Shown here piece after piece: positions 1-64,000 of a stretch of DNA of 64,000 nt. The DNA lies in the NCBI GenBank assembly GCA_029262235.1, contig JAJCZU010000003.1, positions 496,001-560,000 on the forward strand. The letters are read 5' to 3'. The notes below the pieces were generated by a model. The model worked only from the letters and a program-made list of their open reading frames with translations. It was not told where the DNA came from and made no database searches. Both the position numbers and the translations under genes were made by a program. The DNA comes from Candidatus Eiseniibacteriota bacterium. Its GTDB lineage: Bacteria > Orphanbacterota > Orphanbacteria > Orphanbacterales > Orphanbacteraceae. The number at the start of each line of letters is the position of its first letter. The stretch's first letter is position 1.

Positions 1-2
1 TC

Positions 3-803
3 ATCCTCGAGATTCAGAATCTCCTCTCTCGTGAGAGCACCACGGTGGATGAAGTCGCGATCAAGCTCGGCGAAGATCCCGCGATTCTCGCGCAGATTCT
101 GCGCGTCGTGAACTCCGCCTATTACGGACTGTCCCGGGAGGTGACGTCGCTTCGGTTCGCCGTTGCGCTTCTCGGCTTCAAAGAGATCCAGCGTCTTACG
201 CTCTCTCTCGCCGTCGTCAATTCGATGGACCTCGGGGTGTCGAAGCATCTGCATCGTTACTGGGTGCACTCGAGCCACATCTCGCTGATCATGAAGCATC
301 TCGTGCGCACGAACTATCCGCTGCTCGACGTGGAGCAGGTCTGGATCGCCGGTTGCCTGCACGACATCGGCAAGCTGCTCTATTTCAAATTCTGCCCGGA
401 TCTCGTCGAGAAGATATCGGAAGAAGCGGAAGAAACCGGCGTGCTCTACTCCGACATCGAGAGGCGCGAATCGATCTACGCGGCGTCACAGGTGGGCGCG
501 CGTCTCTGCGAAGAATGGAATCTTCCAAGCTGTGTCGTATATGCGGCAGAAACGCACACGATGGACGATCTGGCGTCCTGTCAGGCCACAGGGGGCAACA
601 GGGACATACGCACTCTTGTAACGATTGGAAATCTTCTTTCGGAAATGACCCTTCGGCCGATGAATGAAGAGACAGAGCAGAAAATACTGGAATTTACGAA
701 GGCCGAACTGAAGATCGACGAAGATGAGATGCTTCTTCTCCTCTCGACCGTAAAAGAGCTGAAGATGGAGGCGGAATCGTTCGCACTGCAGGTGGCCCGA
801 TGA
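3..803 (+). CDS. HDOD domain signalling protein (5' end cut by window edge)
   Basis: The frame is open from the first bases of the window (I-L-E-I-Q-N-L-L-S...) through the first internal GTG at 45, so the true start lies to the left and this is a 5'-partial gene. The protein reads as an HDOD domain, a relative of the HD-GYP fold usually found in c-di-GMP or motility regulators: N-terminal helices with V-N-S-A-Y-Y-G-L, then G-C-L-H-D-I-G-K, the remnant HD motif. There is no GYP motif, so hydrolase activity is not expected; HDOD proteins are usually protein-interaction or regulatory modules. The stop is 19 bp before the PilB-like ATPase gene and a second HDOD gene follows that, so the three probably form one operon. 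Confidence 0.85.
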   Translation: MLEIQNLLSRESTTVDEVAIKLGEDPAILAQILRVVNSAYYGLSREVTSLRFAVALLGFKEIQRLTLSLAVVNSMDLGVSKHLHRYWVHSSHISLIMKHLVRTNYPLLDVEQVWIAGCLHDIGKLLYFKFCPDLVEKISEEAEETGVLYSDIERRESIYAASQVGARLCEEWNLPSCVVYAAETHTMDDLASCQATGGNRDIRTLVTIGNLLSEMTLRPMNEETEQKILEFTKAELKIDEDEMLLLLSTVKELKMEAESFALQVAR

Positions 804-822
804 ACCAGCATGGAGAGTAAAT

Positions 823-2754
823 ATGAATCCGCCGGACATCATGCAAGCGGGAGGCGGACAGTCGGAGGTCGCGGGGGCCGTCCAGAAGACGGGTTCGGGG
901 AAGCCCGCGAGCCAGGTCCTGAGCGAACTCTGGATCGAGAAGGGGCTACTGGCCGAGAACCAGGTCAGGCACGCCACACGCATCCGCGACAGGCTTTCGA
1001 GTCATAAGTCTCTCGCCGATGTCGTCAAGGAACTCGGATACGCCAGGCACCACGATCTGGAAAGCGCCCTCGCCGGAGCGCACCTCGCACTTCCCTTCTA
1101 TGAAATCATGCTCGAAATGGGGCACCTGCGGGCGTCGGACATCAAATCCGTCCTGAGCCTGCAGGAGGACGCCCCGGACAAGTCGATCGCCGATCTCATC
1201 GTCGAAAACCACTTTGCCAATGAAGAGTCCGTCGCCATGGCGCGCGCGTGCGAAATCGGCTGCGCACTGCTTCGGTTCGATTATTCCGATGTCGAGGAGC
1301 GCCTTCTCAAGGCAGAGCACCTCGCCACGTGCGAGAAGCATCGCTTCGTGCCCGTGAAGCGCGAGGGAGGCGAGATCGTTGTCGCGTTCTGGGCGCCCGA
1401 CGACAGAGAAGCCGTTCACGCGGCGAAGCGTCTTCTGGGCCAGAACATTCATGCAACGCTCGGGACCTGGGGGGCGATCTCGCAGGTCATTCGCACGCAC
1501 AAACGAAACGAAATCAAGACGGTGGCGGGCAGCGAATCCAGTGTGGTTCGCATCGTGGACGAGATCATCGAAACGGCGATTCGCGATGGCGTGAGCGATA
1601 TCCACATCGAGCCGATGCAGGACTCGATCCGTGTACGATACCGGAAAGACGGCGTCCTGATCCCGCACGAAACGTTCCCGAAGGAGATCGCTCTTTCGCT
1701 TGCGAGCCGCCTCAAGATCGTGGCGGGCGCCGACATTGCCGAGCGCCGGCGCCACCAGGACGGCCGCATGGCCGTTGTCGATCCCGTTTCGGGCCAGGAG
1801 GTCGACCTCCGCGTCTCGTTCTACGTGACGGTGCACGGCGAGAAATGCGTCATGCGCATCCTGAGCCGCGGCACGAATCTGCTTTCGATCCGAAACATCG
1901 GGATGGGGCCGCGCGTTCTGGAGCGCCTGTACCGCGACGTGCTGGATATTCCGAGCGGCGTCGCGCTCATTACGGGCCCGACCGGTTCGGGCAAAACCAC
2001 GACACTTTATGGCTGTATCAATTACCTGAACGACATCGAACGAAGCATCATCACGGCCGAAGATCCTGTCGAGTACATGATCGAGGGTGTCGGACAGTGC
2101 AGCCTCGACCCGAAAGTGGAACGCACGTTCGCAAGCACTCTGCCGCACATCGTCCGCCAGGACCCCGATGTGATCGTGCTCGGCGAAATTCGCGATCAAA
2201 GCTCCGCGGAGGCCGCGATTCACGCGGCGCTCACGGGGCACAAGGTGATTACGACGCTTCACACCGAAGACACGATCGGCGGCCTTCTGCGCCTCATCAA
2301 TATGGACATCGACACGTTTCTGATCTCGTCGACCGTGGTCTCCGTGCTCGCGCAGAGACTCGTTCGGCGCGTATGCACCTCGTGCGCCGAGCCGTACACG
2401 CCGACTTCCGCCGAACTCTCCCAGCTCGGACTGCTCGGCGGCGCCGACCGGGGGTTCAAGTTCGTGGAAGGTCGCGGGTGCGGACAGTGCCGTAATACCG
2501 GCTACCGGGGGCGCGTCGGCGTGTTCGAACTGCTGGTTCTGAACGATTTTGTAAAAGACGCCATCCTGAGCCGCAAGCCGTCGTACGAGATCCGGCGAAT
2601 CTGCATGGACTCGTCGCGCCTCGTAACGCTGCTCGAGGACGGGCTGCTGAAAGCCACGCTTGGAGAAACGACCGTACACGAAGTACTGCGCCATCTGCCG
2701 AGGCTCGACAAGCCGCGCCCGCTGGGTGAGATCAGAAGGTTGACAGGGCTCTAA
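823..2754 (+). CDS. GspE/PilB-family assembly ATPase
   Basis: This 643-residue protein has the layout of type IV pilus/type II secretion assembly ATPases. An N-terminal MshEN-type region covers about residues 30-200. The RecA-like core has Walker A G-P-T-G-S-G-K-T-T near residue 384, an Asp box (V-S-D-I-H-I-E-P) near 260, and Walker B with V-I-V-L-G-E-I-R-D near 446. Two zinc cysteine pairs, C-T-S-C near 518 and C-G-Q-C near 552, are typical of PilB/GspE and absent from PilT retraction ATPases. The ATG at 823 has GGAGAG just upstream. It sits between two HDOD genes, which suggests regulated pilus or secretion activity; no pilin or platform gene is in the window. PilB versus GspE cannot be separated from sequence alone. 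Confidence 0.93.
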   Translation: MNPPDIMQAGGGQSEVAGAVQKTGSGKPASQVLSELWIEKGLLAENQVRHATRIRDRLSSHKSLADVVKELGYARHHDLESALAGAHLALPFYEIMLEMGHLRASDIKSVLSLQEDAPDKSIADLIVENHFANEESVAMARACEIGCALLRFDYSDVEERLLKAEHLATCEKHRFVPVKREGGEIVVAFWAPDDREAVHAAKRLLGQNIHATLGTWGAISQVIRTHKRNEIKTVAGSESSVVRIVDEIIETAIRDGVSDIHIEPMQDSIRVRYRKDGVLIPHETFPKEIALSLASRLKIVAGADIAERRRHQDGRMAVVDPVSGQEVDLRVSFYVTVHGEKCVMRILSRGTNLLSIRNIGMGPRVLERLYRDVLDIPSGVALITGPTGSGKTTTLYGCINYLNDIERSIITAEDPVEYMIEGVGQCSLDPKVERTFASTLPHIVRQDPDVIVLGEIRDQSSAEAAIHAALTGHKVITTLHTEDTIGGLLRLINMDIDTFLISSTVVSVLAQRLVRRVCTSCAEPYTPTSAELSQLGLLGGADRGFKFVEGRGCGQCRNTGYRGRVGVFELLVLNDFVKDAILSRKPSYEIRRICMDSSRLVTLLEDGLLKATLGETTVHEVLRHLPRLDKPRPLGEIRRLTGL

Positions 2755-2772
2755 ACTTCCGGAGAGGGATTC

Positions 2773-3621
2773 ATGTCGCATCAGTCATTCGAAGAAATCA
2801 TTGCCGAGCAGGTGAACGAAGAAGACTTCGCTCTTCCGGTCTCCGGGAACGTGGCGCTTCAGCTTCGCCGGAAAGTCGAGTCGGACGATTTCGAAATGGA
2901 AGATATCGAAGACATGATCCTGCGCGACCCGGGACTCGCGAGCAGCGTGCTCCGCATAGCGAACGGCGCGCTCTACAGCGGGCTCAGCGAGATCGGAACC
3001 ATTCGGAAAGCGATCATGCGGCTCGGGGCGGATCAGGTCGTTTCCGTTTCCATGATGGCGGCTCAAAAGCAGGTGTATGATACGAAGGATCGCATGCTGC
3101 AGGGAATCATGCAGAAGCTATGGACTCATGCGAGCGTTTCGTCGATCGGTTGCCGATGGATTGCGCGCCGCGCGGGCATGGCGGAGCTTGCCGAAAACGC
3201 GTTTCTGGCGGGGCTGCTGCACGATCTCGGGCAGGTTGTCCTGATGCGCGTGTTCGATCGCGTGATCGCGTCCGGCAAGGGGGCGATGTTCACCGAGGAC
3301 ATCATTCTCGAAATTCTCGAGAGCCCGCTGCATTGCCGGTTCGGTGCGGAGATCATCGACCGGTGGAAACTCCCCGCGATCTACAAGACGGTCACGGCGG
3401 AGCATCATGATGAAAAACTCGCGGGTAACGCCGAGCCGATTCTGCTCGCCACGCGGCTCGTCGACCAGATCTGCTGGAGCATGGGACTCGGGCTGCGGGA
3501 TGGCGACGGCATTCAGCCCGAAAGCAGCAAGGAAGCCGACGCCCTGATGCTGAGCGAGATCCAGGTGGCGGAACTCCAGATCGAACTCGAAGATACGATC
3601 GCCGAACACGCCGCGATGTAG
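2773..3621 (+). CDS. HDOD domain protein
   Basis: This 282-residue HDOD protein begins at an ATG with GGAGAGGG 5-12 bp upstream and lies 18 bp after the PilB-like gene. Recognisable segments are the D-P-G-L-A-S-S-V-L-R-I-A-N-G helix region, the A-I-M-R-L-G helix, and G-L-L-H-D-L-G-Q-V-V, the degenerate HD signature. No GYP motif, receiver or output domain is present. By analogy with HDOD proteins near motility genes it probably acts as a regulator or scaffold. It is not a close copy of the HDOD gene at the window start, so this looks like two divergent paralogues flanking one ATPase. Confidence 0.87.
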   Translation: MSHQSFEEIIAEQVNEEDFALPVSGNVALQLRRKVESDDFEMEDIEDMILRDPGLASSVLRIANGALYSGLSEIGTIRKAIMRLGADQVVSVSMMAAQKQVYDTKDRMLQGIMQKLWTHASVSSIGCRWIARRAGMAELAENAFLAGLLHDLGQVVLMRVFDRVIASGKGAMFTEDIILEILESPLHCRFGAEIIDRWKLPAIYKTVTAEHHDEKLAGNAEPILLATRLVDQICWSMGLGLRDGDGIQPESSKEADALMLSEIQVAELQIELEDTIAEHAAM

Positions 3622-3660
3622 CTCCCCGCGCTGTTTCGCCACCGGCAGAAACCCCCGCGT

Positions 3661-3730
3661 CCGGCACGGGCTGCTGACGCCGGCACAGGCTGCTGACGCC
3701 CGGCACAGACTGCTGACGCTGGCACAGACC
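3661..3730. repeat. Tandem repeat, ~19-20 bp x 3.5
   Basis: Three consecutive near-identical units of CGGCACRGRCTGCTGACGC start at 3662, 3681 and 3701, followed by a partial unit at 3721. One extra base separates units 2-3 and 3-4. It lies in the gap after the HDOD gene and before the sorbosone-dehydrogenase-like gene. No ORF on either strand explains it convincingly. Confidence 0.8.
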
Positions 3731-3838
3731 GGCGGAAGAAGATACACTGGGTTCCCAGGCGGAACTACAGCTCTTCTGACGGCGGGGGCGGTCATTCGTT
3801 TTCTTCCACTCATTTCATGGCCTGCTGCGGCGGCAATC

Positions 3839-4927
3839 GTGATCGCGGCGTGTCTCGGATGCGCTTCGCCGGTCGCGGGCGACCCGTCGCTCCCCGGCAT
3901 CCGTCTCCCCGCGGGTTTCCGCATCACCCTGTTCGCCGACTCCGTTCCGAACGCCCGTTCACTGACGCAGTCTCCCGACGGCACGGTCTTCGTCGGTACG
4001 CGAACGGCCGGCGCCGTGTATGCGCTCCGCGATCTCGACGACGACGGACGCGCTGACAGCATGTACACGATCGCGACCGGTCTCAACATGCCGAACGGCG
4101 TCGCGTTCCGCGCGGGCGCGCTCTATGTGGCGGAAGTGCACCGCGTTCTCCGGTACGATTCCATTCTGCCGGCGCTTCTCGATCCGCCCGCGCCCGCAAT
4201 CGTGCGCGACGATTTTCCGACCGATCGTTCGCACGGCTGGAAGTTTGTCGCGTTCGGGCCCGACAGCGCGCTCTACGTGCCGGTCGGCGCGCCGTGCAAC
4301 GTGTGCGATCCCGAAGACGAGCGCTATGCGTCGATTCAGCGGATGACGGCCGACGGCGCTTCGGTTGCCACGTTCGCGTCCGGCGTTCGCAACACCGTGG
4401 GCTTCGACTGGCACCCGGAAACAGGGGAACTCTGGTTCACGGACAATGGCCGCGACTGGCTCGGCGATGACGCGCCGCCCGACGAATTGAACCGCGCGCC
4501 CGTCCCGGGGCTGCACTTCGGCTTCCCGTACTGTCACGGGGGCACGATCGCGGATCCCGCTTTCGGCTCGATTCGACCGTGCGCGGAGCTGACACCTCCC
4601 GCGCAGCGCCTCGGGGCGCACGTGGCGGCGCTCGGCATGCGGTTCTACACGGGCGACCTTTTCCCGGCGGAGTACCGGAATCAGATCTTCATCGCCGAAC
4701 ACGGATCGTGGAACAGGAGCACCCCGGTCGGGTATCGCGTTGCTCTCGTGAAGCTCGCGGGGAACGAAGTCGTGTCGTACGAACCGTTCGCGGAAGGGTG
4801 GCTCGCGGAAGACGAGACCGTGAGCGGACGGCCCGTGGACGTGCTCGTTCGCCCCGACGGTTCGCTGCTCGTTTCGGACGATCACGCGGGCGTTGTGTAT
4901 CGCATTACCTATGGAGAGGGATCATGA
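3839..4927 (+). CDS. PQQ-type sorbosone/glucose dehydrogenase-like beta-propeller lipoprotein
   Basis: The protein matches the soluble quinoprotein glucose/sorbosone dehydrogenase family: a six-bladed propeller beginning L-P-A-G-F-R-I-T-L-F-A, with S-P-D-G-T-V-F-V-G-T-R, N-T-V-G-F-D-W-H-P, W-F-T-D-N-G-R-D and E-H-G-S-W-N-R-S motifs. It would oxidise a sugar or aldose-like substrate in the periplasm or at the outer surface, using PQQ and calcium; the substrate is unknown. The first usual start codon is GTG 3839, but the frame stays open upstream and there encodes a hydrophobic stretch ending I-A-A-C, a good lipobox. The real start is therefore probably upstream at a non-standard codon (CTG 3776 or ATT 3794). 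The stop overlaps the next start (ATGA). Confidence 0.82.
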   Translation: MIAACLGCASPVAGDPSLPGIRLPAGFRITLFADSVPNARSLTQSPDGTVFVGTRTAGAVYALRDLDDDGRADSMYTIATGLNMPNGVAFRAGALYVAEVHRVLRYDSILPALLDPPAPAIVRDDFPTDRSHGWKFVAFGPDSALYVPVGAPCNVCDPEDERYASIQRMTADGASVATFASGVRNTVGFDWHPETGELWFTDNGRDWLGDDAPPDELNRAPVPGLHFGFPYCHGGTIADPAFGSIRPCAELTPPAQRLGAHVAALGMRFYTGDLFPAEYRNQIFIAEHGSWNRSTPVGYRVALVKLAGNEVVSYEPFAEGWLAEDETVSGRPVDVLVRPDGSLLVSDDHAGVVYRITYGEGS

Positions 4928-5514
4928 CGGACGACGCGTCATTCGATTACGATGGCCTCGATCTCGCCGCGCGCGTCGCGGCGCGTGCGCACAGCGATCA
5001 CTATCGCAAGGAAACGGATGTCCCGTACATCTCGCATCCGTACGCGGTCGCGATGATCCTGGCGAAGCTGGACGCGCCGGACGAAGTGCTGATCGCGGCG
5101 ATGCTGCACGACACGGTGGAAGATACCGATCTCACGATCGAAGAGGTGCGTGAACAGTTCGGTGAAGTCGTCGCGGATATCGTGGATGCCTGCAGCGAAC
5201 CGATCCGCGAGCTTCCGTGGGAAGCGCGGAAGGAAGGCACGATTGCGAAGATGAAGGGCGCGCCGCTCCCCGTGCGGTGGGTGGTGGCCGCGGACAAGCT
5301 GCACAACCTGCGTTCGATCGGCCGCGAGTTTCAGTCGGCCGGCGAACGCGTCTGGAATCGCTTCAGCCGCCCGCGAGCGAAGCAGGAGTGGTACTACAGA
5401 AACGTGCTGCGCTCGCTGGGGGAGGGCGACGTCGACGCGCGCCTTCGCCTCCTTCTGCAATGGCTTGCGGCCGAAGTCACGAACGTATTCGGACCAGAAG
5501 ACGCGCCCGCTTAG
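4924..5514 (+). CDS. SpoT/MESH1-type HD-domain phosphohydrolase
   Basis: This 196-residue stand-alone HD hydrolase resembles the hydrolase half of RelA/SpoT and small alarmone hydrolases. The metal-binding pattern is visible: I-S-H-P-Y (His38), L-H-D-T-V-E-D-T (His62, Asp63, Glu66-Asp67) and A-D-K-L-H-N-L (Asp124). No synthetase, TGS or ACT domain is present. The likely reaction is removal of 3'-pyrophosphate from (p)ppGpp, but many such small HD proteins act on other nucleotides. ATG 4924 overlaps the preceding stop (ATGA), so translation is probably coupled to the dehydrogenase gene. The cupin gene follows after 23 bp. Confidence 0.88.
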   Translation: MTDDASFDYDGLDLAARVAARAHSDHYRKETDVPYISHPYAVAMILAKLDAPDEVLIAAMLHDTVEDTDLTIEEVREQFGEVVADIVDACSEPIRELPWEARKEGTIAKMKGAPLPVRWVVAADKLHNLRSIGREFQSAGERVWNRFSRPRAKQEWYYRNVLRSLGEGDVDARLRLLLQWLAAEVTNVFGPEDAPA

Positions 5515-5537
5515 AACCGCGGCGCCGGGGAGACGAA

Positions 5538-5918
5538 ATGCCGGAAAAGATCGAGAATCCGTCGCGGATCGAGTGTGTGGGCACGAAACCGAAAATCATC
5601 GAAGAATACGTCGGGCGCGTGAACACGAACTCCGGCGCGCTCAGCATCGCTCATATGAGAAGCCCCGCCGGATGGGAAGAGCCGGGGCAGCGCCCCGCGT
5701 TCGACGAATACACGATCGTGCTCAAGGGAGAACTCGTGGTGGAGCATGAAACGGGAAAGATGAAGATCGCCGCGGGGCAGGGAGTGCTCACGCGCGCGGG
5801 CGAGTGGGTGCGCTACGGGACGCCGGGGGGCGAAGGGGCGGAGTACATCGCGGTCTGCACACCGGCGTTCTCCCCCGACACCGTGAACCGCGACGAAGCG
5901 GGGGAGACGCCGTCATGA
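5538..5918 (+). CDS. Small cupin-domain protein
   Basis: This 126-residue single-domain cupin starts at ATG 5538, with GGGGAGA just upstream. Its core reads F-D-E-Y-T-I-V-L-K-G-E-L-V-V-E, followed by I-A-A-G-Q-G-V-L and a final strand before C-T-P-A-F. The first cupin motif lacks the usual paired histidines, so metal binding is doubtful. It may be a binding or regulatory cupin rather than a dioxygenase. Its stop overlaps the start of the aldo/keto reductase (ATGA), which puts it firmly in the same operon. No substrate can be assigned. Confidence 0.8.
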   Translation: MPEKIENPSRIECVGTKPKIIEEYVGRVNTNSGALSIAHMRSPAGWEEPGQRPAFDEYTIVLKGELVVEHETGKMKIAAGQGVLTRAGEWVRYGTPGGEGAEYIAVCTPAFSPDTVNRDEAGETPS

Positions 5919-6886
5919 AGAAGCGCGCGTTCGGCAAGGCGGGCTGGCCCGTCGGTGAAATCGGATTCGGGGCCTGGCAGATCGGGGGCGGATGGGGCGA
6001 GCAGGATGACGCGCAGGCAATCGAGGTCCTCCGTGCGGCGCATGGGCGCGGCGTCGATTTCTTCGACACGGCGCTTGCGTACGGGGAAGGGCACAGCGAA
6101 CGACTGATCGGGCGCGCGCTCGGCGACGTACGGCAGAAGATTCGGATCGCGTCGAAAATCCCGCCGAAGAACCGGCGGTGGCCCGCCACCGATGACGACC
6201 CGATCGCCACGACGTTTCCCGCGCGCTACATCATCGAGTCGACTGAAACGACGCTCAAGAACCTCGGCACCGACTACCTCGACGTGCAGCAGCTGCATAC
6301 GTGGGCGCCGTCGTACATCGAAAGCGACGAGTGGCGCGAAGCCGCCGCGAAGCTCAAGGATCAGGGAAAGATTCTCGCGTTCGGCATCTCCGCGAACGAC
6401 TGGGACCCCTACGGTTCGGTCGAACTCGTGCAGTCGGGCGAGGTCGATTCCGTGCAGGTCATCTACAACATTTTCGAACAGCGCCCGGCGGAACAGTTAC
6501 TGCCTGCCGCGCTCGATTCGAACACGGCCGTGATCGTGCGCGTTCCGTTCGAGGAAGGTTTTCTGACAGGCAAGTTTCGCCCCGGCCACCGCTTCGCCGA
6601 AGGGGACTGGCGCGCGGACTGGATGACCGAAGAACGGCTTCGCGAGGTCGAACGCAGGCTGGAGCCGCTCGCCGCGATCGCGAAGGGGCGCGATGACACG
6701 CTGGCGGGCCTCGCGCTCCGCTTCTGCCTCGCCCACCCGGCCGTTTCCACAGTGATTCCCGGCATGCGCCGGGCGCTTCACGTAGAGGAGAACACCGCCG
6801 TATCCGGCGGGCGGCCGCTCGACGAGGCGGAGCGCCAACTCCTGCAGGATCATGCTTTTGTGCACGGCTGGGCGTACCCCTGGTAG
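5915..6886 (+). CDS. Aldo/keto reductase
   Basis: This 323-residue NADPH-dependent aldo/keto reductase has the full catalytic tetrad in expected places: Asp51 and Tyr56 in D-F-F-D-T-A-L-A-Y, Lys81 in A-S-K, and His128 in Q-Q-L-H. The N-terminal W-P-V-G-E-I-G-F-G-A-W and the C-terminal V-S-T-V-I-P-G strand fit the AKR11/AKR12-like bacterial group. The start at 5915 overlaps the cupin stop. Substrate is unknown; with a quinoprotein dehydrogenase in the same operon a sugar or aldehyde is plausible (inference). A long gap with a promoter-like element follows. Confidence 0.92.
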   Translation: MKKRAFGKAGWPVGEIGFGAWQIGGGWGEQDDAQAIEVLRAAHGRGVDFFDTALAYGEGHSERLIGRALGDVRQKIRIASKIPPKNRRWPATDDDPIATTFPARYIIESTETTLKNLGTDYLDVQQLHTWAPSYIESDEWREAAAKLKDQGKILAFGISANDWDPYGSVELVQSGEVDSVQVIYNIFEQRPAEQLLPAALDSNTAVIVRVPFEEGFLTGKFRPGHRFAEGDWRADWMTEERLREVERRLEPLAAIAKGRDDTLAGLALRFCLAHPAVSTVIPGMRRALHVEENTAVSGGRPLDEAERQLLQDHAFVHGWAYPW

Positions 6887-6929
6887 GGCTTACCTCCGTT
6901 GTTCTGTCGTGGCCTGATTACGCCATATC

Positions 6930-6938
6930 TGCTAGAAT
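6930..6938 (+). promoter_or_regulatory. Extended -10 promoter candidate
   Basis: TGCTAGAAT reads as an extended -10 (TGn + TAGAAT), about 60 bp before the start of the SBBP propeller gene. No convincing -35 hexamer is seen, as is allowed for extended -10 promoters. Confidence 0.4.
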
Positions 6939-6998
6939 GAAGTCAAAATCGCGATGATGCACCCCCACACACGAATTTGTTGCAACGAAAGGACCGGG

Positions 6999-9332
6999 AT
7001 GCACTTTTACCCTCCGCGCCCCGCAGTCTGGCTGATCTTCTTTCTCTCTCTATTATTGAACGTTTTCTCCCCCGGGCCGTCGTCTGCCATTTCACCCGAA
7101 GCGCGCCGTGCTTTCATTCGAAACGACGGGCAGTATCCGCCGGAGGTTCTCTACTTTTTTCATGACCACCGCGGCTCGTATTACTTCACGGCCGAGGGCA
7201 TACTTTTCGATCTCGTGCTGCAGTCATCGTGGCCCGACCAGATCGCGCATCCCGAGGCGCCCGGCGCGGACAGCCTTTCGTCGTTTCTGCGGATCGCCGC
7301 CGCGATCGAGTTGACGTACGAAGACGCGAACCCGTTTGCCGAGCTTCTCGGTCACGACCGCCGATTCGGGCGCCATCACTACTTGAAGGGATCGGACCCG
7401 TCGAGCTGGATTCTGGACGCGCCCATGTACGACAAGCTCACGTACCACGATCTCTATCCGGGGCTCGACCTGGTCTATTACGTAGACGAGGACGGCAATC
7501 TGAGCGCGGAGTCCAACTATACCGAGGGGCAGCCGGTCGCACTGCAGCCGCACTGGGAAGGCAACGAAGGGCTCGAGATTTCGATCGACGGCCGCATTCT
7601 CTCCGTGGCGAAAGACTCGCCCGTCCACGCGAAAACGGGGAACTTTGACCCCGCCCTGATCGCCGGGAGCTATCTCGGCGGCAGCAGCATCGACGCGGCT
7701 TTCGATCTCGACATCGCGCCGAACGGCGACATCGTCGTAACCGGCTACACGTTTTCGACGAACTTCCCGACGACGATCGGCGTTTACCAGACCAGCGACG
7801 CCGGGAATGCCGACGTGTTCGTGAGCCGCTTCGACGCGACCGGCACGAACCTGATCTTTTCGACTTATCTCGGTGGTGGCGATTTCGAAGACGGACAGGC
7901 CGTTGACGTTGCGGACGACGGCACGATTTTCGTGGCGGGCAAGACACGCTCTTCCGACTTTCCGACCTCGGTCAACGCCTACGACGTGGCTGCGAACGGT
8001 TCGCACGATGTCTTCGTCGCGCACCTTTCCGCCGACGGCACGAACCTGCTCTTCTCGACGTATCTCGGATCGGGAGATTATGACGAAGCGCATGTGATCC
8101 GCGCGCTTCCCGGCGGCGAAGTCGTCGTGGCGGGGCGCACGTTCTCGCAGTTTTACCGCACCACGCCGGGAGCGTACGACGTGACGTACAACGGTCTCGG
8201 CGACGCCTTCCTGACGAAGCTCGATCCGACAGGAACACAGCTCGTGTTTTCGACCGTGATCGGCGGATGGCTCGGGGAACGCATCTGGGACTTCGATCTC
8301 GACGCGACGGGCAATTTCGTGATCGTGGGACTCACGAATTCTTCGGACTTTCCGACTACCTCCGGCACATTCGATTCCACGGCGAGTGATTCCGGCGACA
8401 TCTTCGTCGCGAAGATTTCGTCCGACGCTTCCACTCTGCTGTGGTCGACGCTGCTCGGCGAGACCGACGAGGATCAGGCGCAGTCCGTGATCGTTTCGCC
8501 CGCAGGCCCGATCTACGTTGCGGGCCACACGCGTTCCGCCGGTCTTCCGACGCACATCGGCGCCTACATGGAAGTGCCGATGGGGAGCGATGACGTGTAT
8601 GTCGCGCGCTTGAACGGAATGGGTACGAAGGTGCAGAAGGGGACGTATATCGGCGGGACGGGCATCGACCTGGCGCTCGACGTCAAACTCGATCTCGCCG
8701 GCAATGTCGTCGTGCTCGGCCATACGACATCGCAGGATTTCCCGACAACGCCCGACTCCTTCGATCCCACGTTCAACGGCGGGTCGTTCGACGGCTTCGT
8801 CGCCGTGCTCGATCCCGGTCTCAATACGGTGATCCGGTCCACGTATGTCGGCGGGAGCGTCGACGAGTTCCTGATGGCGGGTTCGATCGATCCGAACGGT
8901 CTGCTGGTGATGGCCGGGCAATCGAGTTCCGGCAACTTCCCGGTGACAGCCGGCGGCTATGACGCCACGCTCGGTTCGAACCTCGTGCCGGACGCGGTAC
9001 TCGTGATCCTCGATCCCGAAGCGTCCTCGACGGACATCGAAACGGTGGTGCCGGTGGCGCGCGGGCAGCTTTCGAGCGCCCCGAACCCGTTCAATCCCGT
9101 GACGCGCATTCGCTACAACCTGCCCGAAGCGGCCGACATCACGCTGGAAGTCGTGGCGCCGAGCGGACGCCGCGTGGCCGTGCTCGACCAGGGCTATCGC
9201 ACGCAGGGCGCCGGCGAAGTTTCGTGGGACGGCCGCGACAGCGCCGGACGTCCCGTGGCGAGCGGCGCCTACTTCGTGCGCCTGACCGCAGGATCCACGT
9301 CCTGGAAGCACAAGATCGTGCTCGTGAAGTAG
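6999..9332 (+). CDS. Secreted SBBP beta-propeller protein with FlgD-like C-terminal domain
   Basis: The ATG at 6999 is chosen over the one at 6954: it has GAAAGGA at the right distance and is followed at once by a signal peptide (W-L-I-F-F-L-S-L-L-L). The 777-residue product has an N-terminal module of the type that precedes SBBP repeats, then about seven propeller repeats sharing T-Y-L-G-G and D-F-P-T-T signatures. It ends in a FlgD-like/type-A sorting-like domain: N-P-F-N-P near residue 695, W-D-G-R-D, and V-A-S-G-A-Y-F-V-R-L. It is probably exported and surface-attached. No catalytic motif is visible. It stands alone between two operons. Confidence 0.88.
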   Translation: MHFYPPRPAVWLIFFLSLLLNVFSPGPSSAISPEARRAFIRNDGQYPPEVLYFFHDHRGSYYFTAEGILFDLVLQSSWPDQIAHPEAPGADSLSSFLRIAAAIELTYEDANPFAELLGHDRRFGRHHYLKGSDPSSWILDAPMYDKLTYHDLYPGLDLVYYVDEDGNLSAESNYTEGQPVALQPHWEGNEGLEISIDGRILSVAKDSPVHAKTGNFDPALIAGSYLGGSSIDAAFDLDIAPNGDIVVTGYTFSTNFPTTIGVYQTSDAGNADVFVSRFDATGTNLIFSTYLGGGDFEDGQAVDVADDGTIFVAGKTRSSDFPTSVNAYDVAANGSHDVFVAHLSADGTNLLFSTYLGSGDYDEAHVIRALPGGEVVVAGRTFSQFYRTTPGAYDVTYNGLGDAFLTKLDPTGTQLVFSTVIGGWLGERIWDFDLDATGNFVIVGLTNSSDFPTTSGTFDSTASDSGDIFVAKISSDASTLLWSTLLGETDEDQAQSVIVSPAGPIYVAGHTRSAGLPTHIGAYMEVPMGSDDVYVARLNGMGTKVQKGTYIGGTGIDLALDVKLDLAGNVVVLGHTTSQDFPTTPDSFDPTFNGGSFDGFVAVLDPGLNTVIRSTYVGGSVDEFLMAGSIDPNGLLVMAGQSSSGNFPVTAGGYDATLGSNLVPDAVLVILDPEASSTDIETVVPVARGQLSSAPNPFNPVTRIRYNLPEAADITLEVVAPSGRRVAVLDQGYRTQGAGEVSWDGRDSAGRPVASGAYFVRLTAGSTSWKHKIVLVK

Positions 9333-9410
9333 CGCCGGCCGCGGCCCTACCCAAAAACAGCGCCTTACGATAGAATCTCCCTTCGAACCCGATTCGCGAG
9401 GGAGTTTCTT

Positions 9411-10598
9411 TTGCCTGTACCGTCCCCGTTTCACGAACGCACCGCGAAGCTCTGCACGAGCTATCTATGGAAAGAGTGGTCGGGCTATCACGCCGTGCGT
9501 TCCTACGACACGGTGATCGATCGCGAGTACTTCGCGTTTCGCCACGCCGCGGGTCTGATCGACGTCACCCCGCTCTTCAAATTCGACGTAACGGGCAGGG
9601 ACGCCGGCCGCTTTCTCGCGCGCGTCATGGTGCGAAACATCGCGAAGCTGCGGGTCGGCCGCGTGACCTACTGCTGCTGGACGGACGACGCGGGCAAGGT
9701 GATCGACGACGGCACGGTGACGTGCTGGGCCGAGAATCATTTCCGCGTTACGTCGAACGGCCCCTCGCTCCGGTGGCTCGAGACGATCGCACGCGGCTTC
9801 GATGTCACGATCCGCGACACCACGGCCGAAATTGCCGTGCTCGCCCTGCAGGGGCCCGAAGCGCGCACCATTCTGCAGAAGGCGACCGACATCGACCTCG
9901 CGAAGCTCCGTTTCTTCCGCGCGGCTAACGGGCGCCTCGACAAATGCGAGGTCGGAATCACGCGCACCGGATACACCGGTGATCTCGGCTACGAAATCTG
10001 GACCCCGAACGAAAACGCCCTCGCGGTCTACGACGCCATTCTCGACGCAGGGCGCCAGCACATGATCGAACCGTGCGGGCTCGACACGCTCGACGTGGTC
10101 CGCATCGAAGCCGGCTTCATGCTTCACGGCATCGACTACTTCAACGCCAAAACATGTCTGATCGAAGATCAGAAATCCACGCCGTACGAAATCGCGCTCG
10201 ACTGGGCGGTCCAGCTCGACCGTGAACCGTTCATCGGGCAGGCCGCGATCAGGGCCGAGAAGGCGCGGGGTGTGAAGCGCACGCTCGTCGGCCTCGAGAT
10301 TTCGTGGGCCGATCTCGAACGTCTGTTCGACGAGGAAGGTCTGCCGCCGTCCGTTCCCACGCATGCCTGGCGCGATCCGCGTCCCGTGTTTCGTGACGGC
10401 ACGCAGGTCGGGCAGGCCACGAGCGGCGTCTGGTCGCCGATACTGAAGAAGTACCTGGCGCTCGCCACCGTGAACGCGCCGCACGATACCGAAGGGACCG
10501 CGCTTCAGATGGAGCTCACGGTCGAATTCGAACGCAAGAAGGTGAAGGCGCAAGTCGTTCCGAAGCCGTTCTTCGATCCCGAAAGGAAACGCGCATAA
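9411..10598 (+). CDS. GcvT-like aminomethyltransferase family protein
   Basis: This 395-residue protein belongs to the folate-binding GcvT/YgfZ superfamily. It has the family's D-V-T-P-L-F-K motif, V-T-Y-C-C-W-T-D-D-A-G-K-V-I-D-D, A-L-Q-G-P-E-A, G-Y-T-G-D-L-G-Y-E and C-G-L-D-T-L-D-V-V-R-I-E-A-G. The start is TTG at 9411 with GAGGGAG upstream; no ATG fits. It is fused by one-base stop/start overlap (TAATG) to an FAD oxidoreductase, unlike a classical glycine cleavage system; no GcvH or GcvP is present. A role in tetrahydrofolate-linked demethylation of an N-methyl substrate, with the adjacent oxidoreductases, is plausible but inferred. Confidence 0.88.
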   Translation: MPVPSPFHERTAKLCTSYLWKEWSGYHAVRSYDTVIDREYFAFRHAAGLIDVTPLFKFDVTGRDAGRFLARVMVRNIAKLRVGRVTYCCWTDDAGKVIDDGTVTCWAENHFRVTSNGPSLRWLETIARGFDVTIRDTTAEIAVLALQGPEARTILQKATDIDLAKLRFFRAANGRLDKCEVGITRTGYTGDLGYEIWTPNENALAVYDAILDAGRQHMIEPCGLDTLDVVRIEAGFMLHGIDYFNAKTCLIEDQKSTPYEIALDWAVQLDREPFIGQAAIRAEKARGVKRTLVGLEISWADLERLFDEEGLPPSVPTHAWRDPRPVFRDGTQVGQATSGVWSPILKKYLALATVNAPHDTEGTALQMELTVEFERKKVKAQVVPKPFFDPERKRA

Positions 10599-12187
10599 TG
10601 GCCGAACGTTACGATGCGATCGTGATCGGCGGCGGGCACAACGGCCTCACGTGCGCGGCCTATCTCGCGAAGGCCGGGCGCAAAGTGCTCGTGCTCGAAA
10701 AGCGTCACGTGCTCGGCGGCGCCGCGGTCTCCGAAGAGATCTACCCGGGCTTCACGTATTCCGTTTGCTCTTACGTCGTCTCACTTCTTCGCCCCCAGAT
10801 CATTCGCGATCTCGATCTGCCCCGGCACGGGCTCGAAATTCTGCCGCTCGAAGCGTCGTTTCTGCCGCTGCCCGACGGCCGCTCGCTCACGCGCTGGTCC
10901 GACTGGGAGCGCACGCGCCGCGAACTCGAAACGTTCTCGCCGCGCGATGCCGAAATCTACCCCGAGTTCGGCAAGCTCATGATTCACATGGCCCGTTTCG
11001 TGAAGCCCATACTCGACATGTCGCCTCCGGACCCCGGCTCGGTCGACCCGCGCGACCTGAAAGAACTGCTCAAGCTCGGGCGTTCGTTCCAGGACCTCGG
11101 GCCGGAACTCCAGGCGCTCAAGTACAAGATGCTCACGATGAGCGCGGCTGATTTTCTCGACGAATGGTTCGAGTCGGACGCGCTGAAGGGCGTCATGTCC
11201 GTTTCGGGCATTATCGGCACGTTCCTCGGCGTGCGTTCGCCCGGCACCGCCTACGTTCTCCTTCATCATTATATGGGCGAGATCGACGGGGCGTTTCGAA
11301 GCTGGGGACTGTCGAAGGGGGGAACCGGCGGCGTCAGCATGGCGATCGCGCGCGCGGCCGAAGCGTTCGGCGCCGAAATCCGCACCGAAGCCGGCGTCTC
11401 CGAACTCCTCATGAAGAACGGCGAAGCGCGCGGCGTGGTGCTCGAAAACGGCGACGAGATCGAATCGAAGCTCGTGGTTTCAGGGTGTGATCCGCGGCGC
11501 ACGCTGTTCGGGTTCGTGGGCGAAAAGCATCTCGACGAAGAAACCGTTCGGTCGCTCAGGAACTACAAGATGCGCGGCAGCTCGGGCAAGATCAATCTGG
11601 CCCTCGACAAGGCCCCCGACTTTTCATGCAGGCCGGGTGTGGGCCGGCACCTTTACGGCGACATCGCGATCGCGCCGAGCGTCGCGTATCTCGAACGCGC
11701 GTACGACGACGCGAAGTACGGGAAGCCGTCGAAGGAGCCGTACATGAACATCGTCGTGCCGTCGCTGACCGACCCCACGGTGGCGCCCCCTGGCAAGCAC
11801 GTCATGTCGATCTTCATTCAGTACGCGCCGTATCACATTACCGAAGGCCCCGAGAACTGGCCCGCGAAGCGCGAGGAGTGGGCCGACGGCGTCATCGATG
11901 TGCTCGCCGGCTACATCCCCGGCTTCAAAAGCACCATTCTCCATCGCCAGGCGCTCACGCCGTGGGACCTCGAACAGGAATTCGGGCTTACCGAAGGGAA
12001 CATCTTTCACGGTGAGCTTTCGCTCGAGCAGCTCTTCTTTCTTCGTCCGTCGCCGCAGATGGCGCGTTTTCGGACGCCGATTCGCAAACTCTGGATGTGC
12101 GCCTCGGGCTCGCACCCCGGCGGCGGCGTGATGGGCGCTCCCGGGATGCTTGCCGCGCGCGAGATCCTGAAAGCGAAGGCGATATAA
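10598..12187 (+). CDS. FAD-dependent oxidoreductase, PYROXD2/phytoene-desaturase-like
   Basis: This 529-residue flavoprotein has the Rossmann FAD motif V-I-G-G-G-H-N-G-L near the N terminus, V-L-V-L-E-K for the second strand, and the family C-terminal signature C-A-S-G-S-H-P-G-G-G-V-M-G. This places it in the COG1233 amine oxidase/phytoene desaturase group close to PYROXD2. Its start overlaps the GcvT-like stop by one base and its stop overlaps the next oxidoreductase start in the same way (TAATG twice), so expression is tightly coupled. No carotenoid synthesis genes are near, so carotenoid desaturation is unlikely. Confidence 0.9.
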   Translation: MAERYDAIVIGGGHNGLTCAAYLAKAGRKVLVLEKRHVLGGAAVSEEIYPGFTYSVCSYVVSLLRPQIIRDLDLPRHGLEILPLEASFLPLPDGRSLTRWSDWERTRRELETFSPRDAEIYPEFGKLMIHMARFVKPILDMSPPDPGSVDPRDLKELLKLGRSFQDLGPELQALKYKMLTMSAADFLDEWFESDALKGVMSVSGIIGTFLGVRSPGTAYVLLHHYMGEIDGAFRSWGLSKGGTGGVSMAIARAAEAFGAEIRTEAGVSELLMKNGEARGVVLENGDEIESKLVVSGCDPRRTLFGFVGEKHLDEETVRSLRNYKMRGSSGKINLALDKAPDFSCRPGVGRHLYGDIAIAPSVAYLERAYDDAKYGKPSKEPYMNIVVPSLTDPTVAPPGKHVMSIFIQYAPYHITEGPENWPAKREEWADGVIDVLAGYIPGFKSTILHRQALTPWDLEQEFGLTEGNIFHGELSLEQLFFLRPSPQMARFRTPIRKLWMCASGSHPGGGVMGAPGMLAAREILKAKAI

Positions 12188-13764
12188 TGTACGACGTCAT
12201 CGTAATCGGCGCGGGGCACAACGGTCTCACCTGTGCGGCCACGCTCGCGAAGGCCGGGCGCAAGGTGCTCGTGCTCGAAGCCGCGCACGAAGCCGGCGGT
12301 CTCGCCGCGGGCCGGCCGTTCCATGCCGGATACACCGTGCCGGGGATTCTGCACGACACCTCCGGAGTCCGCACGCGCGTCGTCTCCTCGCTCGGGCTCG
12401 CAAAGCACGGTCTCCGTTTCGAAAGCGAAGAGCGGGCGGGCCTCGGGCTCGCGCCGGGGGAGTCGCCGATCGCGTTTTATCGCGATCCCGTGAAGACCGC
12501 GCCCTACCTGACACAGATCAGCCCGAACGAAGCCGGCCACTACGCCTCCTACTGCGGTTTCCTGAAGAAGATCGGACGATTTCTCGAGCCGCTCGTGAAC
12601 GACCTTCCCCCGCAGATTGCGGCGTCGAACGCGTCGGACATGTGGGGACTCCTGAAAGCCGGCGCAAACCTGCGCCGTCTCGGCCGCGCCGAGATGATCG
12701 ACTTCCTGCGGATCGGGCCGATGCCCGTGAACGACTGGGTGCGCGAGTATTTCACCGACGAGCGCATCTGCGCCTACCTCGCGGGGCCCGGCGTCTGGGG
12801 ATCGTTTCTCGGGCCGTGGTCGCCGGGGACCACCGCGACGCTGCTCATGCAGGAAGCGGTGCGCGGACCGCAGATCGAAGGCGGCCCGGCCGCGCTGATC
12901 CGGGCGCTCGAAGCCGCCGCTCTCGCTCACGGCGCCGAAGTCCGAACGGATGCCGCGGTCGCGAAGATCGTGGTCGGCAATTCGGGTGCCACGGGCGTGG
13001 TGCTCGCGTCGGGCGAATCGATCGAAGCGAAAAGAATCGCGTCGTCCTGCGATCCGAAAACCACGTTTCTCGATCTTGTCGAACCCGCCCGCATTTCGAT
13101 TCCGCTCGAAGCCAAGATCCGGAACTATCGTCAGCGCGGCGTGATCGCGAAGCTGCACTATGCGCTCAGTGCGCCGTTCGTGCCGGGCGGGAGCGGAAGC
13201 GGCGCGACAGGCGGCGCAAGCGCTGGCGCGAATGGTGTGCCGGCGTTTTCGAGCGCGCGGATCGCGGCGTCGCTCGCCGAGATCGAGCGCTCGTTCGACT
13301 CGGTCAAGTACGGCACGATTCCCGAAGCCCCCTACCTCGATCTGCATGTTTCGACGGCCACGGATACTTCACTCGCGCCCGACGGCCACGCCGTGCTGTC
13401 TGTCTGCGCCTACGGTGTGCCGCACGACGTCGAGGGCGGCTGGACAGACAATCGCCGCCGGGAACTCCGCGAGCGCGTCGACGCGCGCATCGAATCCGTC
13501 GCCCCCGGCTTCTCGAAGACCGTCGTTCACTGCGAACTGCTGACACCGCCCGATCTCGCCCGAGAGCTCCGCATTCAGGGCGGCCATCTCTACCACGGGG
13601 AACACGGCCTCGACCAGCTGCTGTTCATGCGTCCCGTCGCCCCGTGTTCACGCTACGCCACTCCCGTCCCCGGACTCTATCTCTGCGGCAGCGGTTCCCA
13701 TCCCGGCGGCGGCATTACGTGCGCGCCCGGGGAGATCGCGGCCGGCGTGATCCTGAAGGGATGA
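12187..13764 (+). CDS. Second PYROXD2-like FAD oxidoreductase
   Basis: The start is ATG 12187, overlapping the previous stop. The 525-residue product begins V-I-V-I-G-A-G-H-N-G-L-T-C-A-A and ends with C-G-S-G-S-H-P-G-G-G-I-T-C-A-P-G, so it is a paralogue of the upstream gene, although the middle regions differ considerably. A Gly/Ala/Ser-rich insert (about residues 333-345) looks like a flexible loop. The two may form a heterodimer, or be an old tandem duplication with divided substrates; both ideas are inference. The stop overlaps the start of the SnoaL-like gene. Confidence 0.9.
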   Translation: MYDVIVIGAGHNGLTCAATLAKAGRKVLVLEAAHEAGGLAAGRPFHAGYTVPGILHDTSGVRTRVVSSLGLAKHGLRFESEERAGLGLAPGESPIAFYRDPVKTAPYLTQISPNEAGHYASYCGFLKKIGRFLEPLVNDLPPQIAASNASDMWGLLKAGANLRRLGRAEMIDFLRIGPMPVNDWVREYFTDERICAYLAGPGVWGSFLGPWSPGTTATLLMQEAVRGPQIEGGPAALIRALEAAALAHGAEVRTDAAVAKIVVGNSGATGVVLASGESIEAKRIASSCDPKTTFLDLVEPARISIPLEAKIRNYRQRGVIAKLHYALSAPFVPGGSGSGATGGASAGANGVPAFSSARIAASLAEIERSFDSVKYGTIPEAPYLDLHVSTATDTSLAPDGHAVLSVCAYGVPHDVEGGWTDNRRRELRERVDARIESVAPGFSKTVVHCELLTPPDLARELRIQGGHLYHGEHGLDQLLFMRPVAPCSRYATPVPGLYLCGSGSHPGGGITCAPGEIAAGVILKG

Positions 13765-14096
13765 TGACCCCGCTCGCTCTCGCCCACGCATTTCTGAAGG
13801 CATTCTCAGCCGCCGATATACCCCGACTTCGCTCCCTTCTCGCTGACGATCTTGTGTTTCGCGGGCCCTTCGCCAGGTTCGATTCGGCCGACGATTACGC
13901 CGCCGTCCTGGCACAGAATCCTCCCCGGAACGTCACGATCGAGACCCTCGCGCAGTTCGAAACCGGCAACGCGGCGTGCGTCTGGACTCTCTTTCGAAAG
14001 CCCGGAATCGAGTCGAAGATGGTCCAGCTCTTCGAGGTAAGGGAGGGCCATATTGCCCGCATCACGCTCGTGTTCGACTCGGCCGACTTCGCCTAG
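13761..14096 (+). CDS. SnoaL/NTF2-like small protein
   Basis: This 111-residue protein fits the SnoaL-like/NTF2 cone fold: N-terminal helix A-H-A-F-L-K-A-F-S-A-A-D, then L-L-A-D-D-L-V-F-R-G-P and strands ending with I-T-L-V-F-D. Two tandem ATGs (13761, 13764) overlap the preceding TGA; the first is used here. It closes the GcvT-like/oxidoreductase operon. SnoaL-like proteins can be isomerases, hydrolases or binding proteins; no specific function can be given. Confidence 0.78.
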   Translation: MMTPLALAHAFLKAFSAADIPRLRSLLADDLVFRGPFARFDSADDYAAVLAQNPPRNVTIETLAQFETGNAACVWTLFRKPGIESKMVQLFEVREGHIARITLVFDSADFA

Positions 14097-14214
14097 AATT
14101 CACATGAGGGTCGATTGTGCAGGTATCGGAAGGATTCCGTTATCAACGGGTTACGGCGATCGCTCAAGTAGATTGTGAAGTGCGGGCCCCTGCTGCGGTG
14201 CCTCGGTCGCTCCC

Positions 14215-15483
14215 CTAGCTCAGCAGCGTGCCGGCGATCGCGGCGGTCATCCACGACGCCAGCGCTCCTGCGAACATCGCCTTCAAGCCGAGCCGGGCGA
14301 GGTCGTTCGTCCGCTCCGGCGCGATGCCGCCGATGCCCCCGATCTGGATCCCGATCGACGACAGATTCGCGAATCCGCAGAGCGCGTAGGTCGCGATGAT
14401 GACCGAGCGGGGGGAGAGCTGATCCTTGATCGCCATGAGGTCGAGATAGCCGATGAATTCGTTGATCGCGATCTTCGTGCCGAGCATGCCGCCGACGGCC
14501 AGGACATCCTGGCTCGGAACGCCCATCGCCCACGCCAGGGGTGAGAATACGTAGCCCAGGATCTGCTGGACGCTGATTCCCGCGAAGCCGAGGAAGAAGT
14601 CGACCATCGCCACGAGTCCGAGAAACGCGAGCAACATGGCGCCGACGTTCAGTGCGAGCTTGAGACCTTGCGCGGCGCCGTCGGCCGCCGCCCCGATCAC
14701 GTTGACGCTTGTCTTATCGACGTTGATTTCCGCGCCGTCCATCGTTGCCGGCACGCCCGTTTCGGGTACCATGATCTTGGCGATTACGAGTGCGGCGGGG
14801 GCGGACATGACGGACGCGGCGAGCAGATGCCCCGCGTCGACGCCGAAGCGCACGTAGGCAGCGAGTACCCCGCCGGCCACGGTGGCGAACCCGCACGTCA
14901 TGACAGTCATGAGTTCGCTCTGCGTCATCTTGCCGACGTACGGGCGAATGACGAGCGGCGCTTCCGTCTGGCCGACGAAGATGTTGGCGGCCGCGGAAAG
15001 CGTTTCGGCCCCGCTCGTTCGCAGCGTCTTCCGCATGATCCACGCGATCACCGCCACGAGCTTCTGCATGACGCCCAGGTGGTACAGCACGGACATGAGT
15101 GACGAGAAAAAGATGATCGTGGTCAGTACGTGAAATGCGAACACGGTGCCGATCGGAACGGGGGTGCCGGTCGCCATGTCGATCAGCCCGAATGGCCCGG
15201 GGCCGCCGATCTGGTCGACCAGGTCGCCCATACCGCGATACAGGTTGCCGAAGAGGAACGAGGCGCCGTGGTCCGTGAAACTCAGCAGCTTCGCGCTTGC
15301 GACCCGCGCGAACTGAAAAACGGCCTCGCCCGGCTTTGTCTTCAATATAAGGAGAGCGAAAATCCACTGGAGGGCCAGCCCGGCGAAAACGAGCCTCAAA
15401 TTGACTTTGCGGCGGTCGGTGGATAGCGCCCACGCGATGCCGATAATCAGAGCAATGCCGATGAGGCTCACGTACCGTTCCAA
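14215..15483 (-). CDS. nupC: NupC-type concentrative nucleoside transporter
   Basis: This integral membrane protein of the CNT family (PF01773/07662/07670) is 422 residues long from a TTG start at 15483. That start is preferred because AAGGAG lies 6 bp upstream (15490-15495) and the protein then begins directly with a membrane segment; an ATG further out at 15540 has no ribosome site. Family signatures include G-Q-T-E-A-P-L-V-I-R-P, M-S-A-P-A-A-L-V-I-A-K, G-T-K-I-A-I-N-E-F-I-G-Y and A-L-C-G-F-A-N-L-S-S. It would import nucleosides with Na+ or H+. It stands alone and is divergent from the next gene. Confidence 0.93.
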   Translation of the reverse strand: MERYVSLIGIALIIGIAWALSTDRRKVNLRLVFAGLALQWIFALLILKTKPGEAVFQFARVASAKLLSFTDHGASFLFGNLYRGMGDLVDQIGGPGPFGLIDMATGTPVPIGTVFAFHVLTTIIFFSSLMSVLYHLGVMQKLVAVIAWIMRKTLRTSGAETLSAAANIFVGQTEAPLVIRPYVGKMTQSELMTVMTCGFATVAGGVLAAYVRFGVDAGHLLAASVMSAPAALVIAKIMVPETGVPATMDGAEINVDKTSVNVIGAAADGAAQGLKLALNVGAMLLAFLGLVAMVDFFLGFAGISVQQILGYVFSPLAWAMGVPSQDVLAVGGMLGTKIAINEFIGYLDLMAIKDQLSPRSVIIATYALCGFANLSSIGIQIGGIGGIAPERTNDLARLGLKAMFAGALASWMTAAIAGTLLS

Positions 15484-15572
15484 ATGCGTCTCCTTGTAGA
15501 TGGATCGGTTAAGCCTAGAGATGCGGAAGGAACGTGTCAAATGGTCAATGGTTTGCTAGATTGGCCCCCGTC

Positions 15573-17327
15573 ATGACGGAGAAACGGACATTTCGCTGGG
15601 AGGCGTGGGCTGTCTTCGGGCTCGCAATGATCGCGCGCCTCGTTTATCTGCGTTCGATCGCGGACGAGCCGCTCTATCTCGTGCCCCAGGTCGACGCGCG
15701 CCTCTACTGGGAGACCGCGCTTTCGATCGTGCGCGGGGAGGCGCAGGACGCCGTCTTCTATCTACCGCCGTTCTACTCGTGGTTCCTTGCGTCGATCGTG
15801 CGGATCACGGGCGAAGACGTGGGCGCGGTGCGTCATGTGCTCGCGTTCGTCGCCGCGCTCGCCGCGCCGGTGACGCTGCTGCTCGCCGAGCCCGTTGTCG
15901 GCCGCACGCGCGCACTCGGCGCCGGTGTGATCGTGGCGCTCGCGGCACCCGCCGTTTTCTACAGCACCGAACTCGTGACCGCGTCGCTCGTGCTCGTGCT
16001 GAACGTCGCCGCGCTTTATGTGCTCGCGCGCAGCGAACGCGGCACCGGGTTCGCCGGCTACGGTCTTGCCGGGTTGCTGCTTGGTGTTTCCGCGATCACG
16101 CATCCGTCCATTCTACTGTTCCCGCTTCTGCTCGCGATTCGCTATCGCACGAACTGGCGCGCGATCGCGCTTCTCGTGCTCGGCCTCTTTCTCGCCGTGC
16201 TCCCGGTCACGCTGCACAACGCGCTCGGCGGTGACGCGGCGCTCGTTTCGACCAACGGGGGAGTCAACTTCTACCTCGGGAATCACGCGGGCGCCGACGG
16301 AAAGAGCGCCGTCGCCCCCGACCTGCCGAACGAGCCGGGCGACGCACGGCGAACTGCTGATGCCATCGCTCGCGCCGCGGTCCCGTACGAAATCGGGCCG
16401 CGCGACGTCTCGCGCTTCTGGATGAACCGCGCCACGAGCTGGATCCGCGCGAATCCGGGCGACTGGGCGCGCCTTACGTTCCGGCGCCTCATCTACGCCC
16501 TGAACGCGCACGAGATCTCCGACAACATCGACTTCTACGGCACGGCCGAGCAGAGCCTGCCGCTGCGCGCCATGCCGGTTCGCTTCGGGCTTCTGATCGC
16601 GCTCAGTCTCGCGGGGCTCCCCGTACTTCTGCGCGAACGCCAGGGGAGGCTGCTCGCGCTCTACGCGCTTGCCGTTCTCATTCCACTGCTTCTGTTCTTC
16701 GTAGTGGGGCGTTTTCGTCTCGCGCTGCTGCCGTTTCTCGCGGTTGCGGGATCGGTCGGGCTCTTCGAACTCGGGCGCACGCTGCGCAAATGGCGGCATC
16801 GCCTGCAGCGCAAAGAACTCGTGCGCGCGCCCGTGCTCTTCGCCGCCGGTCTCGTGCTGGCGTATCTCAGCGTGTTCGACGTGAACGAAGATCGAAGCTG
16901 GCATTACTATTATCTCTCGGGCGACGCGACGTATCGTCACGGGAATCCGCTCCGCGCCGTCGAGTACTTCGAGCAGGCGCAGTCACGCAATCCTGAAAGC
17001 CCGCTCGTCCGCAACGCGCTCGGGTTCGCGTATGCAGAGACAGGGCAGCGCCTCGATCAGGCGGAAGATCTCGTGCGTGGCGCGCTCGACCGCGAGCCGG
17101 GGCGCCGGCGCTTCTACCTCGACAGCCTCGGCTGGATCCTGTTCAAGCAGGGGAAGAACCGCGAGGCGGCAACCGCGTTCGAGCAGGCGATCCCGCTCTT
17201 CGGGCCGGGGGAGGAGGCGAGCAAAGCCGAAGCGCTCACCCATCTCGCGGCCGTGCGCGAGGCGCAGGGGCGTACCGGCGATGCGCAGCGCCTGCGGGCC
17301 GAGGCCGGCAGGCTCATGGCGCCCTAG
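15573..17327 (+). CDS. GT-C-type membrane glycosyltransferase with C-terminal TPRs
   Basis: The 584-residue product from ATG 15573 has about ten hydrophobic segments in its first 440 residues. Its first periplasmic loop carries Q-V-D-A-R-L-Y-W-E, as in GT39/ArnT-like lipid-sugar transferases (PMT_2 type). The last 130 residues form soluble TPR helices (A-V-E-Y-F-E-Q-A; G-K-N-R-E-A-A-T-A-F-E-Q-A). It probably transfers a sugar from a polyprenyl carrier to protein or lipid on the outer face of the membrane. No strong ribosome site is seen before 15573, and an in-frame GTG at 15534 is an alternative. tRNA-Lys follows 89 bp downstream. Confidence 0.8.
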   Translation: MTEKRTFRWEAWAVFGLAMIARLVYLRSIADEPLYLVPQVDARLYWETALSIVRGEAQDAVFYLPPFYSWFLASIVRITGEDVGAVRHVLAFVAALAAPVTLLLAEPVVGRTRALGAGVIVALAAPAVFYSTELVTASLVLVLNVAALYVLARSERGTGFAGYGLAGLLLGVSAITHPSILLFPLLLAIRYRTNWRAIALLVLGLFLAVLPVTLHNALGGDAALVSTNGGVNFYLGNHAGADGKSAVAPDLPNEPGDARRTADAIARAAVPYEIGPRDVSRFWMNRATSWIRANPGDWARLTFRRLIYALNAHEISDNIDFYGTAEQSLPLRAMPVRFGLLIALSLAGLPVLLRERQGRLLALYALAVLIPLLLFFVVGRFRLALLPFLAVAGSVGLFELGRTLRKWRHRLQRKELVRAPVLFAAGLVLAYLSVFDVNEDRSWHYYYLSGDATYRHGNPLRAVEYFEQAQSRNPESPLVRNALGFAYAETGQRLDQAEDLVRGALDREPGRRRFYLDSLGWILFKQGKNREAATAFEQAIPLFGPGEEASKAEALTHLAAVREAQGRTGDAQRLRAEAGRLMAP

Positions 17328-17416
17328 ATCGCGTCCCATTCCCCGTCTTGACCTGCCGGGCACCCGGTGCTACCGTTTCTTTTCTGCTTTCCAGCGAATC
17401 CAGCGCGATTCCTTAC

Positions 17417-17489
<73 letters not shown>

Positions 17490-17606
17490 CTTTCTCTCGT
17501 CTCCTTCTGCACGATTCCCGGCGCCTCAAACGTTCGTGGTATCATGGGAACCGACCCTTTCGTCAGCCTCTGCAACACGATCTGGCACCCATTCCGGAGA
17601 GAGACG

Positions 17607-18287
17607 ATGCGTTCCTGCCCGTTCCCTGTCATCTTCATTGCGCTTTCGATCTTCGTGCTCGCGCCCGCGCTCGTGCTCACGCTCGCGTCCGCTCCTGCAT
17701 TCGCGCAAAACCCCGGGCTCGGTTTCAGCAGCGCCGCCGACCTTTACTGTGGTTTCGAGCGCGATCTCGATCTCGCGATCCCGGCGCCCGGCACGCTCGT
17801 CAACTCGTCCGTTTTCGTAGGCGGCACCGACGGCTATTTCAGCCTCGCGTGCACCTTCTGCGTGAGTGACAAGAACGCGATCGACGTCGGTTCCATGAGT
17901 GTGATCGAACAGATGCCGCCGTCATGGACGATTTCGTCGCTCGAAAATTCCGAAGACAACGATTCGCTGCCCGTCGCCGCGTCGATCCAGTCACAGTTTC
18001 CGAACTACGTGTGCTGGCGCCTCAGCGGCGCTGACTTCACCTTCGCGAGCCCGTTCTTCGCGCCCGACGAAATGTTCACGCTGAGCATTACCGCGAACGC
18101 CGATTTCCAGTTCGTGCTCGATGCCCAGAACAGCGGCTGGTTCAAAACCGACCTCAGCTCCGGCGACTTCGACGTATGCGACAGCCTGCACACCGTCGGC
18201 AGCTCGCCGTTCGTCGGCGTGAGCGGCCCGGCGATCGCCGTGGAACAGGAAACGAGCTGGAGCGGAGTGAAGAAGCTCTTTCGGTAA
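17607..18287 (+). CDS. Secreted protein of unknown function with S-W-x-x-V-K-x-L-F-R tail
   Basis: ATG 17607 has GGAGAGAG upstream and opens a clear signal peptide (I-F-I-A-L-S-I-F-V-L-A-P-A-L, cleavage after A-F-A). The frame also runs upstream into the tRNA, but that part is not protein-like. The mature region (about 195 residues) is beta-rich with a few cysteines and matches no family I recognise. It ends with E-T-S-W-S-G-V-K-K-L-F-R. An almost identical tail closes the unrelated secreted lamin-tail protein at 59196-59816, suggesting a shared C-terminal signal. Confidence 0.75.
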   Translation: MRSCPFPVIFIALSIFVLAPALVLTLASAPAFAQNPGLGFSSAADLYCGFERDLDLAIPAPGTLVNSSVFVGGTDGYFSLACTFCVSDKNAIDVGSMSVIEQMPPSWTISSLENSEDNDSLPVAASIQSQFPNYVCWRLSGADFTFASPFFAPDEMFTLSITANADFQFVLDAQNSGWFKTDLSSGDFDVCDSLHTVGSSPFVGVSGPAIAVEQETSWSGVKKLFR

Positions 18288-18310
18288 GACACGCGTGCTA
18301 GAGAGAGGGG

Positions 18311-18333
18311 GGCGCCCGCCAGGCACGGGCGCC
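18311..18333. terminator. Hairpin between convergent genes
   Basis: GGCGCCCG (18311-18318) pairs with CGGGCGCC (18326-18333) across a 7-nt loop, between two converging stop codons. There is no T-run, so it is a candidate bidirectional terminator only. Confidence 0.5.
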
Positions 18334-18349
18334 GATCCCCCGCCCACCG

Positions 18350-19567
18350 TCAGCGCACGAGAGTGGTTCGCCTGACCTCGGACACGCCTTCACTTTCAAG
18401 CCGAAAGAAGTAGACGCCGGACGCGACCCCCGCGCCGGCGTCGTTCGTGCCGTTCCAGGTCGCCTCGTACGCCCCGGGCGCGCGCGATTCATGAACGAGA
18501 GAGCGCACACGCCGGCCGGCAACATCGTGCACGGTGAGCTGCACATTGCCGGGCGCACCCAGCGTGTACGCGATTGTCGTAAGCGGATTGAACGGGTTCG
18601 GGCGCGCGTTCCCGAGTTCGACGCGCGCGCGCGGCGCTTCGCTCCCGGCGCCACCCCCCACGCCCGTTGCCGCAAGCGGCGTGATCACGCGGATGCGCTG
18701 CACGCCATATTCGGTCACGTACACCCTCCCGTCGGCCGTCACCCAGATACCGTTCGGGGCCATGAACTTCGCCGAGTCCGCCGGGCCGTCCACGTATCCC
18801 CATGCGCCCGTTCCCGCGTAATCGAATACTTCGCCGGTCGCGACCGGGATGCGATGCGTCTTGTTGTCGCCGTTCGTGATGTAGAGCGAGCCGTCGTGGT
18901 AGTCCATGAGCCCGCACGCCCACGCCTGGACCAGCCCGTCGACATGCGCGAGCCAGGTCACTGTGGTGCTTTCACTTTCGACCACTTTGTAGATGTTGCC
19001 GTCGTGCGCGCTCGCCACGTAGATGTTCTCGTTCTCGTCGACCGCGATTCCGTTCGGCCGGTTGAATACCGCGTCGTTTGACACGGGGATCTTCGTACCG
19101 TCGGGCAGTACTTTCGTGACCGATGTCTGGTCGGCCACATACAGGTTGCCGCTCGGGCCGAACGCGATCCCCGTGGGGCCGCTGAAGCCGTTCGCAAGTG
19201 TTGTTGCCGTGCCGTCCGGCTTTACTTTTCGAATGGGACCCGCGAACGTTGCACGCGCGACGTACAGCGTTTCCCCCGTCGCGTCGAACGTCATGCCTCG
19301 GCTCTGCGACATGCCCGTTGCGAAGATCGAGATCGTGCTGTCCGGCGTGATCTTGCGAACAACCGTGTCGCTCCCCTCGCACGACACATACACGTTACCT
19401 GCGCCATCGACCGCTACGTCCCCGTTCGTATTGATCCCCGTTACGATCGTGCTCACGGTCTGCGCCGCTGCCGGGCTCGCGAGCGGCCCCGCGATCACGA
19501 TCATCCCGATGCCAGCGAGGCACGTGATCGCTCCTGTCTTCATGATTCTGAACAGCACCCGTTTCAT
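18350..19567 (-). CDS. Secreted NHL/SMP-30-like propeller protein with FlgD-like C-terminal domain
   Basis: This 405-residue protein starts at an ATG with AGGAGGG upstream on the minus strand. A signal peptide (cleavage near A-A-A-Q) is followed by NHL-type propeller repeats with D-G-A-G-N-V-Y-V, G-P-S-G-N-L-Y-V-A-D and N-G-I-A-V-D-E-N-E-N signatures. The last 90 residues form the FlgD-like domain (N-P-F-N-P-L-T-T-I-A-Y, G-V-A-S-G-V-Y-F-F-R-L). No catalytic residues are apparent. It is probably exported and anchored or sorted by its C-terminal domain. Confidence 0.87.
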   Translation of the reverse strand: MKRVLFRIMKTGAITCLAGIGMIVIAGPLASPAAAQTVSTIVTGINTNGDVAVDGAGNVYVSCEGSDTVVRKITPDSTISIFATGMSQSRGMTFDATGETLYVARATFAGPIRKVKPDGTATTLANGFSGPTGIAFGPSGNLYVADQTSVTKVLPDGTKIPVSNDAVFNRPNGIAVDENENIYVASAHDGNIYKVVESESTTVTWLAHVDGLVQAWACGLMDYHDGSLYITNGDNKTHRIPVATGEVFDYAGTGAWGYVDGPADSAKFMAPNGIWVTADGRVYVTEYGVQRIRVITPLAATGVGGGAGSEAPRARVELGNARPNPFNPLTTIAYTLGAPGNVQLTVHDVAGRRVRSLVHESRAPGAYEATWNGTNDAGAGVASGVYFFRLESEGVSEVRRTTLVR

Positions 19568-19615
19568 ATTCCCTCCTGATTGCTCATGACACTTCGTGCG
19601 AACTGGCGGCCGCCC

Positions 19616-19657
19616 GAGATCCGTCTCGAGATCCGTTTCGAGATCCGTCTCGAGATC
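19616..19657. repeat. 12-bp tandem repeat x 3.5
   Basis: GAGATCCGTYTC is repeated at 19616, 19628 and 19640, with a half unit at 19652. Each unit is imperfectly palindromic (GAGA...TCTC), and the unit junctions form CTCGAG twice. It lies between the divergent NHL and AraC genes, about 50 bp from the NHL start, so it could be an operator or just unstable sequence. Confidence 0.8.
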
Positions 19658-19816
19658 AGGCGCCGCGTGTCATGCCATTTTCCGCCGTTTCCGCCGCGAA
19701 ATCGTCTGCAGGCGTGGGGAAGAGGTCTGTTCCCATGGGGATTGACGCAATTCGGCTGTTTATCGCGGATGCTGGGCCTTTACAATGGAGAGCGGCAGCC
19801 ACGGAGGACTTGATAC

Positions 19817-21112
19817 GTGCAGGCAATCGATCTCGGTCACACGGGTATTTTCGGCGTCCTGATTCTGTTCGGCGTCTTTCAGGGGTACGCGCTCGCGACC
19901 GTGTTTCTGCTCCGGGGGCGGGGCGATCGCGTCGCGAACCGCCTGCTCGCGCTGCTCATTCTGTTGATCACGCTGCATCTGACCGAGATTTTCATGGACG
20001 TGACCGGCATGCTGGCCCGTTTCGCGCACTTAAGTGCCGCCACCTTCCCGCTGCTCTTTCTGATCGGCCCCGCGTTCTATCTGTACCTGCTGCGGCTCTC
20101 GGGGACGCGCTTCCGGGTGCGCTGGCACTGGGTGCTGCACCTCATTCCCGCGGCGCTCTGCGTGTCTGTCGTGCTGCCGTGGTACCAGGCGCCGCTCGCG
20201 GCGAAAATCGCCTATCACACCTCGAAAACCTGGGGCGGGCACGCCGAGCTCGATCTCGCGACGTATCTGCTCCTGTTCGTGAACGTGCTGCAGAACATCG
20301 GCTACGCGTTCTTCGCCGAGCGCCTGCTGAAGCGAAGAGAGGGCGTGATCGCGCGGTACGTTGCCGACAACTCCGTGCTTTACAGCCTGCGCGCCCTTCG
20401 CAAAATCGCGCGTGCGTTCTCCGCGTATGCCGCCGGTTACCTGCTGCTTTTCGCCGCGCTTCTCGTCTGGGGGAAGTACTCGGCCGAAGTCGACACCGTG
20501 TGGCTCGTGATGATCGCGCTCTTCTGGCAGGTGCTCGGATACTCCGCGATCGACCAGCCTGAGATGTTTGCCGAAGTGCTGCGAACGCAGGGCGACGAAG
20601 AGGCGAGTGACGAGGAGGTGAGTGGCGAAGAGCCGGACAGCGATGCGCCCACGCGCAGCATTGATATCACGCCTGACGAGGCTCCTGCGAAGTCCGAGCC
20701 GCGTTCCGCAAGTTCTTCACCAGCGAAGTATGCCAAGGCCGCTCTCACCGCCGAGCAGTCGCGCGACATCATGCGGAACGTACGTCGCGTCATGGAGAAG
20801 GATCGCCTTTACCTCGACGGCGAACTGAAGCTGCTCGATGTCGCCCGCGCGCTGACTGTTTCCCAGCACAATCTTTCGCAGGCCATCAATCGTGAGAGCG
20901 AAGGCACGTTTCTCGAGCTCGTGAACCGCTATCGCGTGGAAGAGGCGAAGCGCATTCTCGAAGATCCCGCGAGCGATCACCTGACCGTGCTCGCCGTTGC
21001 GTTCGACGCCGGCTTCAACAACAAGGCGTCGTTCAATCAGGCTTTCAAGAAGTACACGGCGTGGACGCCTTCCGCATGGCGCAAGGCGCGCGGAGCGGAG
21101 CGGTCGGCGTGA
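19817..21112 (+). CDS. Membrane-bound AraC-family transcriptional regulator
   Basis: This 431-residue protein starts at GTG 19817 with GGAGG at 19803-19807. The first ~240 residues contain about seven hydrophobic helices (G-V-L-I-L-F-G-V-F-Q-G; L-A-L-L-I-L-L-I-T-L-H-L), followed by an acidic Ser/Glu linker. A C-terminal AraC DNA-binding domain shows L-D-V-A-R-A-L-T-V-S-Q-H-N-L-S-Q and the second helix pair V-A-F-D-A-G-F-N-N-K-A-S-F-N-Q-A-F-K-K-Y-T. This 7TM-AraC layout is common in the Bacteroidota/FCB group and suggests direct sensing of a membrane signal. Its targets are unknown; the divergent secreted propeller gene is the nearest candidate. Confidence 0.9.
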   Translation: MQAIDLGHTGIFGVLILFGVFQGYALATVFLLRGRGDRVANRLLALLILLITLHLTEIFMDVTGMLARFAHLSAATFPLLFLIGPAFYLYLLRLSGTRFRVRWHWVLHLIPAALCVSVVLPWYQAPLAAKIAYHTSKTWGGHAELDLATYLLLFVNVLQNIGYAFFAERLLKRREGVIARYVADNSVLYSLRALRKIARAFSAYAAGYLLLFAALLVWGKYSAEVDTVWLVMIALFWQVLGYSAIDQPEMFAEVLRTQGDEEASDEEVSGEEPDSDAPTRSIDITPDEAPAKSEPRSASSSPAKYAKAALTAEQSRDIMRNVRRVMEKDRLYLDGELKLLDVARALTVSQHNLSQAINRESEGTFLELVNRYRVEEAKRILEDPASDHLTVLAVAFDAGFNNKASFNQAFKKYTAWTPSAWRKARGAERSA

Positions 21113-21262
21113 AGTCTTCCGCTCCGTCGCCGGCCCCCGGGAGCCCCGCCCTAGATTTCCGCCCCCGAATGAGGCGGCTTCTTAAGTAGAAATCGTTCTT
21201 ATGGAAAAGAGTTGCCAACGCTCATATTCTGTAACTACAGAAGCTCCGAATTGAGGGGCCCG

Positions 21263-21370
21263 GTGGTGTGTCATTGCTTCCGGGAGAGCGATGACGTGAT
21301 CCGCCTGATCTCAGTACGAAAAGCCACGCCAAAGGAACGTCGTGTCTACGTGCGAAAGGGGAAGCCATGA
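21263..21370 (+). pseudogene. BrnT toxin remnant (C-terminal fragment)
   Basis: The frame reads V-V-C-H-C-F-R-E, then V-I-R-L-I-S-V-R-K-A-T and E-R-R, which is the conserved C-terminal end of BrnT ribonuclease toxins (family pattern V-V-V-H-T ... I-R-I-I-S-A-R-K-A-T ... E-R). It stops at 21368-21370, overlapping the antitoxin ATG exactly as in intact brnTA operons. Only about 254 bp separate it from the upstream AraC stop, and the frame before 21263 does not resemble BrnT. The N-terminal half and its catalytic residues are gone, so the toxin should be inactive. Confidence 0.72.
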
Positions 21371-21612
21371 AAAAGGAATACGACTTTTCCAGGATGAAGG
21401 GGAGGCGGAACCGATACGCGGGACGCCTCAAGAAGCAGATCACGATTCGCCTCGGCGTCGACGTGCTCGAGTATTTCAAGGCGATGTCCGCCGAGACCGG
21501 TATTCCGTATCAGAATCTCATTAATCTCTACCTGAGGGATTGTGTCCTGAAGGGGAGGCGCCCTCTGCGACCGGAGACGAACGAGACCGAATACGATGCG
21601 CCTGGTTCGTGA
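21367..21612 (+). CDS. brnA: BrnA-family antitoxin
   Basis: This 81-residue protein has the BrnA layout: basic N terminus with L-K-K-Q-I-T-I-R-L, a ribbon-helix-helix-like strand, then V-L-E-Y-F-K-A-M-S-A-E-T-G-I-P-Y-Q and N-L-I-N-L-Y-L-R-D-C. In known systems BrnA neutralises BrnT and represses their joint operon by binding DNA. Here the start overlaps the stop of a truncated BrnT fragment, so the antitoxin appears orphaned. It may survive as a DNA-binding regulator or protect against a related toxin elsewhere (inference). Confidence 0.88.
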   Translation: MKKEYDFSRMKGRRNRYAGRLKKQITIRLGVDVLEYFKAMSAETGIPYQNLINLYLRDCVLKGRRPLRPETNETEYDAPGS

Positions 21613-21717
21613 AGGTGGGCGACATGTCCATGACACAGAATTCTGTCTCGATTCGGCCGGCACGTCCACTCGACGGAGGCTTTAACTCCTGCGCTCTCTC
21701 TTACATCAACAGGTGAA

Positions 21718-24405
21718 TCAGCCGCGGCCGCCGGTGCGGTCCGCGAGCATACGCACCACCTTTGCCCGCTCCTCGAGACCTTCCCGGCGCGTGTCCGCAT
21801 AAATCTCGGTCAGAGTCCCGGCCTTCTCCATCTCGTCCAGAACGGCGAGGCAGCGATCGAACGTTTCCCGCGATTTCTCGAGCCGGATGACGATTTCGTC
21901 CTCGCCGACTTCGCCGTCCTCGCCGGCATCGCCCGCTTCGTTCGAAGCGAGAAGCTGATGAAGGGCCGCGATCTGAAAGAGCTGAATCGCGAAGTTGCCC
22001 TGGAAAGTCGACCGTGCTTCGATGGCGATGAGCTCCTGCTGGAGCGCCGCCGAGCGCTCTGCGTGGCCGAGCGCCTCGCGCAGATTCGTTTCTGTTCGGC
22101 GACCGGCGTCGGCGAGATCGCCGTGCGCTCCCGCGAGCGCGTTCCTGAGTTCGATGTTCTCGGGGTTCTCGGCCGCGAGCGCCTTGCGGATCTCGACCGC
22201 CCGCTCGAGAAGCGCGAAACCCTCACTCGACTCCGGAGTGTCGACGATCACTTTGCCGAGATGACCGTAGGCGAGCGCGACGCCCTCGCGGGCGGTGCGG
22301 TCCATCGGATCGCGTGACTGCAGGGCTTCGCTGACTTCGATTGCACGCCGGAGCGTGGCGACCGCCTCTTCGACCTCGCCATGACGGTGCAGCGAAAGCC
22401 CGAGCTGCACACCGGTGCTGCGGAGCGTTTTCCCCACGCGCGGGTGGCCCGGGTACTGTTCGTGCAGTGGCTCGAGCAGCGCGAACGCCTGACGAAGGAG
22501 CTCGATCGAGGACGCCCAGTCCATGCGAAAGCGATAGAAGTCGCACTCGTAGTTCAGGGTCGACGCGAGCAGGAGTCGTGGCTCGAGTTCGTCGGGGTGC
22601 TCGCGGACGACCGCTTCGAGATCGGCGCGTGCGTCTTCCAGCATTGCTTTCCCTTCGTCAAGACGTCCCGCCCATATGAGCGACCAGCCGTACGCACTCC
22701 GGAACTGCGCGCGATCTTGAAACGCGCGCGCGTGCGCCGGCTCCCGTTCGAGAACCTCGCCCAGCATCCGGACCGCGCTTTCGCTCTCGCGGAACATGTC
22801 CTCGTTGCGGCCCGACCAGGAGAGAACGTTCGCGAGCCGCCCGCGGCTGTGCGCGACGAGATACGTGTGCTCGAGATCACGGGGATCGAGCGCGAGCACC
22901 TGTTCACGAATTGCGAGCGCCCTTTCGTAGCTCGCGAGCGAGGCTCCGAGATCACCGAGGTTGGGGTAGTTCGGATCGCCCTGCACTTCACCGACGCGCT
23001 CGAATCCCTCGGCGATTTCGAGTTGCAGCGCCTGATCGTGCGCGCCCTGGGCTTCGAGCTGGTTCAGATAGCGGAGCGCCGTATCGACGAGTTCACGCCG
23101 CGCCTCGGTCGTGCCCGGAACGTCACGGATCGCGTCATGCAGTCGAATGAGTTGCGTGTTCGCGATCGACCGCACGTCCTCGAAGCGCTGCTCGGCGATG
23201 CGCGTCTGGCGCAGCGTCGCGAGGACGCCGGCTGCGATGATCGCAACAATCCCAGCGCTGACGGCGACACCGACGCGATTGCGGGAAACGAACTTCCCGA
23301 GACGATAGATCGCGCTGTCCGCTCTTGCCTGCACGGGCTGCCCGGCCAGATGACGTGCGATGTCCTGCGCGAGCTCGCGCGCGGAACCGGTGCGTCTCGC
23401 GAGGTCGCGATGCATGGCCGTTGCAACGATCGTGTCGAGATCGCCGCGCAGTTTCCGTCCCCACGCATGCCGCGCAGTGGACGACGGTCCGGGGGGCGTC
23501 GTTTCGCAGACGAGTTGTTCGAGCTGGTGCGGCGTCTTGTCGCTCGTTTCATATGGCGGGCGTCCGGCCAGCAGTTCGTAGAGCAGCACGCCGAGCGCGT
23601 ACACGTCCGACTGCGTCGTGACCGACTCGCCGCGCAGTTGTTCGGGGCTCGCGTAGCCGGGCGTCATCGCGCGGTTCTGCGTGAGAGTCGGCGGCCCGGT
23701 TTCGTGCGACGGATCGAACAGCTTCGCGATGCCGAAGTCGAGCAGCTTCACGACACCATCTTCGGCCACGAGGATGTTAGAAGGCTTGAGATCGCGATGA
23801 ATGACGAGGCTGTTGTGCGCATACTGCACCGCATTGCAGACGTGCATGAACAGCCCGAGCCGATCCGCGAGCGACAGGTTGCGCTTCTCGCAGTACTGTG
23901 TGAGGGGTTCCCCTTCGATGAACTCCATCGCGAGATAGGGGAGTCCGTCTTCGAGAAGGCCGCCGCCGAGAAGTCGCGCGATGTTCGGATGTTCGAGGCG
24001 GGCGAGGATCTGCCGTTCCGTTTCGAACCGCTGCACCGCGCCGGGGTCGACCCCCCGCACGAACTTGATCGCGACCCGCTGCTCGAAGTCGCCTTCGTCG
24101 CGCCCGGCAAGATACACCGCGCCCATTCCGCCGCTTCCCAGATGGCGCTCCAGACGGTACGGCCCGACACGGCGCCCGACGTTCGAATCGCGATCGGGCT
24201 GCGTGTCCTCGAAGGGGGAGAGGAAGTCGCTGTCGTGTTCGGTTCGATCGTGCGCGGCGAGAAGCGATGCGGTTTCGGCGCGCAGTGTTTCGTCACCGCC
24301 GCACGCCTTGTCCAGGTAACGTTCGAGGTCGCGCGCCGGAAGCTCCAGAGCTTCGGCGAAGATCCGTTTCACGTTCTCCCAGGTTTGTTCGTCCAGAATG
24401 CTCAT
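21718..24405 (-). CDS. Ser/Thr protein kinase with TM segment and C-terminal TPR region
   Basis: This 895-residue kinase has a glycine loop L-G-S-G-G-M-G at 89-95, Lys114 in V-A-I-K, H-R-D-L-K-P-S-N at 203-210, D-F-G at 223-225 and S-P-E at 253-255, so the catalytic set is complete. An N-terminal helical region (residues 1-60) resembles that of other ECF-linked kinases. One membrane segment lies at about 378-397, followed by roughly 480 residues of TPR-like helices predicted to be periplasmic. The ECF sigma gene lies 65 bp upstream on the same strand, so the two are probably co-transcribed. The kinase may control that sigma factor by phosphorylation. Confidence 0.92.
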   Translation of the reverse strand: MSILDEQTWENVKRIFAEALELPARDLERYLDKACGGDETLRAETASLLAAHDRTEHDSDFLSPFEDTQPDRDSNVGRRVGPYRLERHLGSGGMGAVYLAGRDEGDFEQRVAIKFVRGVDPGAVQRFETERQILARLEHPNIARLLGGGLLEDGLPYLAMEFIEGEPLTQYCEKRNLSLADRLGLFMHVCNAVQYAHNSLVIHRDLKPSNILVAEDGVVKLLDFGIAKLFDPSHETGPPTLTQNRAMTPGYASPEQLRGESVTTQSDVYALGVLLYELLAGRPPYETSDKTPHQLEQLVCETTPPGPSSTARHAWGRKLRGDLDTIVATAMHRDLARRTGSARELAQDIARHLAGQPVQARADSAIYRLGKFVSRNRVGVAVSAGIVAIIAAGVLATLRQTRIAEQRFEDVRSIANTQLIRLHDAIRDVPGTTEARRELVDTALRYLNQLEAQGAHDQALQLEIAEGFERVGEVQGDPNYPNLGDLGASLASYERALAIREQVLALDPRDLEHTYLVAHSRGRLANVLSWSGRNEDMFRESESAVRMLGEVLEREPAHARAFQDRAQFRSAYGWSLIWAGRLDEGKAMLEDARADLEAVVREHPDELEPRLLLASTLNYECDFYRFRMDWASSIELLRQAFALLEPLHEQYPGHPRVGKTLRSTGVQLGLSLHRHGEVEEAVATLRRAIEVSEALQSRDPMDRTAREGVALAYGHLGKVIVDTPESSEGFALLERAVEIRKALAAENPENIELRNALAGAHGDLADAGRRTETNLREALGHAERSAALQQELIAIEARSTFQGNFAIQLFQIAALHQLLASNEAGDAGEDGEVGEDEIVIRLEKSRETFDRCLAVLDEMEKAGTLTEIYADTRREGLEERAKVVRMLADRTGGRG

Positions 24406-24470
24406 GAACCTCGCCGTATTTCGAAACGTGTGCCTTCAATAGAAGAACCGCAAAACATCCGCCGACGGGA

Positions 24471-25055
24471 TCACGCACCGTCACCGTCGAGAAGTCGACG
24501 AAGCCACGCTTTCGCGACCGCCCACTCCCGCTTGACCGTGATCGGCGAGATCCCGAGCACTTCCGCCGTTTCCGGAACGTTCAGCCCTGTGAAATAGCGG
24601 AGCTCGACGATGCGCGCCTGACGTGCGTCCTGCGCTTCGAGGCGCGTGAGTGCGTCGTGGATTTCCAGCACTTCGTCGGCCTTGACGTCGGGGAGGTCGG
24701 GCAGGTCGAGGGCGTCATCGAGCGGTTGATCCGACTGCCCGCCGCCCCGCTTCCCGGCACGCTGCCGCCGCGCGTAGTCGACCAGCACGTCACGCATCGC
24801 GCGCGACGCGGCTCGCAGGAAGTGAACGCGGTTCTCCCAGGTGGCGCCTTCCCTGCCCGCGAGCTTCAGAAACGCCTCGTTCACGAGCGCGGTGGTATGA
24901 AGCGTTTCGAACGGGCGGTGCCTGTACCGCTGCCGGCGGGCGATCGTTCGAAGCTCCTCATATATGAGGGGGATGAGCTCGCCCATCGCCTCTTCGCGCC
25001 CCGCGGCCGCCTCGCCGAGAAGGCGTGTGACAGGTTTCGGATCCCGATCGGTCAT
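24471..25055 (-). CDS. ECF sigma factor, TIGR02999/ECF43-like
   Basis: From ATG 25055 this is a 194-residue extracytoplasmic-function sigma factor. Region 2 has E-L-I-P-L-I-Y-E-E-L and T-L-H-T-T-A-L-V-N-E-A-F-L-K-L (51-65). Region 4 has I-V-E-L-R-Y-F-T-G-L-N-V-P-E-T-A-E-V-L-G-I-S helix-turn-helix. Typical ECF factors carry an acidic D-A-E-D segment before L-V-x-E; here it is H-T-T-A, with Thr55 available. No anti-sigma gene is adjacent; a Ser/Thr kinase follows instead. The open frame extends to 25133, but that part lacks homology. Confidence 0.9.
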   Translation of the reverse strand: MTDRDPKPVTRLLGEAAAGREEAMGELIPLIYEELRTIARRQRYRHRPFETLHTTALVNEAFLKLAGREGATWENRVHFLRAASRAMRDVLVDYARRQRAGKRGGGQSDQPLDDALDLPDLPDVKADEVLEIHDALTRLEAQDARQARIVELRYFTGLNVPETAEVLGISPITVKREWAVAKAWLRRLLDGDGA

Positions 25056-25215
25056 GCGAATGATCCCGTTCGTGACGGTTTTGCGGCTTTGTAGATAGAA
25101 GCAGGCAGATCGACCATGAGAGGAGCATAGCATGAGGCAATTCCATTTCGAAGCGGGGAGCAGGGGTTCCAGGCCGATCGGTATCAGCCCGACAGGGCGA
25201 AAGAAGGAGATGAAA

Positions 25216-26712
25216 ATGCAGTGGAAGAGGAGTTTGATTCGGACCGTGCTTCCGTTCGTCTTCCTGGCGGCGGCGGTTGTTCCGTCGGCGCAGGCCGGCA
25301 GCGCGAAGCTCGGCGATCAGTTGTACACGCTCACGGCCGACACTCCCGCCGACTACGACCGCTTCGGTGCCGCAGCCGGCGCCGACACAAAGCTCTCGGC
25401 GATCGGTGCGCCCGACCAGGGAGACGGAGCGGTTTATGTGTATGACAACGCGACCGGCGCGAAACTGCGCAAGATCCCGTCGCCGGGCGGGAGCATCACG
25501 GAGTTCGGGCGTTCAGTCGCCGTCAGCGGGAATCGCATTGCGATCGGGGCCAAAGCCTTCTTCGGCACCGCGTTCCTCTACGACGCGGACACCGGCAATC
25601 AACTCTTTCAGGTGAACGGCAGCGAGTCGACTTTCGGACTGAATGTGGATCTCGAAGGTGACTTCATGATCGTCAGCAGCCGGGACGACGAGGCCCGTCT
25701 GTATGACGCGAATACGGGGAACCTTCTGCATACGCTGTTGCCCGAGGATCCGCTCAACAATTCCGGCTTCGGCTGGGATGTCGCGATCTCCGGGAACGTC
25801 GCGATCGTCGGGCGGCTCGGCGCCGGCGTCAACGCTGCCGGGCAGGGTGCGTACGTCTTCGACGTCACGACCGGGAACCAGCTGCGGAAGCTCGTCCCGG
25901 ACAATCAGGTGTTCGACGACAACTTCGGGATCGAAGTCGAAATCGAAAGCGGCATCGCGATCGTGAGCGCGTTTCGTGACGAAGACCTCACGGGCGCAGT
26001 CTATCTGTTTGACGCAAGCACCGGGAACCAGCTTCAGAAGCTCGTCGCGGGCGACGGCGCGGAAGGCGATCGCTTCGGGTGGGCGGTCGGGATCAGCCGC
26101 GGGGTCGCCGCGATCGGCGCTCTCCAGGCGGACAGCACACGTGGCGCCGTCTATCTGTTTAACGTCGCCTCGGGGGGACTGATCGAAAAGATCCAGGCGA
26201 ATGACACCGCGGTCGGCGACTACTTCGGCTACTCGCTCGCGATGGCGAACGGGAGGATGGCGATCGGAGCCGTGCAGACCGGCACGGACCCGGACGGGCC
26301 GGGCACCGCCTACCTCTTCGACTCCGTTCGTTACGTGTCCAAACCGAGCCAGTCTGACTTCGACCCCGTTTCCGGGCCGAACGGCGAGAGTCCCCGTTCG
26401 ATCACGACAGGCGTGATCGGGGAGAGCGGCCGTTCCGGTCGGGGCGCCCGGCTCGTCGCGGGTCCGAATCCCTTCCGCTCGCAGACGGCGCTCCGCTTCT
26501 CGATCGACGCGCCCACAGAAGCGCGCGTGGTCGTGCATGCGATCAACGGGCGCGAAGTCGCGCGGCTCTTCGCGGGACGGGCGTCCGGGGCGAACGAGAT
26601 CATCTGGGACGGGCGCGATGCGAGCGGGCGTCCCCTCGCGGCCGGAGTCTACTTCGCGACGCTCGAGACGCCCACCGACCGCGTCATGAAGCGCCTCGTT
26701 CTCGTGCGCTGA
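25216..26712 (+). CDS. Secreted FG-GAP/integrin-like propeller protein with FlgD-like C-terminal domain
   Basis: ATG 25216 is chosen because AAGGAG (25204-25209) lies 6 bp upstream; the ATG at 25210 is too close. The 498-residue product has a signal peptide (cleavage near A-Q-A-G) and about seven repeats sharing F-G-x-x-V-A-I-S-G-N and A-V-Y-L-F-D-A-S-T-G-N-Q signatures, like eukaryotic integrin alpha FG-GAP blades. The last 85 residues form the FlgD-like domain (G-P-N-P-F-R, W-D-G-R-D, A-A-G-V-Y-F). It is divergent from the sigma/kinase pair. Exported adhesion or structural role is likely but unproven. Confidence 0.88.
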   Translation: MQWKRSLIRTVLPFVFLAAAVVPSAQAGSAKLGDQLYTLTADTPADYDRFGAAAGADTKLSAIGAPDQGDGAVYVYDNATGAKLRKIPSPGGSITEFGRSVAVSGNRIAIGAKAFFGTAFLYDADTGNQLFQVNGSESTFGLNVDLEGDFMIVSSRDDEARLYDANTGNLLHTLLPEDPLNNSGFGWDVAISGNVAIVGRLGAGVNAAGQGAYVFDVTTGNQLRKLVPDNQVFDDNFGIEVEIESGIAIVSAFRDEDLTGAVYLFDASTGNQLQKLVAGDGAEGDRFGWAVGISRGVAAIGALQADSTRGAVYLFNVASGGLIEKIQANDTAVGDYFGYSLAMANGRMAIGAVQTGTDPDGPGTAYLFDSVRYVSKPSQSDFDPVSGPNGESPRSITTGVIGESGRSGRGARLVAGPNPFRSQTALRFSIDAPTEARVVVHAINGREVARLFAGRASGANEIIWDGRDASGRPLAAGVYFATLETPTDRVMKRLVLVR

Positions 26713-26735
26713 TCGTTCTCCGGCAAATGGCATGC

Positions 26736-26763
26736 GGGCGGCCGTTCGAACGAGCGGCCGCCC
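26736..26763 (+). terminator. Strong hairpin after the propeller gene
   Basis: GGGCGGCCG (26736-26744) pairs perfectly with CGGCCGCCC (26755-26763) across a 10-nt loop, 24 bp after the stop codon. There is no clean T-run, so efficiency is uncertain. Confidence 0.6.
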
Positions 26764-26769
26764 ATCCCC

Positions 26770-26798
26770 TTGATTTCCCCCCCGAAATAGCCGATAAT
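26770..26798 (+). promoter_or_regulatory. Promoter for tmRNA gene
   Basis: TTGATT (26770-26775), a 17-bp spacer and GATAAT (26793-26798) form a good sigma-70 promoter about 34 bp before the mature tmRNA 5' end. The extra leader would be removed by RNase P. Confidence 0.6.
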
Positions 26799-26831
26799 CT
26801 TTACAGGTATCGTTTCTAAAGCGACCTGTAC

Positions 26832-27197
26832 GGGGGCGAATGGACTCGACGGGTGTGTAGTAAACGGTGGCCGCGTGCCGGGGATTGGTCGTTTACCCCG
26901 TTAAAATGATGACCAAATCGTAATTGCCAACGAAAACATGGCTCTGGCTGCCTAACTTAGGTTAGATGCAGTTCGTCTGTACCTTCCTCGCCTCTAGGGT
27001 GGGATACGGGCGTAACTTATAGAGGCTTTATCTCGATCCAGTGGTCCGGGGGGAGAGACGAGAACTTAGGGCCTGGTCCTGGTGAGATCCTGCCGGTCGG
27101 AGCTCACTGAGGACGACAACAAATGACCAGGCTACGCACGTAGACTCCTCCGCCGAACCGCTCTCGGACGCGGGTTCGATTCCCGCCGCCTCCACCA
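26832..27197 (+). ncRNA. ssrA: tmRNA (trans-translation RNA)
   Basis: This is a one-piece tmRNA of about 366 nt. The 5' end GGGGGCGAATGGACTCGACG is the tmRNA hallmark, and GGGGGCG pairs with CGCCTCC at the 3' end before encoded ACCA. The T arm GGGTTCGATTCCC is intact. The tag frame at 26926-26955 reads A-N-E-N-M-A-L-A-A followed by TAA, ending in the usual A-L-A-A proteolysis signal. It rescues stalled ribosomes with SmpB. No smpB gene is nearby. The kinase gene ends 22 bp downstream on the other strand. Confidence 0.96.
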
Positions 27198-27219
27198 CAT
27201 TGACGTCTCAGGAAGCGAT

Positions 27220-29637
27220 TCACGAAGCTTCGCCTTGCTCCTCCTGTATCTTCGCCCGCCACTCAGCCGCCTTCCCGGGCTTGCCCCACGAGTCGTAAAG
27301 CTCCGCGAGGTTCCGGATGCACAGCCTCGTAAGATTGTGGTCCGCGCCGAGCGCTTCCGCGAGAAGTGAATCGGCCTCGAGAAGGAGCGTTTCCGCGCGC
27401 TCGTAACGGCCGAGGTGGGTCAGGCACTCGCCGTAGCTTCGCGCGCGCGCGCCGATATACGCCGTGTTGTCCGGGGTGGTCCTGCGCGTACCTTCGAGCG
27501 CCTGGCGTGCGAGCGGTTCGGCCTCTTCGTAACGCTCCTGGATGATCCAGAGACCGGCGAGATTGTTCATGAAGGTAAGCACATGAGGGTGATCCTCTCC
27601 GAGTTCATGCCGCATTCCCTCGACTACCTTCACGTACAGGGGCTCGGCTTCCGCGTAGCGCTGCTGGTTCTTGTACATGAGACCCAGGTTGTTCATCGTG
27701 TAGAAGACATGGGGATGCTCTTCACCCAGCACCTGCCGCTGTAACTCCAGTGTCTTCAGGAAGAGCGGCTCGGCGTCTGTGTAGCGCTCCTCGGCATCGT
27801 ACAGCCGGGCGAGGTTGCCCATCAGGGTGAGCACATGGGGATGCTCTTCGCCCAGCACCTTGCGCATCTCCTTGATGACCTGCACGTAGAGCGGCTCGGC
27901 TTCATCGTAGCGTTGCTGACTCCTGTACAGCAGCGCCAGATCGTTCATGGAATTGAGGACATGAGGGGGCGCCTCTCCCTGCGCCTCACCGGGCGCCTCC
28001 CGCTGCGCCTCCACCACGTGCACGAGAAGCGGCTCGGCATCGTCATATCGGCCCTGGTTGAAGTACAGGCTCCCCAGATTGCCCTCGCAGATGAGCGCAT
28101 CGGTGTGCTCGGCCCCGAGCGCGCGTCGCATCCCTTCGAGGGACTTCAGATAAAGCGGCTCCGCTTCCTCGTACCGACCCTCCTCGCGGTACAGTTCTGC
28201 CAGATGATGCATGGAGCCGAGCGCATCGGGGTGATCTTCCCCCAGCTCCCGAATCTGCAGGAGCATCGCCTCTTCCACGTGCCGTTCCGCCGGCTCGTAC
28301 TCGCCGAGCGCACGGTAAGATCTGCCCATGGTGTTGCGGAGTGTGGCCTCGATAAGCGGCTGCGCGGCGAACTCTTCATCGATTGTATTCGCGGCTTCGT
28401 CGAGCACTTCGCGAACAGTCACGTCGCGCCCCTGCTCACCCGGGTCGACGGCCGCGAGCATATCGGAAAGGAAGTCGGTGACCGCTTCTGATTCGTGGCG
28501 CGCGGTTTCGGCACGCGTGAAGAGGACGCTCATCCAGACGGCGAACCCGATCAGGAGAGCCACGATCGACACCGCGAACGAAAAGGGGAGTTTGTTGCGG
28601 GCGACGAGCTTCTTCAATTGATACACCGTGCTCGGCGGCCGGGCGAGGATCGGCTGGTTCGTAAGATAACGTTCGATGTCGTCGGAGAGTGCGGCGGCAC
28701 TCTGATAACGCTGATCCGGTTCCTTGTCGAGCGCTTTGCGCGTGATGGTTTCGAGGTCGCCGTCGACGCGCCGCACGCCGCTTTCGCGCAGCGGTCGTGG
28801 CGCTTCCTCGCAGATCACGCGCACCGCTTCGAGAATCGACGACTTGTCCGTTTCGTACGGCAATGCGCCCGCGAGCATTTCGTACAGGATCACGCCGAGC
28901 GAGTAGACGTCGGTTCGGAGGTCGATCTCGTTCGGGTTGCCGCGCGCCTGCTCCGGGCTCATGTAGGGCAGCGTTCCCTTGATTGTACCCATCTCGCTCA
29001 CCAGAGAGGCTGCGGCGGTATCGGTGTCCATGATGCGAGCGAGTCCGAAGTCGAGGATCTTCGGTTCGCCCTGCTCATCAATCACGATGTTGGACGGTTT
29101 GAGATCGCGGTGAATGACGCCGCGCTGGTGGGCGTAGTTCACGGCGTCGCAGATCGTGCGAAAAAGTGCGAGGCGGCCCGGGATGTCGATCGCGCCGGCG
29201 CGAAGCCTTGCATCGAGCGTCTGCCCGCGCACCAGCTCCATCGCGAAGAAGTGTCTGCCGTCGTCCGTTCGTCCGGACTCGTAAATCGCACCGATGTTGG
29301 GATGCTTGAGCCGGCCCAGTGTCTCTGCTTCCCGCTGGAACATCTTGACCGACAGCGCGTCGACCAGATGCCCGCCCCGCACGACTTTGAGAGCGACCCT
29401 GCGTTTCGGGTTCTGCTGCTCCGCTTCGTACACGATTCCCATGCCACCCTCGCCGAGCTTCCCGAGGATGGTGTAGGAGCCGATGGACGCAGGCAGGGAG
29501 GGATGAGGGGAAGTGTTCCCGCTCTCGTCCGTTGCGGGGAGGGTTCGCGGATCGGAGGGAATCGTGTGGTCGCCGTCTGATGGCATCGCGCGATCCGGAT
29601 GCCTGTCAGGCGAAGGGGCGCCGTCTCTGGGTTCCAT
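27220..29637 (-). CDS. Ser/Thr kinase with kinesin-light-chain-type TPRs
   Basis: This 805-residue kinase has a Pro/Asp-rich N-terminal tail, glycine loop L-G-E-G-G-M-G at 61-67, catalytic Lys84, H-R-D-L-K at 176-180 and D-F-G at 196-198. A membrane segment lies at about 345-368. The C-terminal half carries about eight 42-residue TPRs of the kinesin-light-chain type (E-A-E-P-L-Y ... L-G-E-x-H-P-H-V), giving visible DNA-level repetition. Unlike the other three kinases in the window it has no ECF sigma gene beside it. The repeats probably bind a partner outside the membrane. The start ATG lacks an evident ribosome site. Confidence 0.9.
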   Translation of the reverse strand: MEPRDGAPSPDRHPDRAMPSDGDHTIPSDPRTLPATDESGNTSPHPSLPASIGSYTILGKLGEGGMGIVYEAEQQNPKRRVALKVVRGGHLVDALSVKMFQREAETLGRLKHPNIGAIYESGRTDDGRHFFAMELVRGQTLDARLRAGAIDIPGRLALFRTICDAVNYAHQRGVIHRDLKPSNIVIDEQGEPKILDFGLARIMDTDTAAASLVSEMGTIKGTLPYMSPEQARGNPNEIDLRTDVYSLGVILYEMLAGALPYETDKSSILEAVRVICEEAPRPLRESGVRRVDGDLETITRKALDKEPDQRYQSAAALSDDIERYLTNQPILARPPSTVYQLKKLVARNKLPFSFAVSIVALLIGFAVWMSVLFTRAETARHESEAVTDFLSDMLAAVDPGEQGRDVTVREVLDEAANTIDEEFAAQPLIEATLRNTMGRSYRALGEYEPAERHVEEAMLLQIRELGEDHPDALGSMHHLAELYREEGRYEEAEPLYLKSLEGMRRALGAEHTDALICEGNLGSLYFNQGRYDDAEPLLVHVVEAQREAPGEAQGEAPPHVLNSMNDLALLYRSQQRYDEAEPLYVQVIKEMRKVLGEEHPHVLTLMGNLARLYDAEERYTDAEPLFLKTLELQRQVLGEEHPHVFYTMNNLGLMYKNQQRYAEAEPLYVKVVEGMRHELGEDHPHVLTFMNNLAGLWIIQERYEEAEPLARQALEGTRRTTPDNTAYIGARARSYGECLTHLGRYERAETLLLEADSLLAEALGADHNLTRLCIRNLAELYDSWGKPGKAAEWRAKIQEEQGEAS

Positions 29638-29802
29638 GAGGAAATCGTAGCATAACTACAGGTGCGATGCCCGCGCGCCGCCCTGGGAAGAGACGAGGAC
29701 GTATTTCTTTTCCCGCTCCGTGTCGGGTCTGGCGCCCGAATGTCGTGTTCTGGTCAGCGGACCAGCACACATCGGGCCTACCCGGAGAAACGGAGCAAGA
29801 CA

Positions 29803-31017
29803 ATGAGAATCACAGGAAAAAACAGTTCCCCCCATATCCCGCAGGAGTCCAGCGCAAAGAGCGAGGCATCCAGGAAGAAGGACACTTCCGCCAGTTCCAG
29901 CAAGTCAACGGCTCAAAGCATTGCCGCGTCGGCGGAACGGTTCGCGAAAGCCACAGGCGGTCGACTCGGGCAGCTTCTTCGACCGGCCAAACCGAACGAG
30001 GCGGAGCTGCGGTCGAAAGTGCCCGAGGGAACGATCCCCGAGTCACGCCAGCCGGAACGCCAGGGAAATCTCAGTGAGCTGGTGACCGACATGGTTTCGG
30101 GACCCGCCGGGCAATCGGATTCGCTGGTGGAATCGCTGCAGGGAGAGATGAAGGCGCAGCATCCGCAGGATCTGCCGGCGGAAGGCAAGCAGACCGATGG
30201 ACGCCATCCTGACTCGCAGTATCGCGGCGGTGGTGACCTGGGGCTCGGGAACCCGTATGCGGGCATGGACCGCGGCGCCGCGGGAAAGCTGCCGGCTCAT
30301 CAGCAGGCCGCCCTCGAGACTCTCAACGAATCGATGAAGAAAGCGGCTGAGAAAGGAGACCTCGAGAGAGTCAACATCATTGCCAGCGAGGTCTCCGAGA
30401 TGCTGGGCAAGGGACCGGGAACCGACGGAACGGAGCAGGTGGACGTACCGGCCGCATCGGAATCCGCCGGCGAAAAAGACGTGGTCGACATCATGAAAGA
30501 GGGAATCTCCCAGACCGCGACCGGCAAGAAACAGAGCGAAGGGGGAGTGACGCCGACCCAGAGAGCGCTTCAGGACGCGGAGGACGAGATGAACGACACC
30601 GCCGGGACCAAAACGGCGGAACTGAAAACGAGCAAGCTGCACGACGAAGCGGACAGGGAGAAGAGCAAAACCGGGGAGCAGGCGAGCGGTGCCAACGAAA
30701 TCGCCGAGCCTTTCATCAAGAAGAAAGAAGAGAATGACCCGAAAGGTTCCGCGCAGGATCGGGAGGAAGAGATCGACTACACGGATCGGACCAGAGATTT
30801 CACCGACCGGTATTTCGACATGAAAGTCGCCGCCGAGAGCGGGAGTGAAATCAACCCGGGGGACGACGTGCAGGGTAGCACCGTCGATGTGGGCGAAGCG
30901 AACTCCGAACTGTACACGGGAAATTTCGGAGGCGAGCAGAACAAGCCGACTGAAGAGGAGATCGAAGCGGGACGGCAGCGTGCCGAGGACAACCTCGATC
31001 CGGAGGAAGAATACTAG
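29803..31017 (+). CDS. Hydrophilic protein of unknown function
   Basis: ATG 29803 follows GGAG (29792-29795); an upstream extension exists but is not protein-like. The 404-residue product is strongly hydrophilic, with Ser/Lys-rich N terminus and Glu/Asp/Lys-rich remainder, no signal peptide and no membrane segment. Only two short segments look folded: K-A-T-G-G-R-L-G-Q-L-L-R-P, and a helical stretch with A-L-E-T-L-N-E-S-M-K-K. I recognise no family. It lies between two kinase genes and its stop codon interlocks with that of the downstream convergent kinase (CTAG). A disordered scaffold or kinase substrate is a guess only. Confidence 0.72.
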   Translation: MRITGKNSSPHIPQESSAKSEASRKKDTSASSSKSTAQSIAASAERFAKATGGRLGQLLRPAKPNEAELRSKVPEGTIPESRQPERQGNLSELVTDMVSGPAGQSDSLVESLQGEMKAQHPQDLPAEGKQTDGRHPDSQYRGGGDLGLGNPYAGMDRGAAGKLPAHQQAALETLNESMKKAAEKGDLERVNIIASEVSEMLGKGPGTDGTEQVDVPAASESAGEKDVVDIMKEGISQTATGKKQSEGGVTPTQRALQDAEDEMNDTAGTKTAELKTSKLHDEADREKSKTGEQASGANEIAEPFIKKKEENDPKGSAQDREEEIDYTDRTRDFTDRYFDMKVAAESGSEINPGDDVQGSTVDVGEANSELYTGNFGGEQNKPTEEEIEAGRQRAEDNLDPEEEY

Positions 31018-33491
31018 TCGTTCCTCATCTCGTCCGTTCGGTGCTTCACATCGGCCGCCGACTGCCGGTAGCTGTCTTCATCAGGATGCTCTACCACGAG
31101 GCCGGCGAGAATCTCGCCGGCCTCGACGTGCCGGTCGAGCGCTTCGCGGCGGCGGCCGAGCTTCCATAGAACTTCACCGGACACCGTGAGCGCCAGCGCG
31201 AGGTCGGAACGGAAGAGGGTCGACCCGGGCGAACGGGAAAGGATATGCCGGCGAAGCCGGAGCAGTTCTTCATAGTACCCGATGGCCTGGTCGTGCCGGG
31301 CGCCGAGGTCCGCAAGCTCGCCCAGGTCATGCAGCAGGCTTGCTGTGTTTCTGTGCGCCGTGATGTCGTCCGGATCGGCTTCCGCCAGCCCGCGATAGAA
31401 CTCCATGGACCCCGTGATTTCCTCTTCGCCGCGGGCGGTATCTCCCTGGCTTACGTATGTCCAGCCGAGGTTGTAACGCAGGTTCGCGAGCACGGGGCGA
31501 AGCGCGGCGTGCTGCCGGGCTTCCTCCGCCAGCGGCACAAGGAGTGGCGCCAGAAGCTCGATCGTCATTTCGGGCCGGCCCTGGAACCGATACGCCTGAC
31601 TGAGCGCAGTGAGCGTCACCACTTTCGACTGATAGAGATCGGGCCGGCCCGGATAGCGCGCGGTCAGGTCGTCCCCGATCGCGGCGGCTCGCTCGAAGTG
31701 CTCGATCGATTCGCCGGGCTGCGACAGTCGCTCGAGCGCGTACGCGAGCTGGAAGTGCACTGTATCAAGGCGCGGCGGGAGCAGTTCGGCGCCCGGGTCC
31801 GTTTCTGAGAGTCGCTCCCGTTTCACGAGCGCCGCACGGAAGTGCTCGATCGTGGCGTCCAGATTTCCGAGGTGCCGCGAAAGGTCCCCCGCGAGAAGGT
31901 CTGCCTCGACGGCAATGAGAATGGACTCGCGTCCGACCGGGTCGACCACGCTGAGGCGGCGGGCAATGTCCTGTCCCTTGCGCGCGCTCACGAGCGCGGC
32001 CTCGGCGTCACCGAGGCTCGGGGATTTCGGATCGCCCTGGATCGCCGCGACCCGGAAGTACCCGCGGGCGACGTCGCGGAGTACGCGCGGATCGTCGCCG
32101 GGCGCCGCCGCGAGTTCGTCGAGATACGCCACGCTCGTCGAGACGATTCTTTCCCGCGCTGCAGTCTTTCCCTCCGTCGCGATCGCATTGTCCACGTCTA
32201 TCAGAAAAGTGGCCGCGAGTTCCCGGCCGTCCTCGAAGCGCGCGTCGGCGATGGCGCGCTGCTCCCTCTCACGGAGCGCAAAATGAACACTCACGGCGGC
32301 GCCGGCGACGAGCGCGAGGACGAGTGCCGCGGCGGCCCCGACAAGCGCGCGGTTCCGCACCACGAACTTCGTGGTTCGATAGACGAGCGTGTCCGGTCGC
32401 GCGATGACAGGAAAACCGTCGAGGTGTTTGCGTATGTCCTCCGAGAATTGTTCCACGGATCCGTAGCGGCGGTCCGGTTCCTTGCGAAGCGCCATGAGCA
32501 CGATGTTGTCGAGGTCACCGGAGAGGCGGCGCGAAAGCGCGCGCTTGCCGCCTTCGCGGTCGGCGATCAGAGATGCCTGCACGGCCGCGCTCGGCCTGGT
32601 CGGTTCGATCTCGGTGATCGCTCGCTCCATCTCGCGCGGGGAGAGGCGTTCCGTGTCGTACGGCCGCCCGCCAGTCAGCAGCTCGAAGAGAACCACGCCG
32701 AGCGAGTACACATCTGACGTTGTGGTCACGCTTCCTGTCACGATCTGTTCGGGGCTGGCGTAGCGCGGAGTCAGCGCGCGCGCGGCCGTTTCGGTGACGT
32801 CGCCGCCGCCCTCGGCTTCGAGCACCTTGGCGATGCCGAAGTCGAGCAGCTTCGGCGAGCCCTCTTTCGTGACGAGCACGTTCGACGGTTTGAGGTCGCG
32901 GTGAACGACGAGGTTCCGGTGCGCGTGCTGGACGGCGCTGCAGACGTTTCGGAACAGCTGGAGTCGTTCCGTAAGCGAGAGTCGCGTGTCGTCACAGTAC
33001 CGATCGATCGCGGTTCCCTCCACGTATTCCATGACGAGGAAGGGAACGCCCTCGTCCGTGGTGCCGCCGTCGATGAGGCGGGCGATGTTCGGATGTTCGA
33101 GGCCGGCGAGCACGCGCCGCTCGTGGTCGAAGCGGCGCAGAAGGGCATCCGTCCACAGGCCGCCGCGAATGACTTTCACTGCAGCTTTCATTTCGAACGC
33201 CGGATCGGCGCGCTCGGCCAGGTAAACGTGCCCCATCCCCCCCGAGCCGATGGCGCGAACGAGCCGCCACGCTCCGAGCGTCTTTCCGATGTTCGGATCC
33301 TTGCCCTCGCCGCCTTCACGCATGGGCTCGAGAAAGCGATGGGCGTTGTCATCCGCCGCGAGCAGCGAGTCCAGTTCCGCGCGAAGTGCGTCGTCGGCAC
33401 CGCACTCCCTGTCGAGGAACGCAGATCGCTCGGGCGCAGGGAGGTTCATGGCGTCGCAGAAAATCCGTGCGACTCGATCGGCGTCAGTCAT
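31014..33491 (-). CDS. Ser/Thr kinase with TPR region, paired with ECF sigma factor
   Basis: This 825-residue kinase has glycine loop I-G-S-G-G-M-G at 81-87, Lys106, H-R-D-L-K-P-S-N at 197-204 and D-F-G at 217-219. An N-terminal helical module (E-R-S-A-F-L-D-R-E-C-G) matches those of the 21.7 kb and 53.7 kb kinases. A membrane segment near 370-395 is followed by about 420 residues of TPR-like helices. Its start overlaps the end of the ECF sigma gene by 8 bp, with GAGGGCGAC as the ribosome site inside that gene, so translation is coupled. This is a strong sign that kinase and sigma factor work together. Confidence 0.92.
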   Translation of the reverse strand: MTDADRVARIFCDAMNLPAPERSAFLDRECGADDALRAELDSLLAADDNAHRFLEPMREGGEGKDPNIGKTLGAWRLVRAIGSGGMGHVYLAERADPAFEMKAAVKVIRGGLWTDALLRRFDHERRVLAGLEHPNIARLIDGGTTDEGVPFLVMEYVEGTAIDRYCDDTRLSLTERLQLFRNVCSAVQHAHRNLVVHRDLKPSNVLVTKEGSPKLLDFGIAKVLEAEGGGDVTETAARALTPRYASPEQIVTGSVTTTSDVYSLGVVLFELLTGGRPYDTERLSPREMERAITEIEPTRPSAAVQASLIADREGGKRALSRRLSGDLDNIVLMALRKEPDRRYGSVEQFSEDIRKHLDGFPVIARPDTLVYRTTKFVVRNRALVGAAAALVLALVAGAAVSVHFALREREQRAIADARFEDGRELAATFLIDVDNAIATEGKTAARERIVSTSVAYLDELAAAPGDDPRVLRDVARGYFRVAAIQGDPKSPSLGDAEAALVSARKGQDIARRLSVVDPVGRESILIAVEADLLAGDLSRHLGNLDATIEHFRAALVKRERLSETDPGAELLPPRLDTVHFQLAYALERLSQPGESIEHFERAAAIGDDLTARYPGRPDLYQSKVVTLTALSQAYRFQGRPEMTIELLAPLLVPLAEEARQHAALRPVLANLRYNLGWTYVSQGDTARGEEEITGSMEFYRGLAEADPDDITAHRNTASLLHDLGELADLGARHDQAIGYYEELLRLRRHILSRSPGSTLFRSDLALALTVSGEVLWKLGRRREALDRHVEAGEILAGLVVEHPDEDSYRQSAADVKHRTDEMRND

Positions 33492-34068
33492 TGTCGCCCT
33501 CGCTTTGACCGGTCAGCTCGCGATAGAGCCACGCGCGTCCGAATCGCCAGTGCCGTTCGACCGTACGCTCGCTGACGCCGAGTACTTCGGCGATTTCGCC
33601 GTGCGTGAGTCCGCCGAAGAATCGCATCTCCACGATCCGTTCCTTTTCCGGATGTTGCTCGCCGAGCTTCTCGAGCGCGCGGCCGAGCGCCAGCGCGTGC
33701 GTGTCCGGCACCTTCCCCAGGGTGACGGCTTCGTCCAGGCTGACCTTCTGCTGCCCGCCCCATCGCTTGATCCGCCCCTTGCTCCGCGCGTTGTCGATCA
33801 GCACCTGCCGGATCGCGCGCGCCGCCACGGCGAAGAAGTGCGCGCGATCGCGCCAGCCGGTGCGCGTCCGGTCTATGAGTTTCAGATACGCCTCGTTCAC
33901 GAGCGCCGTGGCCTGCAAAGTGTCGTCCCCGGCGCCGCCGCCGGACAGATAGCTTTGCGCCAGGAGGCGCAGCTCGTCGTAGATCACCGGGAAAAGCTGG
34001 TCGATAGCGGCGGCGTCCCCGCCGACAGCCTTCCCCAGGACGCGCGTGTTTTCGGAACGGTCCGCCAT
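33484..34068 (-). CDS. ECF sigma factor, TIGR02999/ECF43-like
   Basis: This 194-residue sigma factor has F-P-V-I-Y-D-E-L-R-L-L-A and T-L-Q-A-T-A-L-V-N-E-A-Y-L-K-L (50-64) in region 2, and I-V-E-M-R-F-F-G-G-L-T-H-G-E-I-A-E-V-L-G-V-S in region 4. The region 2.2 acidic segment is replaced by Q-A-T-A with Thr54. Its 3' end overlaps the kinase start by 8 bp and no anti-sigma gene is present. Characterised ECF43 members (EcfP with kinase PknT in Vibrio parahaemolyticus) are switched on by kinase phosphorylation in this segment; that mechanism is inferred here. Confidence 0.9.
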   Translation of the reverse strand: MADRSENTRVLGKAVGGDAAAIDQLFPVIYDELRLLAQSYLSGGGAGDDTLQATALVNEAYLKLIDRTRTGWRDRAHFFAVAARAIRQVLIDNARSKGRIKRWGGQQKVSLDEAVTLGKVPDTHALALGRALEKLGEQHPEKERIVEMRFFGGLTHGEIAEVLGVSERTVERHWRFGRAWLYRELTGQSEGDND

Positions 34069-34360
34069 GGGTTCAGTCTACACTCTGTAAACGACGATTG
34101 GGAATCGAACCCGACAGGGGGGAGACGGTTTCATGCGACGCCCGAATGCGTCGACTCTGCGACTCACGGCTCCGGACCAGCCAGCGGAGAGGTCTGGTCG
34201 GAAACTTGATAGATTAATCACGGCGCATCGAGACGTGCGACTCGAATCGTATTTGGGAATTGACGCGTTTGCCCGGCTGATGTGTCATGCTGAACTTGAT
34301 GCAGGGAGCGTTGTTTTGTAAAATCGACGAAGCCCATACCTCAAAACTTCAGGAGATCGA
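34069..34360. other. Gene-poor gap between divergent genes
   Basis: No convincing gene lies in this 292-bp gap between the sigma gene and the divergent secreted protein gene. It contains a short tRNA T-arm-like stretch on the minus strand (near 34097-34115) without the rest of a tRNA, and an AGGAGATCGA ribosome site at its right end. Confidence 0.6.
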
Positions 34361-36118
34361 ATGCGTCCCCTTTGGCTTCTCTCTGTTCTCTTTCTCATCC
34401 CGGCCGCACCATCCGATGCCGCTGATCCCGTCTGGTCGTACGCGTTTCCCGATCTCTTCCAGGACACGTTCGCGCGGGACGTCGACCTGCATTCCGCCAA
34501 CAAGGAAAACGCCGAACTCACCGGGGGCGATCCATGGGAAAGCGCGGATTCGCTGACGATCAGCGTGGTCGACACGGACACGATCGTTACGGGCGGGGTG
34601 AAGATTCACTGGCGCGGTTCGATTGACTGCGGCCAGACGTTCACGCCCGACCCGGCACGCGTTTTCGGATGGAACGGCCCCGTTACCCAGGCATGGAATT
34701 CGAAAGCGTTGGTCGCCGGGGCCGGCGATACGTATCGGACACGTCTCACGACTTTCGAGAACCCCACTCTTCTCGATACACTCGGCCTTTGGGACGAAGG
34801 GACGATCGTCGAGTATTTCTTTACGGTCGAAGATGCGCAGGGTGTCGTCGATACGTTTCCGGATCGGCTCTCCGACAGCCGGACGAATCTGGGGCTCGTG
34901 AATGCGGTTGCTGGGTACGACCGTCGACTGCCATGGCCCTTTCACACGCGCGTTCTGCCCTGTCCGCAAACGGACCAGCCACTCCCCCCCGGCCAGAACC
35001 GCGCCGTGCTCCTCGTGACAGGAGACCATGACCGTGTCTATGACATCGAAGCGGGCTGGAGAGTTGCGTTCGACTCGATCCTCGCGTATCCCAGAATCAG
35101 CCAGGTTGTTAAAGAATCGATTAATCGGTTGGGTATCGTCTACGACGAGTACGTTGATCGCGGTGCAGGGACCGGCCTCGCGAGTCAGCCTTTTCACAAT
35201 GCCGGTTTCCGCGGGGTGCGATCCAGTGTGCCCGACAGTCTGCGTTATGATGCTGTGATCTGGTTCCACGGGGACGAAGAGAAACATACGATCCAGTCGG
35301 AAAGCCAGACGGAACTTGCCACGTGCCTTGCGATTCCGGCGAACGAAGGCCACCTGGAGCTTTATGCGCTACTCTTCGGTGACGATCTCTGCGAGGACAG
35401 CGCTCTTGCCGGGACGACGTTCTGGACGGACCAGCTCGGTCTTGGCGGAGCGGCCTGCACGGCAGACTCGGGAATCGATACAACGAGCTGGGTTGCCGAT
35501 CCCGAACCGGCAGAGCTTCTCGACGGGATTGCGAAATCCATCGTTCTTCCCATCGCGGGCAGGGAGGGAGCCATCGACTCCCTTCCGGTACTGCGGCACG
35601 TGGACTCTGCAACAGGGGGGACCGCAAGGGTACTCGCGCGCTACGAGACGAAGCCCGTCGTTTTTCAGCAAGGTCGCATTACGACGGCGTTTCTTTCGCT
35701 GGAGCTTCTCGCAAACCAACAGATCCGCGACTGCTGGATGAGCGCGTACCTCGATTCGAACGGCGTCGGGGTCTCGAACCCGATGCTGGACTGCGACGAG
35801 TCGGTCGGCGTGATGGAGGGCGCGGAGACGGTGCCCGGCGTGTCGTTCGCGCGCGTGGCGGCGAGTCCCAACCCGTTCAATCCGACGATTTCGCTTGCGA
35901 TCGATCTGCGTGCGGCGGGAGACGTCACCGTTACAATCCACGACGCCTCCGGCCGGGAACGCAGGAAGCTCTGGAGCGGACCTATGGAGCCCGGCGCCCA
36001 TGCCCTCCGGTGGGATGGAAGAGATGATGCGGGGCGCGCGGCCGGGAGCGGTGTCTACTTGTATCGCGTCAGGCAGGGGTCTTCGCAGATCGTGGGCAAG
36101 ATCACGCTGCTTCGCTGA
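34361..36118 (+). CDS. Secreted protein of unknown function with FlgD-like C-terminal domain
   Basis: ATG 34361 has AGGAG upstream and starts a signal peptide (cleavage near S-D-A-A). The 585-residue product has a beta-rich N-terminal part that may be an Ig-like module (about 20-160: V-V-D-T-D-T-I-V, V-E-Y-F-F-T-V-E-D-A). A central Rossmann-like region (about 220-470: V-L-L-V-T-G-D-H-D, Y-D-A-V-I-W-F-H-G-D-E) resembles those placed before sorting domains in other FCB secreted proteins. The FlgD-like domain (N-P-F-N-P, W-D-G-R-D-D, S-G-V-Y-L-Y-R) covers the last 85 residues. No catalytic motif is certain. Confidence 0.83.
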   Translation: MRPLWLLSVLFLIPAAPSDAADPVWSYAFPDLFQDTFARDVDLHSANKENAELTGGDPWESADSLTISVVDTDTIVTGGVKIHWRGSIDCGQTFTPDPARVFGWNGPVTQAWNSKALVAGAGDTYRTRLTTFENPTLLDTLGLWDEGTIVEYFFTVEDAQGVVDTFPDRLSDSRTNLGLVNAVAGYDRRLPWPFHTRVLPCPQTDQPLPPGQNRAVLLVTGDHDRVYDIEAGWRVAFDSILAYPRISQVVKESINRLGIVYDEYVDRGAGTGLASQPFHNAGFRGVRSSVPDSLRYDAVIWFHGDEEKHTIQSESQTELATCLAIPANEGHLELYALLFGDDLCEDSALAGTTFWTDQLGLGGAACTADSGIDTTSWVADPEPAELLDGIAKSIVLPIAGREGAIDSLPVLRHVDSATGGTARVLARYETKPVVFQQGRITTAFLSLELLANQQIRDCWMSAYLDSNGVGVSNPMLDCDESVGVMEGAETVPGVSFARVAASPNPFNPTISLAIDLRAAGDVTVTIHDASGRERRKLWSGPMEPGAHALRWDGRDDAGRAAGSGVYLYRVRQGSSQIVGKITLLR

Positions 36119-36296
36119 ATGATCCATACTTCGCGCCTGCGGTCACTCGACATCCTGCACACATTCACCCGACGGTGTGCAGATCCGCTTTATATTCAAA
36201 GCAAATCTTCCCGGCATGGCCGGGAGGGAGGTTCGCCGACATACGCCGACGCCCCCCCATTTGACGTGACTCGGCCCCGGCCTGAACGAACCGTGA

Positions 36297-36971
36297 CTAG
36301 CCGAGGTCACCGTTTTCGGCGGCCTTCCGCAGTTTTTCGTTCGCGATGATGGCGATTTCCACGCGACGGTTCTGCTGGCGACCGGCGCTCGTTTCGTTCG
36401 AGGCGACGGGGTTCGACTCGCCGAGTCCGATGGTCCAGATCCTGGCTCCGGCGACGCCGCGGGACTTCTGATAGTTGGCGACTGCTTCCGCACGGCGCTC
36501 CGACAATGTCTGGTTGTGACTGGTGGTGCCGGTATTGTCCGTGTCCCCTTCCACCATGATGTTCGTGTCGGGATACTTGTTCAGGATGAGCGCCAGACTC
36601 TCGATGTTCGCCCTTGCTTCGGGGCGCAGCTGGTACGAATTGATATCGAAGAGGATTCCTGAATCGAACGTGATCTTGATGCCTTCACCGACACGTTCGA
36701 TGCGCGCGTTCTTCATGTCCCGCTGCATCTCTTCGGCCTGCTTGTCCATGTGGCGACCGATGAGCGCTCCGGTCGTACCGCCGACCGCAGCTCCTATGAT
36801 GGCGCCGGTCGCGGTGTTGCCGGTCTGATGTCCGATGATGCCGCCGACGGCCCCTCCGGCTCCGGCGCCGATCGCGCCACCTTTCCACGTATTGCTCGCT
36901 CCGCAGCCCATCGCCACGGCAAGTGACGCCGCGAGAATCATCGTCAGAACCGTTGTCGGATGCTTTCTCAT
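36297..36971 (-). CDS. OmpA-family lipoprotein with glycine zipper
   Basis: Translation starts at ATG 36971, with AAGGAGG upstream at ideal spacing; an upstream in-frame ATG (36995) lies before this ribosome site. The 224-residue product has a lipoprotein signal ending V-A-M-G-C, a glycine-zipper segment (G-A-I-G-A-G-A-G-G-A-V-G-G-I-I-G), and an OmpA peptidoglycan-binding domain with F-D-S-G-I-L-F-D, L-S-E-R-R-A-E-A-V and N-R-R-V-E-I. It should link the outer membrane to the cell wall. A sigma-54 promoter at 37040-37055 and an enhancer-like site at 37134-37144 lie upstream, placing it in the sigma-54 island. Confidence 0.92.
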   Translation of the reverse strand: MRKHPTTVLTMILAASLAVAMGCGASNTWKGGAIGAGAGGAVGGIIGHQTGNTATGAIIGAAVGGTTGALIGRHMDKQAEEMQRDMKNARIERVGEGIKITFDSGILFDINSYQLRPEARANIESLALILNKYPDTNIMVEGDTDNTGTTSHNQTLSERRAEAVANYQKSRGVAGARIWTIGLGESNPVASNETSAGRQQNRRVEIAIIANEKLRKAAENGDLG

Positions 36972-37039
36972 TTCCTGTACCTCCTTGGGTTTCAATCGAA
37001 TCTCCGATGACTTCGGAGAAAAATCCTACCCATGGTTAC

Positions 37040-37055
37040 CGCAATGCGTATGCCA
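37040..37055 (-). promoter_or_regulatory. Sigma-54 promoter for OmpA lipoprotein gene
   Basis: On the minus strand this reads TGGCATACGCATTGCG, with GG and GC separated by exactly 10 bp as required for the -24/-12 elements. It lies about 70 bp before the lipoprotein start. Confidence 0.78.
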
Positions 37056-37133
37056 TTTCGGTATTAATTGTTAACAGCTTGAGTTTTATCACGATGGCTT
37101 CGGTACGCGCGAAAGGGCGCTCGTGCGAATCCA

Positions 37134-37144
37134 ATCACAATGAT
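37134..37144 (-). promoter_or_regulatory. Enhancer-like activator site (UAS)
   Basis: The minus strand reads ATCATTGTGAT, identical to the core at 45963-45973 and one base different from 40416-40426. Its first base is 90 bp upstream of the -24 GG at 37054. Confidence 0.7.
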
Positions 37145-37189
37145 CGAAAGAGTGGTCAGAATGGTCAGGTGTGGCGAGGATCAGGCGCG

Positions 37190-38287
37190 TCAAGCCTCGC
37201 TTTTCTTAAGCTCCTCGAACAACTCGCGCTGGCGTGGCGTCAGGCTGGGGGGCGACTGGATCATGACGCGGGCGACATGATCCCCGCCGCGAATCCCCTG
37301 CCCCCGGAGCCGGAGCTGGGCGCCCGAAGACGTTCCGGGCGGGATAGCCAGCTGGACCTGCCCGTGCAGTGTCCGCATCGGCGTCTTGCCTCCGAGCGCG
37401 GCCGTGGCCATGGGAACCGGGACGTCTGAGTGAATGTCGTTTCCTTCGCGGTGGTAGACCGGATCGGGGCGCACGCGCACGTGGACCCTGAGATCTCCGG
37501 GCGCACCACCCCCCGTTCCCGCTCCTCCGAGCCCGCGAAGTCGGAGCGTTGCCTTGTCCTCCGTTCCTTCCGGAATGGTGATGTTGACCCGCCGCGTTTT
37601 CTCGATCGTGCCCTCGCCCTGGCACTCGGGGCATTCTTTTGACGGGTCCACGCCCGTGCCGTGACAGGTCGCGCAGGGGCGCGTGACGGTAAAGAACTCC
37701 CCCTTGTCTTTGGACTGGACTGTGGTTCGCCCGCTTCCCAGGCATCTCGGACACCGGGGATCGTCGCCGGTGGCGCCGCGTCCGTCGCAGTGCGTGCAGG
37801 CCACGGCGCCGGAGAGTGATACGGATACTTTTCCCCCGAGCGTCGCGGTGCGGAAATCGACATCGAGCGCTACCTCGGCGTCGTGCCCGGGGCGGGAGGG
37901 GCCGCGCGAACGGTGGACTTCTTCCCCGAATTCGCCGCCGAAGATGCCCCCGAAGCGGCGCAGGATTTCGTCGACCGACATCGACTCGGCGTCCGCCCCG
38001 AAAGGCGCGTGACCGCCGGGACTGCCGTGCCCGCCGGGCCCGGAGCGTTCTCGGAATCCCGGCCCGGAAGCGGCGCGCCCTTTGAGCCCCTCGTCGTACT
38101 CGCGGCGCTTCTCCGGATCAGAAAGAATCTCGTACGCAGTGGCCAGTTCCTTGAACTTCTCTTCGGCCGCCGCGTCTCCCGGGTTTTTGTCGGGATGGAA
38201 CTTGAGGGCGAGCGCACGGTACGCCTTCTTGATCTCTTTCGGTGTCGCGGAGCTCGCCACGCCCAGAGTCTCGTAGTGGTTCTTCAT
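37190..38287 (-). CDS. dnaJ: DnaJ-type Hsp40 co-chaperone
   Basis: The start is ATG 38287, overlapping the Hsp20-like stop (ATGA); the open frame runs further upstream but without homology. The 365-residue product is a complete type I Hsp40: J domain with F-H-P-D-K-N-P-G (HPD motif), a Gly-rich linker, and four zinc motifs ([32 protein letters not shown]), then the substrate-binding C domain. It would stimulate DnaK ATPase. No dnaK or grpE is nearby, so this is probably a dedicated paralogue working with the Hsp20-like protein and the sigma-54 activator operon. Confidence 0.93.
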
Positions 38288-38640
38288 CGACCGGCCCCGC
38301 GCCGGACCCGGCGAACCCGAACTTCCAGCGTCTCTTCCGTGAACCGTATGACCGCCGGTTCCGGGTCGAACCCGCGCGGCACGGGGAGGATGGCTACCAG
38401 AAGCGCTGGTTCCGGCCACACGCGGTTCGCTCGGATGACGAAGACCTCGCTCGTGATCTCGACATCGATGTCGGCCTCGACCACGTCTTCGAGGGGCACG
38501 AACCAGCAGAGGCCGGTTGCCTCGGCCGCCCACCGGACGGCTACCTCCTGCGCATCCGGAGTCTCGCGCAGGAAGGTCGCGTATCGGCGGCGCAGCCGTG
38601 CAATCTCACTTTCGATCTCCTCGATCACTTTCGGATGCAT
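38284..38640 (-). CDS. Hsp20/alpha-crystallin-like small protein (divergent)
   Basis: This 118-residue protein starts at ATG 38640 with AAGGGA upstream. The second half resembles an alpha-crystallin core: [15 protein letters not shown] strands, then [14 protein letters not shown] and the closing T-L-E-V-R-V-R-R strand. The N-terminal 40 residues are helical. The usual L-P-G-V loop is missing, so it is a divergent member. It lies between the sigma-54 activator and dnaJ, with a 4-bp overlap with the latter. A holdase role with the DnaJ protein is a reasonable inference; a CbpM-like modulator is the main alternative. Confidence 0.65.
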
Positions 38641-38707
38641 GTGATTCCCTTTTCAATACGCTGGTTAGATCTATAGGTGTCTACGAATCCAGCGGACCTC
38701 CGGACTG

Positions 38708-40363
38708 TCAGTCATCTTCCTTTTTGGCGCCTCTGCTGCGGACCGCTCCGTACTTCTTGAGCTTGCGGTAGAGCGTCGCCGAGCCGATGCCGAGCTGTTC
38801 GGACGTGCGGGTCTGGTTTCCGCCGTTCAGTTCGAGCACCGCCAGGATGTAGTCCATCTCGACTTCGTCGAGAGCCTTGATCGGGTGCGTGGCCAGGGGG
38901 AGGGGAATCGCCTTGCGAACCTCCTCGGGAAGGTCGTCTGTTTCGATCCGGTTGCCGGCGGCGAGCGCGACCGCGCGCTCCATGGCGTTTTCGAGTTCGC
39001 GCACGTTGCCGGGCCATTGGTACTGAAGGAGCTGGTCCGCCGCGTGCGGCGAGAGCTGGGAGAGCGGCCGGCGGAGGCGCTCCGCGGCGTCGGCCAGCAG
39101 TACACGGGCGAGCGGGAGAATGTCTTCCCGCCGGTTCCGGAGCGGGGGCACGTGCAGCTGGATGACGTTCAGCCGGTAATAGAGGTCCCTGCGAAAACGC
39201 CCCGTCTCGATGTCGTCGGCGAGCTCGCGGTTGGTCGACGCGATCACGCGCGCGTTTACGGGCCGGCTCTTGTTTTCACCAACCCGTCTGATCTCGCGTT
39301 CCTGCAGCACCCGGAGCAGCTTCACCTGCATACCCGTCGAAATCTCGCCGATCTCGTCGAGCAGGATCGTTCCCCCGTTCGCCGCTTCGAACAGACCGGG
39401 CCGGTCGCGCACCGCGCCGGTGAACGCGCCGCGCGCGTGACCGAAGAGCTCACTTTCGAGGATCGTCTCGGTGATCGCACCGCAGTTGACGGCGATGAAC
39501 GGGCCCGAAGCGCGTATCGATTCATCGTGAACCACGCGCGCAATGCGCTCCTTGCCCGTCCCGCTTTCGCCCATGATGAGCAGCGCCGAGTCGACCTTCG
39601 CCACGCGGCGCGCGAGATCGATGACCCGTCTCATGGAGTTGCTCCTGGCGATCATCCCGAATGGGTCGTCGATTTCGGGCGCCACGCGGGAAAGAGCGCG
39701 CTTCTTGATAAGGAGTTTCTTCTCGGCCTCTTTGAGGTTTTCCGTCATCTTGTGGAGCGAGGGCTCCAGCCAGTCCACGAGGTTTTCGGAGCGGAAGAAG
39801 CCGAGTTCCTCCGCTCGCTCGTCACCCCATTCTTCGCGGGTTCGTGCGAGAAGATGGCATGTGGCGTCGCCCTTCCCGATGCAGCGCTCTTCGAGTACGA
39901 AAATCTCCTTGCCGGTCGCGCGGCTCAGATATCCGCTCGTCAGCCCGCAGATCGTCCAGCAGACGGAGTCGTCGCTCTGTCCGATATGGGCGATGTGCTG
40001 CTCCGCTTCGAACGAGTCGGCAAGTGTAAGTCCCTCTTTCGTGAGCGAGCCGGCCGTACCGGGCTTCAGCCGGTACATCCCCTCGAGCATGTGAATGCGC
40101 CCGCACGCATGGTGCCAGTCCTCCAGGCTCTCCCAGTCGAACAGGTCCTGCATCGCCTCGGCCATGCGCCAGCCCTGAATGAAACCGAAGCGGGTCAGTA
40201 TGATGCGCGCCGTCGTGATGCCGAAGGCGTTGATCAGCTCTTTGCGCAGGTTGCCCTTCGCTGTCGCGTCGATGATGAGCGCTCGCTGGCCGGCGAAGCG
40301 GACGAGGCCGTCCTCGGAATCGAACTCGACCAGTTCATTGATGTTCAGGTCCTCGACTCGCAT
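38708..40363 (-). CDS. Sigma-54-dependent activator, XylR_N-V4R-AAA-Fis
   Basis: This 551-residue enhancer-binding protein has an XylR-type N-terminal domain (about 9-110), a V4R ligand-binding domain (about 120-175), and a sigma-54 activation AAA+ domain with G-E-S-G-T-G-K at 265-271, G-A-F-T-G-A at 312-317 and L-L-D-E at 334-337. A C-terminal Fis-type helix-turn-helix ([18 protein letters not shown]) binds DNA. XylR_N/V4R proteins are usually triggered by a small hydrophobic ligand rather than a phosphorelay. It is co-directional with hsp20-like and dnaJ genes and is the obvious activator of the three sigma-54 promoters nearby. The ribosome site is AAAGG. Confidence 0.94.
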
Positions 40364-40412
40364 GATGCTGCCTTTCAGTATTTCAACATTTTAGTCTCGT
40401 TTTGATTGACGC

Positions 40413-40429
40413 TAGATCATTTTGATCTA
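40413..40429 (+). promoter_or_regulatory. Palindromic enhancer (UAS) for the 40.6 kb operon
   Basis: TAGATCA-TTT-TGATCTA is a perfect 7-bp inverted repeat with 3-bp spacer. The core ATCATTTTGAT starts 89 bp upstream of the -24 GG at 40505. A half site TTTTGAT lies 20 bp (two helical turns) upstream. It also sits about 50 bp from the activator gene start, so autoregulation is possible. Confidence 0.75.
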
Positions 40430-40502
40430 AACGGCAAGGAGGGTCGGCGGGCAAGAGAGGGAACAGGAGTGCTAACTGATGCCGCTACACCGCTTCATGG
40501 AA

Positions 40503-40519
40503 TCGGCACGTTACTTGCG
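40503..40519 (+). promoter_or_regulatory. Sigma-54 promoter for eight-gene operon
   Basis: TCGGCACGTTACTTGCG has GG (40505-40506) and GC (40517-40518) 10 bp apart and matches the TGGCACG-N4-TTGCW consensus at nearly every position. It is 84 bp before the sugar transferase start. Confidence 0.85.
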
Positions 40520-40602
40520 CTGACCATACCACAGGGAACGAATCCGCAGGATCAGCGCACGCAACAAGAGAACGGGAATCAGAGAATGATCAGGAGTCGC
40601 AA

Positions 40603-41358
40603 GTGAACGGAAGTAGCCGGGGCCGCCGCACCTTGAACATCGTGGTGGCAATCCTCGGCCTTATCCTCGCTGCCCCCGCCTTGCTGCTCTTAGCTCTTGC
40701 GGTGAGGCTCTCGTCTTCGGGCCCTGTCATCTACAGCCAGGAGCGGGTGGGCCTGGAACGGCGCCGCCGGGATGGAGATCGGCGGTCCCGGAGCCGGGGC
40801 GGACCGGACCGGAGGCAGTCGGACGCGGGAGGGAAGATCTTCCGCATGCACAAGTTCCGGACTATGTACGTAAACGGCACCAGCAATGGCAATGGCATTA
40901 GGAACGAAAACGACAACGGGAACGGCGTGCGCGAAAAGCAGGTGTGGGCCGCGAAGGACGATCCCCGGATCACTTCGGTGGGGCGCGTACTTCGGGCTTT
41001 CCGGCTCGACGAACTTCCGCAGCTGGTCCATGTCCTCGTCGGCGACATGAATATCGTCGGCCCCCGGCCGGAACAACCGGAGATCTTCCACGAGCTGCGG
41101 CAGGAGATTGCCGAGTACCCGAAGCGCCAGTGCGTCCTTCCGGGTATCACGGGGCTGGCCCAGGTGAATCGCGGCTATGACCGGTGCGTCGAGGACGTGA
41201 GACGCAAGCTGAACCACGACCTCGATTACTTGAAGACGACTTCCGTAGGCAGGGATCTGAAGATCATGTTGAAGACCATACCCGTGATGCTGTTCAAGAA
41301 GGGCGATCTCTCGGGTCGGGTGGCGGACGATGGGGAAACGAAAAGGAGACTCTCGTGA
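40603..41358 (+). CDS. Undecaprenyl-phosphate sugar phosphotransferase (bacterial sugar transferase)
   Basis: GTG 40603 has GGAG upstream. The 251-residue product is a WcaJ/PglC-type phosphoglycosyl transferase core (PF02397): one N-terminal membrane helix, S-S-G-P-V-I-Y-S-Q-E-R-V-G, H-K-F-R-T-M, R-L-D-E-L-P-Q-L, G-D-M-N-I-V-G-P-R-P-E and P-G-I-T-G-L-A-Q-V-N. It would start glycan synthesis by placing a sugar phosphate on undecaprenyl phosphate. Two unusual insertions are seen: an Arg-rich segment of about 23 residues after E-R-V-G and an Asn/Gly-rich segment after R-T-M. No other polysaccharide genes are in the island. It is the first gene after the sigma-54 promoter. Confidence 0.9.
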   Translation: MNGSSRGRRTLNIVVAILGLILAAPALLLLALAVRLSSSGPVIYSQERVGLERRRRDGDRRSRSRGGPDRRQSDAGGKIFRMHKFRTMYVNGTSNGNGIRNENDNGNGVREKQVWAAKDDPRITSVGRVLRAFRLDELPQLVHVLVGDMNIVGPRPEQPEIFHELRQEIAEYPKRQCVLPGITGLAQVNRGYDRCVEDVRRKLNHDLDYLKTTSVGRDLKIMLKTIPVMLFKKGDLSGRVADDGETKRRLS

Positions 41359-41636
41359 AAGCGGAGATCGAGAAGATGGAAGCCCAACTCGAGGTTTGGG
41401 ACGCAAAAATCATTAATTTCGCGGTCCGGGCCGACAAGGCCCGCGGCCAGGCGCAGGCCGACCTCCGTTACCACGTTGACAGCCTGAAAGTGAAGCGGGC
41501 AATGGCCCACGCGAAGCTCGACGAAATGAGGGCGGCGGGAAAAGAGAAGCAGGAGAACCTGAAGGAGGGACTCGAAACCGCCTGGAAAGATCTCGAGGCG
41601 GCCTTCAAGAAGCTGGGCAAGAAGCTGGGTTCCTAG
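41355..41636 (+). CDS. Small coiled-coil protein (sll1863 stress-protein-like)
   Basis: This 93-residue protein starts at GTG 41355, overlapping the sugar transferase stop (GTGA), with AAAGGAG upstream. It is almost wholly heptad-like alpha-helix (E-K-M-E-A-Q-L-E-V-W-D-A-K-I and A-W-K-D-L-E-A-A-F-K-K-L), rich in Lys, Glu and Ala. It resembles the small coiled-coil proteins annotated as sll1863-type stress proteins. A molecular function is not known. Its position in a sigma-54 operon with other envelope proteins supports a stress or envelope role. Confidence 0.75.
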   Translation: MKAEIEKMEAQLEVWDAKIINFAVRADKARGQAQADLRYHVDSLKVKRAMAHAKLDEMRAAGKEKQENLKEGLETAWKDLEAAFKKLGKKLGS

Positions 41637-41707
41637 CCGGGTTCATGGCCGAGTTCCGAATGTGTCTCGGCCGCTCGTCCATCGACACAAAGAAAGTTAT
41701 TTTAACT

Positions 41708-42364
41708 ATGAAACGAATGCAAGGCAAGATCAGTATTTTGGCTCTGGCCGCCGTGGTCGTAATGGCGGGATGCAACGAGGGCGAAAGCAGTGAGGCGACA
41801 AAGAGCAATGAGGCGCAGAAAACGACGAAGAATGCTTCTCATACGATGGTCATCCCGGCCGGGACCAGCGTCGTCGTAGAGCTCGATTCGCGACTGACGA
41901 CGGACAAGAACGTCACCGGCGACCGTTTCGCCGCCACAACGACCGAGCCCATCGTGGTCGGCGGGATGACCGTCATTCCGGCCGGCGCAAGAATCGAGGG
42001 CGTGCTGCAGGACGTCGAGGCATCCGGCCGGGTCAAGGGCCGGGCCCGCATGACGCTCGCCTACCAGCGGGTCGTGGACTCGAAGGGCACGGCCCACGCG
42101 ATTTCCGCCGCGCCGCTCAAGCTTCAGGCGGCATCCGAAAAGACCAGCGACGTCGAGAAGATCGCAGCGGGCACCGTGCTCGGCGGACTCATCGGCGGAA
42201 TCGCCGGCGGGGAGAAGGGCGCCTTGATCGGAGCGGGCGCCGGAGCAGGCGCGGGCACCGTTCTCATGCTCGCCACCAAAGGGGACGAGATCGAACTCGA
42301 ATCAGGTCAGAAGCTGATCATTTCGATGATGGGGCCCGTGAACATCGACATGGCGGCGCATTAA
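41708..42364 (+). CDS. Glycine-zipper lipoprotein
   Basis: ATG 41708 is selected because it is followed at once by a lipoprotein signal ending V-V-M-A-G-C; the frame extends to 41645 without a signal-compatible sequence. The 218-residue product has a low-complexity Ser/Lys/Glu linker, a beta-rich domain (V-I-P-A-G-T-S-V-V-V-E-L and V-I-P-A-G-A-R-I-E-G-V repeat-like strands), and a glycine zipper (L-G-G-L-I-G-G-I-A-G-G). It is probably anchored in the outer membrane. No ribosome site is obvious. It lies 71 bp after the coiled-coil gene in the sigma-54 operon. Confidence 0.82.
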   Translation: MKRMQGKISILALAAVVVMAGCNEGESSEATKSNEAQKTTKNASHTMVIPAGTSVVVELDSRLTTDKNVTGDRFAATTTEPIVVGGMTVIPAGARIEGVLQDVEASGRVKGRARMTLAYQRVVDSKGTAHAISAAPLKLQAASEKTSDVEKIAAGTVLGGLIGGIAGGEKGALIGAGAGAGAGTVLMLATKGDEIELESGQKLIISMMGPVNIDMAAH

Positions 42365-42403
42365 GACGAACAGTCCCGGATCGGGACAGAGAGAAATGTA
42401 GAT

Positions 42404-42922
42404 ATGAAGATAGCAATGATTGTTGCGCTGGCGACGCTGGCGCTCACCGCGAGCGGCGCGCTCGCGGACGGCGGTTTGGATCATACGGAAGAGGTCGGAT
42501 ATCGTGGATGGGGGCCGCGGGTCGGGCTTACGCTCGACCCCGATCAGGTCCACTTCGGTGCGCATCTGGACTTCGGCAACTTCGCGCAGCACGTTCGCTT
42601 TCAGCCGAACATCGAGCTCGGCTTCGGCGACCACATCAAACTCGTGACGGTGAACTTCGAGGCGGCATACCGGTTCCGCGAGAACTGGGACGTCTGGTCG
42701 CCCTATCTGGGCGGGGGCCTTGGAGTGAACTTCTGGAGCTTCGACAACGGGCGCGGCAACGGGCGCGGCAGCGCTTCGAGCACGGAGCTCGGTGTGAACC
42801 TGCTCGGCGGGATCGAAAAGGGGCTGTCGAGCGGTAACCGCTTCTTCACGGAAGCGAAGCTGGGCCTGGTGAACGAATCACCCGACCTGAAACTGACGGC
42901 CGGGTGGACTTTCTATCACTAA
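42404..42922 (+). CDS. Outer-membrane beta-barrel protein
   Basis: This 172-residue protein has a signal peptide (A-L-A-D cleavage) and alternating beta-strand patterns typical of a small eight-stranded barrel, such as V-G-L-T-L-D, F-Q-P-N-I-E-L-G-F-G and N-F-E-A-A-Y-R-F. It ends in aromatic-terminated W-T-F-Y-H. A Gly/Asn/Arg-rich loop (N-G-R-G-N-G-R-G) lies near residue 120. It is probably structural or a porin-like OmpA/OmpX relative. It belongs to the sigma-54 operon with 39 and 33 bp to its neighbours. Confidence 0.78.
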   Translation: MKIAMIVALATLALTASGALADGGLDHTEEVGYRGWGPRVGLTLDPDQVHFGAHLDFGNFAQHVRFQPNIELGFGDHIKLVTVNFEAAYRFRENWDVWSPYLGGGLGVNFWSFDNGRGNGRGSASSTELGVNLLGGIEKGLSSGNRFFTEAKLGLVNESPDLKLTAGWTFYH

Positions 42923-42955
42923 ACGGATTCTTCATCATAAAAAGGAGACAAGACC

Positions 42956-43102
42956 ATGTTGTATACCATCGCGTTGATTCTGCTGATTCTCTGGGTACTG
43001 GGTTTGACGACACTGAATGTGGGCGCGCTTATTCACGTTCTGCTCGTGTTCGCAATCGTTGCCGTGTTGATTCGCGTCATTCAGGGGCGAAAGATCGTGT
43101 AA
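42956..43102 (+). CDS. lmo0937-family small membrane protein
   Basis: This 48-residue protein starts at ATG 42956 with AAAAGGAGA directly upstream. It has two hydrophobic helices, beginning M-L-Y-T-I-A-L-I-L-L-I-L-W-V-L-G and ending R-V-I-Q-G-R-K, the characteristic pattern of lmo0937-family proteins. The family function is unknown; members are often stress-induced. It is easy to miss because of its size, but the ribosome site, pattern and operon position support it. Confidence 0.85.
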   Translation: MLYTIALILLILWVLGLTTLNVGALIHVLLVFAIVAVLIRVIQGRKIV

Positions 43103-43130
43103 GTGGCTTCGGCCCGAAAGGAACAATGAA

Positions 43131-43343
43131 ATGAAAATGATAGCGATAGCACTCGTGATCCTCGGCGTCGTCGCCCTCGTTTATGGCGGCGTGGACTACA
43201 CCCGCAACAGGACGGTTCTCGAGATAGGCGGTATGAAGGCGACGACCTCGGAACGCCATACGTACCCGATTCCGGCCGTGGCCGGGATCCTCGCACTGAT
43301 CGGCGGCGGCGCGCTTCTGGCAGTCGACAGACGCCATGCCTGA
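43131..43343 (+). CDS. Small two-TM membrane protein (DUF3185-like)
   Basis: This 70-residue protein starts at ATG 43131 with AAAGGA upstream. It has two membrane helices (I-A-I-A-L-V-I-L-G-V-V-A-L-V-Y-G-G and V-A-G-I-L-A-L-I-G-G-G-A-L-L) joined by a short polar loop containing T-T-S-E-R-H-T-Y-P-I-P. This layout is widespread next to stress and envelope genes and is usually annotated DUF3185 or similar; the exact family name is uncertain. It is in the sigma-54 operon, 28 bp after the lmo0937-like gene. Confidence 0.72.
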   Translation: MKMIAIALVILGVVALVYGGVDYTRNRTVLEIGGMKATTSERHTYPIPAVAGILALIGGGALLAVDRRHA

Positions 43344-43397
43344 CCGGGAGGAGAGCGCCTCGTATCTTGAGGTCCGTAACACAAACAGGAGAATGTC

Positions 43398-43796
43398 ATG
43401 AAAGTTCACAAGCAAATTACTCTGGCAGCCTTTGCCGCGGTCGCGATTGCGATCGGTACGGCGGGAGTCAGCCACGCCGATGAGCCGCAGAATCACGTTG
43501 TCGGCACGAGCGAGATTCAAGCCAGCATCGACCAGCAGGTCCGTAAAGCCGACGCCGATCGGGAAGCCATTCAGATCATGTTGCAGCGGACTGACGTTCG
43601 CCAGATCGCCGAATCTGCCGGCATGGATATCGAGCGGGCCAGCGCCGCGGCCGCGATCCTGTCGGGATCTTCGCTCGAGAAACTGGCCGCGCAGGCAAGA
43701 GATGTCAACGCCGGCCTCGTCGGCGGAGATGGAACAATCGTCATTTCGGCGACTGCGCTCATCATCATCCTGCTGATCCTCATTCTCGTTACGTAA
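43398..43796 (+). CDS. PA2779-like small exported membrane protein
   Basis: ATG 43398 has AGGAG upstream. The 132-residue product has an N-terminal signal or anchor, a helical middle (Q-A-S-I-D-Q-Q-V-R-K-A-D-A-D-R-E-A-I) and a strongly hydrophobic C-terminal helix (A-L-I-I-I-L-L-I-L-I-L). This is the layout of PA2779-family proteins. In other bacteria PA2779 is next to PA2778, a C39-like peptidase, and the same pairing occurs here with the next gene 11 bp downstream. The two probably act together at the membrane; the function is unknown. Confidence 0.8.
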   Translation: MKVHKQITLAAFAAVAIAIGTAGVSHADEPQNHVVGTSEIQASIDQQVRKADADREAIQIMLQRTDVRQIAESAGMDIERASAAAAILSGSSLEKLAAQARDVNAGLVGGDGTIVISATALIIILLILILVT

Positions 43797-43807
43797 GCCG
43801 TCGACTC

Positions 43808-45928
43808 GTGAAACGGATTGGTGCCATCGGCGTCTGCCTGGCGGCGGCCGCTCTTGCATGGCCGGTCCCCGCAATCACCGGGGCGCCCTCGTTCGAGAGG
43901 AGCGCCCCGCGCAGGGTGCAGCTTCTCGACGTCCCGTATGTCCCCCAGAGTGGTGAATTGTGCGGCGGGGCCGCGGTCGCCATGGTCCTGCGTTACTGGG
44001 GGGAGCCCGGCGTCTTTGCCGAAGACTTCGCCGCACTGGTTCAGCCTGGTGACGCCGGCATACGAACCGGCGCACTCGTACAAGCCGTCGATGCCCGGGG
44101 GTGGACCGCGCTTCCTTTGCCGGGTACTCCGGCCGAAGTGGAAGACCACCTGGCTCGGGGGCGTCCGATCATCACACTGATCCGGTCGGGGTCAAACTCA
44201 TTTCATTACGTAGTCCTCGTGGCCCGGGCGAACGGATGGGTGATTCTTCATGACCCCCTCGCGGGGCCGTTCCGTGCCATGCGCGAGAGCGAGTTCGATG
44301 CCGCGTGGTCCGCAAGTGGAGGGTGGGCGCTTCTGATCCTTCCCCCGCGCGGAGCAGACGAAGAGGGCGCGCCGGACCTTGGGCCGGGTCGTACGCCGGA
44401 CCTAACGCCGGATCGTGCGCAGGATCCCGCGCGGGTCGTGCATTCCTCTTTCGCCGCCTCTGATGACTGCGGCGTAATGGTTGAGGCAGGAATCATCTCG
44501 GCGGCGCACGGAAACGATGCGGAAGCCGAGCGCACGTTTCTCGCGGCGCATTCACTGTGCCCGGCATCCGCCGCACCGCTGCGGGAACTCGCGGGGCTCC
44601 GGTTTCGCGCGGAAGACTGGGCGGGGGCGAGCCGGCTGGCCGGGCGTGCACTGGAACTTGACTCGTCCGATACCAACGCCAGGCGGATCCTCGCCGGCAG
44701 CTGCTTTCTGATGGGGGATGTCGAGGGCGCACTTCGCGCCTGGAACCACCTGTCCGAACCGCGAACCGACTTGACGCGCATCGATGGCCTGACACGCATT
44801 CGCTATTCCGCCGTGACCGACCAGCTCGATTTACCTCCCGGGCGGCTTCTCACTCCGCGGAGTTTCCGTCAGGCCCGCCGGCGCCTTGCCGAAGTGCCCG
44901 CCCAGTCGGGGTTCCGGCTGAGCCTCCGGCCCCTGCCCGAAGGAAACGCTCAGGTGAACGTCACTCTTCTCGAACGCCCGGCTGTTTTCGATGGTCCGTG
45001 GGATGTCGGGAGCGTGGGGATCAAGGCTCTCACGAGACGTGAGATCACCCTCGACGTGGCGAGCCCCACCGGGAACGGCGAGCTGTGGACGGCCGGGTGG
45101 AGGTGGTGGACGAACCGCCCCCGGGTATCGCTGTCGCTGGCGGTTCCGGCAGCCGGCCGGCGGCCCGGAATCTGGCGCCTGGATGGTTACTGGGAACAAC
45201 AGACTTATGCGGGGGCTTATTCCGTTTCGAGCGACACGACAGAAGAAGAGGTCGGGCGAGAGGAACGCCGACGCACTGCACTTTCCTTCTCCGACTGGCT
45301 CGGTCCGGACTTCCGCTTCGAAATCGGCGCTGCCCTCGACAAGTGGGTCGATCGGGGTTCGCATGTATCCCTCGAAGGGAGCATCGAAATCCGACTGTGG
45401 CGCGACCGCCTGGGGTTCGGCGCGCGAGGCGCGGGCTGGGCCGCACTCGCCGGCGGCGCTCCGTTCCAGGCGGGTGACCTGTCTATGCGATGGTGCTCCG
45501 ACGGCGTCGAGAGAGGCGAGGCATGGCAGGCCCGATTCGGAATCGCAACCACGACTTCGCAAGCTCCGCTGGCTCTCTGGTCCGGAGCGGGAACAGGATA
45601 CGGGCGCGCCCCGCTTCTCCGGGCTCATCCGCTGCTCGACGACGGTGTCGTTCAGGGGCGGGCCTTCGGGCGCACGCTCCTTCACGGGACGATCGAGAAG
45701 CAGGCGTGGTTTGCGGGAGTGGGGCCGCTGCAGATCGGCTGGGCTCTTTTCGCCGACGGGGCGAAGCCGTGGCACACCGGGCGCGCGGACCGGGTCCCGT
45801 GGCAGGTCGACGGGGGAACGGGTCTCCGGCTGCGGGGACCGGGCATGAACGGGCAGTTCCGCATCGATGCGGCCCGCGGGTTCAATGACGGCAGTTCGGC
45901 TCTCTCCGTTGCCTGGCAGGTACGATGA
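43808..45928 (+). CDS. PA2778-like C39-type cysteine peptidase fused to TPR and beta-rich C-terminal region
   Basis: This 706-residue protein has a signal peptide, then a papain-like C39 domain (about 38-175) with Cys52 in G-E-L-C-G-G-A-A, His133 in S-F-H-Y-V-V-L-V and Asp149 in H-D-P, so the triad looks intact. A TPR-like stretch follows (about 215-310: E-A-E-R-T-F-L-A-A-H; W-A-G-A-S-R-L-A-G-R-A-L). The last ~370 residues alternate like beta-strands with many aromatic ends and could be a barrel. PA2778-type proteins usually stop after the TPRs, so the extension is unusual. It is the last gene of the sigma-54 operon. Start GTG has a weak ribosome site. Confidence 0.8.
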   Translation: MKRIGAIGVCLAAAALAWPVPAITGAPSFERSAPRRVQLLDVPYVPQSGELCGGAAVAMVLRYWGEPGVFAEDFAALVQPGDAGIRTGALVQAVDARGWTALPLPGTPAEVEDHLARGRPIITLIRSGSNSFHYVVLVARANGWVILHDPLAGPFRAMRESEFDAAWSASGGWALLILPPRGADEEGAPDLGPGRTPDLTPDRAQDPARVVHSSFAASDDCGVMVEAGIISAAHGNDAEAERTFLAAHSLCPASAAPLRELAGLRFRAEDWAGASRLAGRALELDSSDTNARRILAGSCFLMGDVEGALRAWNHLSEPRTDLTRIDGLTRIRYSAVTDQLDLPPGRLLTPRSFRQARRRLAEVPAQSGFRLSLRPLPEGNAQVNVTLLERPAVFDGPWDVGSVGIKALTRREITLDVASPTGNGELWTAGWRWWTNRPRVSLSLAVPAAGRRPGIWRLDGYWEQQTYAGAYSVSSDTTEEEVGREERRRTALSFSDWLGPDFRFEIGAALDKWVDRGSHVSLEGSIEIRLWRDRLGFGARGAGWAALAGGAPFQAGDLSMRWCSDGVERGEAWQARFGIATTTSQAPLALWSGAGTGYGRAPLLRAHPLLDDGVVQGRAFGRTLLHGTIEKQAWFAGVGPLQIGWALFADGAKPWHTGRADRVPWQVDGGTGLRLRGPGMNGQFRIDAARGFNDGSSALSVAWQVR

Positions 45929-45959
45929 GCCCGCGGATCGATTCATCTTGATGGTCTTT

Positions 45960-45976
45960 GCCATCATTGTGATGGC
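45960..45976 (+). promoter_or_regulatory. Palindromic enhancer (UAS) for PKD-OmpA gene
   Basis: GCCATCA-TTG-TGATGGC is a perfect 7-bp inverted repeat with 3-bp spacer. The core ATCATTGTGAT (45963-45973) begins 90 bp upstream of the -24 GG at 46053 and equals the 37134-37144 core on the other strand. Confidence 0.76.
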
Positions 45977-46051
45977 ACACGGTCGTCAATGTTTTGGACC
46001 GCTGCTTTCGACAGGTCGACGATTCATACACTTACAGGAGAACGCCCCTGG

Positions 46052-46067
46052 TGGCACGCAAGTTGCG
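46052..46067 (+). promoter_or_regulatory. Sigma-54 promoter for PKD-OmpA gene
   Basis: TGGCACGCAAGTTGCG is a near-perfect -24/-12 element with GG (46053-46054) and GC (46065-46066) 10 bp apart, 45 bp before the start codon. Confidence 0.88.
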
Positions 46068-46111
46068 CTGGGAAGAACAGAATTTGAGAACCACCACAGG
46101 AAGGGTGCGAA

Positions 46112-47740
46112 ATGAAGAAGATAAATTGCCTGATGAGCATGATGACAATAGCGGCGGCGCTGGCCTTGTCGGTCAGTCCGCTGCAGGGAGCGGAGACGGG
46201 CACGAAATGGGGACTGGGTCTGCAGGGCGGAGCTTACAAGCTCGTCTTGACTGACCACTCCGACGCCTGGACGCCGGGCTGGCTCCTGAACGCCGACTTG
46301 AAGTACAAAGTAGCGCCCCGCGTCGCCATTGGCGTGGAGGGAAGCTTGATGCGGACCTACCTGGCCGATCTGAGCGAGGGGAGCAAGCTGGAGGACGGGG
46401 CACGAGGATCGACCGACAACATCGCCGACGGTCCGCGCCAGCGTGCGTTCGTGGCCGGTGTGTTCGCGGAGTACCATTTCCGTGAAGACGCGAGCTGGTC
46501 GCCGTACGTCGTCGCCGGTCCCGGACTTTACCTCTGGAAATGGTCCGACAAAGACGGGAACACATTGATGTCCGACGACGCCGCGCTCGACGACCCCGCA
46601 CGCGTGGGTATGAGCGTCCCGCCGGAAGACCTGGTCGGCGATCCCTACGAACTGAAGGACCAGGAGCTGTACGCGATGGTCGGGGCCGGCGTGGAGTTCT
46701 TCCAGTCCGAGGCACTCTCTTTCGAACTGGGAGCCAAGTTCCGTTATCTGACTCACCTTCTTACCAGCTTCACCGACGATCAGGACGTCGTGGGATCAGA
46801 CCCCGGTCAACTGGATCTGCCCCGGGGTATCGCGGAAGTGAATGCCGGACTGACTTTCCATTTCGGCGGAGAAAGCTGCCCGCCCTCGTCGTCCAATGCG
46901 TCGGCAATTCCGACGAGCGGAGCGGCGCCGCTGTCGGTGCAGTTTACCGGCTCCGTAACAGGCGGGTGTCCGGAGTACACCTACGACTGGAACTTCGGCG
47001 ACGGCAGTTCCAGCAGCGTCCGGAACCCCAGCCATGACTACGCGACGGAAGGGAGTTACTACGCCCTGTTGACTGTCACGGACTCCAGGGGAACTCTTTC
47101 CCAGAGCGGTGTCACCATCACCGCCGGCTGTCCCATACTCACGAGCACGGCATCGGGAAGTCCCATGACCGGAACAGCTCCTTTAACTGTGAAGTTCGCG
47201 GGTTCGGCAAGCGGCGGGTGCCCGGCCATCTCTTACAAGTGGGACTTCGGCGACGGGAGCACGAGCACCGACCAGAACCCGAGCCACACCTACAAGACCG
47301 CGGGAAGCTACAGGGCCACGCTGACGGTTTCGGACTCGAAAACGAACAACAGTCAGAAAACCGTTTCCATCGGGGCGGCGGAAGAATTCGTCCCGACGCC
47401 GGAGAAGCCCGTGGTCCTCAGGGGTGTCAACTTCGAACACGACAAGGCCGTCCTTCTCGTGGAATCCAGAGAGATCCTCGACCGTGTGGCGGCGAGTTTG
47501 ATCAACCACCCGGAAGTGAACATCGAAGTCGCCGGGCATTGTGATTCCGACGGCAGCGACGTATACAACCTCGGGCTGTCGGACCGGCGCGCCAAAGCCG
47601 TGCGCGATTACCTGATCGAGCAGGGACTGCCGGCAACCAGGATGACGTCGAAGGGATATGGCGAATCGGAACCGATCGCATCGAACGCGACGAAAGAAGG
47701 AAAAGCTGCGAATCGCCGCGTCGAATTGAAGAGAAGATAG
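46112..47740 (+). CDS. Outer-membrane protein: barrel-like N terminus, two PKD domains, OmpA C terminus
   Basis: This 542-residue protein has a signal peptide (L-Q-G-A cleavage region) and a beta-rich N-terminal domain (about 30-255) resembling a small barrel (W-G-L-G-L-Q-G-G-A-Y-K-L). Two PKD domains with Y-D-W-N-F-G-D-G-S and Y-K-W-D-F-G-D-G-S (about 260-425) follow. The C-terminal OmpA domain (about 435-540) has V-N-F-E-H-D-K-A, L-S-D-R-R-A-K-A-V-R-D-Y-L and N-R-R-V-E-L. It should tether the outer membrane to peptidoglycan and expose PKD domains. It is expressed from its own sigma-54 promoter with palindromic enhancer, 183 bp after the eight-gene operon. Confidence 0.92.
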   Translation: MKKINCLMSMMTIAAALALSVSPLQGAETGTKWGLGLQGGAYKLVLTDHSDAWTPGWLLNADLKYKVAPRVAIGVEGSLMRTYLADLSEGSKLEDGARGSTDNIADGPRQRAFVAGVFAEYHFREDASWSPYVVAGPGLYLWKWSDKDGNTLMSDDAALDDPARVGMSVPPEDLVGDPYELKDQELYAMVGAGVEFFQSEALSFELGAKFRYLTHLLTSFTDDQDVVGSDPGQLDLPRGIAEVNAGLTFHFGGESCPPSSSNASAIPTSGAAPLSVQFTGSVTGGCPEYTYDWNFGDGSSSSVRNPSHDYATEGSYYALLTVTDSRGTLSQSGVTITAGCPILTSTASGSPMTGTAPLTVKFAGSASGGCPAISYKWDFGDGSTSTDQNPSHTYKTAGSYRATLTVSDSKTNNSQKTVSIGAAEEFVPTPEKPVVLRGVNFEHDKAVLLVESREILDRVAASLINHPEVNIEVAGHCDSDGSDVYNLGLSDRRAKAVRDYLIEQGLPATRMTSKGYGESEPIASNATKEGKAANRRVELKRR

Positions 47741-47764
47741 CAGGGAGCCAGGGGTAGCTGGTTC

Positions 47765-47800
47765 AAGGGCGCCGGATCGATTCGTCGATACGGCGCCCTT
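47765..47800 (+). terminator. Terminator of PKD-OmpA gene
   Basis: AAGGGCGCCG (47765-47774) pairs perfectly with CGGCGCCCTT (47791-47800), 24 bp after the stop. A short T-containing tract (CCCGTTTTC) follows. Confidence 0.75.
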
Positions 47801-47942
47801 CCCGTTTTCAGTCGAAGGCTTTCGTCGGCGTGTTTGGCTGGATGCGCTCGTCCCCGGTGGCGAGACAATCTCCCGGCGTTCCCGCCCCCAAAGCGCTTCC
47901 GATGGGGCTCCCTATCGCCCCAATCTGCAATTCTGCAATCTC

Positions 47943-47951
47943 TGCTATAAT
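47943..47951 (+). promoter_or_regulatory. Extended -10 promoter
   Basis: TGCTATAAT matches the extended -10 consensus, about 85 bp before the second sorbosone-dehydrogenase-like gene. The rest of the 47.80-48.03 kb gap shows no gene. Confidence 0.55.
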
Positions 47952-48035
47952 AGTAAGCATCAATTGCCGGCAGTCGCAGTGTCTCGCCCCCCGCCGTCCG
48001 ACTTGCGTTCCGGCTCATATAATTAAGGAGGGATC

Positions 48036-49622
48036 ATGGCGATCAGGGCTACGAGTTTTCCACGCACCGCATTGCGGCTGTTGATCTTGATCCTGTTTGT
48101 CTCGCTCGGTGCGGGCAGCGCGGTCGCGCAGAATCTGCCTGACGGATTCGCGCATGAAACGGTGTTTCCATTCTCTGCAGGTTTCGCGAACAGCCCGATC
48201 GGCTTCGAATTTCTTCCCGACGGACGTCTTATCGTGATCGATCGCGACGCGGACGTATTCGTGGCACTCCCGTACACGAACACGTTTCTGAAGATTCACA
48301 CCGTCCCCGACGTCACTTCTGCTTCGGTCCACCGGGGGCTTCTCGCTGTAGCCATCGATCCCGCATGGCCCGCACGCCCCTACGTTTATTTTCTCTATAC
48401 GCATGTCGACTCGATTATGCATATCGCGATGTACACGGCCTCAGGCGATCTGACCGACCCGGGAAGCACGAACATTTCGCTCAGCAATCATTTTATCCTG
48501 ATCGACGATCTGGTCGACAATCAGGACATTCATAACGGCGGTACGCTTCGCTTCGGCCCTGACGGCATGCTTTATATATCAATCGGAGACGACAACGACG
48601 CCTGTCGCGCACAGGACCTTACGAAGCTGCAGGGCAAAATCCTGCGAATCGACGTGTCCGCCATGCCCGACACGGGCACAGGACCACCGCCGAAGGCGCT
48701 CATTACACCGTCAGACAATCCGTTCCCGGGGCCCGACGAAAACGAGAAGCTCGTGTACGCATGGGGACTGCGGAACCCCTGGAAGTTCACGATCGACGCG
48801 CCGACGGGCGACCTCTATATCGGGGACGTGGGCGCGCAGGCGTGGGAAGAGATCAACATCATCACGAGCGCCGGCTACACCGGAAACAATTACGGCTGGC
48901 CGCAGTACGAAGGGACCGATTCGCTCACGGAACCGTGGCTCCAGTGCGGCGTGAATCCGCTCACGTTTGCAGACTACCAGTACCCGCACGACAGTACTTC
49001 GTCCTACTCGGTGATGGCCGGCCCTGTTTATCATGGCGCGGGAACCTCTCTCTCTTTTCCTCCCGGGTATGAAGGCGATTACTTCTATCAGGAGGCTTTC
49101 GGTGAAAACGCGACAGGCGGGCTGCGCCGGCTCACGTTCGACGGGAACGCATGGGTACCCGCCGCCCCCGCTCCCGGCCAGCCGGATGCCGTGAACTGGG
49201 GGACCGAACTCGGTTTCGTTGTCGATATGCAGCTGGGGGATGACGGGGCGCTCTATTATTCGAGCATGTTCACCACGCTGATCCCGCGCGGGATCTATCG
49301 AATCGTAGCGACGAGCGCAACCGACGTGGAGGGCGCCGGGGCCTCGCTTGCGCAAGGCACATGGGCCGTCCCGAATCCCGCGAAAGCAGCAGCTGGTACG
49401 ACCATTCATTACGGTGCCCGGCGCGCCGCTGCAATGACGATGGACATCTACGATGTACGAGGCCGTCTTGTACGCACTTTGACAACGACATCAGCACCCG
49501 GCTCGATCCACTGGAACGGGCGCACGAATGATCAGAAGATTGCCGGCCCGGGCGTCTATCTCTACAGGCTGCAGGACAGCGGAGAGACGGTCACGCACGG
49601 CAAGGTCACGCTGATTCGATAA
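48036..49622 (+). CDS. Secreted PQQ-type glucose/sorbosone dehydrogenase with FlgD-like C-terminal domain
   Basis: ATG 48036 follows a strong AAGGAGG site. The 528-residue protein has a signal peptide (A-V-A-Q cleavage). It then has a GSDH propeller with G-L-L-A-V-A-I-D-P, H-N-G-G-T-L-R-F-G-P-D-G-M-L, W-G-L-R-N-P-W-K-F and D-V-G-A-Q-A-W-E-E motifs, all typical of PQQ aldose dehydrogenases. A FlgD-like domain closes the protein (W-N-G-R-T-N, G-P-G-V-Y-L-Y-R). It probably oxidises sugars outside the cytoplasm. It differs from the 3.8 kb dehydrogenase by its sorting-like tail. No PQQ synthesis genes are in the window. Confidence 0.9.
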   Translation: MAIRATSFPRTALRLLILILFVSLGAGSAVAQNLPDGFAHETVFPFSAGFANSPIGFEFLPDGRLIVIDRDADVFVALPYTNTFLKIHTVPDVTSASVHRGLLAVAIDPAWPARPYVYFLYTHVDSIMHIAMYTASGDLTDPGSTNISLSNHFILIDDLVDNQDIHNGGTLRFGPDGMLYISIGDDNDACRAQDLTKLQGKILRIDVSAMPDTGTGPPPKALITPSDNPFPGPDENEKLVYAWGLRNPWKFTIDAPTGDLYIGDVGAQAWEEINIITSAGYTGNNYGWPQYEGTDSLTEPWLQCGVNPLTFADYQYPHDSTSSYSVMAGPVYHGAGTSLSFPPGYEGDYFYQEAFGENATGGLRRLTFDGNAWVPAAPAPGQPDAVNWGTELGFVVDMQLGDDGALYYSSMFTTLIPRGIYRIVATSATDVEGAGASLAQGTWAVPNPAKAAAGTTIHYGARRAAAMTMDIYDVRGRLVRTLTTTSAPGSIHWNGRTNDQKIAGPGVYLYRLQDSGETVTHGKVTLIR

Positions 49623-49927
49623 GCGGCGCGCACGCTGTTGCGCTCGTCCGCTGAGAGATACTGCAGAAACGAAGTGCGGCTGCCCGATCGGGTGGTCGCA
49701 CTTCTTGCGTTCGTGCTACCCCGGGCCACCGCGCGATTCCCGGCTCCCGGCTCCCGCTCCGGCTCCCGATCCGTCTGACTCAGAACTCCTTCGCAAATAC
49801 CTCCATTTTCTTTTGCGGACTTTCTCCCAAAGAGCGCGTGTTGGTGTGAAGGCGGCTCCCGACAATCGGGGCCTCCGGCGCAAACACTGGATACATCGAC
49901 TCGATCGACTTTCGAAGGGAGACCATC
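49623..49927. other. Gap with a strong hairpin, no gene seen
   Basis: This 305-bp gap holds a good terminator-like hairpin: GAAGTGCG (49671-49678) with CGCACTTC (49697-49704) and a nested CCCGATCGGG. Short GGCTCCC/GCTCCG repeats follow near 49740-49770. No gene is apparent on either strand. Confidence 0.6.
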
Positions 49928-50695
49928 ATGACGAATCACAAACTGTTGCAGGGACTGCTTTTACTCGCCCTTTGCGGCGCGGCGTTCGTGGAGCCGGCTG
50001 AGGCCGTGTTCCCGGGCGGCCGGAAGTGGGCCGCGGGGCTCGGCGTTTTCACGAGCCCGAACCCGTTCATCGACCACGGGACCGAGATCGCACCGATCCC
50101 GCTGATCCTCTACTCGGGCGACCGCTTCCAGGCGCTCGGCACGGGCCTTCAGTACTCGCTGATCCGCAGCCCGCGCCTTCAGTTCGGCATGCAGAGCAAC
50201 TTCCGCTTCGAAGGGTTCGACCCCGAAAAGGGAAGCCATCTCGCCGGTATGGAAAGGCGGAACGGCGCGTTCGAAGTGGGTGCCCGGGCGTCGTGGTTCT
50301 TATCTCCTTCGATCGGGGAATTCGCGATCCAGGCGATGACGGACGCCAGCGGGGTTCACGACGGGCACGAAGTGTCTTTCGGGCTGCAACGCCCGTTCGG
50401 CACGATGCGCTGGTCGATTGCGCCTTCCGTTTCGGCGAAGTGGAAGAGCGCGGAACTCGTCGACTACTACTACGGCGTGCGCGCGAGCGAAGCGACCGAT
50501 GACCGGACATCGTATGCGGGAGAAGCGGCATGGAACTGGGGTGCCGGAGTCGAATTCAATTACTTCATGAGCTGGGACTGGCTTCTGACCGGAGGGACGG
50601 ACTACCAGCGGCTCTCGTCGGAGATTCGGGACAGCCCCATCGTCGAAGACGGCCACGCGTTCTCTCAGAGCGTCGCCGTTCTCTATCTGTTTTAA
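49928..50695 (+). CDS. MipA/OmpV-family outer-membrane protein
   Basis: The 255-residue product starts at ATG 49928 with GGGAG upstream. A signal peptide (A-E-A-V cleavage) is followed by the MipA/OmpV pattern: W-A-A-G-L-G-V-F at the start of the barrel, P-I-P-L-I-L-Y, alternating strands and a final strand ending in V-L-Y-L-F with C-terminal Phe for BAM recognition. MipA bridges MltA and PBP1B in E. coli, but most family members have unknown roles. It lies 36 bp before a serine hydrolase gene and probably starts that operon. Confidence 0.85.
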   Translation: MTNHKLLQGLLLLALCGAAFVEPAEAVFPGGRKWAAGLGVFTSPNPFIDHGTEIAPIPLILYSGDRFQALGTGLQYSLIRSPRLQFGMQSNFRFEGFDPEKGSHLAGMERRNGAFEVGARASWFLSPSIGEFAIQAMTDASGVHDGHEVSFGLQRPFGTMRWSIAPSVSAKWKSAELVDYYYGVRASEATDDRTSYAGEAAWNWGAGVEFNYFMSWDWLLTGGTDYQRLSSEIRDSPIVEDGHAFSQSVAVLYLF

Positions 50696-50731
50696 GAAAC
50701 CACAAGAACTTGAGGAAGTGAGGATTGAATC

Positions 50732-51964
50732 ATGAAGCATGGGAGAAAAATGCAAGTCATGCGAATGGCACGAAACACACGAAGCAATCGAATCATGCGA
50801 AGCGCGAAGCTCGCGTCGGGCATCCTGTTGCTCGCGGGCGTGGTATTCGCCGGGAGCGCCCTCGCGGAACCGGGCCACGCAGACCGCAAGGCCGCGATCG
50901 ACGAGATCGTTCGCTCGTACGTGGAAGGGAAGAAGCCGAAAGTCGTCGGACTCGTCGTCGGCGTCATTGAGGGGGGCGAACGCCGGGTCTACGGATACGG
51001 GAGTGTCGACATGGATAGGGGCGACGTGCCGGACGGCCGGACGATCTTCGAAGTCGGTTCGATCTCGAAGGCGTTCACCGGAACGCTTCTCGCGATCGCG
51101 GCCGAGCGGGGAGAGGTTGCGTTGAACGATCCGCTTACCCGGCATCTTCCGGATCACGTGCGGATCAAGGAGCTGAAGCGTGAACCGGTGACGCTTCTCG
51201 ATCTCGCAACCCACACGGCCGATTTTCCGCGCGTTCCGCCGAACTTCGACCCGAAGGACTGGGACAACCCGTACGCGAGCTACACCCAGGAGAAGCTCTT
51301 CGAGTTTCTGGACGACCGGCGCCTCGATCACAAGAAGGGCACCGGCTACAAGTACTCGAACCTCGGCATGGGGTGTCTCGGGCACGTGCTCGGTCTCAAG
51401 GCCGGTTCGTATTACGAAGGGATCCTGATCGAGAGGATCTGCGAACCGCTCGGACTGAGTGATACGCGGGTACGGCTGAACGCCGAACAGGAATCGCGCT
51501 TTGCCGCGGCCTATGAAAAGTACGGGAAACGGGCGAAGCACTGGGACTTCGACGCGCTGGCGGGCGCCGGCGGCGTTCGGTCGACGGCAGACGACATGCT
51601 GCGCTTTCTCGACGCGAACATGGAGCGTGATCAGGAATTCAGACTCGTCGCGCAGGGCCCCGCACAGGTCGACGAGCACATGACCCGCGCGTTCCGCGCC
51701 GCTCGCAAAGAGCGCGTGCATGTCAACGGCCTGATTCATATCGGCCTCGCGTGGCATCTGCGTATTCCGGAAGATGAGCCGCGCGCGGTGATGCACAACG
51801 GACAGACGGCCGGACACCACGCGTTCGCCGCCTTTCATCCGGAGGAAGGCTCGGGCGTCGTCGTGCTCGCGAACACGGCGTACGACATCGACCCGATCGG
51901 GATCGAAATTATGAAACTTCTCGCGCAGAACGTGAGCGCGAAAGAAGAAGAGGTGATCGAATGA
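50732..51964 (+). CDS. Serine beta-lactamase-like hydrolase (class C/esterase family)
   Basis: This 410-residue secreted protein has an N-terminal signal (cleavage near A-L-A-E) and the catalytic set of the beta-lactamase/PBP4-like family: S-I-S-K at 110-113, Y-S-N at 208-210, and an H-N-G motif late in the protein in place of K-T-G. Such proteins can be D-amino-acid peptidases, esterases or beta-lactamases; resistance should not be assumed. The ATG has GAGG upstream; several further ATGs lie in the next 22 codons. The stop overlaps the next start (ATGA). Confidence 0.88.
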   Translation: MKHGRKMQVMRMARNTRSNRIMRSAKLASGILLLAGVVFAGSALAEPGHADRKAAIDEIVRSYVEGKKPKVVGLVVGVIEGGERRVYGYGSVDMDRGDVPDGRTIFEVGSISKAFTGTLLAIAAERGEVALNDPLTRHLPDHVRIKELKREPVTLLDLATHTADFPRVPPNFDPKDWDNPYASYTQEKLFEFLDDRRLDHKKGTGYKYSNLGMGCLGHVLGLKAGSYYEGILIERICEPLGLSDTRVRLNAEQESRFAAAYEKYGKRAKHWDFDALAGAGGVRSTADDMLRFLDANMERDQEFRLVAQGPAQVDEHMTRAFRAARKERVHVNGLIHIGLAWHLRIPEDEPRAVMHNGQTAGHHAFAAFHPEEGSGVVVLANTAYDIDPIGIEIMKLLAQNVSAKEEEVIE

Positions 51965-52968
51965 AACGCGCGAACATGAAATTTGAAATGGCCAGGATCA
52001 CCTGCGGCGCGCTGTTGATCGCGCTCTGCCTGGGCTGGTCCGGATGCGGCGACGACAACCCTGTGGCCGTAACTCCCGACCCTCCGGTCGAAATGGAGAG
52101 CGGATTCGTTACCGCAAATGGTGTCTCACTGCACTATCTGGACTGGCCGGCCGCGAAGGAGAACACGATTCTCTTTCTCGCCGGGCTCGGCAACACGGCC
52201 CATGTCTGGGAGGACTTCGCACCGGAGTTCACGAAGGACTACCGCGTTCTTGCGCTTACGCGCCGGGGCTACGGAGAGTCCGGGAAGCCGGCGACCGGGT
52301 ACGACACGGGAACACTGACCGAAGACGTCCGCGCGTTCCTCGACGCGATGGGAGTCGAACGCGTGACTCTCGTGGGGCATTCGCTCGCGGGCGATGAGCT
52401 GACGAGGTTCGCGTCGCTCTACCCTGACCGCGTGAGCAAGCTCGTCTATCTCGACGCCGCCTACGACCGGCGTGACATGCTCGGGCTGGCGGAGTTCATG
52501 CCGGTCGATCCCGATGCGCCTGTTCCGGATCTGAGCTCGGAAGAAGCGACGCGCGTCTATCTGCAGACGTATCAGTACGGCTTCTGGTCGGACGCGCTCG
52601 AGACCGAAATGCTGCTGAGCCGCGATGATCAGTATGCGACTCCGCCGCTGGTCTTTCTGGAGACGCTCGTAGCGTCGACCGAAGCGGAACCGGACTATTC
52701 TCTCGTCACCGCACCGGCCCTTGCGATCTACACGAAGGAGAGTCCGACCGCGCGCGTGCACGACGGTGCGTCTCAGGAATACCTGGCGGCGATGGCACAG
52801 TGGTACGACGACATTTCGAGACCGTACGCAGAACGCGAGATCGCCCGCTTCCGTGACAACGCTCCTCGGGGGACGGTCGTGATGATGAAGGATACGCATC
52901 ACTACTTGTTCATTCATAAAGAAGCGGAAGTTCTCGAAACCGTACACGACTTCCTCAGCGCGGAGTAG
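51961..52968 (+). CDS. Alpha/beta hydrolase lipoprotein
   Basis: This 335-residue protein starts at ATG 51961 overlapping the previous stop. A lipoprotein signal ends in W-S-G-C with Cys29. The alpha/beta hydrolase fold is clear: F-L-A-G-L-G-N oxyanion region, R-R-G-Y-G-E-S-G, nucleophile G-H-S-L-A-G with Ser141, and a C-terminal His in D-T-H-H. It resembles proline iminopeptidase-like or esterase-type hydrolases. It probably acts in the periplasm with the beta-lactamase-like hydrolase; the substrate is unknown. Confidence 0.9.
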   Translation: MKRANMKFEMARITCGALLIALCLGWSGCGDDNPVAVTPDPPVEMESGFVTANGVSLHYLDWPAAKENTILFLAGLGNTAHVWEDFAPEFTKDYRVLALTRRGYGESGKPATGYDTGTLTEDVRAFLDAMGVERVTLVGHSLAGDELTRFASLYPDRVSKLVYLDAAYDRRDMLGLAEFMPVDPDAPVPDLSSEEATRVYLQTYQYGFWSDALETEMLLSRDDQYATPPLVFLETLVASTEAEPDYSLVTAPALAIYTKESPTARVHDGASQEYLAAMAQWYDDISRPYAEREIARFRDNAPRGTVVMMKDTHHYLFIHKEAEVLETVHDFLSAE

Positions 52969-53014
52969 CGATCATTCTCTGCGAACTGACAGCGAATGAA
53001 GCGGCGATCAGGTC

Positions 53015-53043
53015 GGGGGCGGCCGCTACTGCGGCCGTCCCCC
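53015..53043 (+). terminator. GC-rich hairpin after hydrolase operon
   Basis: GGGGGCGGCCG (53015-53025) pairs with CGGCCGTCCCC (53032-53042) with one G-T wobble and a 6-nt loop, 46 bp after the stop. No T-run follows. Confidence 0.6.
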
Positions 53044-53144
53044 CAGGCGCCAGTTCATTCTGGTGGGGCGGGCAACGAACGGCTAAACTGAAACAGCCGA
53101 GAACGACCGCGCTCATCGGAGCCGTATCCCGCGGGAGAAGTCAC

Positions 53145-53738
53145 ATGACCCCTGATCCGCGCAAGCAGGTCACCCGCATTCTAAAGGAGCTTGCCGGCGC
53201 CGATGGCGGCGGCAACGCAGCCGAACGTCTCCTGCCCCTGGTCTACGACGAATTGCGCGGGCTCGCGGGCGGCTACCTGCGCCACGAGCGTCCCGGCCAC
53301 ACCCTTCAGGCAACCGAACTCGTTCACGAAGCTTTTCTGAAACTGGTCGATCAGACCCGCGTCGAATGGAAAGGGCGATCCCACTTCTTCGCCGTCTCCG
53401 CGCAGGCCATGCGTCGCATTCTCGTCGACCACGCGCGAAGCAGAGTCCGCGACAAGCGGGGAGGAGGGCTCCAGAGAGTCACGCTGCATGAAGAGGTGCG
53501 CGCGCTGCCCGGCCTCGAGTGCGGTCACGAGGATCTGATCGCGCTTGACGATGCGCTGCGCGAACTCGCGCAGGTGGACGAGCGCCAGGCGAAGATCGTC
53601 GAAATGAAATGTTTTGGTGGTCTCAAGGTGAAGGAGATCGCGGGCGCGATCGACGTTTCGGTCCGTACGGTGGAGGGGGACTGGACGCACGCGCGCGCCT
53701 GGCTGCGACGGCGTCTCAGCGGGGAGGACGGGTCGTGA
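53145..53738 (+). CDS. ECF sigma factor, TIGR02999/ECF43-like
   Basis: This 197-residue sigma factor has L-P-L-V-Y-D-E-L-R-G-L-A and T-L-Q-A-T-E-L-V-H-E-A-F-L-K-L (53-67) in region 2, and I-V-E-M-K-C-F-G-G-L-K-V-K-E-I-A-G-A-I-D-V-S in region 4. The region 2.2 acidic segment is replaced by Q-A-T-E with Thr57. GGGAGAAG is the ribosome site. The stop overlaps the kinase start by 4 bp (GTGA), and no anti-sigma gene is nearby. Confidence 0.9.
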   Translation: MTPDPRKQVTRILKELAGADGGGNAAERLLPLVYDELRGLAGGYLRHERPGHTLQATELVHEAFLKLVDQTRVEWKGRSHFFAVSAQAMRRILVDHARSRVRDKRGGGLQRVTLHEEVRALPGLECGHEDLIALDDALRELAQVDERQAKIVEMKCFGGLKVKEIAGAIDVSVRTVEGDWTHARAWLRRRLSGEDGS

Positions 53739-56434
53739 ACACCGAGCGTCACCAGCGCGCGAAGGAGATCTTTCTTGCCGCGCTCGAACGGCCCCGGGAC
53801 GAGAGAACCGGGTACGTGATGTATGTGGCCGGAGAAGACGATGCGCTCGTTTCCGAAGTCGTTTCGCTTCTCGCGTTTCATCACGAAGGCGAAGAAGAGA
53901 GCGCACCGCCGCCTCGCGAACTCCTGAGTCCCGGCGAACTCTTCGCGGGGAGGTTCCGTATCGTTCGCATGCTGGGGCGGGGCGGCATGGGCGAGGTGTA
54001 TCACGCGCACGACGAGCGCGTCGACATGCCGGTCGCGATCAAGCGCCTGCTCCGGAGAGACCGGCACGGCAGTGGTTCAATCATCAACGAAGTGCGGCTC
54101 GCGCGGCGCGTCACGCACCCGTTCGTGTGCCGCGTATTCGACCTCGGCGAACATGACGGCGCCCCGTTTATCTCGATGGAATATGTCGACGGCGAAGACC
54201 TCGCCTCTCTCCTGAGGCGCGTGGGGCGACTGCCGTCGGAGCGCGTCGCCGAGATCGGGCGAAGCCTCTGTATCGGGCTTGCGGCCGCACACGCGCAGGG
54301 AGTTCTTCATCGTGACCTGAAACCGGCGAACATACTTCTCGATGCGGCGGGAAACGTCCGCATTACCGATTTCGGCATCGCGACGCGGACCGGCGCGAAC
54401 ACGTTTGCGATCGCGGGAACGCCTTCGTATATGGCGCCTGAGCAGCTCGTCGGCGGAACCGTCACCGAACGGTCCGATCTCTACGCGCTCGGGCTCGTCC
54501 TCCACGAACTGCTCACGGGCGAGCCGGTCTTTCGCGGCAGCGGTCGAACGGAAGTCCTCGAGCTTCACCAGGTGAAGAGGATTCCCGCGCCTTCGAAAAC
54601 CGCGACCGGTATCGAGCCTTCCCTCGACCGCGCGGTGCGGAAAGCGCTCAGGGCGGACCCCGCGCAGCGCTTCGCGACCGCCCTCGAAATGGCGGCGGCG
54701 CTCCCCGGTGGCGACCCGCTGGCCGCGGCGCTCGCAGCGAAAGTAACCCCCTCCCCCGAACTGGTCGCGCAGGCCCCCAGTCGTGACCAGAGCAAGGGGC
54801 CGTTCGGTGTCGGCGTCCTGCTCGTCGGGCTCGTCATCACCCTCGCCTGCGTGCTCGGGCTCGGAAGTGAACTCGAAATGATTCCCGGCGGAAGCGCGGT
54901 CGAGCACCCGGCGGTCGGCGCGCACCGCGCAGGGGAGTTGTTCCGCTCGCTGGGTTACGCCGAAGAGGAGTCTGCGTATCGTGGTTTTCTGATGCAGCCC
55001 GGCAAGCCGGGCGAGCGCTCCTCGCTCCTCTACTGGTACCGGGAAGACGGCGCGCCGTTCCGCTCCACGTTTCAGCGCACGATTCTCGATCCAGCCGGCG
55101 ATCTCATCGTGTACGGCGCCGTCACCCCCCCCGACGCCGGGCGCCGGGTGGCCGTCTACAATACCGATCGGAACCTCGTTTACTTCGAAGCGTCGGGAAC
55201 CCTGCCGGAAGATCGGCCTCGATCGGGGCCCGCCGCAGGCCCCGCGGCTCCGGGCGAACCGCCTCCGTACATGCGCACGCTGCTCTCGGCGGCCGGCCTC
55301 GATCCATTGCTGCTCGTGCCGGCCGACCCCGCCCGCGCGCCCGTCATCGCCGACGAGACGGCCGCCTGGCGCGCCCCGGCGGGGGGGGACGCGGGGGGGA
55401 CGCTTCGCGTCGAAGCGGCGTACTGGAACGGCCTGCCGACGTACTTCTCGGCCGGACCTGAAGAAGAGGACGTGCGCGAGGCCCTTCAGGCGAAGGACGC
55501 CCGCCTTGCGCCGTTCGTGATCGCTCATGTTCTGATCGTCGGATTCCTGCTCTCCGCAGTGGTGCTCTGGTACCGGAACACGCGATCGAACCGCTCGGAT
55601 CGCGCCGCGACGCAGAAACTCGCGTTTCTGGTCGCCGCACTCGCGCTCGTCGAGTGGTTTCTTCTGATCGGGCATATGAGCCACCCGCTGGCTGACCGGA
55701 GCGAGATGCTCTGGTCGCGCTTCTTCCGTGTACCGATGATGTGGGCCGTGATCATGGTGTTCTATCCCGCGCTCGAGCCCGGTGTCCGGAGATACTGGCC
55801 GCAGACTCTCGTTGCGTGGATGCGGGCTCTTCGCGGAAACTTCAGGAATCAAGCAGTGGGGCGATCGCTTCTACTGGGAACGCTGGTCGGAACCGGCTGG
55901 GCGCTCCTCTATCTCGTCGATATGGCGCTTCCCTCCATGTTCGATCTTGTGAGAACGGCGGGCATTGACGACTCCCCGCGCCTGCTGGCCGCGCTCGGCA
56001 TCACACAGGAGGTGTCGGTACTTCTGCGTCAGGCATACGACGCCATCGGTCGCGGCGTCACGATTCTGTTCATCTTCGTGATGCTTCGCCAGCTTCTTCG
56101 GCATCCTGTGATCGCCGGCGGCGTTCTCGCGCTCGTTCTTGCGTTCCTCGAATCCAACACCGGGGGGCATCACGCACTGTCGATCCTCACGGTGGGGCTC
56201 CCGATCGGCATTCTGTCCGCCTGGGTCCTCGCGGCGTCGGGGCTCCTGACGTATGTCGTGGCGGGGTTCGCATACTGCGCGCTCCGCTTCTCGCCCCTCA
56301 CGCTGGATTCCGACGCCTGGTTCGCACCGAGTGGCTTTCTCGCCGTCGCCGTGGTCTTTCTGATCGGCGTAGCCGGAGCGTTCCTTGCAGGAAAATCGCG
56401 CGCAACCATTCGGGACGGAAGCGCGATAGAATAG
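53735..56434 (+). CDS. Ser/Thr kinase with large multi-TM C-terminal half
   Basis: The start is GTG 53735, overlapping the sigma stop; the frame extends to 53609 without homology. The 899-residue product has glycine loop L-G-R-G-G-M-G at 80-86, Lys103, H-R-D-L-K-P-A-N at 192-199 and D-F-G at 212-214. A membrane helix lies near 350-372, a periplasmic region (about 375-590) follows, then eight or so further helices. Unlike the other kinases it has no TPRs, so it may be a different sensor type. The sigma factor is the likely substrate. A basic unknown protein follows 43 bp downstream. Confidence 0.9.
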   Translation: MNTERHQRAKEIFLAALERPRDERTGYVMYVAGEDDALVSEVVSLLAFHHEGEEESAPPPRELLSPGELFAGRFRIVRMLGRGGMGEVYHAHDERVDMPVAIKRLLRRDRHGSGSIINEVRLARRVTHPFVCRVFDLGEHDGAPFISMEYVDGEDLASLLRRVGRLPSERVAEIGRSLCIGLAAAHAQGVLHRDLKPANILLDAAGNVRITDFGIATRTGANTFAIAGTPSYMAPEQLVGGTVTERSDLYALGLVLHELLTGEPVFRGSGRTEVLELHQVKRIPAPSKTATGIEPSLDRAVRKALRADPAQRFATALEMAAALPGGDPLAAALAAKVTPSPELVAQAPSRDQSKGPFGVGVLLVGLVITLACVLGLGSELEMIPGGSAVEHPAVGAHRAGELFRSLGYAEEESAYRGFLMQPGKPGERSSLLYWYREDGAPFRSTFQRTILDPAGDLIVYGAVTPPDAGRRVAVYNTDRNLVYFEASGTLPEDRPRSGPAAGPAAPGEPPPYMRTLLSAAGLDPLLLVPADPARAPVIADETAAWRAPAGGDAGGTLRVEAAYWNGLPTYFSAGPEEEDVREALQAKDARLAPFVIAHVLIVGFLLSAVVLWYRNTRSNRSDRAATQKLAFLVAALALVEWFLLIGHMSHPLADRSEMLWSRFFRVPMMWAVIMVFYPALEPGVRRYWPQTLVAWMRALRGNFRNQAVGRSLLLGTLVGTGWALLYLVDMALPSMFDLVRTAGIDDSPRLLAALGITQEVSVLLRQAYDAIGRGVTILFIFVMLRQLLRHPVIAGGVLALVLAFLESNTGGHHALSILTVGLPIGILSAWVLAASGLLTYVVAGFAYCALRFSPLTLDSDAWFAPSGFLAVAVVFLIGVAGAFLAGKSRATIRDGSAIE

Positions 56435-56477
56435 TGATCGCAGTTTGAACCGGCGCATGCCGCGAAAGGAGACCGTC

Positions 56478-57206
56478 ATGGCGAAAATCAGACCGAAGAC
56501 CGGCCCCGCGGCCTCACCCGGTATCGGGGATACCGGCGCCGCGAAAAAAAAGAAGAAGGTGACCGGCAAGCCCGCGCTTTCCGCGCCCGGCGGGGCGCCG
56601 GATCATGCGAAGACGGCGGCCGATCTCGCGAAAGCGAAGACGAGCCGCACCGGGGAACTGCTGAAGAGCAAACCCGGAGCCACGCGCGCGGCGGCGGGGA
56701 AGAAGAAGGCCGGCGCATCGAAGAATCCCGGTGTTCTCATGAAGCTGGTCGTCCGGAGAGCCGCTCGTTTCGCGAGCCGTGCTCTCATTCGCATGGAAGC
56801 GCGCATCGAGCGTGTGGCGACGATCATTCAGCGGCATCACGAACTCGGCTACGTCGTGCGCCTCAGCAAGAGCGATGAGGTGGAGAGAGACGATGCAATC
56901 AAGAAAGCGGCACTGCGTCTCCAGGAACTGAAAGCCGGCACGGGGGGCGGAACACCGGCGCTCGGGCGGCTCATGGAGCGCGCGTCCGGCCTCGATGCAA
57001 ACAGCCCGGCGTCAGACTGGGCGGCGAAGTTCATGGACGCAGGCGAGCTGATCAACGAGGCCGGCAAAGAACTGAACGATCTGAACACGCAACTCGCACT
57101 CGAGTTGCAGACCACGGCCGAGAAGTTGACGCAGGCCGAAGAAGACCGGAGCGCCGTATTGAAGAAGTTCGAGGAGAACGCGGACGCGATCCTGAACAAC
57201 GTCTGA
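56478..57206 (+). CDS. Basic N-terminus, helical protein of unknown function
   Basis: ATG 56478 has AAAGGAGA upstream. The 242-residue product has a histone-H1-like N-terminal third rich in Lys, Ala and Pro (G-A-A-K-K-K-K-K-V; A-A-G-K-K-K-A-G-A-S-K), then helices with R-M-E-A-R-I-E-R-V-A-T-I-I-Q-R and a C-terminal coiled coil (L-E-L-Q-T-T-A-E-K-L-T-Q-A-E-E-D). No signal or membrane segment is seen. It may bind nucleic acid through its tail. Its position just after the kinase gene makes a substrate or partner role possible (inference). Confidence 0.72.
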   Translation: MAKIRPKTGPAASPGIGDTGAAKKKKKVTGKPALSAPGGAPDHAKTAADLAKAKTSRTGELLKSKPGATRAAAGKKKAGASKNPGVLMKLVVRRAARFASRALIRMEARIERVATIIQRHHELGYVVRLSKSDEVERDDAIKKAALRLQELKAGTGGGTPALGRLMERASGLDANSPASDWAAKFMDAGELINEAGKELNDLNTQLALELQTTAEKLTQAEEDRSAVLKKFEENADAILNNV

Positions 57207-57370
57207 TCGATCATTGCTTCCTCATTCGTGCCGCCCCGCGGTCGGCTGCGAGCCGACGCGCGGCTTCGTGGTCACTACGCCCGCCCGACCCGGCTTGCAT
57301 ACGCCGCGCACAGCACGTAACATCCCTCCAGTAAGCCGTTCACCTTCCATCACAACCGAAGCGAGTCCCC

Positions 57371-59113
57371 GTGTTCAAGTCCTTCAGCGCAGAACTGTCC
57401 AGCCTGATGCGCAGCGGACACGGACGTCGCAATCTGAGAGCGCTCGGAAAATTCATCTTCGTTCTGCTGATGCTGGTTGTCGCCTATTCGATCCTGTTCC
57501 ACGTTCTGATGCTGCGGGAGGGCCAGGAACACACGTGGCTCACGGGGTTCTACTGGACTCTCACGGTCATGTCGACGCTCGGGTTCGGTGACATCACGTT
57601 TCATACCGACCTGGGGCGCCTTTTCTCGATTATCGTTCTTCTTTCGGGGACCACGTTCATGCTGGTCCTTCTTCCGTTCACGTTCATCGAGTTCTTCTAC
57701 GCACCGTGGATGAATGCGCAGGCCGCGGCCCGCGCGCCGCGCAGCCTGCCGGCGAAGACGAAGGGCCATATACTGCTCACGAACCATGATGTGGTCACGC
57801 GTGCTCTGATCCGCCGGCTCGAGCAGTACAAGCACCCCTATGCCCTGATTGTTGCGGAGGTCGAGGACGCGCTGCGGCTTCACGATCTGGGAGTGAACGT
57901 GCTCGTGGGTGAGCGGGATGACCCCGAAACCTGGAAGCGCGCCCGTGTAGAGCAGGCCGCTCTGGTTGCGACCACCGCCAGCGACGTGATCAACACGAAC
58001 GTCGCTCTCACCGTGCGCGGACTTGTCGCGGACCTCCCGATCATCACCACGGCGAGCGATGAGGCGTCCGTGGACATCCTGGGCCTGGCCGGCAGCAGCT
58101 TCGTACTGCAGCTGGAGGAGCTGATCGGGAATTCGTTCGCCGCGCAGGCTGTCGGCGGGGATGCCATGTCCCACGTGATCGGCGGGTTCGGCGACTTGCG
58201 GATCGCGGAAGCAACGGCTCGCGGCACGCCGCTGGTGGGGAAGACGATTCAGGAAAACCAGGTGCGCGAGAAGATCGGAGTCGCGGTGGTCGGAGTGTGG
58301 GAACGCGGGCAGTTCGAATTGCCGCGCCCCGATACATTGATCGGGGAGAACACCATTCTCGTACTGGCCGGCTCGAGGCAGAGCCTGGATCTGTACAACG
58401 AACTGTTCTGTATTTATAACGTTTCGACGGCGCCCGCCGTGATCCTCGGAGGGGGGCGCGTCGGCCGGGCGACCGCCCGCGCGCTTGCCCGAAAGAATAT
58501 GGACTATCGGATCGTGGAGCTTCTTCCGGAAAGGGTTCCCGACTCCGACAAGTACGTGCTGGGGAGTGCCGCTGACCTGGCGGTACTGGAGAAGGCGGGG
58601 ATACGCGAGGCTCCGACAGTGATCATCACGCCACATGACGACGATATGAACGTCTATCTTACCGTCTATTGTCGGCAGCTGCGGCCGGACATCCAGATCC
58701 AGAGCCGCGCTACCCAGGAAAGAAACGTGGCCGCCCTGCATCGTGCCGGAGCGGACAGCGTGCTCTCCTATGCTTCGAAGGGTGCGAGCGCCATCATGAA
58801 CATGCTCCAGGGGAACCAGATCCTGATGGTCGCCGAAGGACTCGATGTTTTCGAAGTTCGTGTCCCGGAAGAACTCGCCGGGCGGGCCATCGGCGCGTCC
58901 TCGATTCGGGAGCGCACCGGATGCAGCGTCGTTGCCATTCAGACGGACGCGGGAATGCAGGTCGTGCCGGATCCCTCCGTAATTCTCGCAGCCGATGCGG
59001 AAATCGTCCTGATCGGCACCGCCGAATCCGAGGAGCGTTTCCTTTCTCTCTACGGACGGGGGGGCGCAGTCAATATCGAGTCTCGCCTTCGCGCCCCTTC
59101 CACCGAGTCGTAG
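57371..59113 (+). CDS. Two-TM potassium channel with two RCK/TrkA-N domains
   Basis: GTG 57371 starts a 580-residue protein. It has TM1 (about 27-47), a pore with S-T-L-G-F-G-D at 68-74, TM2 (about 82-107), and two Rossmann-like TrkA_N domains (first at about 132-250; the second starts near 353 with V-I-L-G-G-G-R-V-G-R). TrkA_C-type regions lie between and after them. The first RCK domain lacks the full G-x-G-x-x-G; the second has it. It is a ligand-gated K+ channel of the MthK/GsuK type. A second channel with a different membrane domain is encoded 2.7 kb downstream. Confidence 0.92.
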   Translation: MFKSFSAELSSLMRSGHGRRNLRALGKFIFVLLMLVVAYSILFHVLMLREGQEHTWLTGFYWTLTVMSTLGFGDITFHTDLGRLFSIIVLLSGTTFMLVLLPFTFIEFFYAPWMNAQAAARAPRSLPAKTKGHILLTNHDVVTRALIRRLEQYKHPYALIVAEVEDALRLHDLGVNVLVGERDDPETWKRARVEQAALVATTASDVINTNVALTVRGLVADLPIITTASDEASVDILGLAGSSFVLQLEELIGNSFAAQAVGGDAMSHVIGGFGDLRIAEATARGTPLVGKTIQENQVREKIGVAVVGVWERGQFELPRPDTLIGENTILVLAGSRQSLDLYNELFCIYNVSTAPAVILGGGRVGRATARALARKNMDYRIVELLPERVPDSDKYVLGSAADLAVLEKAGIREAPTVIITPHDDDMNVYLTVYCRQLRPDIQIQSRATQERNVAALHRAGADSVLSYASKGASAIMNMLQGNQILMVAEGLDVFEVRVPEELAGRAIGASSIRERTGCSVVAIQTDAGMQVVPDPSVILAADAEIVLIGTAESEERFLSLYGRGGAVNIESRLRAPSTES

Positions 59114-59134
59114 CGAACCGCGCCGGGCAGGCCA

Positions 59135-59169
59135 CAAAAAAACTCCGCCGACAAACATGCCGGCGGAGT
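59135..59169 (-). terminator. Intrinsic terminator of the lamin-tail gene
   Basis: On the minus strand a 9-bp perfect stem (ACTCCGCCG/CGGCGGAGT, 59142-59150 and 59161-59169) is followed by a run of seven T residues. It also stands at the end of the convergent K+ channel gene. Confidence 0.85.
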
Positions 59170-59195
59170 CTCTTACTATCTAAAGCAAACGCTTG

Positions 59196-59816
59196 TTATC
59201 TGAACAGATCCTTGACCGTGCCCCATGACGCTTCTTCGGTGCCCGTCGTTCCGCAGTTGGCGGTGTGGCTGCCGAGTCCGTCGAACGTATCCTGCGGGAA
59301 GGCCGTGAAGCCGTTCACGCAAAGATCGAACGCATCGGCTCCGTTCGTGTCGCCGGCGCATACGGAAGCATTGCGGCGAATCGTTTCATTCTGCGTTCCG
59401 CCGCAGGCGCCGCTCCATTCCGAGCCGGGATCAAAACCGATCTGGCCGATGACATCGACCGGGCTTGCGAAATGAACAAGCTCGACTGCGTCATCGCCGT
59501 TGAAGAAGCTGCTGCCCGTAGTGATATCCGCTTCGGCCAGGATCGCGGCGTCCGCACTCGAATGCGCGACGACTAACACTCCGCCCTGGGGGATACTGTG
59601 TCCGGTCAGGGCCACGGTCGTGCCTGCCGAGACGTTCCCGTTGAAGTACATGTTGATAAAGTAGTTTGCGGTGTTGATCGGCCCCGGTCCCGGATTGTAG
59701 ACTTCGATCGCCTTGTTGTTGCTCGATCCCTCGACGTACTCGGAAATGAAGAGTTCGGCACTGGCAGGTGAAGCCAGTAGTCCAGCCACGAGGGCCGCTG
59801 ATAGCAGTCGCTGCAT
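59196..59816 (-). CDS. Secreted lamin-tail-domain protein with S-W-x-x-V-K-x-L-F-R tail
   Basis: ATG 59816 has AAGGAG upstream and starts a signal peptide (cleavage near A-S-A). The frame extends to 60020 but that part is not protein-like. The 206-residue product has an LTD-like beta-sandwich (L-F-I-S-E-Y-V-E-G-S-S-N-N-K-A-I-E-V-Y-N-P), as in secreted nucleases and surface proteins of many bacteria. It ends E-A-S-W-G-T-V-K-D-L-F-R, nearly matching the tail of the unrelated secreted protein at 17607-18287. Function is unknown. It stands alone with its own terminator. Confidence 0.85.
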   Translation of the reverse strand: MQRLLSAALVAGLLASPASAELFISEYVEGSSNNKAIEVYNPGPGPINTANYFINMYFNGNVSAGTTVALTGHSIPQGGVLVVAHSSADAAILAEADITTGSSFFNGDDAVELVHFASPVDVIGQIGFDPGSEWSGACGGTQNETIRRNASVCAGDTNGADAFDLCVNGFTAFPQDTFDGLGSHTANCGTTGTEEASWGTVKDLFR

Positions 59817-60023
59817 AGGAGACTCCTTTTTGGGTGAGATGGCATGAATCGCCACAAGATTAGCACACCGGGCTGAAAGTTTCGAGCAGCAATGATTGAT
59901 GCTCCCCGGACCTGCTGACCGATTCTCCGGGCCATGCAAAGACGGACTGATCTCGGGTATACTCGGCTTCAAGCTGACCAATCGATGCCGGTGACCTCTC
60001 GCAACCGGAAGGAGCCGCATAGC

Positions 60024-61748
60024 ATGGGGAGCCGTTCACCCCTGACCATCGTGCTTCTCGCTGCCATTCTTGCGCTGGCCGGTGGCCTGTCGCTTTACAC
60101 GGCGGCCGCGAAGGGGGCGACAATCGACGAGACGCACTACATCGGGGTCGGCCGTCATCTCGTCACGTACGGCGAGTGGAATCTGGGCGGCGCGATTTTT
60201 CACCCTCCCCTGTCTTACTACCTGAACTCGATCCGGACACCCGGGCTGGTTCACGATGCTGCCGAGATCAGAACGAATCATGACGAGCTGGGAAGGCGGC
60301 TGCTTGCGCAGGCGGACGGTACGGAGATGCTCCAGCGGGCACGGTGGCCGTTCGTTCCGGTGCATCTGCTGGGCGTACTGCTTGTCTTCGCTGCGGGGTG
60401 CCGCTGGTTCGGACGGGGCGCGGGGCTCGCGGCGGCGCTCTTCTACGCGCTGGAACCGACGGTGCTGGCGCATGCGTCCCTCGCCACACAGGACTCGCTG
60501 CTCACGGTTCTCTTTTTCGCGTCCGTCGTGCTCACCGAGCAGTGGGTGCGGGGGGGAAGCCGCCGGCATCTGGTCGCCGCGGGTGTGGTGACCGGCCTGG
60601 CTCTTCTCGCGAAGTATTCCGCGCTTCTGCTGGTGGGGATTCTGCCGGTTCTCGTGATTCTGTCCCTCGCGCCCGGTACGCGACGCGCGGGTTTCCTTCG
60701 ACTTCTCGCATCGTGCGGCATCGCGTTCGTCATCCTGCACGTCGGCTATCTGCCGCTCTACTTGAACGGAGGGGGGACCGAATACGCGCTTCCGGCTCCC
60801 TTCGTCGAAGGGATCTTCTATCAGCTCGGCGCGAACGCGGACCGCGGCCACCCCGGGTTCTTTCTCGGCAGAATCAGCGCCGACGGCTGGCTCGCCTACT
60901 TCCCCGTCGGGCTCGCGGTGAAGTCGAGCGTGGCGCTGCTGATCGCGGCCGCCATCGGCGTGGTCGCCAGGATCGCGGTCCTTCGCGGAGCGCAATCGGC
61001 CGGCAGGCGCCGTGCGGAACTCTGGCTCTGGCTGGCGCCGCTCGCGTTTCTTGGATTCTTCGTTTTCGTCAGTAATCTGACGATCGGAGTTCGCTACGTG
61101 CTGCCCGTTTACCCGTTCCTCGCCCTGCTTGCCGGTTGCGGCATCGCGTATCTGTTCTCGAATCGCGGCATCCTGCCGCGTGCGCTCGCGGTCGTGCTGA
61201 TTCTGCTCGTGCCGGTGACGGCGATCGTGGCCTGTCCCGATTATCTGCCGTACTTCAACGAGTTCGCGGGGGGAACCGAGGGAGGGAAAGCGCTGCTCGG
61301 GGATTCCAATCTGGACTGGGGACAGGACCTTCCCGGACTCGCGGCGTGGATGCGCGAGAATGACGTGCCGACCGTCTATCTTTCCTACTTCGGTCACGAC
61401 GATCCGAAGCGGTACGGGATCGCGTATCACTATGTCCCCGGCTGGACTTATTCCCCCGACGTGGATTTTGCGACGGGGCGTTCGATCCCGGACGCGTCGC
61501 GTGACTACCTTGCCATCGGGCGCACGCTTCTGCAGGGGTTTACGTTGCCCGAACCGGACCTGTTTCACTGGCTCTACCACTACGAGCGCGTCGCATTGAT
61601 CGGCGGTTCGATCGAAGTCTTCGACCTGGCAGGAAGCGGGGTCGCACATGAGAACCTTGCCGGAATCTATGAAAGAGTCGGGATGGTACGCCTCGCCGCG
61701 TTCGAACGGGAACGCATTCGCAACCGCAAGCGGGACCAGGGAGAGTAG
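60024..61748 (+). CDS. GT39/ArnT-like membrane glycosyltransferase
   Basis: ATG 60024 has GGAAGGAG upstream; the open frame upstream to 59934 lacks a start signal. The 574-residue product has about eleven membrane helices. Its first periplasmic loop has the GT-C metal motif T-I-D-E-T-H-Y (near 33-39), as in dolichyl-phosphate-mannose-type and ArnT/PMT transferases. The C-terminal soluble part contains G-D-S-N-L-D-W-G-Q-D-L-P, a motif often found in this group. It probably transfers a polyprenyl-linked sugar in the periplasm. It lies between two K+ channel genes, perhaps by chance. Confidence 0.86.
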   Translation: MGSRSPLTIVLLAAILALAGGLSLYTAAAKGATIDETHYIGVGRHLVTYGEWNLGGAIFHPPLSYYLNSIRTPGLVHDAAEIRTNHDELGRRLLAQADGTEMLQRARWPFVPVHLLGVLLVFAAGCRWFGRGAGLAAALFYALEPTVLAHASLATQDSLLTVLFFASVVLTEQWVRGGSRRHLVAAGVVTGLALLAKYSALLLVGILPVLVILSLAPGTRRAGFLRLLASCGIAFVILHVGYLPLYLNGGGTEYALPAPFVEGIFYQLGANADRGHPGFFLGRISADGWLAYFPVGLAVKSSVALLIAAAIGVVARIAVLRGAQSAGRRRAELWLWLAPLAFLGFFVFVSNLTIGVRYVLPVYPFLALLAGCGIAYLFSNRGILPRALAVVLILLVPVTAIVACPDYLPYFNEFAGGTEGGKALLGDSNLDWGQDLPGLAAWMRENDVPTVYLSYFGHDDPKRYGIAYHYVPGWTYSPDVDFATGRSIPDASRDYLAIGRTLLQGFTLPEPDLFHWLYHYERVALIGGSIEVFDLAGSGVAHENLAGIYERVGMVRLAAFERERIRNRKRDQGE

Positions 61749-61808
61749 CTGTTCCATGCGCTCCACGCCTGCCAAATGCTTTCTTGACATGACGCGGCAC
61801 AGAAGCGA

Positions 61809-63338
61809 ATGCTGGCCCAAATGAAAGACCTCTTCGCACAGCTGAAGGCTGCCTTCCATGAACCGGGTACGCGGATTTTCCGGATCGTGCAGGGCAGTAT
61901 CTGGGGACTGATCCTCCTCTCGATCCTGCTGCTCGTCGCCGAGGCGTTCCTCCCTGATGCCAGTCAGTACAGTTCTATTCTCAGTAAGATCGACCGTGTC
62001 GTTCTCGCGATTTTCGCCCTGGAGTTCCTGCTGCGCGTCGCGACCTACAGCCCCCCTTCACTCAAAGTATTCCGGCGCCCCCGGATCAAGCGCTTCCGCT
62101 CGCATGTGCTCGCGCGGCTGGCTTTCGTCATGCGACCGATCATCCTCATCGATCTCGTGGCCGTGCTCGCGTTCTTCCCGGAGCTGCGCGGGCTCCGTGC
62201 GCTGCGGCTTCTTCGCCTGCTTCGCACCACCCGGGTCTTCAAGTATCGCAATCCGTTCGCGATCGTTCTGCACTCGCTGGAGGAGAACGGCCTCCTGTTT
62301 ACCTTCGCATTTACCATTCTCGGATCCGCGACGCTGCTCGGAGGGCTCAGCATTTATCTCGTGGAGGTCAAGGCGAACCCCGCGGTCAACGGGATCGTCG
62401 ACGGACTCTGGTGGGCGCTCGTCACGATCACCACGGTCGGGTATGGAGATATCACGCCGGTCACGACTCTCGGTCGCGTCATTGGCGGTGGAATGATGAT
62501 CGCTGGAATGTTTACGCTGGCGCTGTTCGCCGGTATCGTCGGTTCCAGCCTCGTGACCGGGATGCTGAGCATCCGGGAGGAGCAGTTTCGCATGAGCGAT
62601 TACATGAATCACGTTGTGGTATGTGGTTTTGACGAGAGCACCCGGCTGCTCCTGGAGGCCTTGAGGAGGGAACTCGATGTCGAGGAGACGAAAGTCGTAA
62701 TTATCGACCAGCATGAACGCCCGCGGGAGGTCCCGCCGGACATCGCGTGGGTGCAGGGAGACGCGACGAAAGAGAGCGAACTCGACAAAGTCCGTGTCAC
62801 GCACGCGACGGCGGTCATCGTCACGGGATCACGGGACGACACTCCGGGCGTAGCCGATGCGCGCACGATCCTGACGCTCTTCACGATCCGGGCGTACCTG
62901 GGTGATCGCGAGAACGAGCTCCGCCTTCGCCACAAGCCTCTTTATCTCGTGGCCGAGATCCTGGACGCGGAAAATGTGGACCACGCGATCAGCGCGGGGG
63001 CCGACGAAGTGATCGAGACGCGTCGGATCGGGTACTCCATGATCGCGCACGCGATCGGGTACCACGGAACGGCGGCTGCCATGAGCCGCGTGATCATGTC
63101 GGGCGCCTACAACGTGTATCTCGGGCACATGCCGAAGCAGCCCGGGAACGACATCTCGTACGGGGATCTCCTGATCAATCTGGAACTCTCGAAGCGGGGC
63201 GGACTCGTGATCGGCATTCGCAAACCGTCGGGCGAGGACTTCATCAATCCTCCCAAGGACTATCGGATCGAGCACGGGACACTGCTGATCTATCTTGCGC
63301 GGAAGCCTCTTCTCGAGCCGCCGAAGGGAAGAGCATGA
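61809..63338 (+). CDS. Six-TM voltage-gated-like potassium channel with RCK domain
   Basis: This 509-residue protein has six hydrophobic segments. The fourth region (about 127-142, L-R-G-L-R-A-L-R-L-L-R-L-L-R-T-T) carries regularly spaced arginines like an S4 voltage sensor. The selectivity filter is T-V-G-Y-G-D at 209-214. After the pore comes a TrkA_N-like domain starting V-V-V-C-G-F-D-E-S, then a TrkA_C-like region with D-Y-R-I-E-H-G-T. It is a Kch-type K+ channel, possibly gated by voltage and by a cytoplasmic ligand. The first ATG is used; a second lies 12 bp in. Confidence 0.9.
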   Translation: MLAQMKDLFAQLKAAFHEPGTRIFRIVQGSIWGLILLSILLLVAEAFLPDASQYSSILSKIDRVVLAIFALEFLLRVATYSPPSLKVFRRPRIKRFRSHVLARLAFVMRPIILIDLVAVLAFFPELRGLRALRLLRLLRTTRVFKYRNPFAIVLHSLEENGLLFTFAFTILGSATLLGGLSIYLVEVKANPAVNGIVDGLWWALVTITTVGYGDITPVTTLGRVIGGGMMIAGMFTLALFAGIVGSSLVTGMLSIREEQFRMSDYMNHVVVCGFDESTRLLLEALRRELDVEETKVVIIDQHERPREVPPDIAWVQGDATKESELDKVRVTHATAVIVTGSRDDTPGVADARTILTLFTIRAYLGDRENELRLRHKPLYLVAEILDAENVDHAISAGADEVIETRRIGYSMIAHAIGYHGTAAAMSRVIMSGAYNVYLGHMPKQPGNDISYGDLLINLELSKRGGLVIGIRKPSGEDFINPPKDYRIEHGTLLIYLARKPLLEPPKGRA

Positions 63339-63390
63339 GAGGGCGGAGCGCAATGACCCTGTTCCTGCGCCTGCCGGCGTGTATGAGCGA

Positions 63391-64000
63391 ATGAACATGT
63401 CCAGTACCAGCCGTATTCCAAAGCTGATTGCAGACAGCTTCACGAGTATCGCGGTCGCTCTTTTGCTCTTCTTTCTGACGGAGTCCGTGCTGCGGATTCT
63501 TTACCCTGAAAAAGTTCTGGAGATCGCGACGGCGCGTCTCGAACTGCAGGATCTTGCCTACGAGCACAATCCCCGCTACGTGGTTGCCCTGAAGCCCGGC
63601 GTCACGAAGACGTTTGCGCAGTCCGGCGACGAGGGCGTCAGAAGAGTGCAATGGAAGACCAACAAGGATGGCTTCCGTGGCGCGGAATTGATGTCCCGGC
63701 CGGGAGCGAGGGTCATGGTATACGGCGACTCGAATATCCAGGCGAGATTTTCGCCTGCGGACCGTTCCTATCCGGGAAGGCTCGCGCGATATTTGAACCG
63801 CGGTCAGGGAACGGAGATCGAAGTCGTGAATGCCGGCGTGGTCGGCTTCGGTCCCGACCAGAGCCTGCTCAAGTTCCTGACCGAGGTCGACCGCTGTCAG
63901 CCGGACATCGTCATCTTCCATATGTTTGCCGACAATGATTTCGGCGACGCCATTCGAAACAGGCTCTTCGAGGTCGGCCCGAACGGGGAACTCGCCGAAA
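63391..64000 (+). CDS. SGNH-hydrolase-like membrane-anchored protein (3' end cut by window edge)
   Basis: The frame opens at ATG 63391 (or 63397) and remains open to the end of the window, so the gene is 3'-partial; at least 203 residues are present. A single N-terminal membrane helix (I-A-V-A-L-L-L-F-F-L-T-E-S-V-L) is followed by K-T-N-K-D-G-F-R-G, V-M-V-Y-G-D-S-N (SGNH block I with nucleophile Ser), V-V-N-A-G-V-V-G-F-G and F-H-M-F-A-D-N-D (block III). This order fits periplasmic SGNH proteins such as acyl-sugar esterases. The catalytic His block lies beyond the edge. Confidence 0.85.
   Translation, partial: MNMSSTSRIPKLIADSFTSIAVALLLFFLTESVLRILYPEKVLEIATARLELQDLAYEHNPRYVVALKPGVTKTFAQSGDEGVRRVQWKTNKDGFRGAELMSRPGARVMVYGDSNIQARFSPADRSYPGRLARYLNRGQGTEIEVVNAGVVGFGPDQSLLKFLTEVDRCQPDIVIFHMFADNDFGDAIRNRLFEVGPNGELAE

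Follow-up and report, generated by a model that had tools for sequence, protein, structure and literature searches.

Tandem upstream sites at three sigma-54 promoters point to a XylR-like activator subfamily with predicted envelope and stress targets

Three copies of the motif ATCATTKTGAT in a 64-kb stretch of DNA (64,000 nucleotides, hereafter the window) are very probably the promoter-proximal halves of tandem UASs, from which the activator encoded at 38708-40363 (minus strand) would open three sigma-54 promoters (P1, P2 and P3), all located within one 9-kb locus. The sites are paired, regularly spaced, conserved across phyla and linked to the activator gene, and from this linkage and the conservation of the HTH we infer that the activator contacts them.

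The P1 core, ATCATTTTGAT, is located at 40416-40426 on the plus strand, the P2 core, ATCATTGTGAT, at 45963-45973 on the plus strand, and the P3 core, with the same letters as at P2, at 37144-37134 on the minus strand. The first base of the core is 89 bp (P1), 90 bp (P2) and 90 bp (P3) from the -24 GG, and two of the three cores have perfect 7-bp inverted-repeat arms (TAGATCA/TGATCTA and GCCATCA/TGATGGC); positions, strands, distances and arms are all as given in the preliminary description of this DNA. Each promoter displays a -24 GG and a -12 GC with 10-bp spacing (TGGCAY-N5-TTGC), namely CGGCACGTTACTTGC at 40504-40518 (plus) for P1, TGGCACGCAAGTTGC at 46052-46066 (plus) for P2 and TGGCATACGCATTGC at 37041-37055 (minus) for P3, and rpoN is encoded in the genome (Sigma54_DBD, E 1.4e-62).

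The core had been described as a single enhancer site. The core itself is real, but a second copy 20-21 bp upstream was missed, and the enhancer is a tandem pair of sites rather than a single one. At P1, the proximal site TAGATCATTTTGATCTA (40413-40429, plus; 21.0 bits), 89 bp 5' of the -24 GG, is the top match in the entire window to a matrix trained on relatives only, and the distal site AGTCTCGTTTTGATTGA (40393-40409, plus; 11.3 bits), with the core CTCGTTTTGAT, is found 20 bp further 5', the pair scoring 32.3 bits. The proximal site of P2 is GCCATCATTGTGATGGC (45960-45976, plus; 10.8 bits; 90 bp 5' of the -24 GG), preceded at 21 bp by the distal site CGATTCATCTTGATGGT (45939-45955, plus; 11.3 bits) with the core TTCATCTTGAT, and this pair scores 22.2 bits. 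At P3, the proximal site TCGATCATTGTGATTGG (37131-37147, minus; 15.4 bits; 90 bp 5' of the -24 GG) is accompanied 21 bp 5' by a degenerate distal site, CTGACCATTCTGACCAC (37152-37168, minus; core ACCATTCTGAC), which alone scores -2.8 bits, with 12.7 bits for the pair. The second copy is thus clear at P1 and P2 and degenerate at P3. Two palindromes phased by whole helical turns are found at each promoter (spacings of 20, 21 and 21 bp, the third pair being weak), and since the copies are two DNA turns apart, both lie on the same DNA face.

The P1 operon, on the plus strand, begins with a bacterial sugar transferase (PF02397; 40603-41358), followed by a 93-aa protein (41355-41636) with no clear Pfam match and homologues in 14 relative loci, a YMGG-type glycine-zipper protein (41645-42364; a weak match, below the Pfam cut-off), a 172-aa protein (42404-42922) with no Pfam match that is conserved in 5 relative loci, an lmo0937-family membrane protein (42956-43102), a 70-aa small protein (43131-43343) conserved in 3 relative loci, a PA2779-family protein (43398-43796) and a C39-like cysteine peptidase/TPR protein (43808-45928; PA2778-like, below the NCBIfam cut-off). 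The relative loci L066, L067, L069 and L071 retain the middle of this operon, likewise transcribed divergently from the activator. The P2 target is an outer-membrane barrel with PKD and OmpA domains (46112-47740, plus), and the P3 target is a YiaD-type glycine-zipper/OmpA lipoprotein (36297-36971, minus; above the NCBIfam cut-off). An ECF sigma factor of the PF07638 type is encoded at 33484-34068 (minus), 3 kb from the lipoprotein gene. Just 3' of the activator gene lies the gene of a 118-aa protein without a Pfam match (38284-38640, minus), overlapped by a DnaJ co-chaperone gene (37190-38287, minus); both genes are also present in the relative L064, which suggests a link of the activator locus to proteostasis.

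In relatives, the first genes after the pair-plus-promoter units encode, among others, ice-binding-like, Big_5, pirin, GroES, YflT and Usp proteins, as well as superoxide dismutase, BON, CsbD, RelA/SpoT-like, HSP20, DUF4398, OmpA and lmo0937 proteins. This stress reading is descriptive, as the neighbouring ORFs drawn at random for comparison partly belonged to the same operons (Cpn60, pirin). The 85 first-gene targets in relatives fall into 58 families, and no aromatic-catabolism family is present among the 25 that are listed. The targets in the window are envelope genes, and the predicted targets of the activator are envelope and stress genes, not those of aromatic catabolism.

The activator is a 551-aa protein comprising XylR_N, V4R, sigma-54 AAA+ and Fis-type HTH domains. 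It has the hallmarks of a bEBP (PF00158, 1.5e-68; PF02954, 1.5e-13; a GAFTGA motif in the sequence), its sensory domains are PF06505 and PF02830 (XylR_N match, 8.7e-27), and the closest solved structure is DmpR/CapR 6iy8. Like DmpR, XylR and MopR, it has this domain order, a GAFTGA-bearing AAA+ domain, the zinc ligands C135, E158, C161 and C169 (activator numbering), a divergent target operon and palindromic UASs about 100 bp 5' of a -24/-12 promoter. The four residues of the zinc site are invariant in a six-sequence alignment, as is His91, which aligns with the pocket histidine of DmpR. It could accordingly be argued that the sites are real and that the protein is an ordinary DmpR/XylR-type aromatic sensor, the envelope targets representing a solvent-tolerance response, since domain order, zinc ligands and pocket histidine are all kept (residues in PMC7264223). 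This alternative appears unlikely on several grounds. DmpR contacts phenol through His100 and Trp128 (PMC7264223), whereas Leu114 occupies the position of the phenol-contacting tryptophan in the activator, which therefore lacks the His plus Trp combination. In a tree whose rooting is not established, DmpR, XylR, the TomR-like protein and those of Azoarcus and pNL1 are grouped with 100/99 support on a branch of 1.91 and the window clade stands outside, so that the activator is separated from the aromatic-responsive clade by a long, supported branch. Furthermore, no aromatic-catabolism genes were seen downstream of the sites in 79 activator loci.

The predicted binding site also distinguishes the activator from DmpR, XylR and the TomR-like protein, because it is of the form TTCAWWTTGAW with a spacing of 20-22 bp. 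At the DmpR locus (L212), the UAS centres are located 111 and 134 bp from the GG, 23 bp apart, and are of the TTGATCAA type; the pair matrix detected no such pair at the loci of DmpR, XylR, the TomR-like protein and two others, L212 included. A further difference from DmpR, XylR and MopR is given by the envelope and stress targets.

The favoured reading, in which the activator acts through tandem sites, draws on the 79 activator loci, which were collected by scanning genome contigs with a sensory-domain alignment and which span Eisenbacteria, Myxococcota, Acidobacteriota, Planctomycetota, Latescibacterota and others. With no prior motif, the commonest 8-mers in the 300 bp 5' of the activator genes are CATTTTGA, TCATTTTG and ATTTTGAT, present in 26, 25 and 21 of the 79 loci, where other windows of these contigs would lead one to expect 0.6, 0.5 and 0.3; one example leader reads CTCCTTCGAATTGAAGGAG..TACTTCATTTTGATTGAA. 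With a matrix trained on orthologous activator leaders only, the window left out, the pair is present in 68 of the 79 leaders, a count that is not fully independent as some training leaders come from related genomes, and in 61 of these 68 pairs the spacing is 20-22 bp. A scan of 1.2 Mb from the relatives yields 236 pairs, as opposed to a single one after shuffling; 91 units with pair and promoter in phase were also counted. Both promoters of L064, the closest relative with an ortholog, show the same arrangement. These comparisons indicate that the tandem pair is ancient and common to several phyla.

Several individual loci add to this picture. In L038, a distant relative with 46% activator identity, TATCATTTTGATA and TATCAACATGATA are found 21 bp apart 5' of the activator (L038:1362-1400), with a -24-like box 77/98 bp off on the opposite strand. 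In contig C25 of genome G057, a ATCATTTTGATCGA site is located at the far contig end (53286-53376) and the activator gene (L036) in the first bases; the contig may be circular, in which case the site would fall at the 5' end of the activator. Several pair-plus-promoter units occur within 20 kb in L104, L108, L129 and L136, so that the regulon of some Myxococcota and Holophagae is larger than that of the present genome. In near relatives, full-length orthologs are patchy, G006 (79% identity) being the only one among the family members searched. The motif had been expected in other genomes of the same family, and this was not borne out in G001-G005, as these lack the full-length activator.

The same comparisons bear on which protein uses the sites. 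The preliminary description had assigned them to a Fis-type activator encoded between the promoters, and this assignment gains from the presence of the pair in the ortholog leaders and its absence from all but one of the loci of other bEBPs (present in 1 of 24, compared to 69 of 78 ortholog leaders). In addition, the Fis-type helix is conserved together with the site, and its recognition helix is nearly constant across phyla, as expected if the helix reads the tandem site. It is very improbable that the sites are instead owned by a different regulator acting at P1-P3, be it IHF or another DNA-bending protein, or a repressor. Architectural proteins frequently sit between a UAS and a sigma-54 promoter, and the site might conceivably be used by some other DNA-binding protein inherited along with the activator; however, across phyla the pair keeps to the 5' end of a single activator family, and about 28 further sigma-54-like promoters in this genome lack it, with 0.2 as their best pair score. 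The motif is also unlike the IHF consensus (WATCAANNNNTTR), and paired palindromes two helical turns apart suit a bEBP. A strict sigma-54 box, TGGCACCCGAATTGC, at 12977-12991 (minus) of the window likewise has no enhancer pair (pair score -8.0) and presumably serves another activator. The P1 pair lies 30-66 bp 5' of the start codon of the activator, which is thus probably autoregulated through this pair.

The identical cores at identical phasing had been judged very hard to explain by chance, and the numbers agree with this view. With up to one mismatch, the window contains six matches, compared to 0.79 expected, and none of 100 dinucleotide shuffles reached six. The genome-wide tests consisted of pattern searches and of individual loci. 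Across the 4.47 Mb of the genome, ATCATTKTGAT is matched exactly only at P1-P3, each time 89-90 bp from a sigma-54 box, while a first-order Markov model predicts 1.66 copies per genome; the unlikely part is therefore the placement of the motif, not the sequence itself. Among the near-matches examined (31 of about 223 genome sites within one mismatch of ATCATTNTGAT), a sigma-54 box is found 40-140 bp downstream in three, which are P1-P3, all at 89-90 bp. A very loose promoter pattern gave matches at chance level only. Chance levels were taken from shuffles and background windows; a reversed-pattern control was biased by codon use (TGAT/ATCA common, TAGT/ACTA rare) and is not relied on. That the three matches arose by chance, given the 1.7 copies per genome predicted from composition, or by local duplication of one promoter sequence can be dismissed with near certainty, as each lies 89-90 bp from a sigma-54 box, two on the plus and one on the minus strand, the sequences between site and box differ among P1-P3, and the tandem site recurs across phyla, so that the relatives already disfavour both.

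The distance to the promoter had been proposed to be fixed at 89-90 bp, which is true of this genome only; the general rule is helical phasing. In relatives, most proximal cores start 75-79 bp before the -24 GG and fewer do so at 65-68 or 89-90 bp, and the distance is therefore stepped (about 67, 77 and 89 bp), with approximately one helical turn per step. The evidence for this stepping is the stepped distance histogram; in the Rayleigh periodicity test the 75-79 peak alone determines most of the result, so that the period is not fixed by it.

Based on these features, the UAS would consist of two imperfect palindromes of the TTCAWWTTGAW type, 20-21 bp apart (ATCATTKTGAT in this genome), and activator dimers would occupy both sites on one DNA face. 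Ligand sensing by the V4R domain would relieve the repression of the AAA+ domain, and the AAA+ domains would then form an ATPase ring. A DNA loop of about 90 bp would bring the activator to the -24/-12 box, where RNA polymerase-sigma-54 would be opened at the three promoters, the predicted outputs being the sugar-transferase/envelope operon (P1), the PKD-OmpA protein (P2) and the YiaD-like OmpA lipoprotein (P3). Binding, oligomerisation and ligand control are thus the parts of this scheme that we infer.

A bEBP with a paired UAS is a known kind of regulator. NmpR of Myxococcus xanthus also combines paired inverted-repeat UASs, a preferred helical spacing and sigma-54 promoters, and universal-stress-protein targets are discussed for it (PMC11841059); unlike the activator, it is an NtrC-like response regulator with the site GCGCA-N5-TGCGC and 14-15 bp between sites (PMC11841059). 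In the sections of Francke et al. 2011 (PMC3162934) considered here, sigma-54 promoters before exopolysaccharide, lipoprotein and envelope genes are a shared theme, XylR-like activators are given as hydrocarbon-related only and the present subfamily is not described. A search of the open-access literature found no description of a V4R sigma-54 stress regulon, and the subfamily, set apart by a site, a spacing and envelope and stress targets of its own, is apparently undescribed there.

To conclude, it is conceivable, at somewhat less than even chances, that these loci represent a sigma-54 regulon of stress and envelope genes spanning several phyla, in which a V4R ligand sensor takes the place of sigma-B, sigma-S or ECF factors and which has been misannotated as control of aromatic catabolism. 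The sites offer a DNA code open to testing, in which two TTCAWWTTGAW copies are spaced by 20-22 bp and precede a -24/-12 box by about 67, 77 or 89 bp, and by which the regulon of a widespread activator subfamily would be readable from any genome. The findings also suggest that, in many environmental lineages with few genetic tools, proteins named 'activator of aromatic catabolism' govern envelope and stress genes.
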